DNA of 34,264 bases from Desulfobulbaceae bacterium. Lineage in GTDB: Bacteria; Desulfobacterota; Desulfobulbia; Desulfobulbales; Desulfocapsaceae. Below the pieces are notes generated by a model. The model ran no database searches. It saw nothing but the letters and a program-made list of their open reading frames with translations, and had not been told where the DNA came from. This document shows, piece after piece, positions 1-34,264 of this stretch. The position numbers and the translations under genes are program-made. The first letter of the stretch is position 1. Each line of letters begins with the position of its first letter. The DNA is taken from the NCBI GenBank assembly GCA_004796425.1, contig QZLB01000161.1, positions 1-34,264 on the forward strand, in the 5' to 3' direction.

Positions 1-746
1 TGCTCAACCTGCTTATCACTGTTTCTGAGACGACGCAGAAAGTGGAAAAGAATAAGGAAAAAGTTTATGACTGCCAGCGAGATACCGATGGCCTGGATTC
101 TTCTGAGACGTTCTGCCTTCCTGGTGGCAACACCCTCAACGGCGATAGAAAACGACTGCATCAGTTCCAGCAGGTTATCGGTATGCAGCCGGGCAAACGT
201 AACGGCATCCTTGGTGGCTGCTAAAACCTCCTCCCGGCTGATGTCGTTAAAATATGAATAGACGATGGGGTTGAGCTTCACCCGGTATTCCTTCCAGATC
301 TTTTCCGCATCGGTTAAAAGATGGGCACTGGTATCTCGGTAAACGGTGTCTTTTAAAAGCACATCAGCACCCTGGCCTACTCCAATCAGCTCACCTCCAT
401 AAATAAAGGCATCCAGGGTTTCATCAAACACCTTGAAGGAATCGGCAAGCACATCGACGGTGGCTTGATAATCCTTCTCCGGATCAGCAGTATCTTCTTC
501 CACCTGATACAACTCATGGAGCAGTTTCTGGCTGATTGTCCCCATCCTGCTTGCAATCTGAATGGCATGTGCATCATTTGCAATCTGATAAGATGTGTAA
601 AAGTTAAGAATAAGCACACCGGTATCAAGCAGAATAAACAACCCGACTGCCAGAATTATTTCAATGTACTTTGAGCGCAGCCAGCCGCTGAAAAATCCGA
701 CGACTCCTCTGACACCCTTTACAACCATTGAAAATGGATTTTTCAT
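1..746 (-). CDS. Membrane sensor protein with PilJ/NarX-type N-terminal domain (partial, runs off the window)
   Basis: An uninterrupted minus-strand frame of about 248 codons starts at ATG 744-746, preceded by a GAGGGGGAAAC ribosome site, and continues past the left edge, so the C-terminal output domain is missing. The visible part has a short basic cytoplasmic start, a transmembrane segment at about residues 28-50 (IIEILAVGLF-like hydrophobic run), a roughly 170-residue mostly helical periplasmic region, and a second transmembrane segment at about 220-240 followed by a basic stretch (HFLRRLRNSDKQVEQ). This topology and the 'SRMGTISQKLLHELYQ' style helix fit the type IV pili methyl-accepting/NarX-like four-helix bundle sensor domain. 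The output could be a diguanylate cyclase, histidine kinase or methyl-accepting domain; the window does not show which. Confidence 0.65.
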   Translation of the reverse strand, partial: MKNPFSMVVKGVRGVVGFFSGWLRSKYIEIILAVGLFILLDTGVLILNFYTSYQIANDAHAIQIASRMGTISQKLLHELYQVEEDTADPEKDYQATVDVLADSFKVFDETLDAFIYGGELIGVGQGADVLLKDTVYRDTSAHLLTDAEKIWKEYRVKLNPIVYSYFNDISREEVLAATKDAVTFARLHTDNLLELMQSFSIAVEGVATRKAERLRRIQAIGISLAVINFFLILFHFLRRLRNSDKQVE

Positions 747-1129
747 CGTTTCCCCCTCTACTCCCTTCTGCAGCAAATACAGACTGCATGGCGCAGCACT
801 ACCTTGTTTTGTTGGCGCTCACTTGACCAGGCCGTGTCGCTTTTAACAAACAAAAACAATTATTTGTTAGGCCTGGGAATTTTTCCACACAGAGGGTATA
901 CCTCCTGAATATTTGGTTTTGGTTAAATTTTTGTCATAAGGCTGAATTTTTTCCATTCGTCTCTGACCACCACGAGAAATGTTCATAAGAAGAAAAACGA
1001 TACGCAGCTGATCCTGGATATGCATGAGAGATACCGCAGGGTTTGAGAGGGGTGGAGTTGACTCACATCGAAAAGCAATTCATCGGCGAGATGAATGATA
1101 ACAGTAAGACACGTCGGCTATTGGGTAGC
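747..1129. other. Intergenic gap between the DUF3179 gene and the PilJ-type gene
   Basis: This 383-bp stretch has no convincing gene. It must hold the promoter of the leftward PilJ-type gene and the 3' end of the DUF3179 transcript. An AT-rich imperfect inverted repeat (AACAAA ... TTTGTT) lies at about 845-868 and could be a weak hairpin. On the minus strand a good ribosome-site string (AGGAGG at about 898-903) is present but leads to no open frame of useful length. Confidence 0.4.
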
Positions 1130-1765
1130 CTATCGAAGCATTTTTGATTCGGGGTTCATTTTTAACCAACGGTCCCACCTGGTATCAGACGATTTCATTT
1201 CGGGCAAAAACTTCCCAAGATACGGCCCGGTGATCGCCCGCAGTCCATTGCGTTCCGGATACCAGAGACTCATAGTTTTCTTATCGTAGAGGACAAAGGT
1301 ATTTTTATAGGTCCACCCTGAAGGAGCAAGGGTGAGCGTCTTACCATCGAGTGTGCGACTGTACACAGCCGCCAGATCGACCAACGGTCAGTAACCGACG
1401 GCAATGGGTTGCTGATCAAGGGTCGTGTTGGCAATTTCATGGCGAACCAGCCGACCAACCTCATAGGCATGGGCTTCATTCTCTGTGCTGGTCCCGATTA
1501 CTCTGCTACCACCCGGACGTGATTGCTCCTTGTTTTGAATCAGGTCTTGATCATTGAGTGGGGTAAAGGCGTTTTTACCAATCCCATACTGAAAACGCTC
1601 AGGTCGAAAACCACGAGCGACAGCAGCGGTCACATCCCACCGTTCTCCTGTTCGATCGATAAGAAACACATGCTCACCCTCTCTGATAACCTTCGAGGTG
1701 GCGCTATCATCCCAGCCCAGGAGAAAAATCACAGACAACAGGATAATCATAGATAGAACTTTCAT
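1130..1765 (-). CDS. DUF3179 family protein, candidate selenoprotein with in-frame UGA at 1388-1390
   Basis: The frame starts at ATG 1763-1765 (ribosome site GGGAGG 5-6 nt upstream) and ends at TAG 1130-1132. It would encode 211 residues if UGA at codon 126 is read as selenocysteine. Residues 1-20 form a signal peptide or membrane anchor. The family pattern is clear on both sides of the UGA: 'VIGTSTENEAHAYEVGRLV', 'RHEIANTTLDQQPIAVGY' before it, and 'PLVDLAAVYSRTLDGKTL', 'APSGWTYKN', 'LYDKKTMSLWYP' after it. Typical DUF3179 proteins read VTYCPLC here, so the UGA replaces the first Cys; the second Cys position is Val. No other Cys exists in the protein. A SECIS-like hairpin follows at once. 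Function of the family is not established; export and a redox-type residue suggest an extracytoplasmic redox role (inference). The alternative is a nonsense mutation or sequencing error. Confidence 0.75.
1346..1381 (-). promoter_or_regulatory. Candidate bacterial SECIS element
   Basis: On the minus strand, directly after the UGA at 1390-1388, a hairpin can be drawn. The upper stem is GCGGCTG/CAGTCGC (1372-1366 with 1361-1355; 7 bp, one G-U pair) around a UGUA loop (1365-1362). A lower stem pairs TCGA 1380-1377 with TCGA 1350-1347 across a 4x4 internal loop. The loop starts 22 nt after the UGA and has G as its second base. As I recall the published bacterial SECIS model (apical loop of 3-14 nt with a G in the first two positions, 16-37 nt after UGA), all these requirements are met. 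Confidence 0.6.
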
Positions 1766-1851
1766 ATACACCTCCCATCCCCGGTTTTTTGCTTTTTCCA
1801 GGTTCAGAAATGGTTTCCAGGTGATTTGGTTTCTCTATCTATGAAGATGGA

Positions 1852-1875
1852 CCTCGGAACCTTATTATTCCGAGG
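1852..1875. terminator. Perfect 8-bp inverted repeat, possible weak terminator
   Basis: CCTCGGAA (1852-1859) pairs with TTCCGAGG (1868-1875) across an 8-nt AT-rich loop. It lies between the end of the OsmC operon and the DUF3179 start, about 90 bp upstream of the latter. No T-run follows on either strand, so it could equally be a regulator site or mRNA leader structure. Confidence 0.35.
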
Positions 1876-1915
1876 AAACTGTGACTATTAATGCTTCACT
1901 ATTAAAAAGTGATTC

Positions 1916-1941
1916 ATCTCAGCAGAAGTAACGGCTGAGAT
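1916..1941 (-). terminator. Perfect 8-bp hairpin 20 nt after the small membrane protein gene
   Basis: ATCTCAGC (1916-1923) pairs with GCTGAGAT (1934-1941), 10-nt loop. On the minus strand it begins about 20 nt after the stop of the last gene of the OsmC operon and is followed after about 8 nt by CTTTTTAA. Position fits a transcription end; the T-run is short and displaced. Confidence 0.45.
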
Positions 1942-1961
1942 ACACCGGGAAAGGAGCCTCA

Positions 1962-2201
1962 CTACTGCTGAATGGCGGATTCCGTTTTCTTAATAACGTC
2001 CTGAATTCCTGCAGCCATCAGATCCGGCTTCATGAGGAGTTCGAGTTTTTTCGCCCCCCGCGCATCAACAAAGGTGTTCTGATAATTCAGTTCTGCCTTT
2101 TTTAAAATTTTAAAACTCCCGTCAAAAAGAATAAAATGATAGTTCAAGACGCCAAAACCGGCTGCACCGGCAACCACCAGCATAAGCAAAATCTTTTTCA
2201 T
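1962..2201 (-). CDS. Small single-pass membrane or secreted protein of unknown function
   Basis: I do not recognise this 79-residue protein. I chose the ATG at 2199-2201 because AGGAGA lies 6 nt upstream; an ATG 15 nt earlier sits inside that ribosome site. Residues 1-19 are a basic start and hydrophobic run (MKKILLMLVVAGAAGFGVL), either a signal peptide or an anchor. The rest is charged and helical (KILKKAEL, RGAKKLELLMKP, ending DVIKKTESAIQQ), with no Cys. It follows the OsmC gene by 15 nt, so it is probably co-transcribed with it. Confidence 0.6.
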   Translation of the reverse strand: MKKILLMLVVAGAAGFGVLNYHFILFDGSFKILKKAELNYQNTFVDARGAKKLELLMKPDLMAAGIQDVIKKTESAIQQ

Positions 2202-2216
2202 GGTCTTCTCCTGCAT

Positions 2217-2630
2217 TCATGGGTGAGTTACTACAGCAACTCGAAGTTTAACCGCAGATTTCAAGGTATTGGCTACAATACAACCACGCTCAGCAATTAC
2301 AACCAGTTTTTCGAATTCATCCTGATCCGCATGTGTACCGGCAACCTGCAACACAATATCGGTGAACTTGAGCGGATTCCCCTCTAGTGTACCAATAACC
2401 TTTACCCGAGTATCATCCAGGGTAATGTTGCGAGCCTGGGCCGCTGCCAGCAGGTTACTCATGAAGCAACCACCGAGCCCGGCAAGCATAACCTCCCCGC
2501 CCATGGCACCTTGATCTTCACCACCTTTGGCTTCTGGTCTATCACACACCAATTGATGTCCGCGAATTTCTGCTCGTGATCCACTTTTCCCCTGCTGATA
2601 CATGTTAACTGCAACTTGATTGCTCATCAT
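2217..2630 (-). CDS. OsmC family protein
   Basis: This 137-residue protein has the OsmC/Ohr architecture: an N-terminal beta part (QLVCDRPEAKGGEDQGAMGG), the helix with the first reactive cysteine ('LAGLGGCFMSNLLAAA', Cys about 56) and the second cysteine near the C-terminus ('ERGCIVANTLKSAV', Cys about 117). In this family the two cysteines reduce organic or fatty-acid hydroperoxides in the cytoplasm. Whether this member is an OsmC, Ohr or YhfA type cannot be settled by eye. The start has two ATG codons in tandem after AAAGGATAAG; either may be used. It lies 12 nt after the methyltransferase gene, suggesting a shared transcript and an envelope or oxidative stress role (inference). Confidence 0.85.
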   Translation of the reverse strand: MMSNQVAVNMYQQGKSGSRAEIRGHQLVCDRPEAKGGEDQGAMGGEVMLAGLGGCFMSNLLAAAQARNITLDDTRVKVIGTLEGNPLKFTDIVLQVAGTHADQDEFEKLVVIAERGCIVANTLKSAVKLRVAVVTHP

Positions 2631-2642
2631 CTTATCCTTTGG

Positions 2643-3269
2643 TTATTTCTTGAGGTGGTGTGATAGTGGGATAATCCCTGGAACATGGGCCATATACTCC
2701 TGATATGATTCGCCAAACTGAACAACCAGCTTCCGATCTTCCAGCCACCCGCCGACCAGAAAATAGCCAGTTAAAATGATTGCAACCAGCAAAGCGGAGA
2801 AAGAAAGGGTGGCCGGAAATGACCAAACAAACAGAATGCCCCCCAGATACCACGGATGCCTGACATATCGGGTAACACCACGCGTTATGAACGCATCCTT
2901 GCTCAAGGCTAGTCGCTGCCCCCCGTCCCTGATCTGGCTGATACCTAAGAATGTTTTCAGATCATAGACCCGGGCACCGCCGATAAAAAGTAGAAGTGAG
3001 ACAAGCAATAGTGCATAACGAATCAATTCCATCGGCATGGTCCAGGTATAAAGCGACTCCTCACCTGTTTTGACGGATAGATAGAGCAAACCGACTGGTA
3101 GCAGGGATACTATTGAAAACGTGTTATAAAACAACCGGTAGTAACGAAAGGCCGACGGCCACTTATCAGCGAGGGAGGAAGTGAGCGTAGTGGTAATCAG
3201 CAGCGAGTGAAGCGTACACCAGCAGAGTAACCCCACCCCCAGCACTACGTAAGGTCGTAAATCGTCCAT
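2643..3269 (-). CDS. Membrane methyltransferase of the ICMT/PEMT/NnrU type
   Basis: An integral membrane protein of 208 residues, counted from ATG 3267-3269; a TTG 48 nt earlier, directly after the stop of the upstream gene, is a less likely start. There are about five hydrophobic segments. The C-terminal half carries the two hallmarks of isoprenylcysteine carboxyl methyltransferase/phospholipid methyltransferase-like proteins: 'TRYVRHPWYLGGILFVW' and 'EDRKLVVQFGESYQEYM' followed by VPGIIP, which build the S-adenosylmethionine site. Relatives include MddA (methanethiol S-methyltransferase) and NnrU; the substrate here cannot be told. It is the second gene of the leftward set starting at 4292. 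Confidence 0.75.
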   Translation of the reverse strand: MDDLRPYVVLGVGLLCWCTLHSLLITTTLTSSLADKWPSAFRYYRLFYNTFSIVSLLPVGLLYLSVKTGEESLYTWTMPMELIRYALLLVSLLLFIGGARVYDLKTFLGISQIRDGGQRLALSKDAFITRGVTRYVRHPWYLGGILFVWSFPATLSFSALLVAIILTGYFLVGGWLEDRKLVVQFGESYQEYMAHVPGIIPLSHHLKK

Positions 3270-3317
3270 CTGAAATCGCTCGACAAAAAAACAGTGTTCA
3301 TCACAGTAAATGGGCAA

Positions 3318-4292
3318 TCAGTCAGTGTCACTATCGTTATTGCTGATCATCGGCTTAAACTCCGCCTCTTCAAGCAAGTTTTTGAACCGAACATGCACAC
3401 TGTAGTCATTATGAAGATGGAAGGAAACCTTGACGATCGTACCGTGACAGATTCTCTTAATTTCGCCCTCCGGGATTATAATCGTGATCTCTATTTCCTT
3501 GCCAAGCAGTGCCCGGGCTGTTTCCTGCTTTGAGCATTTCATGGAAAAACAGACCCCGGATTGGGAAATATCTTCAATCCCTCCCCTGAAATAGGTTTGG
3601 CTCTTGTTACCTTGACCATCAATCAGATATGCGGTTGCGTTACCTTTGCACGGGTGTCTCTGATACGTCCGTCGTTCCAGATTTTTGCGCACTACCGCTC
3701 GCTCGCTCTTGCCATGTTTGCGGCAGAAATCAGCGAGTTTTTCAAAGAGACCGGGGGCTTTATCATGCCAGGTCTGAGCTTCTTTTCTTGAGATATGTCG
3801 CAAGTTGACTTCTGATTGCGTAACCGCCGACAGGGAACAGAAGGAGATCCCGAAAAAGGTCTCTTCGCCCAGAATATCACCCCGGCTGAGCTGAATAATC
3901 GGGATATTCTTCTTGTCTTTGTGGTAAAAAACCGTCACTCGCCCATTGTCGATAAAAAACAGTCTATTATTCAGTTTACCCTGGGAAACAAGCAGTTTTC
4001 CCGATTCCAGTGTCGCCTGTTTAGTACCGTAAAATAGGCAATTGGTTTCCTCTGAACTCAGATCGTCATAGAGTGTTTTCCAAACGGCCATGTGATCCAG
4101 GTCAAGATTCTTTGTTTTTTCCTCCTCAATCACTTCACCAGTAGAGACAATCAGGTTCAGCGCCATTGGGTTATCCCGCATCATTTGATCTCGAAGCTGT
4201 TCTGCTTCCGTAAATAATCCTTGGTTCGCTAATTCTTTGATTTTCTGGGCAATCTGCTCACTGTCCTGGCTCCTATCGTGTTCCGGTGTCAT
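3318..4292 (-). CDS. Cyclic nucleotide-binding-like domain plus PilZ domain protein
   Basis: This 324-residue cytoplasmic protein has an N-terminal helical region (1-70), a cyclic nucleotide-binding fold (about 75-190; 'FIDNGRVTVFYHKDKK', 'LSRGDILGEETFFG') and a C-terminal PilZ domain (about 205-312). The PilZ part has an intact c-di-GMP site: R208-x3-R212 in RRTYQR, and D241-x-S-x-x-G in EDISQSG. The CNB part has the GE of the phosphate cassette, but the usual Arg-Ala pair is missing (FCSLSAVT), so canonical cAMP binding is doubtful. There is no DNA-binding domain; output is probably by protein contact. It is the first gene of the leftward group and would couple c-di-GMP to an unknown partner (inference). 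Confidence 0.85.
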   Translation of the reverse strand: MTPEHDRSQDSEQIAQKIKELANQGLFTEAEQLRDQMMRDNPMALNLIVSTGEVIEEEKTKNLDLDHMAVWKTLYDDLSSEETNCLFYGTKQATLESGKLLVSQGKLNNRLFFIDNGRVTVFYHKDKKNIPIIQLSRGDILGEETFFGISFCSLSAVTQSEVNLRHISRKEAQTWHDKAPGLFEKLADFCRKHGKSERAVVRKNLERRTYQRHPCKGNATAYLIDGQGNKSQTYFRGGIEDISQSGVCFSMKCSKQETARALLGKEIEITIIIPEGEIKRICHGTIVKVSFHLHNDYSVHVRFKNLLEEAEFKPMISNNDSDTD

Positions 4293-4664
4293 TGGCGTCT
4301 CCCTATCATCAGCACATGTTTTTGTATAGATCCATGTTAAACATGCTTATCTCACTAACATTATTACATGATTTAAAAAAAAGATAAAGGATCGCGAGAC
4401 CTTCAGGCTATCTGTACCTAATACTCAGTATACAAATACCCCATGATCGCATCCTGATACTAGTGATCCCCATGACGATGCAAAGGTCAATTCCAGCCAC
4501 TTTTACCCCTGCTTTCAAACGATAAAGAAATGGACTTTCCCGTAGGCAAACAGTACGTTAGCAACCACCACAATATAAAACGTGATCAATCAATGAACTT
4601 CGATGCAAAGGGATTTCATATCTCCTGAATTTCTGGGAGTTATTTTTTCTGCAGAACTATAGAC
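4293..4664. other. Divergent intergenic region (PilZ gene leftwards, yaaA rightwards)
   Basis: No gene is visible in this 372-bp stretch. It must carry the promoters of both flanking genes. The clearest element is the palindrome CATGTT-A-AACATG at 4333-4345, about 41 bp upstream of the PilZ gene start. Nothing else stands out; the region before yaaA has only a weak ribosome site (GGGAG about 30 nt upstream). Confidence 0.4.
4333..4345. promoter_or_regulatory. 13-bp palindrome, possible operator
   Basis: CATGTT (4333-4338) and AACATG (4340-4345) are perfect inverted repeats around one A. A further ACATG lies just right of it at 4315-4319. The site is in the leader of the cNMP-like/PilZ gene, where a dimeric regulator could bind. 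No regulator is assigned. Confidence 0.3.
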
Positions 4665-5432
4665 ATGCTAATTATCACCTCACCTTCAAAAACGCAGCAA
4701 CTGAACCTGCTTGAGCAACAATTGGCCACTCAACCGCGGCTGGTGAAACAGGCCGGGCAGTTAATTGACATCCTCCGCACATTCAAACCTGAGCAACTGG
4801 CATCGTTGATGAAAACCAGTGAGCGATTAACTGCAACCACCCTCAATGCCATCAGCTCGTTTTCCCTGGAGCATACGACTGAAAACAGTGGAAGTGCACT
4901 GGCGACTTTTCGTGGCGATGTTTTTTCATCCATCCAAGTTGATCATTATCAAGCCGACCAGCTCAGTTATGCCCAAAAACACGTGAGGATATTATCCGGA
5001 CTCTATGGAGTCTTGCGACCGCTGGATCTGATCCAACCTTATCGACTTGAGATGGGTTTGCGCCTTGAGACGGACTCGGGTCAGTCCCTCTATGACTTTT
5101 GGGGATCGCAAATTACCGAAACACTTAATGAAGATTTGGAATCATTAGCTGATCCTGTCCTGATTGATTGCGCCTCAGCGGAATACAAAAAGTCGATCCT
5201 TGATCAGCAATTGAATGCGTCAATTGTTAAGGTTCATTTTCGACAGATAAAAAACGGTACCGTGAAAACCATTGCGATCCATGCCAAAAAGGCACGAGGG
5301 ATGTTGATCGACTATTGTATCCGGAACCAAATCACTACCCTCAGCGGTTTGCGTACGTTTGCTGAGAGTAATTATGAACTTTCACCTGAATCAGATGATC
5401 AGAACGTGATATTTACCTGCCAACTTGAGTAA
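4665..5432 (+). CDS. yaaA: Peroxide stress protein YaaA (DUF328)
   Basis: The 255-residue protein matches the YaaA family over its full length: the start 'MLIITSPSKTQ', the central 'HVRILSGLYGVLRPLDLIQPYRLEMG', and the later 'SLYDFWGSQIT', 'LIDCASAEYKKS' and 'KKARGMLIDYCI' blocks. In Escherichia coli the protein limits intracellular free iron during peroxide stress and binds DNA. Length is normal (about 255). The ATG is the first residue of the conserved start, though the ribosome site is weak. An anaerobe would use it on oxygen exposure, which fits the nearby OsmC gene (inference). Confidence 0.93.
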   Translation: MLIITSPSKTQQLNLLEQQLATQPRLVKQAGQLIDILRTFKPEQLASLMKTSERLTATTLNAISSFSLEHTTENSGSALATFRGDVFSSIQVDHYQADQLSYAQKHVRILSGLYGVLRPLDLIQPYRLEMGLRLETDSGQSLYDFWGSQITETLNEDLESLADPVLIDCASAEYKKSILDQQLNASIVKVHFRQIKNGTVKTIAIHAKKARGMLIDYCIRNQITTLSGLRTFAESNYELSPESDDQNVIFTCQLE

Positions 5433-5503
5433 AGATTCCTGTCTCGGCTCAGTTATGTTTTCTGCTCGTGATCTTACCAATTATTTTCCACAACTAATCT
5501 ATC

Positions 5504-6070
5504 ATGAAAAGAATTTGTGTCTATTGCGGTTCAAGCATCGGAAAGTTGTCAGACTATAAAGAAGCTGCTCAAATGCTTGGAGAAATACTTGCCGCGCAAA
5601 AGATCGGTCTTGTTTATGGCGGTGCCCAGATCGGGATTATGGGAGCAATTGCCGATCGTTCACTTGCCTGTGGCGGTGAAGTTATCGGTATCATGCCCCA
5701 GTCTCTGGTCGACAAAGAAATCGCTCACCCGAATCTTACCACACTGGTTGTGGTCTCTTCGATGCATGAGCGGAAAAGCGAAATGGCGCGGCTTGCAGAC
5801 GGTTTTATCGCCCTGCCGGGCGGAATTGGCACGCTTGAGGAACTTTTTGAAGTGTTAACTTGGGCCCAGCTTGGCTTTCACCAGAAGCCGTGTGCACTGC
5901 TCAACGTGTCTGGATATTACGATAAACTGCTCGACTTTATCAACCATTCGGCGAAAGAGGGCTTCATCAAGGAGGTGCACGCGCAGATGCTTATTGCTCA
6001 TCATGACCCACACCGCTTGCTGGAGCTGATGAGTTCCCGCACCACGCCCATTGTCTCCAAGTGGCAGTGA
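5504..6070 (+). CDS. LOG family / TIGR00730 Rossmann-fold nucleotide phosphoribohydrolase
   Basis: The 188-residue protein starts 'MKRICVYCGSSIG' and contains the lysine decarboxylase-like LOG signature 'ALPGGIGTLEELFEVL' (PGGxGTxxE) and 'SSMHERKSEMARLAD' (residues about 87-101). LOG proteins cleave nucleoside 5'-monophosphates, including cytokinin ribotides, to the base and ribose 5-phosphate; in bacteria the usual role is nucleotide salvage. The older 'lysine decarboxylase' name is wrong for this group. It follows yaaA by 71 bp and may be co-transcribed. No good ribosome site precedes ATG 5504. Confidence 0.9.
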   Translation: MKRICVYCGSSIGKLSDYKEAAQMLGEILAAQKIGLVYGGAQIGIMGAIADRSLACGGEVIGIMPQSLVDKEIAHPNLTTLVVVSSMHERKSEMARLADGFIALPGGIGTLEELFEVLTWAQLGFHQKPCALLNVSGYYDKLLDFINHSAKEGFIKEVHAQMLIAHHDPHRLLELMSSRTTPIVSKWQ

Positions 6071-6136
6071 AGTGCGCAAAACCCACCGGTGCTCCAGCGG
6101 GTTCACCGATCAAATGTGATCAGGTTGCCAAGCGTA

Positions 6137-7015
6137 CTATTTGATCTTGTGCTCTGCTAACTTCTCAAGAGCCAATACCATCGCTGAGTGGTCGAGTTCC
6201 TCATCACCCTGAGCGGCCACGGCATTAAACAGCTCCTGAGCTGTTGCGGTATTTGGTAATGAGATCTGCAGTTTCCTGGCATTGGCCAGGGCCAGATTCA
6301 GATCCTTCTGGTGCAGATTAATCCTGAAACCCGGGGCAAAGGTCCGATTGATCATCCGCTCTCCATGGACTTCAAGAATTTTCGATGAGGCAAATCCACC
6401 CATCAGCGCCTCACGTACCTTGGCTGGGTTCGCACCCGCTTTTGAGGCAAAGAGCAGTGCTTCACCAACCGCTTCGATGGTCAAACCGACAATGATCTGG
6501 TTGGCAACTTTACAGGTCTGGCCATCACCGTTGCCACCAACCAGCGTGATATTTTTGCCCATCAGCTCGAATATAGGAAGAACCGTATCAAAGGTCTGCT
6601 GGTCGCCGCCAACCATAATGGTCAGTGCCGCATTTTCAGCACCGACCTGTCCACCGGACACTGGTGCATCAAGATATTTACAATCAAGTTCATTAATCCT
6701 GGCGGCAAAATCCTTGGTTTCAACCGGCGAAATTGAGCTCATATCCACCACAATTTTTCCTTTGCTCAATCCCTCGGCCACCCCGTTCTCCCCAAACAGT
6801 ACCAACTCAACATCAGGGGTATCCGGGACCATCAGGATGATCAACTCGGTTTGTTCGGCAATCTCCCTGCCATTGTTGCACTCATAAACCCCTTTCTCCT
6901 TTAAAGCCTTTGGCACATGATGATTCCCATCAACATACACCTCATGGCCACCATCGATCAGGTGTGCTGCCATCGGCCCACCCATGATACCAGTACCGAG
7001 AAACCCTATTTTCAT
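6137..7015 (-). CDS. glxR: 2-hydroxy-3-oxopropionate (tartronate semialdehyde) reductase
   Basis: This 292-residue member of the beta-hydroxyacid dehydrogenase family begins with the dinucleotide fold 'MKIGFLGTGIMGGPMA', has the substrate-binding 'DAPVSGGQVGAENAALTIMVGG' region (residue 117 on), and the catalytic Lys169 in 'GDGQTCKVANQI'. The C-terminal helical domain has 'HQKDLNLAL'. Such enzymes reduce tartronate semialdehyde to D-glycerate. GGGAGG precedes the start. It lies 17 bp after hyi, whose product makes tartronate semialdehyde from hydroxypyruvate, and this pairing supports the glyoxylate/glycerate assignment over 3-hydroxyisobutyrate dehydrogenase. Confidence 0.88.
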   Translation of the reverse strand: MKIGFLGTGIMGGPMAAHLIDGGHEVYVDGNHHVPKALKEKGVYECNNGREIAEQTELIILMVPDTPDVELVLFGENGVAEGLSKGKIVVDMSSISPVETKDFAARINELDCKYLDAPVSGGQVGAENAALTIMVGGDQQTFDTVLPIFELMGKNITLVGGNGDGQTCKVANQIIVGLTIEAVGEALLFASKAGANPAKVREALMGGFASSKILEVHGERMINRTFAPGFRINLHQKDLNLALANARKLQISLPNTATAQELFNAVAAQGDEELDHSAMVLALEKLAEHKIK

Positions 7016-7032
7016 ACTATCCTCCCGTATCG

Positions 7033-7806
7033 TTATGACTGCTGCATCCAGGTAAGCCCCTCATGGGTCTTGCCTGCCGGAATATACTCACAACCTATCC
7101 ATCCCTGATAACCGATCGAATCGATAAATTTGAACAGATTGGGATAATTTATTTCACCCGTACCCGGCTCGTGCCGACCAGGATTATCAGCTAATTGCAT
7201 ATGGCCAATTCTATCGAGCAGATTTTTGATTGTATTGCTCAACTCCCCTTCCATACGCTGCATGTGATAAATATCATATTGAAGCATAATATTGGGATGA
7301 CCAACACGGTCAATCAGCTCAATTGTCTGGTTCGAGCCCACCAGGTGAAACCCGGCAATATCCTTATTGTTGAGTGGTTCAACCAGTAAGGTGATCCCTT
7401 CTTTCGCAAGTTCTGCAGCAGCAAATGCCAGATTATCCGTCAGGGTCTTTTCCACTGCTTCCAGCGATTGATCAACAGGTGTCAGCCCGGCCAGGCAGTT
7501 CAATTGTTTACAGCCAAGCGTTTTGGCATAGGTAATGGCCTTACCGACGCCATCCTGAAATTCCCCTTCACGTCCAGGCAGGCAGGCGATACCACGTTCA
7601 CCGCCCGCCCAGTCCCCTGCCGGCAAATTGTGAAGCACCTGCACCAGGTTATATTTATCGAGCTGTTCTTTGAGTTCATCGGCAGACCAGTCATACGGAA
7701 ACAGATACTCAACTCCGGAAAATCCTGCCGCCGCCGCTTCTTCAAAGCGATCGAGAAAGTCCACTTCGTTGAAAAGCATGGTCAGGTTTGCATTGAATTT
7801 TGGCAT
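7033..7806 (-). CDS. hyi: Hydroxypyruvate isomerase
   Basis: A 257-residue TIM-barrel protein with length (about 258) and sequence of the Hyi family. The expected metal and catalytic residues are present at the usual positions: Glu143 ('LLVEPLNNKD'), Asp178 and His181 ('LQYDIYHMQ'), His202 or so ('IGHMQLADNPGRHEPGTGE') and Glu240 ('GCEYIPAG'). It interconverts hydroxypyruvate and tartronate semialdehyde. The ribosome site AAAGGAGTGAG precedes ATG. It is the first gene of a two-gene leftward unit with glxR, divergent from a GntR/FCD regulator that probably controls it. No glyoxylate carboligase is in the window. Confidence 0.9.
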   Translation of the reverse strand: MPKFNANLTMLFNEVDFLDRFEEAAAAGFSGVEYLFPYDWSADELKEQLDKYNLVQVLHNLPAGDWAGGERGIACLPGREGEFQDGVGKAITYAKTLGCKQLNCLAGLTPVDQSLEAVEKTLTDNLAFAAAELAKEGITLLVEPLNNKDIAGFHLVGSNQTIELIDRVGHPNIMLQYDIYHMQRMEGELSNTIKNLLDRIGHMQLADNPGRHEPGTGEINYPNLFKFIDSIGYQGWIGCEYIPAGKTHEGLTWMQQS

Positions 7807-7881
7807 GTCTCACTCCTTTGGGCAACGCACGGTGTCTTTTTCGCTTATTGCATATTTCTTCTGTTTGCTCTAAGGTGAACT

Positions 7882-7907
7882 ATCAGATAATCAGAACATC
7901 TGATGTT
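7882..7907. promoter_or_regulatory. Candidate GntR/FCD operator
   Basis: Between hyi and the regulator gene, ATCAGAT (7882-7888) and ATCTGAT (7898-7904) form a perfect inverted repeat, and the overlapping AACAT-CTG-ATGTT (7895-7907) forms a second, tighter one. FCD-type GntR proteins commonly bind such short palindromes in the divergent region beside their own gene. Function is inferred from position and symmetry. Confidence 0.4.
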
Positions 7908-7993
7908 TAAATTTTGTATTTCACTTTTCCCGTCCTGTCAACGGAAAAACGGTGGACGAGATAATAATATCCTGCAGTGGGAACCATTAACCT

Positions 7994-8707
7994 ATGGAAC
8001 AGAATGAATTTCAGATAGAACGTAAACGGCTTGCCGACCAGGTTGCTGACCAACTGATCAGGATGATTGCTGATGGCACGCTCACCCCTGGTGATCGCCT
8101 TCCCTCCGAGCCTGAATTGATGAAACGGTTTAACGTAGGCAGGAGTTCCATCAGGGAAGCGATTGGTGCTCTGTCTCTGGCGGGCCTGCTCAGTGTAAAA
8201 CCTGGTCAGGGAACACATGTCACCCCGTTTTCGCCCGATCAGCGCCTTAAAACAACCGGTCTGCTTACCATTGGGCCGGACCGGGTGACAGAACTGGTCG
8301 AAGCGCGAATCGAGCTGGAATCGGTGATTATAAAACTGGCGGCCCAACGGGCAACCGAATCTGATTTGGCCCTGATCAAAACAGCCCATGAGTCAGTCAA
8401 GGAATCGCTGGATAAAGGCATCGCCCCGATCGACCCGGATATGGAGTTTCACCTGGCAATTGCCAGAGTCTCACAAAATACAGTCCTGATGAAATTTTTG
8501 TCCGACATGAGGCAACCGACCCGCCACTGGATGGAACAGAAGGCAAAGTTTAACTGGGGCTATGAGAAAGTGTACGAGCAGCACCAGAAAATTGTCGACG
8601 CAATTGAGCGACGAGATGTGACAGAAGCGGAACAGGCATTGCGGAATCACCTTGAATCCACCGGAGAAAAGCTTATTACTGCACTTATTGGCAGCTCCGC
8701 CTCATAA
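7994..8707 (+). CDS. GntR-family regulator with FCD domain (FadR subfamily)
   Basis: The 237-residue protein has an N-terminal winged helix (residues about 8-75; 'DRLPSEPELMKRFNVGRSS', 'SIREAIGALSLAGLLSVKPG') and a C-terminal all-helical FCD ligand domain (about 95-230) with the usual metal-site Asp and His residues ('DPDMEFHLAIAR', 'EQHQKIVDAIERRDV', 'ALRNHLESTG'). FCD regulators often sense 2-hydroxyacids or related carboxylates (LldR, GlcC, FadR-like). It sits between the divergent hyi-glxR unit and the LarA homologue gene 20 bp downstream, so it probably governs both in response to their substrate (inference). There is no clear ribosome site at ATG 7994. Confidence 0.88.
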   Translation: MEQNEFQIERKRLADQVADQLIRMIADGTLTPGDRLPSEPELMKRFNVGRSSIREAIGALSLAGLLSVKPGQGTHVTPFSPDQRLKTTGLLTIGPDRVTELVEARIELESVIIKLAAQRATESDLALIKTAHESVKESLDKGIAPIDPDMEFHLAIARVSQNTVLMKFLSDMRQPTRHWMEQKAKFNWGYEKVYEQHQKIVDAIERRDVTEAEQALRNHLESTGEKLITALIGSSAS

Positions 8708-8727
8708 CCAGAAGAAGAGGATAGATC

Positions 8728-10008
8728 ATGAACTACCATCTACTCTTTGGTAAGCAGAACATGAAGATCAATCTCCCTGATGAAATCAATGTCCAAGTTA
8801 TAGATAAATATCCGATGGAATTGATTGACGATGTCGATCACGCTATCCTGCACGCATTTAACAATCCGATAGGCTCAGATACGTTACAGAATTGTGTGGC
8901 TGGTAAGAAGCGTGTCTGTATCCTGATCTGTGATATCACCCGGCCGGTCCCTAACGGAACCATTCTTCCCCCACTGATCAATGAACTTGAGAAGAGCGGC
9001 ATTGCAAAAGATGATATTACCATACTGGTCGCAACCGGACTTCATCGGCCCAATGAAGGAGAAGAACTGAGGGAATTGATCGGCAATGATGAGATTTTTG
9101 AGACGATCAGGATTGAGAACCACTTTGCCAGGGACAAGGAAGCACACGAGGATTTAGGTGTTACTTCAGGTGGTATCCCGATTGGCATTGACAAACGGTT
9201 TATGCAGGCTGATCTTAAAATTGTGACCGGCCTGGTGGAACCCCACTTCATGGCCGGTTATTCTGGTGGCAGGAAGGTCGTTGCCCCCGGTATCGCCTAC
9301 CAGGATACCATTTTGAGCTTTCACACTGCCCACGTCCTGGAACATAAAAACTCGGACAATTGTATTTTAGAAGGCAACCCGCTGCATCAGGCACAACTCG
9401 AAATCATCGATCGTATCGGCGATATCCTTGCTGTTAATGTCGTAATCGATGACCAGAGACGCATTGGCAAGATCACTTTCGGGGCCATTGAGCCAAGTCA
9501 TCTTGAGGCGGTTGCTTTCATGAAGAAATACGCTGAAGTTACGGTTGAGAAAAGATTCTCCACGATTGTGACTTCAGCAGGTGGTTATCCACTGGACAAA
9601 ACCTATTATCAGACGGTCAAAGGTATGGTTGGCCCGCTTGGCATCCTGGAGCCTGGTGGCACCCTGATCATAGCCAGTGAATGCTCTGAAGGGATGGGGA
9701 GCATAGAGTTCGTCGATGCGCAGCGTGAATTCTGTCAAAAGGGAATTGAGCCATACCTGACTACCCTGCTGGGTCGTAACAAGGCACGAATTGACGAATG
9801 GCAGACCGAGATGCTGTTAAAACCGCTGAAGAAAGGAAGCGTGGAGTTATTTACCAAACTGTTGTCAGAATCGGATTGCGCACTGACCGGGGTAACCCAT
9901 GTCAGTAACCTGGAAGAGGCAATTATCAGCAGTGTAAAAAAACATGGCTCCAAGGAGATCGCCTTGATTCCCGAAGGTCCCTATGTAATTCCCCGCTATC
10001 CCGGTTAA
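8728..10008 (+). CDS. LarA-type nickel-pincer 2-hydroxyacid racemase/epimerase homologue
   Basis: This 426-residue protein (DUF2088 plus C-terminal domain) matches LarA in length and carries its key residues at nearly the same numbers as the Lactobacillus enzyme: His106 ('VATGLHRPNEGE'), His173 and Lys183 ('EPHFMAGYSGGRKVVAPG'; the Lys would hold the nickel pincer nucleotide), and His199 ('LSFHTAHVLEH'). AGAGGA precedes ATG. LarA homologues racemise lactate, malate or other 2-hydroxyacids. The hydroxypyruvate/tartronate semialdehyde genes next door point to glycerate or another C3/C4 hydroxyacid rather than lactate (inference). No larB, larC, larE or lactate permease lies nearby. Its last 4 bases overlap the stop of the convergent hydrogenase protease gene. 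Confidence 0.87.
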   Translation: MNYHLLFGKQNMKINLPDEINVQVIDKYPMELIDDVDHAILHAFNNPIGSDTLQNCVAGKKRVCILICDITRPVPNGTILPPLINELEKSGIAKDDITILVATGLHRPNEGEELRELIGNDEIFETIRIENHFARDKEAHEDLGVTSGGIPIGIDKRFMQADLKIVTGLVEPHFMAGYSGGRKVVAPGIAYQDTILSFHTAHVLEHKNSDNCILEGNPLHQAQLEIIDRIGDILAVNVVIDDQRRIGKITFGAIEPSHLEAVAFMKKYAEVTVEKRFSTIVTSAGGYPLDKTYYQTVKGMVGPLGILEPGGTLIIASECSEGMGSIEFVDAQREFCQKGIEPYLTTLLGRNKARIDEWQTEMLLKPLKKGSVELFTKLLSESDCALTGVTHVSNLEEAIISSVKKHGSKEIALIPEGPYVIPRYPG

Positions 10009-10493
10009 TCGGCAGGAGCGTCAGGTGAGGAAACGGTTTCCAACAAACGTAGAATTTCTGAAACCGCATCAGGTAAGGCGTCCTCAACCCCTTTAGTCAG
10101 CGGGGCACCTACCTGGTCGAAACAACTTCCCTCGATCCCAACCAGATAGATATCTTCGGCGGCTCGCTCGGGGTAAAGCCGACGACATACCTGGAGTGCT
10201 TCACGAACCCCAATGCCATGTCCACTTACCGGGCGAAGATCATTACCGGGGATCTGCTCCCAATCAAGCACATGAATCGTTCCGGCTGGGCTGCCGAGCT
10301 GGACCGCATCAACCACGACCAACAACTGTTCACCCTTTAGCTCCTCAATGAGGGCCATACCGCCAACCCCAAGCAACAAAACACGCACTTCCTCAGGAAG
10401 TGCGTGTTTTAAAAGCCGGTTATAAATCTGGTAGCCGACCGCATCATCGGCAACCAGATCGTTACCGATGCAGACGACCAGAGCCTTTGCCAT
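10005..10493 (-). CDS. NiFe hydrogenase maturation endopeptidase (HycI/HybD type)
   Basis: The 162-residue protein starts with the family motif 'CIGNDLVADDAVG' and has nickel-binding residues Asp16, Asp62 ('VVDAVQLGS') and His92 ('SGHGIG'), the positions used in HybD/HycI. After nickel insertion these proteases remove the C-terminal tail of the large subunit. The likely substrate is the large subunit encoded three genes upstream, with a 25-residue tail after its final His. Start ATG overlaps the stop of the preceding gene (TGATG). It is the last gene of the operon and overlaps the convergent larA homologue tail to tail. Confidence 0.92.
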   Translation of the reverse strand: MAKALVVCIGNDLVADDAVGYQIYNRLLKHALPEEVRVLLLGVGGMALIEELKGEQLLVVVDAVQLGSPAGTIHVLDWEQIPGNDLRPVSGHGIGVREALQVCRRLYPERAAEDIYLVGIEGSCFDQVGAPLTKGVEDALPDAVSEILRLLETVSSPDAPAD

Positions 10494-10963
10494 CAGCCCT
10501 TTAAACCGGAGAAGGCAAGCTTGAAACTACAGCTTTCTCCGGCGGAAATGGTGGTCGGACGTGCCGGGCTGCCGGTCAGCTCAGCCATGATACCCGCGAT
10601 GTAGTAATGAAACATCTGGCAGGTCGGACCATCGATCTCAAGATTACGTTCCTGGCAGACCGAGTTGATCGGACACTGGTTAATATTGATGGTGGCTTCC
10701 TTACCCTCAAACGCACCATTGATATCGAATCCTTCGGAGAAGACGCGTATCATTTCACTCAAAGCCAGCGAGGCGTTGGGTTCTTCGAGATATATCGGCA
10801 TGTTTTTCGCCATTTTCCGGCCCGAAGCAACGGCCAGCGACGGCGTCGATTTGCCGACAAAAGTCTCAATGGTATCGACAAACATATCGAGCAGAAATGA
10901 CACCTCGATAAAGGCTTTATCATGGTCTTCCATGGTTTGGGTCAGTTCAATGCAGTCAATCAT
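10493..10963 (-). CDS. Cys-containing V4R/MetOD1-like protein B of the hydrogenase operon
   Basis: This 156-residue soluble protein has no assigned enzyme function. It is homologous by eye to the protein encoded at 13589-14092. Both have a helical N-terminal half with an 'ASGRKMAKNM'-like segment and a C-terminal half with three aligned Cys: here C97 ('INQCPIN'), C115 ('DGPTCQMFHYYIAGIM') and C145 ('SAGESCSFKL'), plus C103 and C4 that are not shared. The pattern resembles the V4R / 'methanogen output domain 1' group, thought to be redox or small-molecule sensing; this label is my inference. Its start overlaps the ferredoxin stop (ATGA) and its stop overlaps the protease start, so it belongs tightly to hydrogenase expression. 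Confidence 0.6.
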   Translation of the reverse strand: MIDCIELTQTMEDHDKAFIEVSFLLDMFVDTIETFVGKSTPSLAVASGRKMAKNMPIYLEEPNASLALSEMIRVFSEGFDINGAFEGKEATININQCPINSVCQERNLEIDGPTCQMFHYYIAGIMAELTGSPARPTTISAGESCSFKLAFSGLKG

Positions 10964-11211
10964 AGGAATTTCTCCATACGGCGGCTGAAATAGAGGTTAC
11001 GGTAAAAATTCTTCACGACATGATGGTTTTTATGCGCGATTGCACCAGATGGACAAATGAATCCACAGCTCAGACATTCGATACAATCCTCCACCTCTTT
11101 GATCACTGCTTTTTGAGTTTCGTCATCAAACGCAAGGGCGTCGGTGGGGCAGATATCAACACAGAACCTGCAGCCACGACAGGCCTTATCCCTGATTTCC
11201 ATTTCAAGCAT
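10960..11211 (-). CDS. 2[4Fe-4S] ferredoxin-like subunit of the hydrogenase
   Basis: The 83-residue protein carries two classical cluster motifs: 'CRGCRFCVDICPTDAL' (residues about 11-26) and 'CIECLSCGFICPSGAI' (about 41-56), each CxxCxxCxxxCP. The basic C-terminal tail (residues about 60-83) extends beyond a minimal ferredoxin and may dock to a partner. The start codon overlaps the large-subunit stop (TAATG), with AGGAGGG upstream. It is probably the electron carrier or electron-transfer subunit between the NiFe enzyme and a soluble acceptor. The MvhD and HdrA partners usual for Mvh enzymes are not encoded here. Confidence 0.88.
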   Translation of the reverse strand: MLEMEIRDKACRGCRFCVDICPTDALAFDDETQKAVIKEVEDCIECLSCGFICPSGAIAHKNHHVVKNFYRNLYFSRRMEKFL

Positions 11212-12629
11212 TATCGATCCCTCCTGATTCTGCGAACGGTTTCACCACCACGTGTTATTTCCACATCAAGCTCCATTCTGCCAACTGCATGGGTGGAGCA
11301 CGCAAGGCAGGGATCATAGCATCGTACGACAAACTCGAGACCGTTAAGCATTTTCTCATCATCGTTGCCGTCCAGCATATTGACCGCACCCTCTTTCAAG
11401 GATTTGTTGATCGCAGCCGTATTCTGCTGGGTGGCAATAATCATGTTGGCCCCGCGGACAATACCGGCGTCATCAATGTCATAATCGTGAATCAGCACAC
11501 CACGCGGGGCTTCAACGTGACCGATTCCTTTCCCGCCATTGAATTGAGCCGCCACTCGAGACTCTCCCCTGAGCTCGGGATTTAACATGATCTCACTGGC
11601 TTTTTCACAAGAGTAGACCAGCTCGACCAGTTTGCAGTACATCTGCAAAATCGCATTGTGGCACGGACGGCCGAAACGACTTCTGAATTCCTCAAACTCT
11701 TTCTGGGCCAGCGGTGTTTCCATGCCATCAACGACATTCATCCGGGCCAGGGTGGAGACGCGATACATATGCTCGCCGCCGTCAACATTGAGGTACACTT
11801 CCTTCGCATAGGACCGTGAAACTGCTTTTTCGCTCAGGAATTTCGCGTAATCTGCAGTGGGAAATTCTGCACGAATCTCGCCGTTTTCATCCATCGCCCT
11901 GAGATCACCGTCATAGACGTTGAGTTTTCCGCCTTTTACGGTTCCCAGGTACCAACTCGGAACATTAAGCTTGTCGAGCAGCACCGGATTATCATCGAGC
12001 AGCTTCAGCAGCAGCTCTTTGGTAACAGGTGCCAGTTCATTAACCAGGGTAACTGCCTCGGTGGTGAGTTCCTGCAACTTGCCAAACTGTGAATCGCTGA
12101 GCTTGGCCGAAATACCTCCGGCAATTGCTGTGACTGGATGAATTCCTCGACCACCGATCACCTCGTTGATCTTCTGCCCCAGAGAACGCATGCGCAGGGC
12201 CTTTTTGGTCAGTTCAGGATCTTTTTCAACCATCCCCACAATATTCTGAGTTCCGGCGGCACCCTCCAGTCCAAAGACCAGGTCTGGGCCTGCCAGAACA
12301 TAAAGGGACAGGGCATGGGAATGGATCATATGCCCCATATACATCAGCTCCCGCATCAGTTTACCAGCAGGAGGCGGTTCGACGCCGGCGGCATTGTCGA
12401 GCGCTTTGGCTGAAGCCAGGTGATGGGCTGTCGGACAAACACCACAGATCCTGGCGGTAATCTGGGGAAGAGTATGGGCTTCCATACCCACAAGAATTCG
12501 TTCAAAACCTCTAAGTTCATTGACGATAAAAAATGCTTCTTCCACGCTACCGGCATCGTTGCACTCAAGCAGGATACGGGCATGCCCTTCTATTCTGGTT
12601 ACCGGGTCGATATTAATTGTCTTAGCCAT
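11211..12629 (-). CDS. NiFe hydrogenase large subunit, Mvh-like (group 3c-like)
   Basis: The 472-residue protein holds both nickel-site motifs: 'ARICGVCPTAHH' (Cys62, Cys65) and 'YDPCLACSTHAVG' (Cys441, Cys444, His447). The 25 residues after His447 should be removed on maturation. The DPC position has Cys, not selenocysteine. The start 'INIDPVTRIEGHARI' and overall length fit the cytoplasmic group 3 catalytic subunits related to MvhA/VhuA; the group is judged by eye. It follows the small-subunit gene by 2 nt. The enzyme would oxidise or evolve H2 in the cytoplasm, since no Tat signal occurs in either subunit. Confidence 0.93.
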   Translation of the reverse strand: MAKTINIDPVTRIEGHARILLECNDAGSVEEAFFIVNELRGFERILVGMEAHTLPQITARICGVCPTAHHLASAKALDNAAGVEPPPAGKLMRELMYMGHMIHSHALSLYVLAGPDLVFGLEGAAGTQNIVGMVEKDPELTKKALRMRSLGQKINEVIGGRGIHPVTAIAGGISAKLSDSQFGKLQELTTEAVTLVNELAPVTKELLLKLLDDNPVLLDKLNVPSWYLGTVKGGKLNVYDGDLRAMDENGEIRAEFPTADYAKFLSEKAVSRSYAKEVYLNVDGGEHMYRVSTLARMNVVDGMETPLAQKEFEEFRSRFGRPCHNAILQMYCKLVELVYSCEKASEIMLNPELRGESRVAAQFNGGKGIGHVEAPRGVLIHDYDIDDAGIVRGANMIIATQQNTAAINKSLKEGAVNMLDGNDDEKMLNGLEFVVRCYDPCLACSTHAVGRMELDVEITRGGETVRRIRRDR

Positions 12630-12631
12630 GG

Positions 12632-13561
12632 TTACCCTGCCTCCACATCAGCAATCCATTTCTTAATCAGAAATGTCGGTTTGTTCCCAATCATCTTTGT
12701 TGCCATCGCGTATGCATATTGCGTTTTGGCGGTTTTCTCCATATATGTCTTAATGGTATCGGCATCAATCGCCGTCAAACGGGCCATCCGGTCACTAACC
12801 TCGGTCCGGATATCACGATACGGTTCAGTCAATATCTGCATGGTTGGTCCGGCACATCCCGTACAGGCGACACCATGATTGGGACACGGTGCAAGACAGC
12901 GGTCCAAAGTTGCAGAACCGAGACACATATAGCCTTGGCTGAGAAAGCAGAATTTCTCATCAGGTACCCCGTCCAGACTGTTTTTCAACTCTTTGGCATC
13001 ACCCTTTATCATCTGCCGGTTACAGCGGGCGCAGACTGAATCTTGAGTTACCCGCGGCTCACGATTTTCAATCAAAGTCTTCAGGCTCTCAAAAATAAAA
13101 TGCGCGTGAGGTGGACATCCCGGCAGATAGAGATCAACATCGATCACTTCGTCAATCGGGGTAACAGTCTTTGCCAGCTCAGTCACCTCGACCGTCGGAA
13201 TGGTGTCGGTCGTCGTAGTCGGGCTCTTCTTGAATACATGATCCATGATTTCTTCGCGTGAATGAGCCAGACCTGCACCATGCAGACCACCATATACCGC
13301 ACAGGTACCAAAGGCGATGATCGTCTTACATTTCTTTCTCATCTCCTCAGCCGCATGTTTATCATGTTCAGTTCTGATTGATCCGGTAAGGATACCGATC
13401 TCAGCTTCAGGATAATCTTTTACATCAGTCATAACTGGACAATGAAGAATCTCAATGGATTCAAGAACGTTGAGGATTTTTTCATGCAGATCCACAATTG
13501 CCACATGACAACCGCCGCAATCGCAAAGCCAGTCAGTGTTCAACCGTATTTTTCCACTCAT
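12632..13561 (-). CDS. NiFe hydrogenase small subunit, MvhG-like
   Basis: This 309-residue protein has the Fe-S ligands of NiFe small subunits: C15 and C18 in 'CDCGGCHVAIVDLHEK', then 'AFGTCAVYGGLHG', 'YLPGCPPHAHFIFESL', and a second Cys-rich part 'CARCNRQM', 'SQGYMCLGSATLDRCLA', 'ACTGCAGPTMQ' as in MvhG. There is no twin-arginine signal, so the enzyme is cytoplasmic. AGAGGA precedes ATG. MvhG is normally followed by MvhA and linked to MvhD-HdrABC; here the ferredoxin takes that place. An insertion-like 'DKHAAEEMRKK' segment and a C-terminal helical extension (about 270-309) are also seen. Confidence 0.9.
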   Translation of the reverse strand: MSGKIRLNTDWLCDCGGCHVAIVDLHEKILNVLESIEILHCPVMTDVKDYPEAEIGILTGSIRTEHDKHAAEEMRKKCKTIIAFGTCAVYGGLHGAGLAHSREEIMDHVFKKSPTTTTDTIPTVEVTELAKTVTPIDEVIDVDLYLPGCPPHAHFIFESLKTLIENREPRVTQDSVCARCNRQMIKGDAKELKNSLDGVPDEKFCFLSQGYMCLGSATLDRCLAPCPNHGVACTGCAGPTMQILTEPYRDIRTEVSDRMARLTAIDADTIKTYMEKTAKTQYAYAMATKMIGNKPTFLIKKWIADVEAG

Positions 13562-13588
13562 AATCTTTGTTCCTCTCGATTAATATTA

Positions 13589-14092
13589 TTACGATGCGAC
13601 GGTTAGAACCTTAAGGCATGCGTTCTCGCCTGCATGCTTAATATCCAGTTTCGCTTTTTTACCCATAATGTTTTCGAGCGCACCGGCAAAAAAACCATAC
13701 ATCATATTGCACAATGAACCTTGTTGGGGATGACCAAACCTGAAGAGCGACTGACGAATCATGCAGTCTTTGAAAACAATCTGCATTTCCCGCTCACCCT
13801 TGTCATTAACCATAATCATTTCAGGCTGATTCTTTGGCTTGAAAGGCTCGAAAAACCAGAGGCAATGGTTCTCTTCAAGTACCCGGCGAACCTCGTCAAC
13901 TGCTGCCAGCAAATCATCTGTTTTGGTGGCATTTTCAGAAAATTTCCGGCCAAGATTCCGGCCTGCGGACATGGTCATGCTGTTTGCCCCTCTGCCAAGA
14001 ATTGGCTCAATTCCAGCCGACAGAGCCGCCATGAAGTTCATGGTCTCCTGAAGTGTCCGTCTCCTTTTACGAATTTCATGAATGTCTTCCAC
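13589..14092 (-). CDS. Cys-containing V4R/MetOD1-like protein A, first gene of the hydrogenase operon
   Basis: This 167-residue protein starts at GTG 14090-14092, 8 nt after GGAGG. It opens with a basic helical segment (EIRKRRRTLQE) and contains 'SMTMSAGRNLGRKFSE', similar to protein B. The C-terminal half has C110 ('VFKDCMIRQ'), C128 ('GSLCNMMYGFFAGALE') and C159 ('HAGENACLKVL'), which align with C97, C115 and C145 of protein B; the first spacing is 18 residues in both. C77 is extra. The fold is probably V4R/MetOD1-like (inference). As first gene, 27 bp before the small subunit, it may sense redox state or assist assembly or electron transfer; the sequence does not decide. Confidence 0.6.
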   Translation of the reverse strand: MEDIHEIRKRRRTLQETMNFMAALSAGIEPILGRGANSMTMSAGRNLGRKFSENATKTDDLLAAVDEVRRVLEENHCLWFFEPFKPKNQPEMIMVNDKGEREMQIVFKDCMIRQSLFRFGHPQQGSLCNMMYGFFAGALENIMGKKAKLDIKHAGENACLKVLTVAS

Positions 14093-14200
14093 CTAGTCAT
14101 CCTCCACAATCGTTTTGCCTGAATTTGACCCTTTGTTAGTCAGGCCTGTTATATTATAGTTACCCAATAATACACACATAAATACAATTAATAAGTCTAC

Positions 14201-14215
14201 TGGTCTTATGGACCA
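14201..14215. promoter_or_regulatory. Inverted repeat upstream of the hydrogenase operon
   Basis: TGGTC (14201-14205) and GACCA (14211-14215) are perfect inverted repeats around TTATG, about 110 bp upstream of the first operon gene, in AT-rich DNA suited to a promoter. Candidate operator only. Confidence 0.3.
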
Positions 14216-14288
14216 AACACAAGTAAATTTATTTGAGAAAGATTCTCAATTAATCAATACTACCACAATTTGCCCAATTTCAAAAGTG

Positions 14289-14308
14289 TAACTTGCACCT
14301 TGTGGTAC
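14289..14308 (-). terminator. Weak hairpin after the protease gene
   Basis: CTTG...CAAG with an inner ACC/GGT pairing (7 bp with one mismatch, TTGT-type loop) begins just after the S1C protease stop codon on the minus strand. Only a scattered T-run follows, so termination would be weak. Confidence 0.3.
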
Positions 14309-14315
14309 AAGAAAA

Positions 14316-15500
14316 TCAGCGATCAAAAAAATCTTCAAACTCATTTTTGACCTCTATTATGCTGATCGCAAAACCCAGCCCTTCAAATTTCTCGGTAATA
14401 AGCTTCATCGTATTCACCCCGAGAACTTCTCCCGTTTCGGTAATCAACGGCCCTCCTGAGTTGCCGGGATAAATTTCAGCGTTGGTCTGGATGAATTCAT
14501 CTCTGAAGTTGGAGATAACTCCCGAAGTCACGCTATTGTTCAGAGACAGTGGTGCCCCGATTGCATAAACCGGTTGTCCCAGTGTAACGTTGGATAAATC
14601 CGCCGGTTTCAAGTACGGGGTGTGGTGACCGTTCAACTTCAGCAGGGCCAGATCAAACCGATCACTGATTCGATAGAGAATCACCGACTTCTCAGTACCG
14701 TCAGCCAACTTAATGGTATAACGTGACTGGCGCCGCATCTCCCTGTTCTGCTCCCGGAAAGAATCCGCACCCTTGTTCAGTTCATTTTGCTTTTTCTTAA
14801 AGAGCCGGTATCGTTTCTGGTAATCAGCGCGCCATGCCTCAAGGTAGCGTTCTTTTGCCTGCAGTGAACGCTTTGCTGCGTCCCGTTGGGAGGTATCGAT
14901 GGATGATCCGTTTTTCCGATATTTTGCCTTGATCGAAGCACGATAAGCTTTGAGATTGTCAGCATAATCATCTAGATTTTCCTTTTCGATCTTCAGAGCC
15001 CGTCTCGCCTCTTCTATTTTTTTCTCAGCCTGCCTGATCGATGCTTCAACCGATTCCTTGGTCTTTTTACTTCCCCTGATCACATGTTTATTGGTCACAA
15101 TCAGACCATCGCTACTGATGAAAAAACCTGACCCCTGACCGGCTTTGGTGTAAATCGATACCACGGCAAGATTTGCTTTTTCAATCAGAGAAGCTGGCTG
15201 AAGTTTCTGCTCAAACTGGGCCACCAGATCATGACCCTCATCGACCACAATTTCTCGTTTTGCCCCCGCCTGAACCTGGCTTCTCAAAGCAGATCTGCTG
15301 GTATACACTACCTTTTCAACCCGGCTTAGGGGAACGGTGATAAGACCACCAAACTGTTCATAGGTGACATGGGTATCGCTTTTTTGCACCTGATCAGAAA
15401 CAATAATTTTCCCGTTGGTAAGATGGATCTCGTGTCCATAGCCATAGCCAGTTAACCCAAAAAGCAACAACAGTGATAAGAGTCGAATTTTTAAAGCCAT
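14316..15500 (-). CDS. Secreted S1C (DegP-like) serine protease with internal coiled coil, no PDZ
   Basis: I start at the ATG that opens a clear signal peptide ('ALKIRLLSLLLLFGLTGYG'); the frame is open to an ATG 66 nt further upstream. The mature protein has a small beta-rich N-terminal domain ('HEIHLTNGKIIVSDQVQK'), then a trypsin-like domain with catalytic His139 ('TNKHVIRG'), Asp283 ('RFDLALLKL') and Ser348 ('PGNSGGPL'). Between His and Asp lies an inserted charged, heptad-rich segment of about 115 residues (about 145-260; EEARRALKIEKENLDD, RYRLFKKKQNELNKG). No PDZ domain follows. It is probably periplasmic or envelope-associated; substrate unknown. The insert might serve oligomerisation or partner sensing (inference). 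Confidence 0.8.
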   Translation of the reverse strand: MALKIRLLSLLLLFGLTGYGYGHEIHLTNGKIIVSDQVQKSDTHVTYEQFGGLITVPLSRVEKVVYTSRSALRSQVQAGAKREIVVDEGHDLVAQFEQKLQPASLIEKANLAVVSIYTKAGQGSGFFISSDGLIVTNKHVIRGSKKTKESVEASIRQAEKKIEEARRALKIEKENLDDYADNLKAYRASIKAKYRKNGSSIDTSQRDAAKRSLQAKERYLEAWRADYQKRYRLFKKKQNELNKGADSFREQNREMRRQSRYTIKLADGTEKSVILYRISDRFDLALLKLNGHHTPYLKPADLSNVTLGQPVYAIGAPLSLNNSVTSGVISNFRDEFIQTNAEIYPGNSGGPLITETGEVLGVNTMKLITEKFEGLGFAISIIEVKNEFEDFFDR

Positions 15501-15776
15501 ACCAATACCAGCACCAGAGTTATGGGATGTAAAGCAGTAACACCGCTCCTCCTCAGCACAGGGCATTCCACTAGAAAAAATTGTCTGCCTCTTTAGCTTA
15601 GCGCAAACAGAAAGAAGCTACAAGATCCCCATCTGCGAGATAAACAGTGTTGCGCATCGCCCTGTTACATCAATGTCGGTTGGAAAAGAACAGAAAAATC
15701 AGGAATAAAACAAACAAGAAGAACACCAGGGTGACCAGTCGTGGAGTTCGTTCATCTGCATGAAGCCCGGTATGAA

Positions 15777-16418
15777 CTACCAGCCGTATTCACCAACCAG
15801 GTTAACAAAGCGAACTTTTTCAAGGGAAACACTCTCTAGCACGCCCTCGTTCTTAATGACCATCTGAAGTTCCTGCAGGTGCTGGTCACCAACGGGAATT
15901 ATCAGTCTACCGGGGTCTGCAAGCTGCTCAATCAATGGCTCCGGGACCCGGGGGCCTCCCGCCGTCACCATGATCGCATCATAAGGACCATGTTCCTGCC
16001 AGCCCAGTGTTCCATCATCAAGCTTGGTTGAGATATTGTAGTATTTCAGTTTGTCAAACACTCTGCGGGCCCCTGCCAGCAGCACATTGATGCGTTCGAC
16101 GGTAAACACCTGTTCACATATTCGAGACAGAATTGCCGCCTGATAGCCGGAACCGGTACCGATCTCAAGAACCTTTTCATGTCCTTGAAGCTGGAGTGCC
16201 TCCGTCATGCAGGCAACGATATATGGTTGGGAAATGGTTTGACCCGAGGCGATTGGTAAGGGAAAATCGCCATATGCACGGCTACAGAGGGCATCATCGA
16301 CAAACTCGTGCCGCGGCACCCCACACATGGCCTGAAGAACTTTCTCATCCGTAATTCCGCGAGGTTTAAGTTGCTCATCAACCATCCGCTCACGGATCTT
16401 CAGGTATTTATCACTCAC
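15777..16418 (-). CDS. pcm: Protein-L-isoaspartate O-methyltransferase
   Basis: The 213-residue protein has the family's active-site segment 'PLPIASGQTISQPYIVA', the S-adenosylmethionine motif 'VLEIGTGSGYQAAILS', 'VFTVERINVLLAGAR' and 'DGTLGWQEHGPYDAIMVTA'. It methylates isoaspartyl residues in damaged proteins. The start is GTG at 16416-16418, overlapping the stop of the upstream lipoprotein gene (GTGA), so translation is coupled. A cluster of stress and protein-quality genes (protease, pcm, htpG) surrounds it. Confidence 0.94.
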   Translation of the reverse strand: MSDKYLKIRERMVDEQLKPRGITDEKVLQAMCGVPRHEFVDDALCSRAYGDFPLPIASGQTISQPYIVACMTEALQLQGHEKVLEIGTGSGYQAAILSRICEQVFTVERINVLLAGARRVFDKLKYYNISTKLDDGTLGWQEHGPYDAIMVTAGGPRVPEPLIEQLADPGRLIIPVGDQHLQELQMVIKNEGVLESVSLEKVRFVNLVGEYGW

Positions 16419-16801
16419 AATGTATTCTCTTGCCAGTCGTGATCGTCCGCCCAGTCATACTCATCCGAATCAAAGGAGCTGTACTTACAGGAAATAACGA
16501 GATCGCCCTCGAAGGTGACCAGGATGCGGTTATACCCACCATCCCCGAAGAGCCCACCAACATATGGGGTCTTCTGCATCGTCGTTTTCTTTTCCTCGTA
16601 GTAAACCCATCGCTCAGCGGTATCTGACACCATCTGCTGGGCATCAGGATCCCCCAGGAAGGTCAACACATCTGCTTTTGTCGACGAACCAGGTTTAATC
16701 AAACTGGCATCAGAGGCAAGGTGCCTCACCGGCTTATCAGCACATGATGCCAGTAATAAGACGATCAATATCAAACTGCAAATTCTTATCACACCATTCA
16801 T
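16415..16801 (-). CDS. BamE/SmpA-like lipoprotein
   Basis: From ATG 16799-16801 (ribosome site GGAGAG) the protein has 128 residues with a lipoprotein signal ending in the lipobox LLASC, lipidated Cys20. The next part 'LIKPGSSTKADVLTFLGDPD' is the BamE/SmpA-OmlA type start (short helix, then a G-x-P turn), followed by a small beta sheet ('ERWVYYEEKK', 'NRILVTFEGDLVISCKY') and an acidic tail. In-frame codons continue 43 residues upstream but lack lipoprotein features. Members of this fold work at the outer membrane; a role in the Bam complex here is not shown. Its stop overlaps the pcm GTG start. Confidence 0.7.
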   Translation of the reverse strand: MNGVIRICSLILIVLLLASCADKPVRHLASDASLIKPGSSTKADVLTFLGDPDAQQMVSDTAERWVYYEEKKTTMQKTPYVGGLFGDGGYNRILVTFEGDLVISCKYSSFDSDEYDWADDHDWQENTL

Positions 16802-17001
16802 CTCACTCTCCAGATCTACACGGTTCAACCCACCCCACTCGCAGGTGGACGCCCCATTTGCACAGTTTTGGGGCAGCCGGGTTGGTTGAAAACTATCTCG
16901 CTCTATATCCTGTAGGGCTGGTTTTTTCAACTCCTATTGTCAAATGGTGCCCCATCACCATCCAATGTGGCACCATTATATTTCAGCACAACCGCCCCCT
17001 T

Positions 17002-18870
17002 TTAGGAAACCGCTTTATCAAGAATCCGATAGTTTCGTTTAACCATTTCCAATGGGTCAACATTGAGCCCTGCCTGCAGCATCGCATTGTCGTAAATCTG
17101 GAATGCGACCTCGACCGCAAACGATTCATCATCGCTCACCAGTGTTGAGAGTTTCTGGATCAGTTCACTGGCTGCATTGATTTCCAGGTTTTTCTTGCTG
17201 ATTTCCGGGACCATCCCTTTCTCAAAACGACTTGCCGCCATGACCCGTTCCATTGAGGAGGTCATGTAACCATCCGGATTGACGATCATCGCCGGCAGGT
17301 CAACCAACCGATTTGACGGGGTGACCTCTGCCACCTTATCACCAAGGGTTTCCTTGAGCCATTCGGTCAGTTTTTTTATTTCTTCATCAGCCAGCCTGTC
17401 TGTCTTGGTCTCATCACCGGTATCATCTTCAGTTTCGGAGCCGAGGGAAAGATCGGCACGATCCGCTGAAACCAGTTTCTTGCCATCAAACTCATTGAGA
17501 TGGCTCATGACAAAATCATCGATCGGCTCCATGGTGTAAATAATTTCGATGTCCTTCTTCTTGAACATTTCAACATAGGGTCCAGCCTCAATCGCAGCCC
17601 GGCTGGGGCCATTAATATAATAAACTTCTTCCTGGTCAGGGTTCATCCGCAGCAGGTAATCTGCCAGCCCAATCGATTTACCCGGCTCAGACTTGGAAGA
17701 CTCGAATCTCATTAATTTGCCAAGCTCTTTCTGGAATTCATAATCGCTTGTTGCTCCTTCTTTGAGATAAATCCCAAAGGTTTTCCAGAATTTGAGATAC
17801 TGTTCTTCATCTTTTTTGGCTTCCTCGTCGAGATGTTTGAGGAATCGTTTGGTGATCACTTTTTTAATCTTTGCCACCAGTGCGTTGTCCTGAAGCGCCT
17901 GACGGGAGATATTAAGCGGCAGGTCTTCACTGTCCACCACACCTTTGAGAAAACGTAACCACTCAGGCAAAATATTCTCCGAGTGCTGATCAATCAGGAT
18001 CTTCTGACAATACAGATTAACACCCGGACTCACCCGGCCAAAGCCCATGACCTCAAAATTTTCCTGCGGCACAAAAAGCAGCGAATTAATAGCCAGTGGT
18101 GCATCTGCTGAAAAATGCAAGCGGTACATCGGCTCATCTGATGCATTACCGATAAACTTATAAAAATCGGTATACTCTTCATCTTCAATTTCTGACCGGT
18201 TTCGCGCCCATAATGCCTGTACCGTGTTGACGGTTTCTCCGTCCAGTTTGATCGGGAAACCAACAAAAGCCGAATATTGTTTGATAATTGATTCAACCTT
18301 GAATTTCTGGGCGTACTGGTGACAATCTTCTTTGAGCTCGATGATAATCTTGGTACCCCGATGCAGACCGGCACTTTCGCTGATGGTAAATGAGCCGGTT
18401 CCGTCAGACACCCATTCGTTTCCTTCCGAACCATCCCATGAGCGACTTTGTACCCGAACCTTGGAAGCAGCCATGAACGCTGAATAAAAGCCCACACCAA
18501 ATTGACCGATCAGACTGACATCCTTTTTAGCCGCCTCAGCCAGTTCCGAGAGAAAAGTGTTGGAGCCAGAATGGGCAATGGTACCCAGGTTGTTTTCCAG
18601 CTCATCACGCGTCATGCCAATGCCGGTATCCGCAATAACCAACTGTTTTTTATCTTCATCCACATCGATCGTAATCTCCAGTGGAACATGTTCGTCGAAT
18701 ACATTCTCGGCAGTGAGACTTTCGTGTCTGAATTTCTCAAGTGCGTCTGCACTATTTGAAATCAATTCACGAATAAAAACGTCCCGCTCGGTATATAGAG
18801 AATTGATAACAATATCGAGCAACTTTTTAGTCTCAGCCTTAAACTCGTAAGTATTTGTCTTATCAGCCAT
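17002..18870 (-). CDS. htpG: Chaperone HtpG (Hsp90)
   Basis: The 622-residue protein is full length for HtpG. The N-terminal ATPase domain has 'RELISNSADALEKFRHE', 'IADTGIGMTRDELENNLGTIA' and 'GQFGVGFYSAFM'; the middle domain has 'LYCQKILIDQHSENILPEWLRFLKG' with the conserved 'DSEDLPLNISR' block; the C-terminal dimerisation domain ends in 'PLEMVKRNYRI'. It is a cytoplasmic ATP-dependent chaperone. The 81-residue-like linker between domains contains a short acidic run (SETEDDTGDET). It is divergent from the metallophosphoesterase/hemG pair. Confidence 0.97.
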   Translation of the reverse strand: MADKTNTYEFKAETKKLLDIVINSLYTERDVFIRELISNSADALEKFRHESLTAENVFDEHVPLEITIDVDEDKKQLVIADTGIGMTRDELENNLGTIAHSGSNTFLSELAEAAKKDVSLIGQFGVGFYSAFMAASKVRVQSRSWDGSEGNEWVSDGTGSFTISESAGLHRGTKIIIELKEDCHQYAQKFKVESIIKQYSAFVGFPIKLDGETVNTVQALWARNRSEIEDEEYTDFYKFIGNASDEPMYRLHFSADAPLAINSLLFVPQENFEVMGFGRVSPGVNLYCQKILIDQHSENILPEWLRFLKGVVDSEDLPLNISRQALQDNALVAKIKKVITKRFLKHLDEEAKKDEEQYLKFWKTFGIYLKEGATSDYEFQKELGKLMRFESSKSEPGKSIGLADYLLRMNPDQEEVYYINGPSRAAIEAGPYVEMFKKKDIEIIYTMEPIDDFVMSHLNEFDGKKLVSADRADLSLGSETEDDTGDETKTDRLADEEIKKLTEWLKETLGDKVAEVTPSNRLVDLPAMIVNPDGYMTSSMERVMAASRFEKGMVPEISKKNLEINAASELIQKLSTLVSDDESFAVEVAFQIYDNAMLQAGLNVDPLEMVKRNYRILDKAVS

Positions 18871-19011
18871 AATTAACTCCTTACCTGGGCATTACCTGAA
18901 TGGGGGACAGCCGCCCGAAACCGCGCGGCTTCCTTGCTTTTTTCGCTAAAGTCGGCGAAAATGTTAAACATAGAAGCCCCCATGTCAAGACAGATAACTC
19001 GGAGAGTCGCC

Positions 19012-19698
19012 ATGATCGTATTCATTATTGGTGACATTCATATGTCACCGGAAAAAATCGCCCGGATTCCAGAAATAGAGAATGCCGATCTGATCGTGAT
19101 TAACGGAGATCTGACCAATTACGGTTCAAAGGAGGATTGTAAAACGGTATTGAACCACATCATGTCCATCAATCCGCAGGTGTTGGCCCAATTCGGGAAT
19201 CTGGATAAGCCCGAAATCAACAACTATCTCCAGGATCTGGATATCAATCTTCACGGACAGGCGCGTATGTTCCACAACCGGGTTTGTTTTATGGGAGTGG
19301 GTGGTTCAAATCTCACCCCGTTTGCAACTCCATCGGAATTCACCGAGCAGGAACTGGAATCACTGCTCACCGCTGGTTATGACCAGGCGCAAACATTTAT
19401 AAAACTCGCTGAACCCATTGAAAAAATAAAAATACCCCTTATTTTGATCAGTCATGCACCGCCCCTTAACACACGCGTGGACAAACTGGCCAATGGCTCC
19501 CATGCCGGTTCGAGTGCGGTACGGAACTTTATTGAAAAATATCAGCCTGACCTTTGCGTCTGCGGCCATATCCATGAAGCAGCCGGTAGTGATCATATCG
19601 GTGAGACTCCGATATTTAACCCCGGTATGCTCAGCAAAGGAGGCTGGATAAAAACAGTGATTGACAAATCAACGGTATCAGCACAATTACATGACTGA
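19012..19698 (+). CDS. Metallophosphoesterase family protein
   Basis: From ATG 19012 (GGAGAG 6 nt upstream) the protein has 228 residues. It shows the metal ligands of calcineurin-like phosphoesterases in order: 'GDIHMS', 'VINGDLTNYGS', 'FGNLDKPE' (GNxD variant of GNHD), 'ILISHAPPLNT' and 'CVCGHIHEAAGSD'. This is the short YfcE/MJ0936-like single-domain type. The substrate is unknown. The frame is open for 26 codons upstream, but that part is not conserved-looking and lacks a ribosome site. Its last 8 bases contain the start of hemG (ATGACTGA). Confidence 0.85.
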   Translation: MIVFIIGDIHMSPEKIARIPEIENADLIVINGDLTNYGSKEDCKTVLNHIMSINPQVLAQFGNLDKPEINNYLQDLDINLHGQARMFHNRVCFMGVGGSNLTPFATPSEFTEQELESLLTAGYDQAQTFIKLAEPIEKIKIPLILISHAPPLNTRVDKLANGSHAGSSAVRNFIEKYQPDLCVCGHIHEAAGSDHIGETPIFNPGMLSKGGWIKTVIDKSTVSAQLHD

Positions 19699-21091
19699 GA
19701 ACATCAAGACAATAATTGTTGGCGCAGGCCTCTCAGGCCTGGTGGTCGCTCAAAAACTTAAACAATTTGCTCCTTCACATCAATTCCGGGTTTTAGACCA
19801 GGCATCCCACTGCGGTGGAGCGATCCGTTCGATTTCAGAGCATGGCTTCAAGGCAGAAATTGGCCCTCATGGTTTCTTGGATAATTGTCTGGAATCCAGG
19901 CAACTGCTCGAACAAACCGGTCTTGACAAAGAAATTGTTAAAGCATCGCTCTCAACCTTTGTGCGGTATGTTTGCATCAACGGCTCTCTGATGATGATCC
20001 CGCAAAGCCCACTGAAAATAATCAAGGCGCCCCTGATTCCCTGGAAGGATAAATTCAGGGTTTTGGGTGAGCTTTTCAAACAACCACTCGAAGGAGAACC
20101 AACCGTTGCGAAATGGGCGAATTATCGGTTCGGCAAAGCGCTCCTTCCTTATGTTGATGCCGTCTTCACGGGCACCTACGCTGGTGATTTCAATGAATTA
20201 AAAATAGACGCAGTGATGCCCGGTGTTAGAGAACTCGAAAAAACGCATGGATCGATTATCAAAGGCGTTTTGAGCAAAGCCCTCAAAGCCAGAAAAGCAA
20301 AACCGAAGGGCAAAAAGCTCGAAATGCCTGCCATGACCTCCTTTCCAGAAGGTATGCAAAGACTGCCTGAACGACTGGCGGAGCTGCTCGAACCTGGCCA
20401 GGAACTATTGCTTAATTGCCAGGTCAACTCAGTACATCAGGCTACCCACGGCTGGGCGGTTGAGACGGATCAGGGAACCATGAGTGCAGAAAATCTCGTA
20501 ATCGCTCTGCCCGTCAACGAAAGTCTCAAATTGATAGGATCCACACTACCTGAAGCACCCGTCAACCAGATTCCAGAAGCCTGGATCGCAACAGTTGTCT
20601 TCGGTTTTGAGCGGGCACAATTACCTCCCGGGTTTGGCTTTCTGATCCCCGAATCAGAAAAACGATTCACCCTCGGCACACTGTTTTCTTCAAATATGTT
20701 CCCGGGGAGAGCACCCAATGACCACATCGTTTTTGAAACACTGGTCGGTGGTCGGCGCCACCCCGAACGGTTAGAAATCGAAGACAAAGAACTTATCGCG
20801 CGGAGTTTAGCAGATATTCGCGGTTTGCTGAACCTACCGGCAGAACCGAAATACACCAAAGTACTTAGACCCTCGAGCGGGATTCCTCAACTCGAGAAAG
20901 GCTACACCTCATTGTTAAACTGGAGGAATCAGTTGATGGTAGACATCCCGTCGCTTTTCATCTGTGGTTTTGGCTGGGACGGGATCGGTATCAACGACAT
21001 GATCAAGAAAGCAACACGTATAGGTGAACAGCTGGTGAGCGGAGAAGCGCACCAAATAGAAGCGAACGAAGTCAAAAAGGTATATTTCTAG
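19691..21091 (+). CDS. hemG: Protoporphyrinogen/coproporphyrinogen oxidase (HemY/HemG flavoprotein)
   Basis: The 466-residue protein, counted from ATG 19691, starts with the FAD-binding fold 'TIIVGAGLSGLVVAQKL' and follows with 'HCGGAIRSISEHGFKAEIGPHG', 'DAVFTGTYAGDFNELKIDAV', 'SFPEGMQRLPERLAE' and the C-terminal FAD motif 'FICGFGWDGIGINDMIKKA', all as in HemY-type oxidases (TIGR00562 group). These oxidise protoporphyrinogen IX or coproporphyrinogen III in heme synthesis. The start lies inside the end of the phosphoesterase gene, so the two are translationally coupled. An anaerobe must use an acceptor other than oxygen, or use the enzyme only with oxygen traces (inference). Confidence 0.88.
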   Translation: MTENIKTIIVGAGLSGLVVAQKLKQFAPSHQFRVLDQASHCGGAIRSISEHGFKAEIGPHGFLDNCLESRQLLEQTGLDKEIVKASLSTFVRYVCINGSLMMIPQSPLKIIKAPLIPWKDKFRVLGELFKQPLEGEPTVAKWANYRFGKALLPYVDAVFTGTYAGDFNELKIDAVMPGVRELEKTHGSIIKGVLSKALKARKAKPKGKKLEMPAMTSFPEGMQRLPERLAELLEPGQELLLNCQVNSVHQATHGWAVETDQGTMSAENLVIALPVNESLKLIGSTLPEAPVNQIPEAWIATVVFGFERAQLPPGFGFLIPESEKRFTLGTLFSSNMFPGRAPNDHIVFETLVGGRRHPERLEIEDKELIARSLADIRGLLNLPAEPKYTKVLRPSSGIPQLEKGYTSLLNWRNQLMVDIPSLFICGFGWDGIGINDMIKKATRIGEQLVSGEAHQIEANEVKKVYF

Positions 21092-21127
21092 CCGTCCCAA
21101 ATAACCAGCCCCTGATCCATCAGGCTA

Positions 21128-22474
21128 TTACAGCGATTTTACCTTCTCGCTGAGCAGCTCAAGTTGAGCAGAGATAGAACTGTCTCGACGGGTAAGCCCG
21201 GACACCACTTTGATTGAGTGCATCACGGTTGAGTGATCACGGTTAAAAACCTTGCCGATATCTGCAAGGGTTTCTTCGGTATGTTTTCTACTTAAAAACA
21301 TGGCAACCTGTCGGGGAAAGGTAATCGACTTTTTTCGTGAGCGGGACTGCATATCCTCGATCGACACCTGGAACTGCATACCAACCATCTCAGATATTGC
21401 CTGGGCGCTGACTGCCTGGGCCAACTGGCCGACAATCGAATTAACCACTTCCTCTACGATTTCACTGCTTACCTTGCCGTTTTGCAGGGCTGCCCGGGCT
21501 TTGATTGCCACAATCGCCGATTCCACCCGTCTGACATCGCCCGTTATATGGTGGGCGAGGTAGTCGACAAACTCGTCGGCAAGAGCCAGACTCTGCAGGG
21601 TGGCCTTCCTTCTAATGATTCGCACTCGAGTCGCAAGATCGGGCTCTTTAATAGAGGTGACGAGTCCTGCTGTCATCCGGGACCTGAAATCATCATCAAT
21701 CCCCTCGAGCTCTCTTGGCGAACTGTTGGCAGTCATTACTACCCGCTTGCCGAGTTTAATCAGGGTATCAAGCACCTCGTTTAATTCCTGCTGGGTTTTC
21801 TTTTTCCCGGTAAGGCTCTGCATATCTTCGACCAGCAGGATATCACAATGCTCATGGTATTTGCGCTTGAAGTTCTCCATTTCATTATTCCTGATGTCTC
21901 GAACCATTTCAGACGCAAATTGTTGGGCGGTCAGATAGTGCAGCCTGGTCATCGGTGAATTATCCAGTATCTGATGGGCAATCGCATGGGTCAGGTGGCT
22001 TTTGCCCAAACCGGTCGAACTATTGATATAGAGGCAGGGGCCAACCGAATCATCAAAACTGGACATAGAGCGACAGGCTGACTGAGCAAGAATGTTACTC
22101 TCTCCAACCATAAAATCATCAAAGGTGTATCGGGGATGCAGGGCGCGATAATGCGATCCTTCCTCGGGCATTGTCGGCAGGCGAAGCTGCTTCGGCTCCT
22201 CCGTTTTTTCGATCTCACCCACTGACGGTTCGGCCAGCAAAATTTCATCGATACTGACCTGTTGGATCTGTTGATCTATTTCCTGTACAGAGACGATGAT
22301 TTTCTCTAAGAAATTCTGCGAGACATACGCGCCGAAGTATTTATCAGGGCAGGAAAGATACAGACAGTCGTCTTTGAGGTTAATCGCGTCAAGTGGCTCT
22401 ATCCAGAGATCATATATACTTTGAGTGAATACATCCTGTAATTTTTCTTTCGCTTTTTTCCAAACAATCATCAT
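21128..22474 (-). CDS. dnaA: Chromosomal replication initiator DnaA
   Basis: The protein has about 448 residues from ATG 22472-22474. Domain I is at 1-80 ('WKKAKEKLQDVFTQSIYD'). The AAA+ domain starts at 'YTFDDFMVGESNILAQSA' with Walker A 'NSSTGLGKSHLTHA' (the usual Thr is Ser), Walker B 'CDILLVEDMQSLTGKKKTQ', sensor 'TANSSPRELEGIDDDFRSRM', and domain IV ends with the DNA-binding signature 'FNRDHSTVMHSIKV'. dnaN and recF do not follow; hemG converges from the other side. The long gap upstream may hold the origin or the promoter. Confidence 0.94.
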   Translation of the reverse strand: MMIVWKKAKEKLQDVFTQSIYDLWIEPLDAINLKDDCLYLSCPDKYFGAYVSQNFLEKIIVSVQEIDQQIQQVSIDEILLAEPSVGEIEKTEEPKQLRLPTMPEEGSHYRALHPRYTFDDFMVGESNILAQSACRSMSSFDDSVGPCLYINSSTGLGKSHLTHAIAHQILDNSPMTRLHYLTAQQFASEMVRDIRNNEMENFKRKYHEHCDILLVEDMQSLTGKKKTQQELNEVLDTLIKLGKRVVMTANSSPRELEGIDDDFRSRMTAGLVTSIKEPDLATRVRIIRRKATLQSLALADEFVDYLAHHITGDVRRVESAIVAIKARAALQNGKVSSEIVEEVVNSIVGQLAQAVSAQAISEMVGMQFQVSIEDMQSRSRKKSITFPRQVAMFLSRKHTEETLADIGKVFNRDHSTVMHSIKVVSGLTRRDSSISAQLELLSEKVKSL

Positions 22475-23035
22475 CCACACACTCAGAATTTAACGATTAC
22501 GGACCATATCACACAATCTATGAACTGCTCTTAAGGCACAAAAACAGCCATAGACCCGTTGATAATTCAACAGTCTTTTTTTACATCACAGGAACGACCA
22601 ACAGACTCTCTTCTCTCCAGAAAGAAAATCAAAGGACACAATGTATGAGGGGAGATAAACATGATTCCCGCCAAGAGGTCAAAGACGATTATCAGAGATT
22701 TTTGTATCAGCCCCGATGGTTATGGGTAGCGCTCGGCAAAACCCGTAGTTAGTGGGATTGCACTGGACGCTTTCAAAAAGTCCTTGCATGGTGGGGTTTT
22801 CAGCCATGGTATATTTTTTAACGTTATCCTGATGTTTTAGTAATAAATGGATTCTTCTTTCAACAATGTAACGATTACCTTTAACTCTATTTTTCTCTTA
22901 TTTTCTATATTTTTGTAAATTTTTCTCAAATTAACGCTAACAGAAACACGTGAATATTGATAAATCAAGCGCTTCATCGTTTTTTTAGCATAATATTTTT
23001 ATAAAAAAAAATTAACATAAGGAACAATCCACTTC
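22475..23035. other. 560-bp AT-rich gap upstream of dnaA; possible origin or regulatory region
   Basis: There is no convincing gene here. The right part (about 22840-23030) is very AT-rich with T- and A-runs, suited to duplex unwinding. TTATC strings occur several times (for example TTATCAACG on the minus strand at about 22558-22566 and TTATCAATA at about 22957-22965), but each differs from the TTATCCACA DnaA box at two or more positions. A 35-codon frame at 22645-22752 has a good ribosome site (AAAGGA) but no recognisable product. Confidence 0.35.
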
Positions 23036-23752
23036 TCACACCCGGGCAAGCGTCAGAACATGCACCTGCTGAACGCCTGATTTCACAAGAGTTTCAGCAC
23101 AGGCAGAAACGGTTGTACCGGTCGTAAACACATCATCAACAAGGCAAATTCGAACACCTTCTAAACAATATTTTGAATTAACCGCAAACGCATCTTTCAG
23201 GTTTCTTCTCCGCTCAACTCCATTTAAGCCGGTTTGAGACCTTGTGTTTTGAACTCTGAACAAAAGATCGTGAGTAATTTCTTCTGGTTCACCCCTGAAT
23301 AACAGACTGGCAAGTAAGGCAGCCTGGTTTAATCCGCGCTTTTTCAGCTTTTGCGTATAAAGCGGCACCGGAATGATATAGTCGTAGGTTTGGGGAGTTT
23401 GTAAGCGGTGCCCTTTGGCTAGGATTTCACCAATCGGCCGCAGTACCCGTCTGTCCCCCTGGTATTTCAAACGGTGCAACAGATCCGTCACCGGATACTG
23501 GTATCTGACCACCGAGCGGGCAGTTTCAAACGGCCAGTCTCTCGTTAAACAATCGGCACAATAATTACCAATTTTACCACCCTCAGCTGCCCGCCAGGTG
23601 CCACACTTTATGCAAATCTGCTGATTGAGAAAGACAACCCCACCCCAGCACTCATTACACAGAGTGGACGCTGGTGATGGCAGGTCGACTGAACCGCACA
23701 CATAGCAGCAGGGGGGAAAAATTATATTGAGTAACTCGGTTATAATTGAAAT
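23036..23752 (-). CDS. comF: ComF family protein (phosphoribosyltransferase fold), start uncertain
   Basis: The core has an N-terminal zinc-finger region (C-x2-C-G, 'CNECWGG', 'CIKCGTW', 'YCADCL'), 'LLHRLKYQGDRRVLRPIGE', 'IIPVPLYTQKLKKRGLNQA' and the PRPP-binding loop 'RICLVDDVFTTGTTVSA'. ComFC/GntX proteins act in DNA uptake or Fe-S related processes. The only normal start in frame is GTG 23699-23701, which would remove the first finger Cys. The frame reads back through typical ComF residues (ELLNIIFPPCCYVCGS) to a stop at 23777-23779 with no ATG, GTG or TTG. An ATT at 23750-23752, 10 nt after GGAGG, is the best-placed candidate. I give that as the start, without certainty. Confidence 0.8.
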   Translation of the reverse strand: MSIITELLNIIFPPCCYVCGSVDLPSPASTLCNECWGGVVFLNQQICIKCGTWRAAEGGKIGNYCADCLTRDWPFETARSVVRYQYPVTDLLHRLKYQGDRRVLRPIGEILAKGHRLQTPQTYDYIIPVPLYTQKLKKRGLNQAALLASLLFRGEPEEITHDLLFRVQNTRSQTGLNGVERRRNLKDAFAVNSKYCLEGVRICLVDDVFTTGTTVSACAETLVKSGVQQVHVLTLARV

Positions 23753-24032
23753 AAGCTCACCACCTCCTTCAACCGGTCAGGGAATTCATAAAAACATCGC
23801 CGAGACAATCCCAATTTACCAGCCAAGCCTTAACCTTTCCAAACTAATCACGTGTTACCTTTTCGTTCGACTACCTGATTATTTGCCAGCTTCGGGATTA
23901 AAACAACTCCAGACATCGCTTTTCGGATGTTTGCATTTTTCAATAAACATGGCATAATGCACCAGATTTTCCTACCAGGTAATTCATATTAACTGACAAC
24001 TACCAGCGTTGCATAAAAGAGGAAATTTTTGC
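23753..24032. other. Divergent gap between comF and bamA
   Basis: About 280 bp separate the two divergent genes and must hold both promoters. I see no gene, no clear repeat and no RNA. The AGAGGAAA ribosome site of bamA lies at its right end. Confidence 0.35.
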
Positions 24033-26738
24033 ATGACTCACAACGACACGCAAAATAACCGGGCGGCGAGCCGTAATCGTGTGCACCAGATGTTTCACCT
24101 GTCTGTGCTTTTTTTATCCATCCTGTCTCTGCTTTTCCTGTCAGATAACCGACCTGCAGCTGCAGATGATCAGACCGCAACGTATCTGCCCATCCAGATA
24201 ATTGCACCGGATGGGTTAGCAGAGCTTCAAGGACGAATCGACAATGCGATGCGATTGGAGCTCGGTAAACTCGGCCGTTCTATGATTGAGCGAGGTGAGG
24301 CGCTAGAAACCCTTTCTTCCACCTGGCCGCCAACGACTGAAGAACTCAGCCAAATCGCAGCTCAGACCGGTGCTGATCATGTTGCCGTCGGAACCCTTAC
24401 CGTTATTGGCACCCAGCTGAGTCTTGACTTTAAGGTGTTCGATTCCCTGAACCCATCTCAACCGGGCTATTTCTTCCAGGAGGCGGACACCTCTGCTTCC
24501 CTGGAAACAATGGTTGCAGAATTGATGGCCAAAGTTCATGCCTATGTCCAACGCGACCAATACATCGTAAGTATAGCACCGGAAGGGAACCAAAGAATCG
24601 ATTCAGGTGCGATCCTGCGAAAGATCAAAACCAAAACCGGTGATCTTTATGATCCTTCCGCCCTTCGAGAAGATCTTAAAGCAATATATAAAATGGGCTA
24701 TTTTAATGATGTCCAGATTGATGTTTCCGAGAGCAGTGAGGGCAAAAAAGTCACCTTCAGAATCATCGAAAAACCGACCATTAGTTCCATTACCTACGGT
24801 GGTATTGATGAGTTAAAGAAAAGCGATGTGACCGGTGTGGTGACCTTGAAAGAGAATGTTATCCTTAACCCCTCACAGGTAAACAGCACCGCTGAAACGA
24901 TTAAGGCACTCTATAAATCAAAAGGCTATTATAATACCCAGGTGACCCCGCAAATCAGCTACCCGACACCTGACACTGCCGCCGTTAAATTTGCCATTGA
25001 TGAAGGCAAAAAAATATACGTGAAGGAAATCACCTTTGAAGGCAATAACAATGTTTCTTCCGGCGATCTTGAAGATGTTATCAAGACTAATGAGTGGTGG
25101 TTGTTTTCCTGGTTGACCAGTGCTGGCTTGCTCGATAAAACTGAGCTCACCCAGGATGTTGCCCTCATTCGCTCCTATTATAATAGCTATGGTTATCTTG
25201 ACGCCCGGGTAGCCGAGCCGGTCATCACCCAGGATAAGGAATGGCTCTACATCAAGTTTATCATTGACGAAGGGAAGCGCTACAAGATGGGTACCCTGGA
25301 TATTGAAGGTGATCTAATTACCGACAAGCAGGTATTGCTTGATATGTTGTCTGAGGTGAGAGACGAGGAATATCTCAACCAGACCGCGCTCCGCTCCGGG
25401 ATTCTGAAAATAAACGATTACTATGCAGAGCAAGGCTACGCCTTTGCAGATATCCGCTCCCAGAGGCAAACCTCTGAATCGGGCAACCGGGCTGACGTGA
25501 GAATCAACATCAACAAGGGTGAGCTGGTTTATATCAATCGGATCTCGATTAAAGGGAATACGAGAACACGAGACAATGTCATCAGGCGGGATCTGCAGGT
25601 GGCTGAAGGTGGCGTTTTCGATTCAAAGGGGGTTCGAACCAGTATCCAGAAACTCCAGCGACTGGATTATTTCGAAGAAGTCAATGTGACCCCGGAACCG
25701 GCCCTGGATCCCTCAAAGATGAACATTCTCGTTGATGTCAAAGAGAAATCCACCGGCCAATTCAGTATTGGTGCCGGTTATTCATCAGTAGACAAACTGG
25801 TCTTCATGGGAGAGGTCTCTGAGAATAACTTCCTCGGTTTGGGCCATCGGCTTTCATTCAAAGCGAGCCTCGGGGGTAAAAGTAACCGCTACAACCTCTC
25901 ATGGACCAATCCACGGGTTTTTGATTCTCAGGTATCATCAGGCGTAGACCTTTTCAGCCAGGAACGCGAATACGATGATTACACGAAAGATCAGAAAGGA
26001 GGGGCACTACGGTTTGGCCATCCGTTGTATGAGAAGTGGCGCATGTATGAGAAATACAGCTATACCGACACCGAACTCTCCGATGTGTCTGAAGATGCAT
26101 CATTTATCATCAGGGAATCACAAAATATTCCCATTACCAGTGCCCTCACCGCAACCTTCGTCAGAGACACGAGAGATCGACTCTATGGCGCAACCAAAGG
26201 TTCGAGAAATTCCATCTCCATTAAATATGCCGGTGGTTTTCTCGGAGGCGACTCAGAATTCACCAAAGCTGAATTATCTTCAGGATGGTACTTCCCGCTG
26301 CCCGCAGGCCTGGTTTTCTATTTCCACGGGGCAATTGGCCAGGCATGGGAGAATGTGGATGACAAGCTACCCGTATATGAACGTTTCTACCTCGGTGGAA
26401 TCAGCAGCATTCGAGGCTTTGAGTACGGTAAGGTAAGTCCCATCGATGCCGAATCAGGTGAACGTGTTGGTGGTGATCGTATGTGGTATACCAATACCGA
26501 GATCGTCTTCCCTCTGGTCAGGGACCAGGGACTGTTTGGCGCAGCCTTCTTTGACGCAGGAGATTCTCTTGATGAAGAGAAAGGCTGGGAGTTTGACGAC
26601 GTCTCACAATCGATCGGGTTGGAAATTCGCTGGTTGTCAGCACTTGGTCCGCTTCGCCTCGTCTATGGTTACAACCTGGATCCGGATGATGACGAACCTC
26701 AATCTGTTTGGGATTTTACTATTGGTGGCCGTTTTTAA
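24033..26738 (+). CDS. bamA: Outer membrane assembly factor BamA (Omp85) with extra N-terminal domain
   Basis: From ATG 24033 (GAGGAAA 8 nt upstream) the protein has 901 residues. A late signal segment (about 20-44) is followed by a non-POTRA domain (about 50-170; 'GADHVAVGTLTVIGTQLSLD', recalling TolB-N/FlgO-like folds), five POTRA repeats (about 175-560; for example 'YIVSIAPEGNQRIDSGAIL', 'ITFEGNNNVSSGDLEDVI', 'ISIKGNTRTRDNVIRRDL') and the 16-strand barrel with the lid motif 'SIRGFEYG' (about residue 794) and terminal 'FTIGGRF' ending in Phe. It inserts beta-barrel proteins into the outer membrane, so the host is a diderm. A strong terminator follows. Confidence 0.94.
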   Translation: MTHNDTQNNRAASRNRVHQMFHLSVLFLSILSLLFLSDNRPAAADDQTATYLPIQIIAPDGLAELQGRIDNAMRLELGKLGRSMIERGEALETLSSTWPPTTEELSQIAAQTGADHVAVGTLTVIGTQLSLDFKVFDSLNPSQPGYFFQEADTSASLETMVAELMAKVHAYVQRDQYIVSIAPEGNQRIDSGAILRKIKTKTGDLYDPSALREDLKAIYKMGYFNDVQIDVSESSEGKKVTFRIIEKPTISSITYGGIDELKKSDVTGVVTLKENVILNPSQVNSTAETIKALYKSKGYYNTQVTPQISYPTPDTAAVKFAIDEGKKIYVKEITFEGNNNVSSGDLEDVIKTNEWWLFSWLTSAGLLDKTELTQDVALIRSYYNSYGYLDARVAEPVITQDKEWLYIKFIIDEGKRYKMGTLDIEGDLITDKQVLLDMLSEVRDEEYLNQTALRSGILKINDYYAEQGYAFADIRSQRQTSESGNRADVRININKGELVYINRISIKGNTRTRDNVIRRDLQVAEGGVFDSKGVRTSIQKLQRLDYFEEVNVTPEPALDPSKMNILVDVKEKSTGQFSIGAGYSSVDKLVFMGEVSENNFLGLGHRLSFKASLGGKSNRYNLSWTNPRVFDSQVSSGVDLFSQEREYDDYTKDQKGGALRFGHPLYEKWRMYEKYSYTDTELSDVSEDASFIIRESQNIPITSALTATFVRDTRDRLYGATKGSRNSISIKYAGGFLGGDSEFTKAELSSGWYFPLPAGLVFYFHGAIGQAWENVDDKLPVYERFYLGGISSIRGFEYGKVSPIDAESGERVGGDRMWYTNTEIVFPLVRDQGLFGAAFFDAGDSLDEEKGWEFDDVSQSIGLEIRWLSALGPLRLVYGYNLDPDDDEPQSVWDFTIGGRF

Positions 26739-26764
26739 TAAAGGACACGTGATGTTTTGAACTG

Positions 26765-26802
26765 AAGCCGGTTGCATCGGGATGCAACCGGCTTCTTTTT
26801 TT
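26765..26802 (+). terminator. Strong intrinsic terminator of bamA
   Basis: A perfect 13-bp stem (26765-26777 with 26782-26794, arm AAGCCGGTTGCAT) around a CGGG loop is followed by C and seven T. It ends bamA transcription before mfd. Confidence 0.93.
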
Positions 26803-26818
26803 ACTATTTGATCACACT

Positions 26819-29800
26819 ATGGAATCTGCCGAACTTATATCGGTATCAGGATTACGGGGGGGCAGTAATGGTTGGTATGCTGCAGCCTCCGCCAAAGCGG
26901 GCCCCGTTTGCTGCATCGTCGCCCAGGAACAGATGGTGCAGGAGTTCGAGCAGGATCTGCAACTGTTCACCAACCTCCCGGTACTGGTATACCCAGGGTA
27001 TGAGATCCCGCCTTACACACCACTGAGCCCAGACCAACGAACCACCGCGGCACGTCTATCTGCCCTCTATCGCCTGACAGAATCAGATCGTCCATTTATT
27101 ATGGTAATCTCGGTGGAGGCACTACTCAGACGTGTTCTTCCGAAAAAGGAGCTGCTGAACCAGGCTGAGTACCTCGTTGCCGGTTCGACCTTTGATCTGG
27201 ATGAGTTAAAGACTTCTCTGGTTAATCTCGGTTATGAGCATACCGCTCTGGTTCGAAATATCGGTGATTTTTCGGTTCGGGGTGGTATCGTTGACATATT
27301 TCCTCCCCCATTCTTAGTCGACAATGACGCTCTGCACGAAGGGCCGCTCAGACTCGATTCTTTTGGCGATACGATCGAAACCATCAGGAGTTTCGACCCG
27401 CTTTCCCAGCGATCTGGTGAAACGATTGATGAGGCTATTTTGTTGCCGGTCAGTGATATCATTATTCCTTCAGCCCACCCTCAGTTGTTATCACACTTGA
27501 AGGCGCGATTTCTGGACGCTGCAGAACATTATGATTGGCTTGCTGAAAAAGCAAAGGAGCTCGCCGAAAGAATATTCCGTGGCCTCAGATTTGCCGGTAA
27601 TGAGTTTTTTCTGCCGCTTTACAGTAATGATTCCGAATTTCCAACGGCGACGCTCTTTGATTACCTGCCACAAGGGACAAAAATCATCTCCTGCGATCCG
27701 CATGGGATCAGCCAACAAGCCGAATTGGTCATCGAAAGAATTGAAGCAAATTTTCAAACGGCCCAACAAGAGCGTCTCCCGGCCCTGCCGCCCTCCCAGC
27801 TCTTTCTCTCTGCGGCCGAACTCACAAAGGCAATCCGGCAACAACCTCAGATCCAACTCCTTGATTTCGGTACTGACCAGAAAGAAGCACAGATCATCAA
27901 TTCCTCAAATCACCAGTTGCTCAAACAGGAAATCAGCCTGAAACGGAAAACAGAAGGTTTACTGGCACCTTTGGTACACCAAATCACCAACTGGTTCGAC
28001 GATGGTGGTGCTGTGGTTTTGTGTTGCCGCTCTGAACGACGTAAAAAAACCCTGGCAGATTTATTGAAACGATTTCAGCTCCCCATCGAGACAATTAACC
28101 CGCCTCTCAACGCAGAAGCCATTGATCGCACATTGCAGCCAGACACCCTGTATCTTTGTCCTGCTCCTCTGAGCAAAGGTTTCACCCTCTCTGATCGCAG
28201 AATACATCTACTCTCCGAGCACGAACTGTTTGCCGACATGCGGATTGGTACCCGCAAAAAATCAAAGAAACCTGCAGCCCCCACGGTTAATATTGCTGAA
28301 ATCTCAGAGGGAGATGTGGTCGTTCATCGGGAACACGGACTGGCCTACTATCGCGGCCTGGTAACAATGGAACTGCAGGGTGTACGAAATGATTTCCTGC
28401 AGCTCGAGTATAAAGATAAAGACTTACTCTACCTGCCGGTAGACCGATTGAACCTGGTGGGGAAATACGAAGGGCTCTCCGACCGGGCGCCGAAAATTGA
28501 CAAGCTCGGTACCCAGAGTTGGCAAGCAACAAAAAAGAAGGTGTCAGAGGAAGTCTGGAAGGTTGCCCAGCAGCTGCTTGATGTATACGCCCAGCGAGCA
28601 GTACGAAAAGGACGTGCCTTTTCAGCCCCCTCCGAACTCTACCACGACCTGGAAGAGTCATTTCCGTTTGATGAAACACCCGGCCAATATGCGGCAATCA
28701 ATGACACCATTGATGATCTGATCTCCGATTCACCCATGGATCGGCTCATTTGCGGAGACGTTGGTTATGGCAAAACGGAGGTTGCGATCAGGGCCGCTTT
28801 TAAGGTCATAGAAGACGGTGGCCAGGTTGCCATGCTCGTTCCGACAACGGTTCTGGCCGAACAACATGCCAAAACATTCTACGATCGTTTACAGGGCTTT
28901 CCGGTAAAAATCGATTGCCTTAACCGGTTCAGAACACGTGCTGAGCAAAAACGCATGATTACTGATCTTGCCGAGGGAACTACCGATATATTGATCGGGA
29001 CCCATCGACTTCTCTCAAAAGATGTTGTTTTTAAGGACCTGGGATTACTCATTGTTGATGAAGAGCATCGTTTTGGTGTTGCCCACAAGGAAAAAATTAA
29101 ACAGCTCAAAGCAGAAGTGGACATCTTGACCTTGACGGCTACCCCCATTCCCCGAACACTCCAGATGTCGCTTTTGGGAATCCGCGATCTTTCTGTGATC
29201 TCAAGCCCTCCGGAGCATCGGCGAGCAGTCAAAACTTTCGTGGCGAGATACGACAACCTGGTAATCAAAGAAGCCGTTAGTCGAGAGCTGTTACGCAAAG
29301 GCCAGGTCTTTGTAGTCCACAACCGGGTCAAATCGATTCATCGAATGGCTCGCACGATTCAGGATCTGGTACCCGATGCCAGAATCGCAGTAGCCCATGG
29401 ACAAATGGATGGCAAGCAGTTGGAAGAAATTATGGTCAAGTTTGTAAACCATGAAGTGGATGTGCTTGTTTCGACCACCATTATTGAATCCGGCCTCGAT
29501 ATCCCCTCGGCAAACACTATTATCATCGATCGGGCCGACCGGCTTGGCCTTGCTGAGATTTACCAACTCAGGGGCAGAGTTGGCAGGTCCTCGACTCAGT
29601 CCTTTGCCTATCTTCTGGTCCCCTCGCTTGATCACCTCTCCAAAGAATCACGTGATCGACTGCGTGCCCTGATGGAATTCAGTGAGCTCGGTGGTGGTTT
29701 TAAACTGGCCATGTCCGATCTGCAGATCAGGGGCGGTGGCAATCTGCTTGGTATCTCCCAGAGTGGCCATATTGCCGCAATTGGTTATGATCTTTATCTG

Positions 29801-30334
29801 GATCTTTTGCAGAAGACCGTTGCTGAACTCAAAGCCCGCAAGTCAGAGAGCTTTGTTGATCGTCTAGACGATGAACTCGACCCGGAAATAAATCTCGGTA
29901 TCTCTGCTTATATCCCGCAAGATTACATTGCAGACATCAGCCAGCGCTACCTGATGTACCGTCGTATCGCCTCATTAATTAAAGAGGATGAGCTCGCTTA
30001 CGAAGATTTAAAGGATGAGCTCGCGGAACGTTTTGGTCCGCTCCCGAAGGAGCTAAACAACCTTTTCGAGATTGTGGCAATCAAGAAACTCCTGATCCCA
30101 CTCAAGGTCACCAAGCTTGAACATGGTCCCCAGAACCTGGTACTGAATTTTGCCCCGAACACCCCGGTAAATCCCGAGCTACTCGCATCTTTTGTCCAGG
30201 CCCACAGTAAAAAATTCCGTCTGACGCCAAATGGCCGATTGATAAATCATTACCAGATTAATCAAACAGGTGAAATAAAGGCTCAAATCAGAAAAATCAT
30301 CAATCAATTACAAGAGTTCACTGATGAATCATAA
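26819..30334 (+). CDS. mfd: Transcription-repair coupling factor Mfd
   Basis: The 1171-residue protein is full length. It has the UvrB-like N-terminal part (about 1-330; 'LVRNIGDFSVRGGIVDIFPP'), the CarD-like RNA polymerase-interacting domain (about 495-560; 'EGDVVVHREHGLAYYRG'), the RecG-like translocase with Walker A 'GDVGYGKTEVAIRAAF' (about 646), the 'LIVDEEHRFGV' box and 'LTATPIPRTLQMSLLGIRDL', the 'VSTTIIESGLDIPSANT' and 'QLRGRVGRS' motifs, and a C-terminal regulatory domain. Mfd removes stalled RNA polymerase and recruits UvrA to transcribed-strand lesions. No clear ribosome site precedes the ATG, which comes 17 nt after the terminator T-run. Its 3' end overlaps the HAD gene by 11 bp. 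Confidence 0.97.
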   Translation: MESAELISVSGLRGGSNGWYAAASAKAGPVCCIVAQEQMVQEFEQDLQLFTNLPVLVYPGYEIPPYTPLSPDQRTTAARLSALYRLTESDRPFIMVISVEALLRRVLPKKELLNQAEYLVAGSTFDLDELKTSLVNLGYEHTALVRNIGDFSVRGGIVDIFPPPFLVDNDALHEGPLRLDSFGDTIETIRSFDPLSQRSGETIDEAILLPVSDIIIPSAHPQLLSHLKARFLDAAEHYDWLAEKAKELAERIFRGLRFAGNEFFLPLYSNDSEFPTATLFDYLPQGTKIISCDPHGISQQAELVIERIEANFQTAQQERLPALPPSQLFLSAAELTKAIRQQPQIQLLDFGTDQKEAQIINSSNHQLLKQEISLKRKTEGLLAPLVHQITNWFDDGGAVVLCCRSERRKKTLADLLKRFQLPIETINPPLNAEAIDRTLQPDTLYLCPAPLSKGFTLSDRRIHLLSEHELFADMRIGTRKKSKKPAAPTVNIAEISEGDVVVHREHGLAYYRGLVTMELQGVRNDFLQLEYKDKDLLYLPVDRLNLVGKYEGLSDRAPKIDKLGTQSWQATKKKVSEEVWKVAQQLLDVYAQRAVRKGRAFSAPSELYHDLEESFPFDETPGQYAAINDTIDDLISDSPMDRLICGDVGYGKTEVAIRAAFKVIEDGGQVAMLVPTTVLAEQHAKTFYDRLQGFPVKIDCLNRFRTRAEQKRMITDLAEGTTDILIGTHRLLSKDVVFKDLGLLIVDEEHRFGVAHKEKIKQLKAEVDILTLTATPIPRTLQMSLLGIRDLSVISSPPEHRRAVKTFVARYDNLVIKEAVSRELLRKGQVFVVHNRVKSIHRMARTIQDLVPDARIAVAHGQMDGKQLEEIMVKFVNHEVDVLVSTTIIESGLDIPSANTIIIDRADRLGLAEIYQLRGRVGRSSTQSFAYLLVPSLDHLSKESRDRLRALMEFSELGGGFKLAMSDLQIRGGGNLLGISQSGHIAAIGYDLYLDLLQKTVAELKARKSESFVDRLDDELDPEINLGISAYIPQDYIADISQRYLMYRRIASLIKEDELAYEDLKDELAERFGPLPKELNNLFEIVAIKKLLIPLKVTKLEHGPQNLVLNFAPNTPVNPELLASFVQAHSKKFRLTPNGRLINHYQINQTGEIKAQIRKIINQLQEFTDES

Positions 30335-31016
30335 TAGTTTCGCAATTGAGAATCGGGCACCTGATTGGCAGCAGATCTCGACAATTCTGCTGGATATGGA
30401 CGGTACCCTGCTCGACAAATACTTTGATGACTACTTCTGGGAAACATATGTACCACTCAAATATTCACAGAAGAACAACCTTGCCCATGACCATGCCCAG
30501 GCGATCCTGCTTGAGCAATATAATGGGGTAAAAGGAACCCTGCATTGGTCGGATCTGAATTACTGGTCTGACAAGCTTGAACTGAACATCGCGGAGTTGA
30601 AGAAAGAAATTGAACACCTGATCGGGCTCCATCCTTACGTGAAAGAATTTTTGAGCTTTCTGGTTAGAGAAAAAAAACAGGTCTATCTAATTACTGCCGC
30701 CCATCCAGAGGCACTCAAACTGAAGATGGAAAAAGTACGACTGGAGGGTTACTTCGAGCAAATAATCTGCCAGGATCAGGTTGGTGCGGCCAAAGAGGAA
30801 CTGATTTTCTGGCAAAAGCTGGTTCAGATGATTGACTTTAATAAAGAACAGACACTTTTTGCCGATGACACCCTGGCAGTGCTCAAGGCTGCCCGTCAGT
30901 TCGGTATCAGATTTCTGATCCATATCGCCAAACCAAACTCGAAACAGTCACCATCCTTTACTGATTTCTGTCTCTCAGTTGAGCACTTTGGACAGCTCAA
31001 AACGTTCGGCAGATAA
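30324..31016 (+). CDS. HAD-family hydrolase, GMP/IMP nucleotidase YrfG-like
   Basis: The 230-residue protein has HAD motif I 'ILLDMDGTLLDKYFDD' (nucleophile Asp24, acid Asp26), motif II 'VYLITAAHP' (Thr about 120), a Lys in 'GAAKEELIFWQ' and motif III 'TLFADDTLAVLKAAR'. The 'GTLLDKYFDDYFWETYVP' stretch is like YrfG, which dephosphorylates GMP and IMP. The substrate is by analogy. ATG 30324 lies inside the end of mfd, so translation is coupled. The 200 bp after it hold no recognisable gene. Confidence 0.82.
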   Translation: MNHNSFAIENRAPDWQQISTILLDMDGTLLDKYFDDYFWETYVPLKYSQKNNLAHDHAQAILLEQYNGVKGTLHWSDLNYWSDKLELNIAELKKEIEHLIGLHPYVKEFLSFLVREKKQVYLITAAHPEALKLKMEKVRLEGYFEQIICQDQVGAAKEELIFWQKLVQMIDFNKEQTLFADDTLAVLKAARQFGIRFLIHIAKPNSKQSPSFTDFCLSVEHFGQLKTFGR

Positions 31017-31217
31017 CCGCGAACGGGAATGTGCCAGCCTATCGATTGTTCTCACCGCAAAACTACTTAGTTGAGGGGGGGGAGTGAGAATGCATATACC
31101 GTCAAGGAGTACCCTGGATGGTATAAACGGAAATTTCTTTGCGAACTGCGGGTTAATACGGTAATACAAGGGGACGGCAGAATCTGACACTATTAATAAC
31201 CACGCAAACCATTCGTT

Positions 31218-31742
31218 ATGAACCTGATTTCTCGTTTTCACTTCACGATCATCGCTTTGTTTGTAGGTCTCATGCTTGCAAACTGTTCAACCGTTGAAAT
31301 TCCGGAAAACACGGTCATCAATCCGCAGCAACCAACCGGTGCAGTCGTGTTGACTTTTGATGAGTCCACCGTACCTGACCACTGCAAAGTCTTTTCACAT
31401 TTAATTTTCACCGTACCCCCGGATCTTTCCAAAAAGGCGGTCCGCACCAAAATCGAAACATTTGCCAAAAGCCATGGTTCGGACTACCTGCTCATCGGCC
31501 TCGCGAGGGAGAGTAGTAAATCTACCACTTCAATAATATTCAAGGAGTATGGCCCCAGCAAGCCTTACCTGTTCAGTCGGCAGTGGACCGGTTGGCGATT
31601 TGGTTTTAGCGACTGGACTGGTGGTGGTCCCTTAATGGATTACGGCTATAACCACATCCAGGGTGAAGGTGCCGTATTTGACCGACAGGTTGATGTACAG
31701 GCAATAATGCTGAGCTGTCAAATCGGCCCGGCAATGCAATAA
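31218..31742 (+). CDS. Lipoprotein of unknown function
   Basis: I do not recognise this 174-residue protein. It starts with a lipoprotein signal (MNLISRF, hydrophobic run, lipobox LANC with Cys23), followed by a Pro-rich linker and a domain with 'TKIETFAKSHGSDYLLIGLARE', an alternating pattern seen in small exported alpha/beta folds. C53-region and C170-region Cys (DHCKVF, LSCQIG) could form a disulfide. A Gly/Trp-rich part (QWTGWRFGFSDWTGGGP) lies near the C-terminus. The position after Cys is Ser, which would favour outer-membrane sorting by the usual rule. Neighbours give no hint. Confidence 0.7.
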   Translation: MNLISRFHFTIIALFVGLMLANCSTVEIPENTVINPQQPTGAVVLTFDESTVPDHCKVFSHLIFTVPPDLSKKAVRTKIETFAKSHGSDYLLIGLARESSKSTTSIIFKEYGPSKPYLFSRQWTGWRFGFSDWTGGGPLMDYGYNHIQGEGAVFDRQVDVQAIMLSCQIGPAMQ

Positions 31743-32094
31743 CAGAACTTCTTTACCAATTGACAGAACGGGCGGATTGTACAACGCACTCCGTCCAACA
31801 TTTCGCACCGCACAGTACACTCATTGATGACTGTCCTGGGCAAGACAGTGGTGAAAAATATCGCGCACCCAAAAACAGAACATTGTTCTTTTTTTTGCAT
31901 AGATGGCTCGTATTACACAAGATTTTCTAACAAAAAGCCCAAAAAAATATTTCGCCGCCAGGACTTGAAGTGTCTGGAAATATTTAGTATATGTCAAATC
32001 ATCTTACCTGTTTTCTAATCCAAGAGGAGGTTCCAACAGCATGTAACAAGCGTAGAAAGTTCCCACAATCTGTCTAACCAAGAGAGGTATACAC
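31743..32094. other. Gap between the lipoprotein gene and prpE
   Basis: No gene is visible in this 352-bp stretch. It holds a 6-bp inverted repeat ACTGTC/GACAGT (31830-31849), the terminator-like hairpin at 31871-31896 and, at its right end, the prpE leader with AGAGAGG. The promoter of prpE should be between about 31900 and 32060. Confidence 0.45.
31871..31896 (+). terminator. Short U-tract hairpin, probable terminator of the lipoprotein gene
   Basis: AGAAC-ATT-GTTCT (31877-31889) is flanked by AAAAAC on the left and eight T on the right, so the outer A and T runs can also pair. It is about 130 bp after the lipoprotein stop. The G+C content of the stem is low, so efficiency is doubtful. Confidence 0.5.
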
Positions 32095-33990
32095 ATGGCT
32101 GATATTGAAAAAATTTTCAAAGAGAGCATTGAACAACCTGAGGTATTCTGGGCAAGAGCAGCTGAGGATATTGATTGGTACACTAAAAGTGAGCAAATCC
32201 TCGATGCGAGTAATCCCCCATTTTATCGCTGGTACTCAGGCGGAACACTCAATACCTGTTACAACGCTGTTGACCGTCACGTTGAAAAAGGACGGGGTGA
32301 CCAGGCCGCGATCATTTATGATAGCCCAGTCACCGATACAATCACCACCATCACCTATCGTGAACTTCAGGAAAAGGTTGCGCTTTTCGCCGGAGGGCTG
32401 AAAAGTCTTGGCATCTCAAAAGGAGACACGGTCATCATCTACATGCCGATGGTTCCTGAAGCGGCAATCGCCATGCTCGCCTGCGCGCGCATCGGGGCAA
32501 TCCATTCAGTCGTTTTTGGTGGTTTTGCGGCAAGTGAGCTGGCCATTCGGATCAACCATGCCCAGCCCAAAGCCCTGGTCACCGCTTCTGGTGCCATTGA
32601 AGGCAAAAAGACCCTGGCCTACAAACCGTTGGTGGACGAAGCAATCGAAATGGCCGAGCACAAGATCGAAAAATGCGTGGTCCTGCAGCGCCCGTTTGTC
32701 AGTGCTGAAATGACCACCGGCCGGGATAGCGACTGGAACGAACTGGTTGCCTCAGCCTCCCCAGCTGAATGTGTACCGGTAGAAGCAACCGACCCGCTCT
32801 ATATTCTTTACACCTCAGGCACCACTGGTATGCCCAAAGGTGTTATGAGGGACAACGGTGGTCACGCGGTCGCCCTGAACTGGAGTATGAAGGCGATTTA
32901 TGATATCAATGCCGGTGACGTCTTCTGGTCCGCATCCGATGTCGGCTGGGTGGTTGGCCACTCATATATTGTCTACGGCCCCCTGATCAAAGGAGCCACC
33001 ACAATATTTTACGAAGGAAAGCCCATCGGCACTCCTGATGCCGGTGCCTTCTGGCGCGTCATTTCCCAACACCGAGTCAAATCACTGTTTACGGCTCCGA
33101 CAGCTTTCAGGGCAATAAAGAAAGAAGACCCGAACGGCGAATTCATCGGCAAATATGATATCTCCTGCTTTGAAGCGCTTTATCTGGCCGGTGAGCGACT
33201 TGATCCGGATACCTATCATTGGGCCACTGACCTGCTCAAAGTTCCGGTTATAGACCACTGGTGGCAGACCGAGACCGGTTGGGCAATCGTCGCAAATTGT
33301 CGCGGCATTGAAGAACTGCCGGTGAAAGCGGGCTCTCCAACCAAAGCTGTACCCGGCTACAACGTCATGGTCCTGGATAACGAAGGGAACGAGGTCAGTG
33401 CCAATACCGAGGGCAACATTGTCGTCAAGCTTCCCCTCCCCCCGGGCACACTTGCAACCCTGTGGCGCAATGAAAAGCGATTCATTGACTCTTACATGAC
33501 CACATTTCCTGGCTATTACGAAACCAGCGACGGCGGCTATATCGATGATGATGGATACGTCTTTGTCATGGGCAGGATGGATGATGTTATAAATGTTGCC
33601 GGCCACCGGCTCTCAACCGGAGCCATGGAAGAGGTAATCGCCACCCATCCAGATATTGCTGAATGTGCCGTTATCGGAACCGATGATCAACTCAAAGGCC
33701 AGTTACCCGTCGGTCTGTTTGTCTTGAAATCAGGAGTTGACAGGGATATCGAAGAGGTGAAGACGGAACTGGTGAAAATGGTCAGAGAACAGATCGGTGC
33801 CATCGCCTGCTTCAAAGAGTCTACAGCGGTCGGGCGCCTGCCAAAAACACGCTCCGGTAAGATCTTACGGGGCACGATGCGTTCCATTGCCAGTGGTAAG
33901 GAATACCGGATGCCATCTACCATAGATGATCCGGTTATCCTTGATGAGATAACTGAAACATTAAAAGGCATGGGCTATCCTACATCTTAA
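32095..33990 (+). CDS. prpE: Propionyl-CoA synthetase
   Basis: The 631-residue protein belongs to the acetyl-/propionyl-CoA synthetase branch of the AMP-forming ligases. It shows the ATP loop 'YTSGTTGMPKGVMRDNGGHA' (about 241), the PrpE-type 'DVGWVVGHSYIVYGPLIKGAT', 'DHWWQTETGW', 'YETSDGGYIDDDGYVFVMGRMDDVINVAGHRLS' blocks in order, and the catalytic/acetylated Lys in 'KTRSGKILRGTMR' near the C-terminus. It makes propionyl-CoA from propionate, ATP and CoA. AGAGAGG precedes ATG. The next gene is sucC; together they fit propionate oxidation via methylmalonyl-CoA and succinyl-CoA (inference). Acetate may also be used. Confidence 0.92.
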   Translation: MADIEKIFKESIEQPEVFWARAAEDIDWYTKSEQILDASNPPFYRWYSGGTLNTCYNAVDRHVEKGRGDQAAIIYDSPVTDTITTITYRELQEKVALFAGGLKSLGISKGDTVIIYMPMVPEAAIAMLACARIGAIHSVVFGGFAASELAIRINHAQPKALVTASGAIEGKKTLAYKPLVDEAIEMAEHKIEKCVVLQRPFVSAEMTTGRDSDWNELVASASPAECVPVEATDPLYILYTSGTTGMPKGVMRDNGGHAVALNWSMKAIYDINAGDVFWSASDVGWVVGHSYIVYGPLIKGATTIFYEGKPIGTPDAGAFWRVISQHRVKSLFTAPTAFRAIKKEDPNGEFIGKYDISCFEALYLAGERLDPDTYHWATDLLKVPVIDHWWQTETGWAIVANCRGIEELPVKAGSPTKAVPGYNVMVLDNEGNEVSANTEGNIVVKLPLPPGTLATLWRNEKRFIDSYMTTFPGYYETSDGGYIDDDGYVFVMGRMDDVINVAGHRLSTGAMEEVIATHPDIAECAVIGTDDQLKGQLPVGLFVLKSGVDRDIEEVKTELVKMVREQIGAIACFKESTAVGRLPKTRSGKILRGTMRSIASGKEYRMPSTIDDPVILDEITETLKGMGYPTS

Positions 33991-34013
33991 GATCGTTGAA
34001 TGAGGCGTTGAAT

Positions 34014-34048
34014 GGCAGGCAGATGCGGGAGCGCCCCATCTGCCTGTC
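34014..34048. repeat. GC-rich hairpin between prpE and sucC
   Basis: A 12-bp stem (34014-34025 with 34037-34048, one G-U pair; arm GGCAGGCAGATG) is extended inside by GGG/CCC around AGCG. No T-run follows. It may be a transcript-stabilising or attenuating structure between the two genes. Confidence 0.5.
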
Positions 34049-34153
34049 GCCGTTTGACTCCCATGCGTCTCCCGGTCACCAGGCCCACAACGCTCACCCT
34101 CATGATTACCCAGCCCGGAACAACACAAAACTTTACTACACCCAGGAATTACT

Positions 34154-34264
34154 ATGAAAATTCATGAGTATCAGGCAAAAGAACTATTTCGCACCTACCA
34201 AATCCCGGTACCAGACGGGACGCTCTGTCTTACCCCGGATGACGCACAAAAAGCTGCCGAGCAA
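34154..34264 (+). CDS. sucC: Succinyl-CoA synthetase beta subunit (5' end only)
   Basis: Thirty-seven codons are visible before the right edge. They start 'MKIHEYQAKELFRTYQIPVP', the characteristic ATP-grasp start of SucC (HEYQAK-LF-x-YG-x-P-x-P), preceded by AGGA 7 nt upstream of ATG. SucC with SucD interconverts succinyl-CoA and succinate with ATP or GTP formation. A malate-CoA ligase beta subunit shares this start and cannot be excluded from so short a stretch. Confidence 0.82.
   Translation, partial: MKIHEYQAKELFRTYQIPVPDGTLCLTPDDAQKAAEQ

Follow-up and report, generated by a model that had tools for sequence, protein, structure and literature searches.

A DUF3179-family gene was found on the minus strand of the window, that is, of the whole 34,264-nt stretch of DNA analysed here. 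The ATG at 1765 was followed by 125 codons, a TGA at 1390-1388, a further 85 codons and a TAG stop (Table 1). The single in-frame TGA at 1388-1390, the frame and the TAG stop were found as described in an earlier sequence-only reading of the locus. Its count of 85 codons after the TGA was reproduced as well, whereas 126 codons had been counted before the TGA and 125 were found from the ATG.

Table 1. Features of the DUF3179 locus and their positions in the window.
Feature	Position	Strand	Basis
Short DUF3179 gene, predicted to encode a 211-residue selenoprotein by Sec decoding of the UGA; ATG 1765-1763, stop TAG 1132-1130	1130..1765	-	translation; Pfam PF11376 match, E 2.6e-29; relatives
In-frame UGA, predicted Sec, residue 126	1388..1390	-	TGA at this codon in 34/34 distinct short-form copies
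Shine-Dalgarno-like GGGAGGT upstream of the ATG	1770..1776	-	direct reading of the sequence
Candidate SECIS element of bacterial type, -15.5 kcal/mol	1346..1381	-	published constraints; synonymous constraint; helix count
Upper hairpin of the candidate SECIS: stem of 7 bp including one G-U pair, loop UGUA, spacing of 22 nt from the UGA	1355..1372	-	
Hydrophobic segment at the N-terminus, probably serving as a signal peptide or membrane anchor	1691..1765	-	hydropathy 3.03; model helix 2-18
His109-Glu110, conserved without exception at -17 and -16 from the Sec/Cys	1436..1441	-	71/71 copies

The PF11376 domain was found to span residues 84-210 of the encoded protein on both sides of the TGA, with an E value of 2.6e-29 and a score of 103 bits against a curated cut-off of 27, which bears out the family-like sequence noted earlier past the TGA. 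Unlike the long DUF3179 relatives, which covered model positions 1-292 or nearly so in the PF11376 search, the window protein was matched over positions 23-147 only and failed to match over most of the 292-position model. The short-form relatives shared 46-65% identity with it over the best segment. The 211-residue translation contained no Cys, as had been noted, and Sec126 would be its sole chalcogen residue apart from Met.

The window was found to contain 38 stretches, including the DUF3179 gene, in which a TGA is preceded by at least 50 and followed by at least 40 open codons, and 32 of the 38 overlapped another ORF of at least 150 codons. The remaining six were the DUF3179 gene, two frames antisense to it and three others; one of the six ran into the plus-strand ORF at 4665-5432, and two were junctions of neighbouring genes in which the first gene ended in TGA. 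The openness of the frame around a TGA, taken alone, is thus a weak proof of Sec.

The UGA codon among DUF3179 relatives

Relatives were collected by overlapping searches of 58 genomes of relatives, 93 of the family, 257 of the class and 395 of the phylum, together with a PF11376 search of the phylum. One further scan of a genome-contig collection yielded 27 short-form relatives; its peptide patterns lay outside the Sec codon, and these 27 copies were therefore not selected for TGA. Among the matches listed without a locus in the phylum searches, only L108 was read. The duplicates L039, L040, L057, L067, L071 and L066, 20 long loci fetched twice and the contig fragments L080 and L085 were dropped before counting, and the copies compared were 34 distinct short-form copies and 37 distinct longer DUF3179 copies alignable at the site. 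The long copy L075, described below, was counted among the long TGA copies in the site count, the tree, the SECIS test and the His-Glu count.

The TGA was found at the Sec codon in 34/34 distinct short copies, and no short copy with a Cys at this place was found. The same codon of the 37 long copies was occupied by TGA in 23 and by Cys in 14. Both lines of evidence that the sequence-only reading had named as support, a UGA at this codon in other genomes and a Cys in relatives, were thus present. Residue +3 of the short copies was found to be V in 25, Q in five (one as UPSQ), A in three and I in one. The long TGA copies contained UPLT (nine), UPLA (nine), UPLS (four) or UPLC (one), followed by the long Cys copies with CPLC (seven), CTLC (five) or CPLT (two). 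The UGA had been placed at the first Cys of a YCPLC motif, whereas the closest relatives form the short TGA clade with UPLV, UPLQ, UPLA, UPLI or UPSQ. In the aligned set, a Cys at +3 was present in 12 of the 14 Cys copies and in 1 of the 57 TGA copies. Nine further long loci of one genus were found with PF11376 and failed the alignment filter; eight of these were read as C-P-x-T and the ninth was left unread. The idea that a Cys at +3 always accompanies a Cys at the site was weakened by these eight loci.

The short copies were found on one side of a single branch with a support of 100/100 in a 69-row tree, in which the two trait columns were masked and 32 short copies were included; L019 and L045 were excluded from the tree and from the codon-entropy test. 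One change was sufficient to explain the Sec and Cys labels on the tree, the Cys side being weakly supported (20/79), and gain and loss of Sec are not distinguishable because the tree is unrooted. According to the record titles, the short form was present in Desulfobacterales, Desulfobacteraceae, Desulfobulbaceae, other deltaproteobacterial bins and Nitrospirota. For 10 chosen pairs, with the SECIS codons excluded, pN after the TGA was 0.05-0.25 against a pS of 0.19-0.97, and dS was saturated in seven of the pairs. This pattern indicates purifying selection on the protein downstream of the TGA in these pairs.

The short copy L019 of genome G013 was found to lack the N-terminal part, and its last residues run on in another frame. 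Decay of this copy through loss of the Sec machinery was considered and dropped, because tRNA-Sec was present in G013, although SelA was not found there. In L045, near 6465, the short-copy frame ends 33 codons past the Sec codon through a frameshift or a sequencing error. In nine short genes (L046, L048, L050, L051, L059, L061, L065, L069 and L070) the apparent true stop was itself a TGA, 86 codons past the Sec TGA, so that both meanings of TGA would occur within one gene.

The hairpin after the UGA and the selenocysteine machinery

The bacterial SECIS model, as given in PMC13188914, requires a loop of 3-9 nt, a stem of 4-16 bp, a G in the first two loop positions, a spacing of 16-37 nt and an MFE of -7.5 or lower. 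The window hairpin was found to agree with this model through its UGUA loop, 7 bp, spacing of 22 and energy of -15.5. With L019 excluded, the model was passed by 32 of 33 short copies, L046 being the one that failed. Among the long copies, it was passed by 15 of the 23 with TGA and by 2 of the 14 with Cys. The UGUA loop at a spacing of 22 was conserved in 28 of the 32 passing short copies. In L026, L027 and L069, two synonymous changes were found jointly, GCC and TAT in place of GCT and TAC, and the loop opens to 8 nt with the G still second.

The codons GCG GCT GTG TAC AGC CGC, which encode AAVYSR, were found to be near-invariant downstream of the UGA despite the many synonymous spellings available. 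The synonymous choice was almost frozen at codons +6 to +11, whereas the same amino acids varied elsewhere; Val +8 was GTG in 32/32 copies, and Val +32 was found with all four Val codons (9, 9, 8 and 6). The entropy test compared 48 conserved codon columns in 32 copies with the same amino acid across the region, and the mean shift was -1.27 bits for the seven columns +5 to +11 against -0.17 for the 41 others; a value this low was not reached in 100,000 random draws. The seven-pair hairpin was paired in 94.5% of cells over 34 copies, and changes on both sides were found in one of the seven pairs (three cells). The alignment fold contained five pairs with a covariation term near nil (-0.04). The support for the hairpin is thus constraint more than compensation, because one pair was doubly changed and the covariation gain was almost zero. 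The free 61-nt fold of the window region was unremarkable in stability against shuffles (z -0.73), and no Rfam family was found within the window at its threshold.

The genome was found to contain tRNA-Sec (73.8 bits, also called as tRNA-SeC by ARAGORN), SelB (363.9 bits), SelA (615 bits) and SelD (358.9 bits), so that selA, selB, selC and selD, which had been named as genes to look for, are all present. The SelD gene (L097, contig C311, 2-904) contained one in-frame TGA and SelD is therefore probably itself a selenoprotein. Among the other genomes with the short form, tRNA-Sec was present in 10 of 11 and SelA in 8 of 11; neither was detected in G598, which is 82% complete. SelA was searched in 38 of the 52 other genomes with family, class or phylum matches and was found in 32 of the 38, Cys-form genomes among them, and the machinery therefore does not separate the carriers of TGA from those of Cys here. 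The long copy L075 (G447, contig C192, near 1120, on a 6.5-kb contig) was found to contain TGA in a UPLC motif in a genome that is 100% complete, with both SelA and tRNA-Sec undetected. The TGA of L075 is either a plain nonsense change or the 6.5-kb contig is foreign.

The apparently broken gene is very probably an intact selenoprotein gene, in which the UGA would be decoded as Sec within a full-length protein. The conserved UGA, the constraint on the RNA, the machinery and the protein conserved on both sides of the UGA were computed here, and the Sec interpretation of the UGA is supported by the TGA of all short copies, the Cys of 14 of the 37 long ones and the sel genes. The hairpin just 3′ of the UGA at 1390-1388 would recruit SelB with Sec-tRNA, and Sec would then be inserted by the ribosome. 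A nonsense mutation or a sequencing error that split an ordinary Cys gene would likewise present a single TGA in an otherwise open frame and agree with the Cys found at the site in many long relatives, and L075 shows that a single TGA here can also have another origin, unless its contig is foreign. Such an origin is extremely improbable for the window gene, because the codon is TGA in 34/34 short copies and is followed by frozen synonymous codons and a conserved protein. The earlier argument that a random nonsense mutation was unlikely is upheld through the conservation of the TGA, which is the decisive evidence; the open frame alone would be weak evidence in a window with 38 such stretches. 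It is also very improbable that the UGA is a true stop with the two halves as separate or regulated products. A GTG-started ORF does end exactly at the UGA and is followed by a TTG-started ORF, but the TTG, the second codon after the UGA, was found in just 4 of 32 copies, the Pfam match crosses the TGA, the hairpin fits the SECIS constraints and the Sec machinery is present.

Protein features, predicted fold and candidate role of Sec126

The window protein was found to contain a hydrophobic N-terminus with a best 12-residue mean hydropathy of 3.03, followed by the presence of a helix at 2-18 in its structure model. A hydrophobic N-terminus was found in 31/31 copies read (best 12-residue mean at least 2.06, by a simple hydropathy test and not a signal-peptide predictor), and a lipobox in 3 of the 31; L019, L062 and L063 were excluded from this reading. 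The short DUF3179 protein is thus probably extracytoplasmic, as judged from its sequence. The His at -17 and the Glu at -16 relative to the Sec or Cys were conserved in 71/71 copies, short and long, with TGA and with Cys. This invariant pair suggests a Sec-His active site.

The better structure model was that of the L060 domain, with a mean pLDDT of 81.3 and a pTM of 0.77, and was found to contain strands at 87-93 and 96-103 with the Sec at 103 and the His at 86. The window protein's own model (pLDDT 73.6) contained the same register, with residues 109 and 126. The strand ranges would place the His and the Sec face to face if the two strands form a hairpin with a turn at 94-95, and by the strand registers Sec126 would lie at the end of a predicted strand opposite the invariant His109.

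The best structural match of the L060 model was 3gce (Z 7.4, rmsd 2.8, 93 aligned), followed by 3dqy (Z 6.9) and 2qpz (Z 6.8). The 50 matches listed for L060 are all, judged by their titles, Rieske proteins or Rieske oxygenase chains; the NirD-like 3c0d was counted as Rieske, 8gym_Qe was assumed to be so, and many of the 50 rows duplicate proteins already in the list. The first 13 of the 26 matches listed for the weaker model were likewise of Rieske type. No Foldseek match was found at E <= 0.001, profile comparison with 10 Rieske sequences gave a probability of at most 1.1%, and the search for solved relatives by sequence returned none, a ribosomal match at E 0.56 being due to chance. Of a Rieske relation, only this likeness of the predicted core to the fold stands, and the Rieske ligands are lacking.

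Three parts would make up the product, namely a segment for export or anchoring at the N-terminus, a conserved N-terminal extension and roughly the first half of the DUF3179 domain. Sec126 would serve as a redox nucleophile, activated by His109 and Glu110, that attacks the substrate; it would operate without an internal partner Cys and be re-reduced by an outside thiol or donor. This is the most likely role, and for the redox role taken alone the balance tilts modestly in its favour. The next choice is that Sec126 binds a metal or another ligand, which we regard as possible but rather doubtful. The lack of a UxxC partner, by which a classical redox cycle of CxxC type within the protein is impossible, and the invariant His-Glu predicted across from Sec126 are in line with ligand binding, but no relative that binds a metal was found, and a second Cys or Sec is absent from the protein. 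The structural matches invite a further reading, a Rieske protein that has degenerated and has Sec in place of an iron-sulfur ligand. The ligands of the Rieske 2Fe-2S cluster are CxH and CxxH, and the CPLC of DUF3179 and the CPLH of Rieske proteins are alike by eye. This is quite improbable, with no Cys left in the protein to hold a cluster, with the Foldseek and profile results above, and with aligned ranges (ranges only, not a residue alignment) that suggest a Sec before the first cluster loop; a Z below 8 may also be merely a common arrangement. The redox reading can be extended, with marked reservation, to the whole short clade, which might be a Sec-obligate class of exported one-selenium enzymes in sulfate-reducing and nitrospirotal anaerobes, in which a Rieske-like beta scaffold carries the Sec-His pair, Cys never returns and no CxxC-type partner is used.

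Relation to known proteins and gene neighbourhood

The sequence-only reading knew of no established DUF3179 selenoprotein, which is to be corrected by the tables of two reviews (PMC9312934, PMC13188914), where DUF3179 (pfam11376) is entered as a selenoprotein with 'UxxC/T' and is credited to the Olavius symbiont study of Zhang and Gladyshev 2007, and by one plasmid record named 'DUF3179 domain-containing (seleno)protein'. A Sec-containing DUF3179 protein is therefore known as a kind. A literature search for DUF3179 and PF11376 returned no description of a short, partner-free, Sec-only clade, which the examples of the review tables may nevertheless include. The new part looks to be the separate short clade, whose proteins have a hydrophobic N-terminus and a single Sec, lack a Cys at the place of the UxxC Cys and were found in no Cys version.

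The short clade was found to share with the published 'UxxC/T' selenoproteins the same Pfam domain and a Sec at the same conserved Cys position. Unlike them, it contained V, Q, A or I at +3 in place of C or T, and its proteins have about 211 residues with part of the 292-position domain and an N-terminal extension of their own, although the table examples may be of the short form as well. The domain is homologous to that of the DUF3179 Cys proteins (CPLC, CTLC and CPLT, with CPIT, CPTT and CPVT in one genus), which also carry the His-Glu 17 residues before the Cys (14/14 aligned). The Cys proteins contained Cys at +3 in 12/14 aligned copies, with Thr at +3 in eight more outside this count, and, unlike the short clade, did not agree with the SECIS model in 12/14. 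The Rieske-fold ferredoxins (3gce, 3dqy and 2qpz) have a similar predicted beta topology; unlike them, the window protein showed no profile similarity and contained no CxH or CxxH ligands.

Selenoproteins have often been discovered by pairing Sec with Cys homologues. Nearly all selenoproteins have Cys homologues, as stated in PMC13188914. In a clade whose copies found here all carry TGA, and for which no short Cys form was found, Sec itself may be required. Such a clade is easily missed, since a standard gene call stops at the UGA. Its strongly conserved SECIS offers a clean element for testing. With this clade, the selenium biology of sediment and marine anaerobes would gain an exported Sec protein that has no partner Cys and, if the proposal is true, a new class of extracytoplasmic selenoenzymes.

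Apart from the gene itself, no protein cluster was found in more than five of 28 regions, which comprised 27 loci, many of them truncated at a contig end, plus 12 kb of the window, and the clusters in five regions sit at scattered distances from the DUF3179 gene. With no widely recurring neighbour in the 28 regions, a conserved operon was rejected as a clue to function; the close relatives L050, L051 and L065 were found to have two downstream genes in common. NCBIfam held no family for the window protein at E <= 0.01 and gave a single chance match when E was relaxed to 10; four long DUF3179 proteins likewise matched none, so that NCBIfam did not show where the '(seleno)protein' record name comes from. 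No DUF3179 relative was found on viral contigs, and 25 plasmid records contained longer relatives, none with 80% query coverage. Elsewhere in the window, an OsmC-family gene (PF02566) was found at 2217-2630 on the minus strand as an open frame carrying Cys, with a score of 51.6 bits against the NCBIfam model OsmC_like_Se, below the cut-off of 95.
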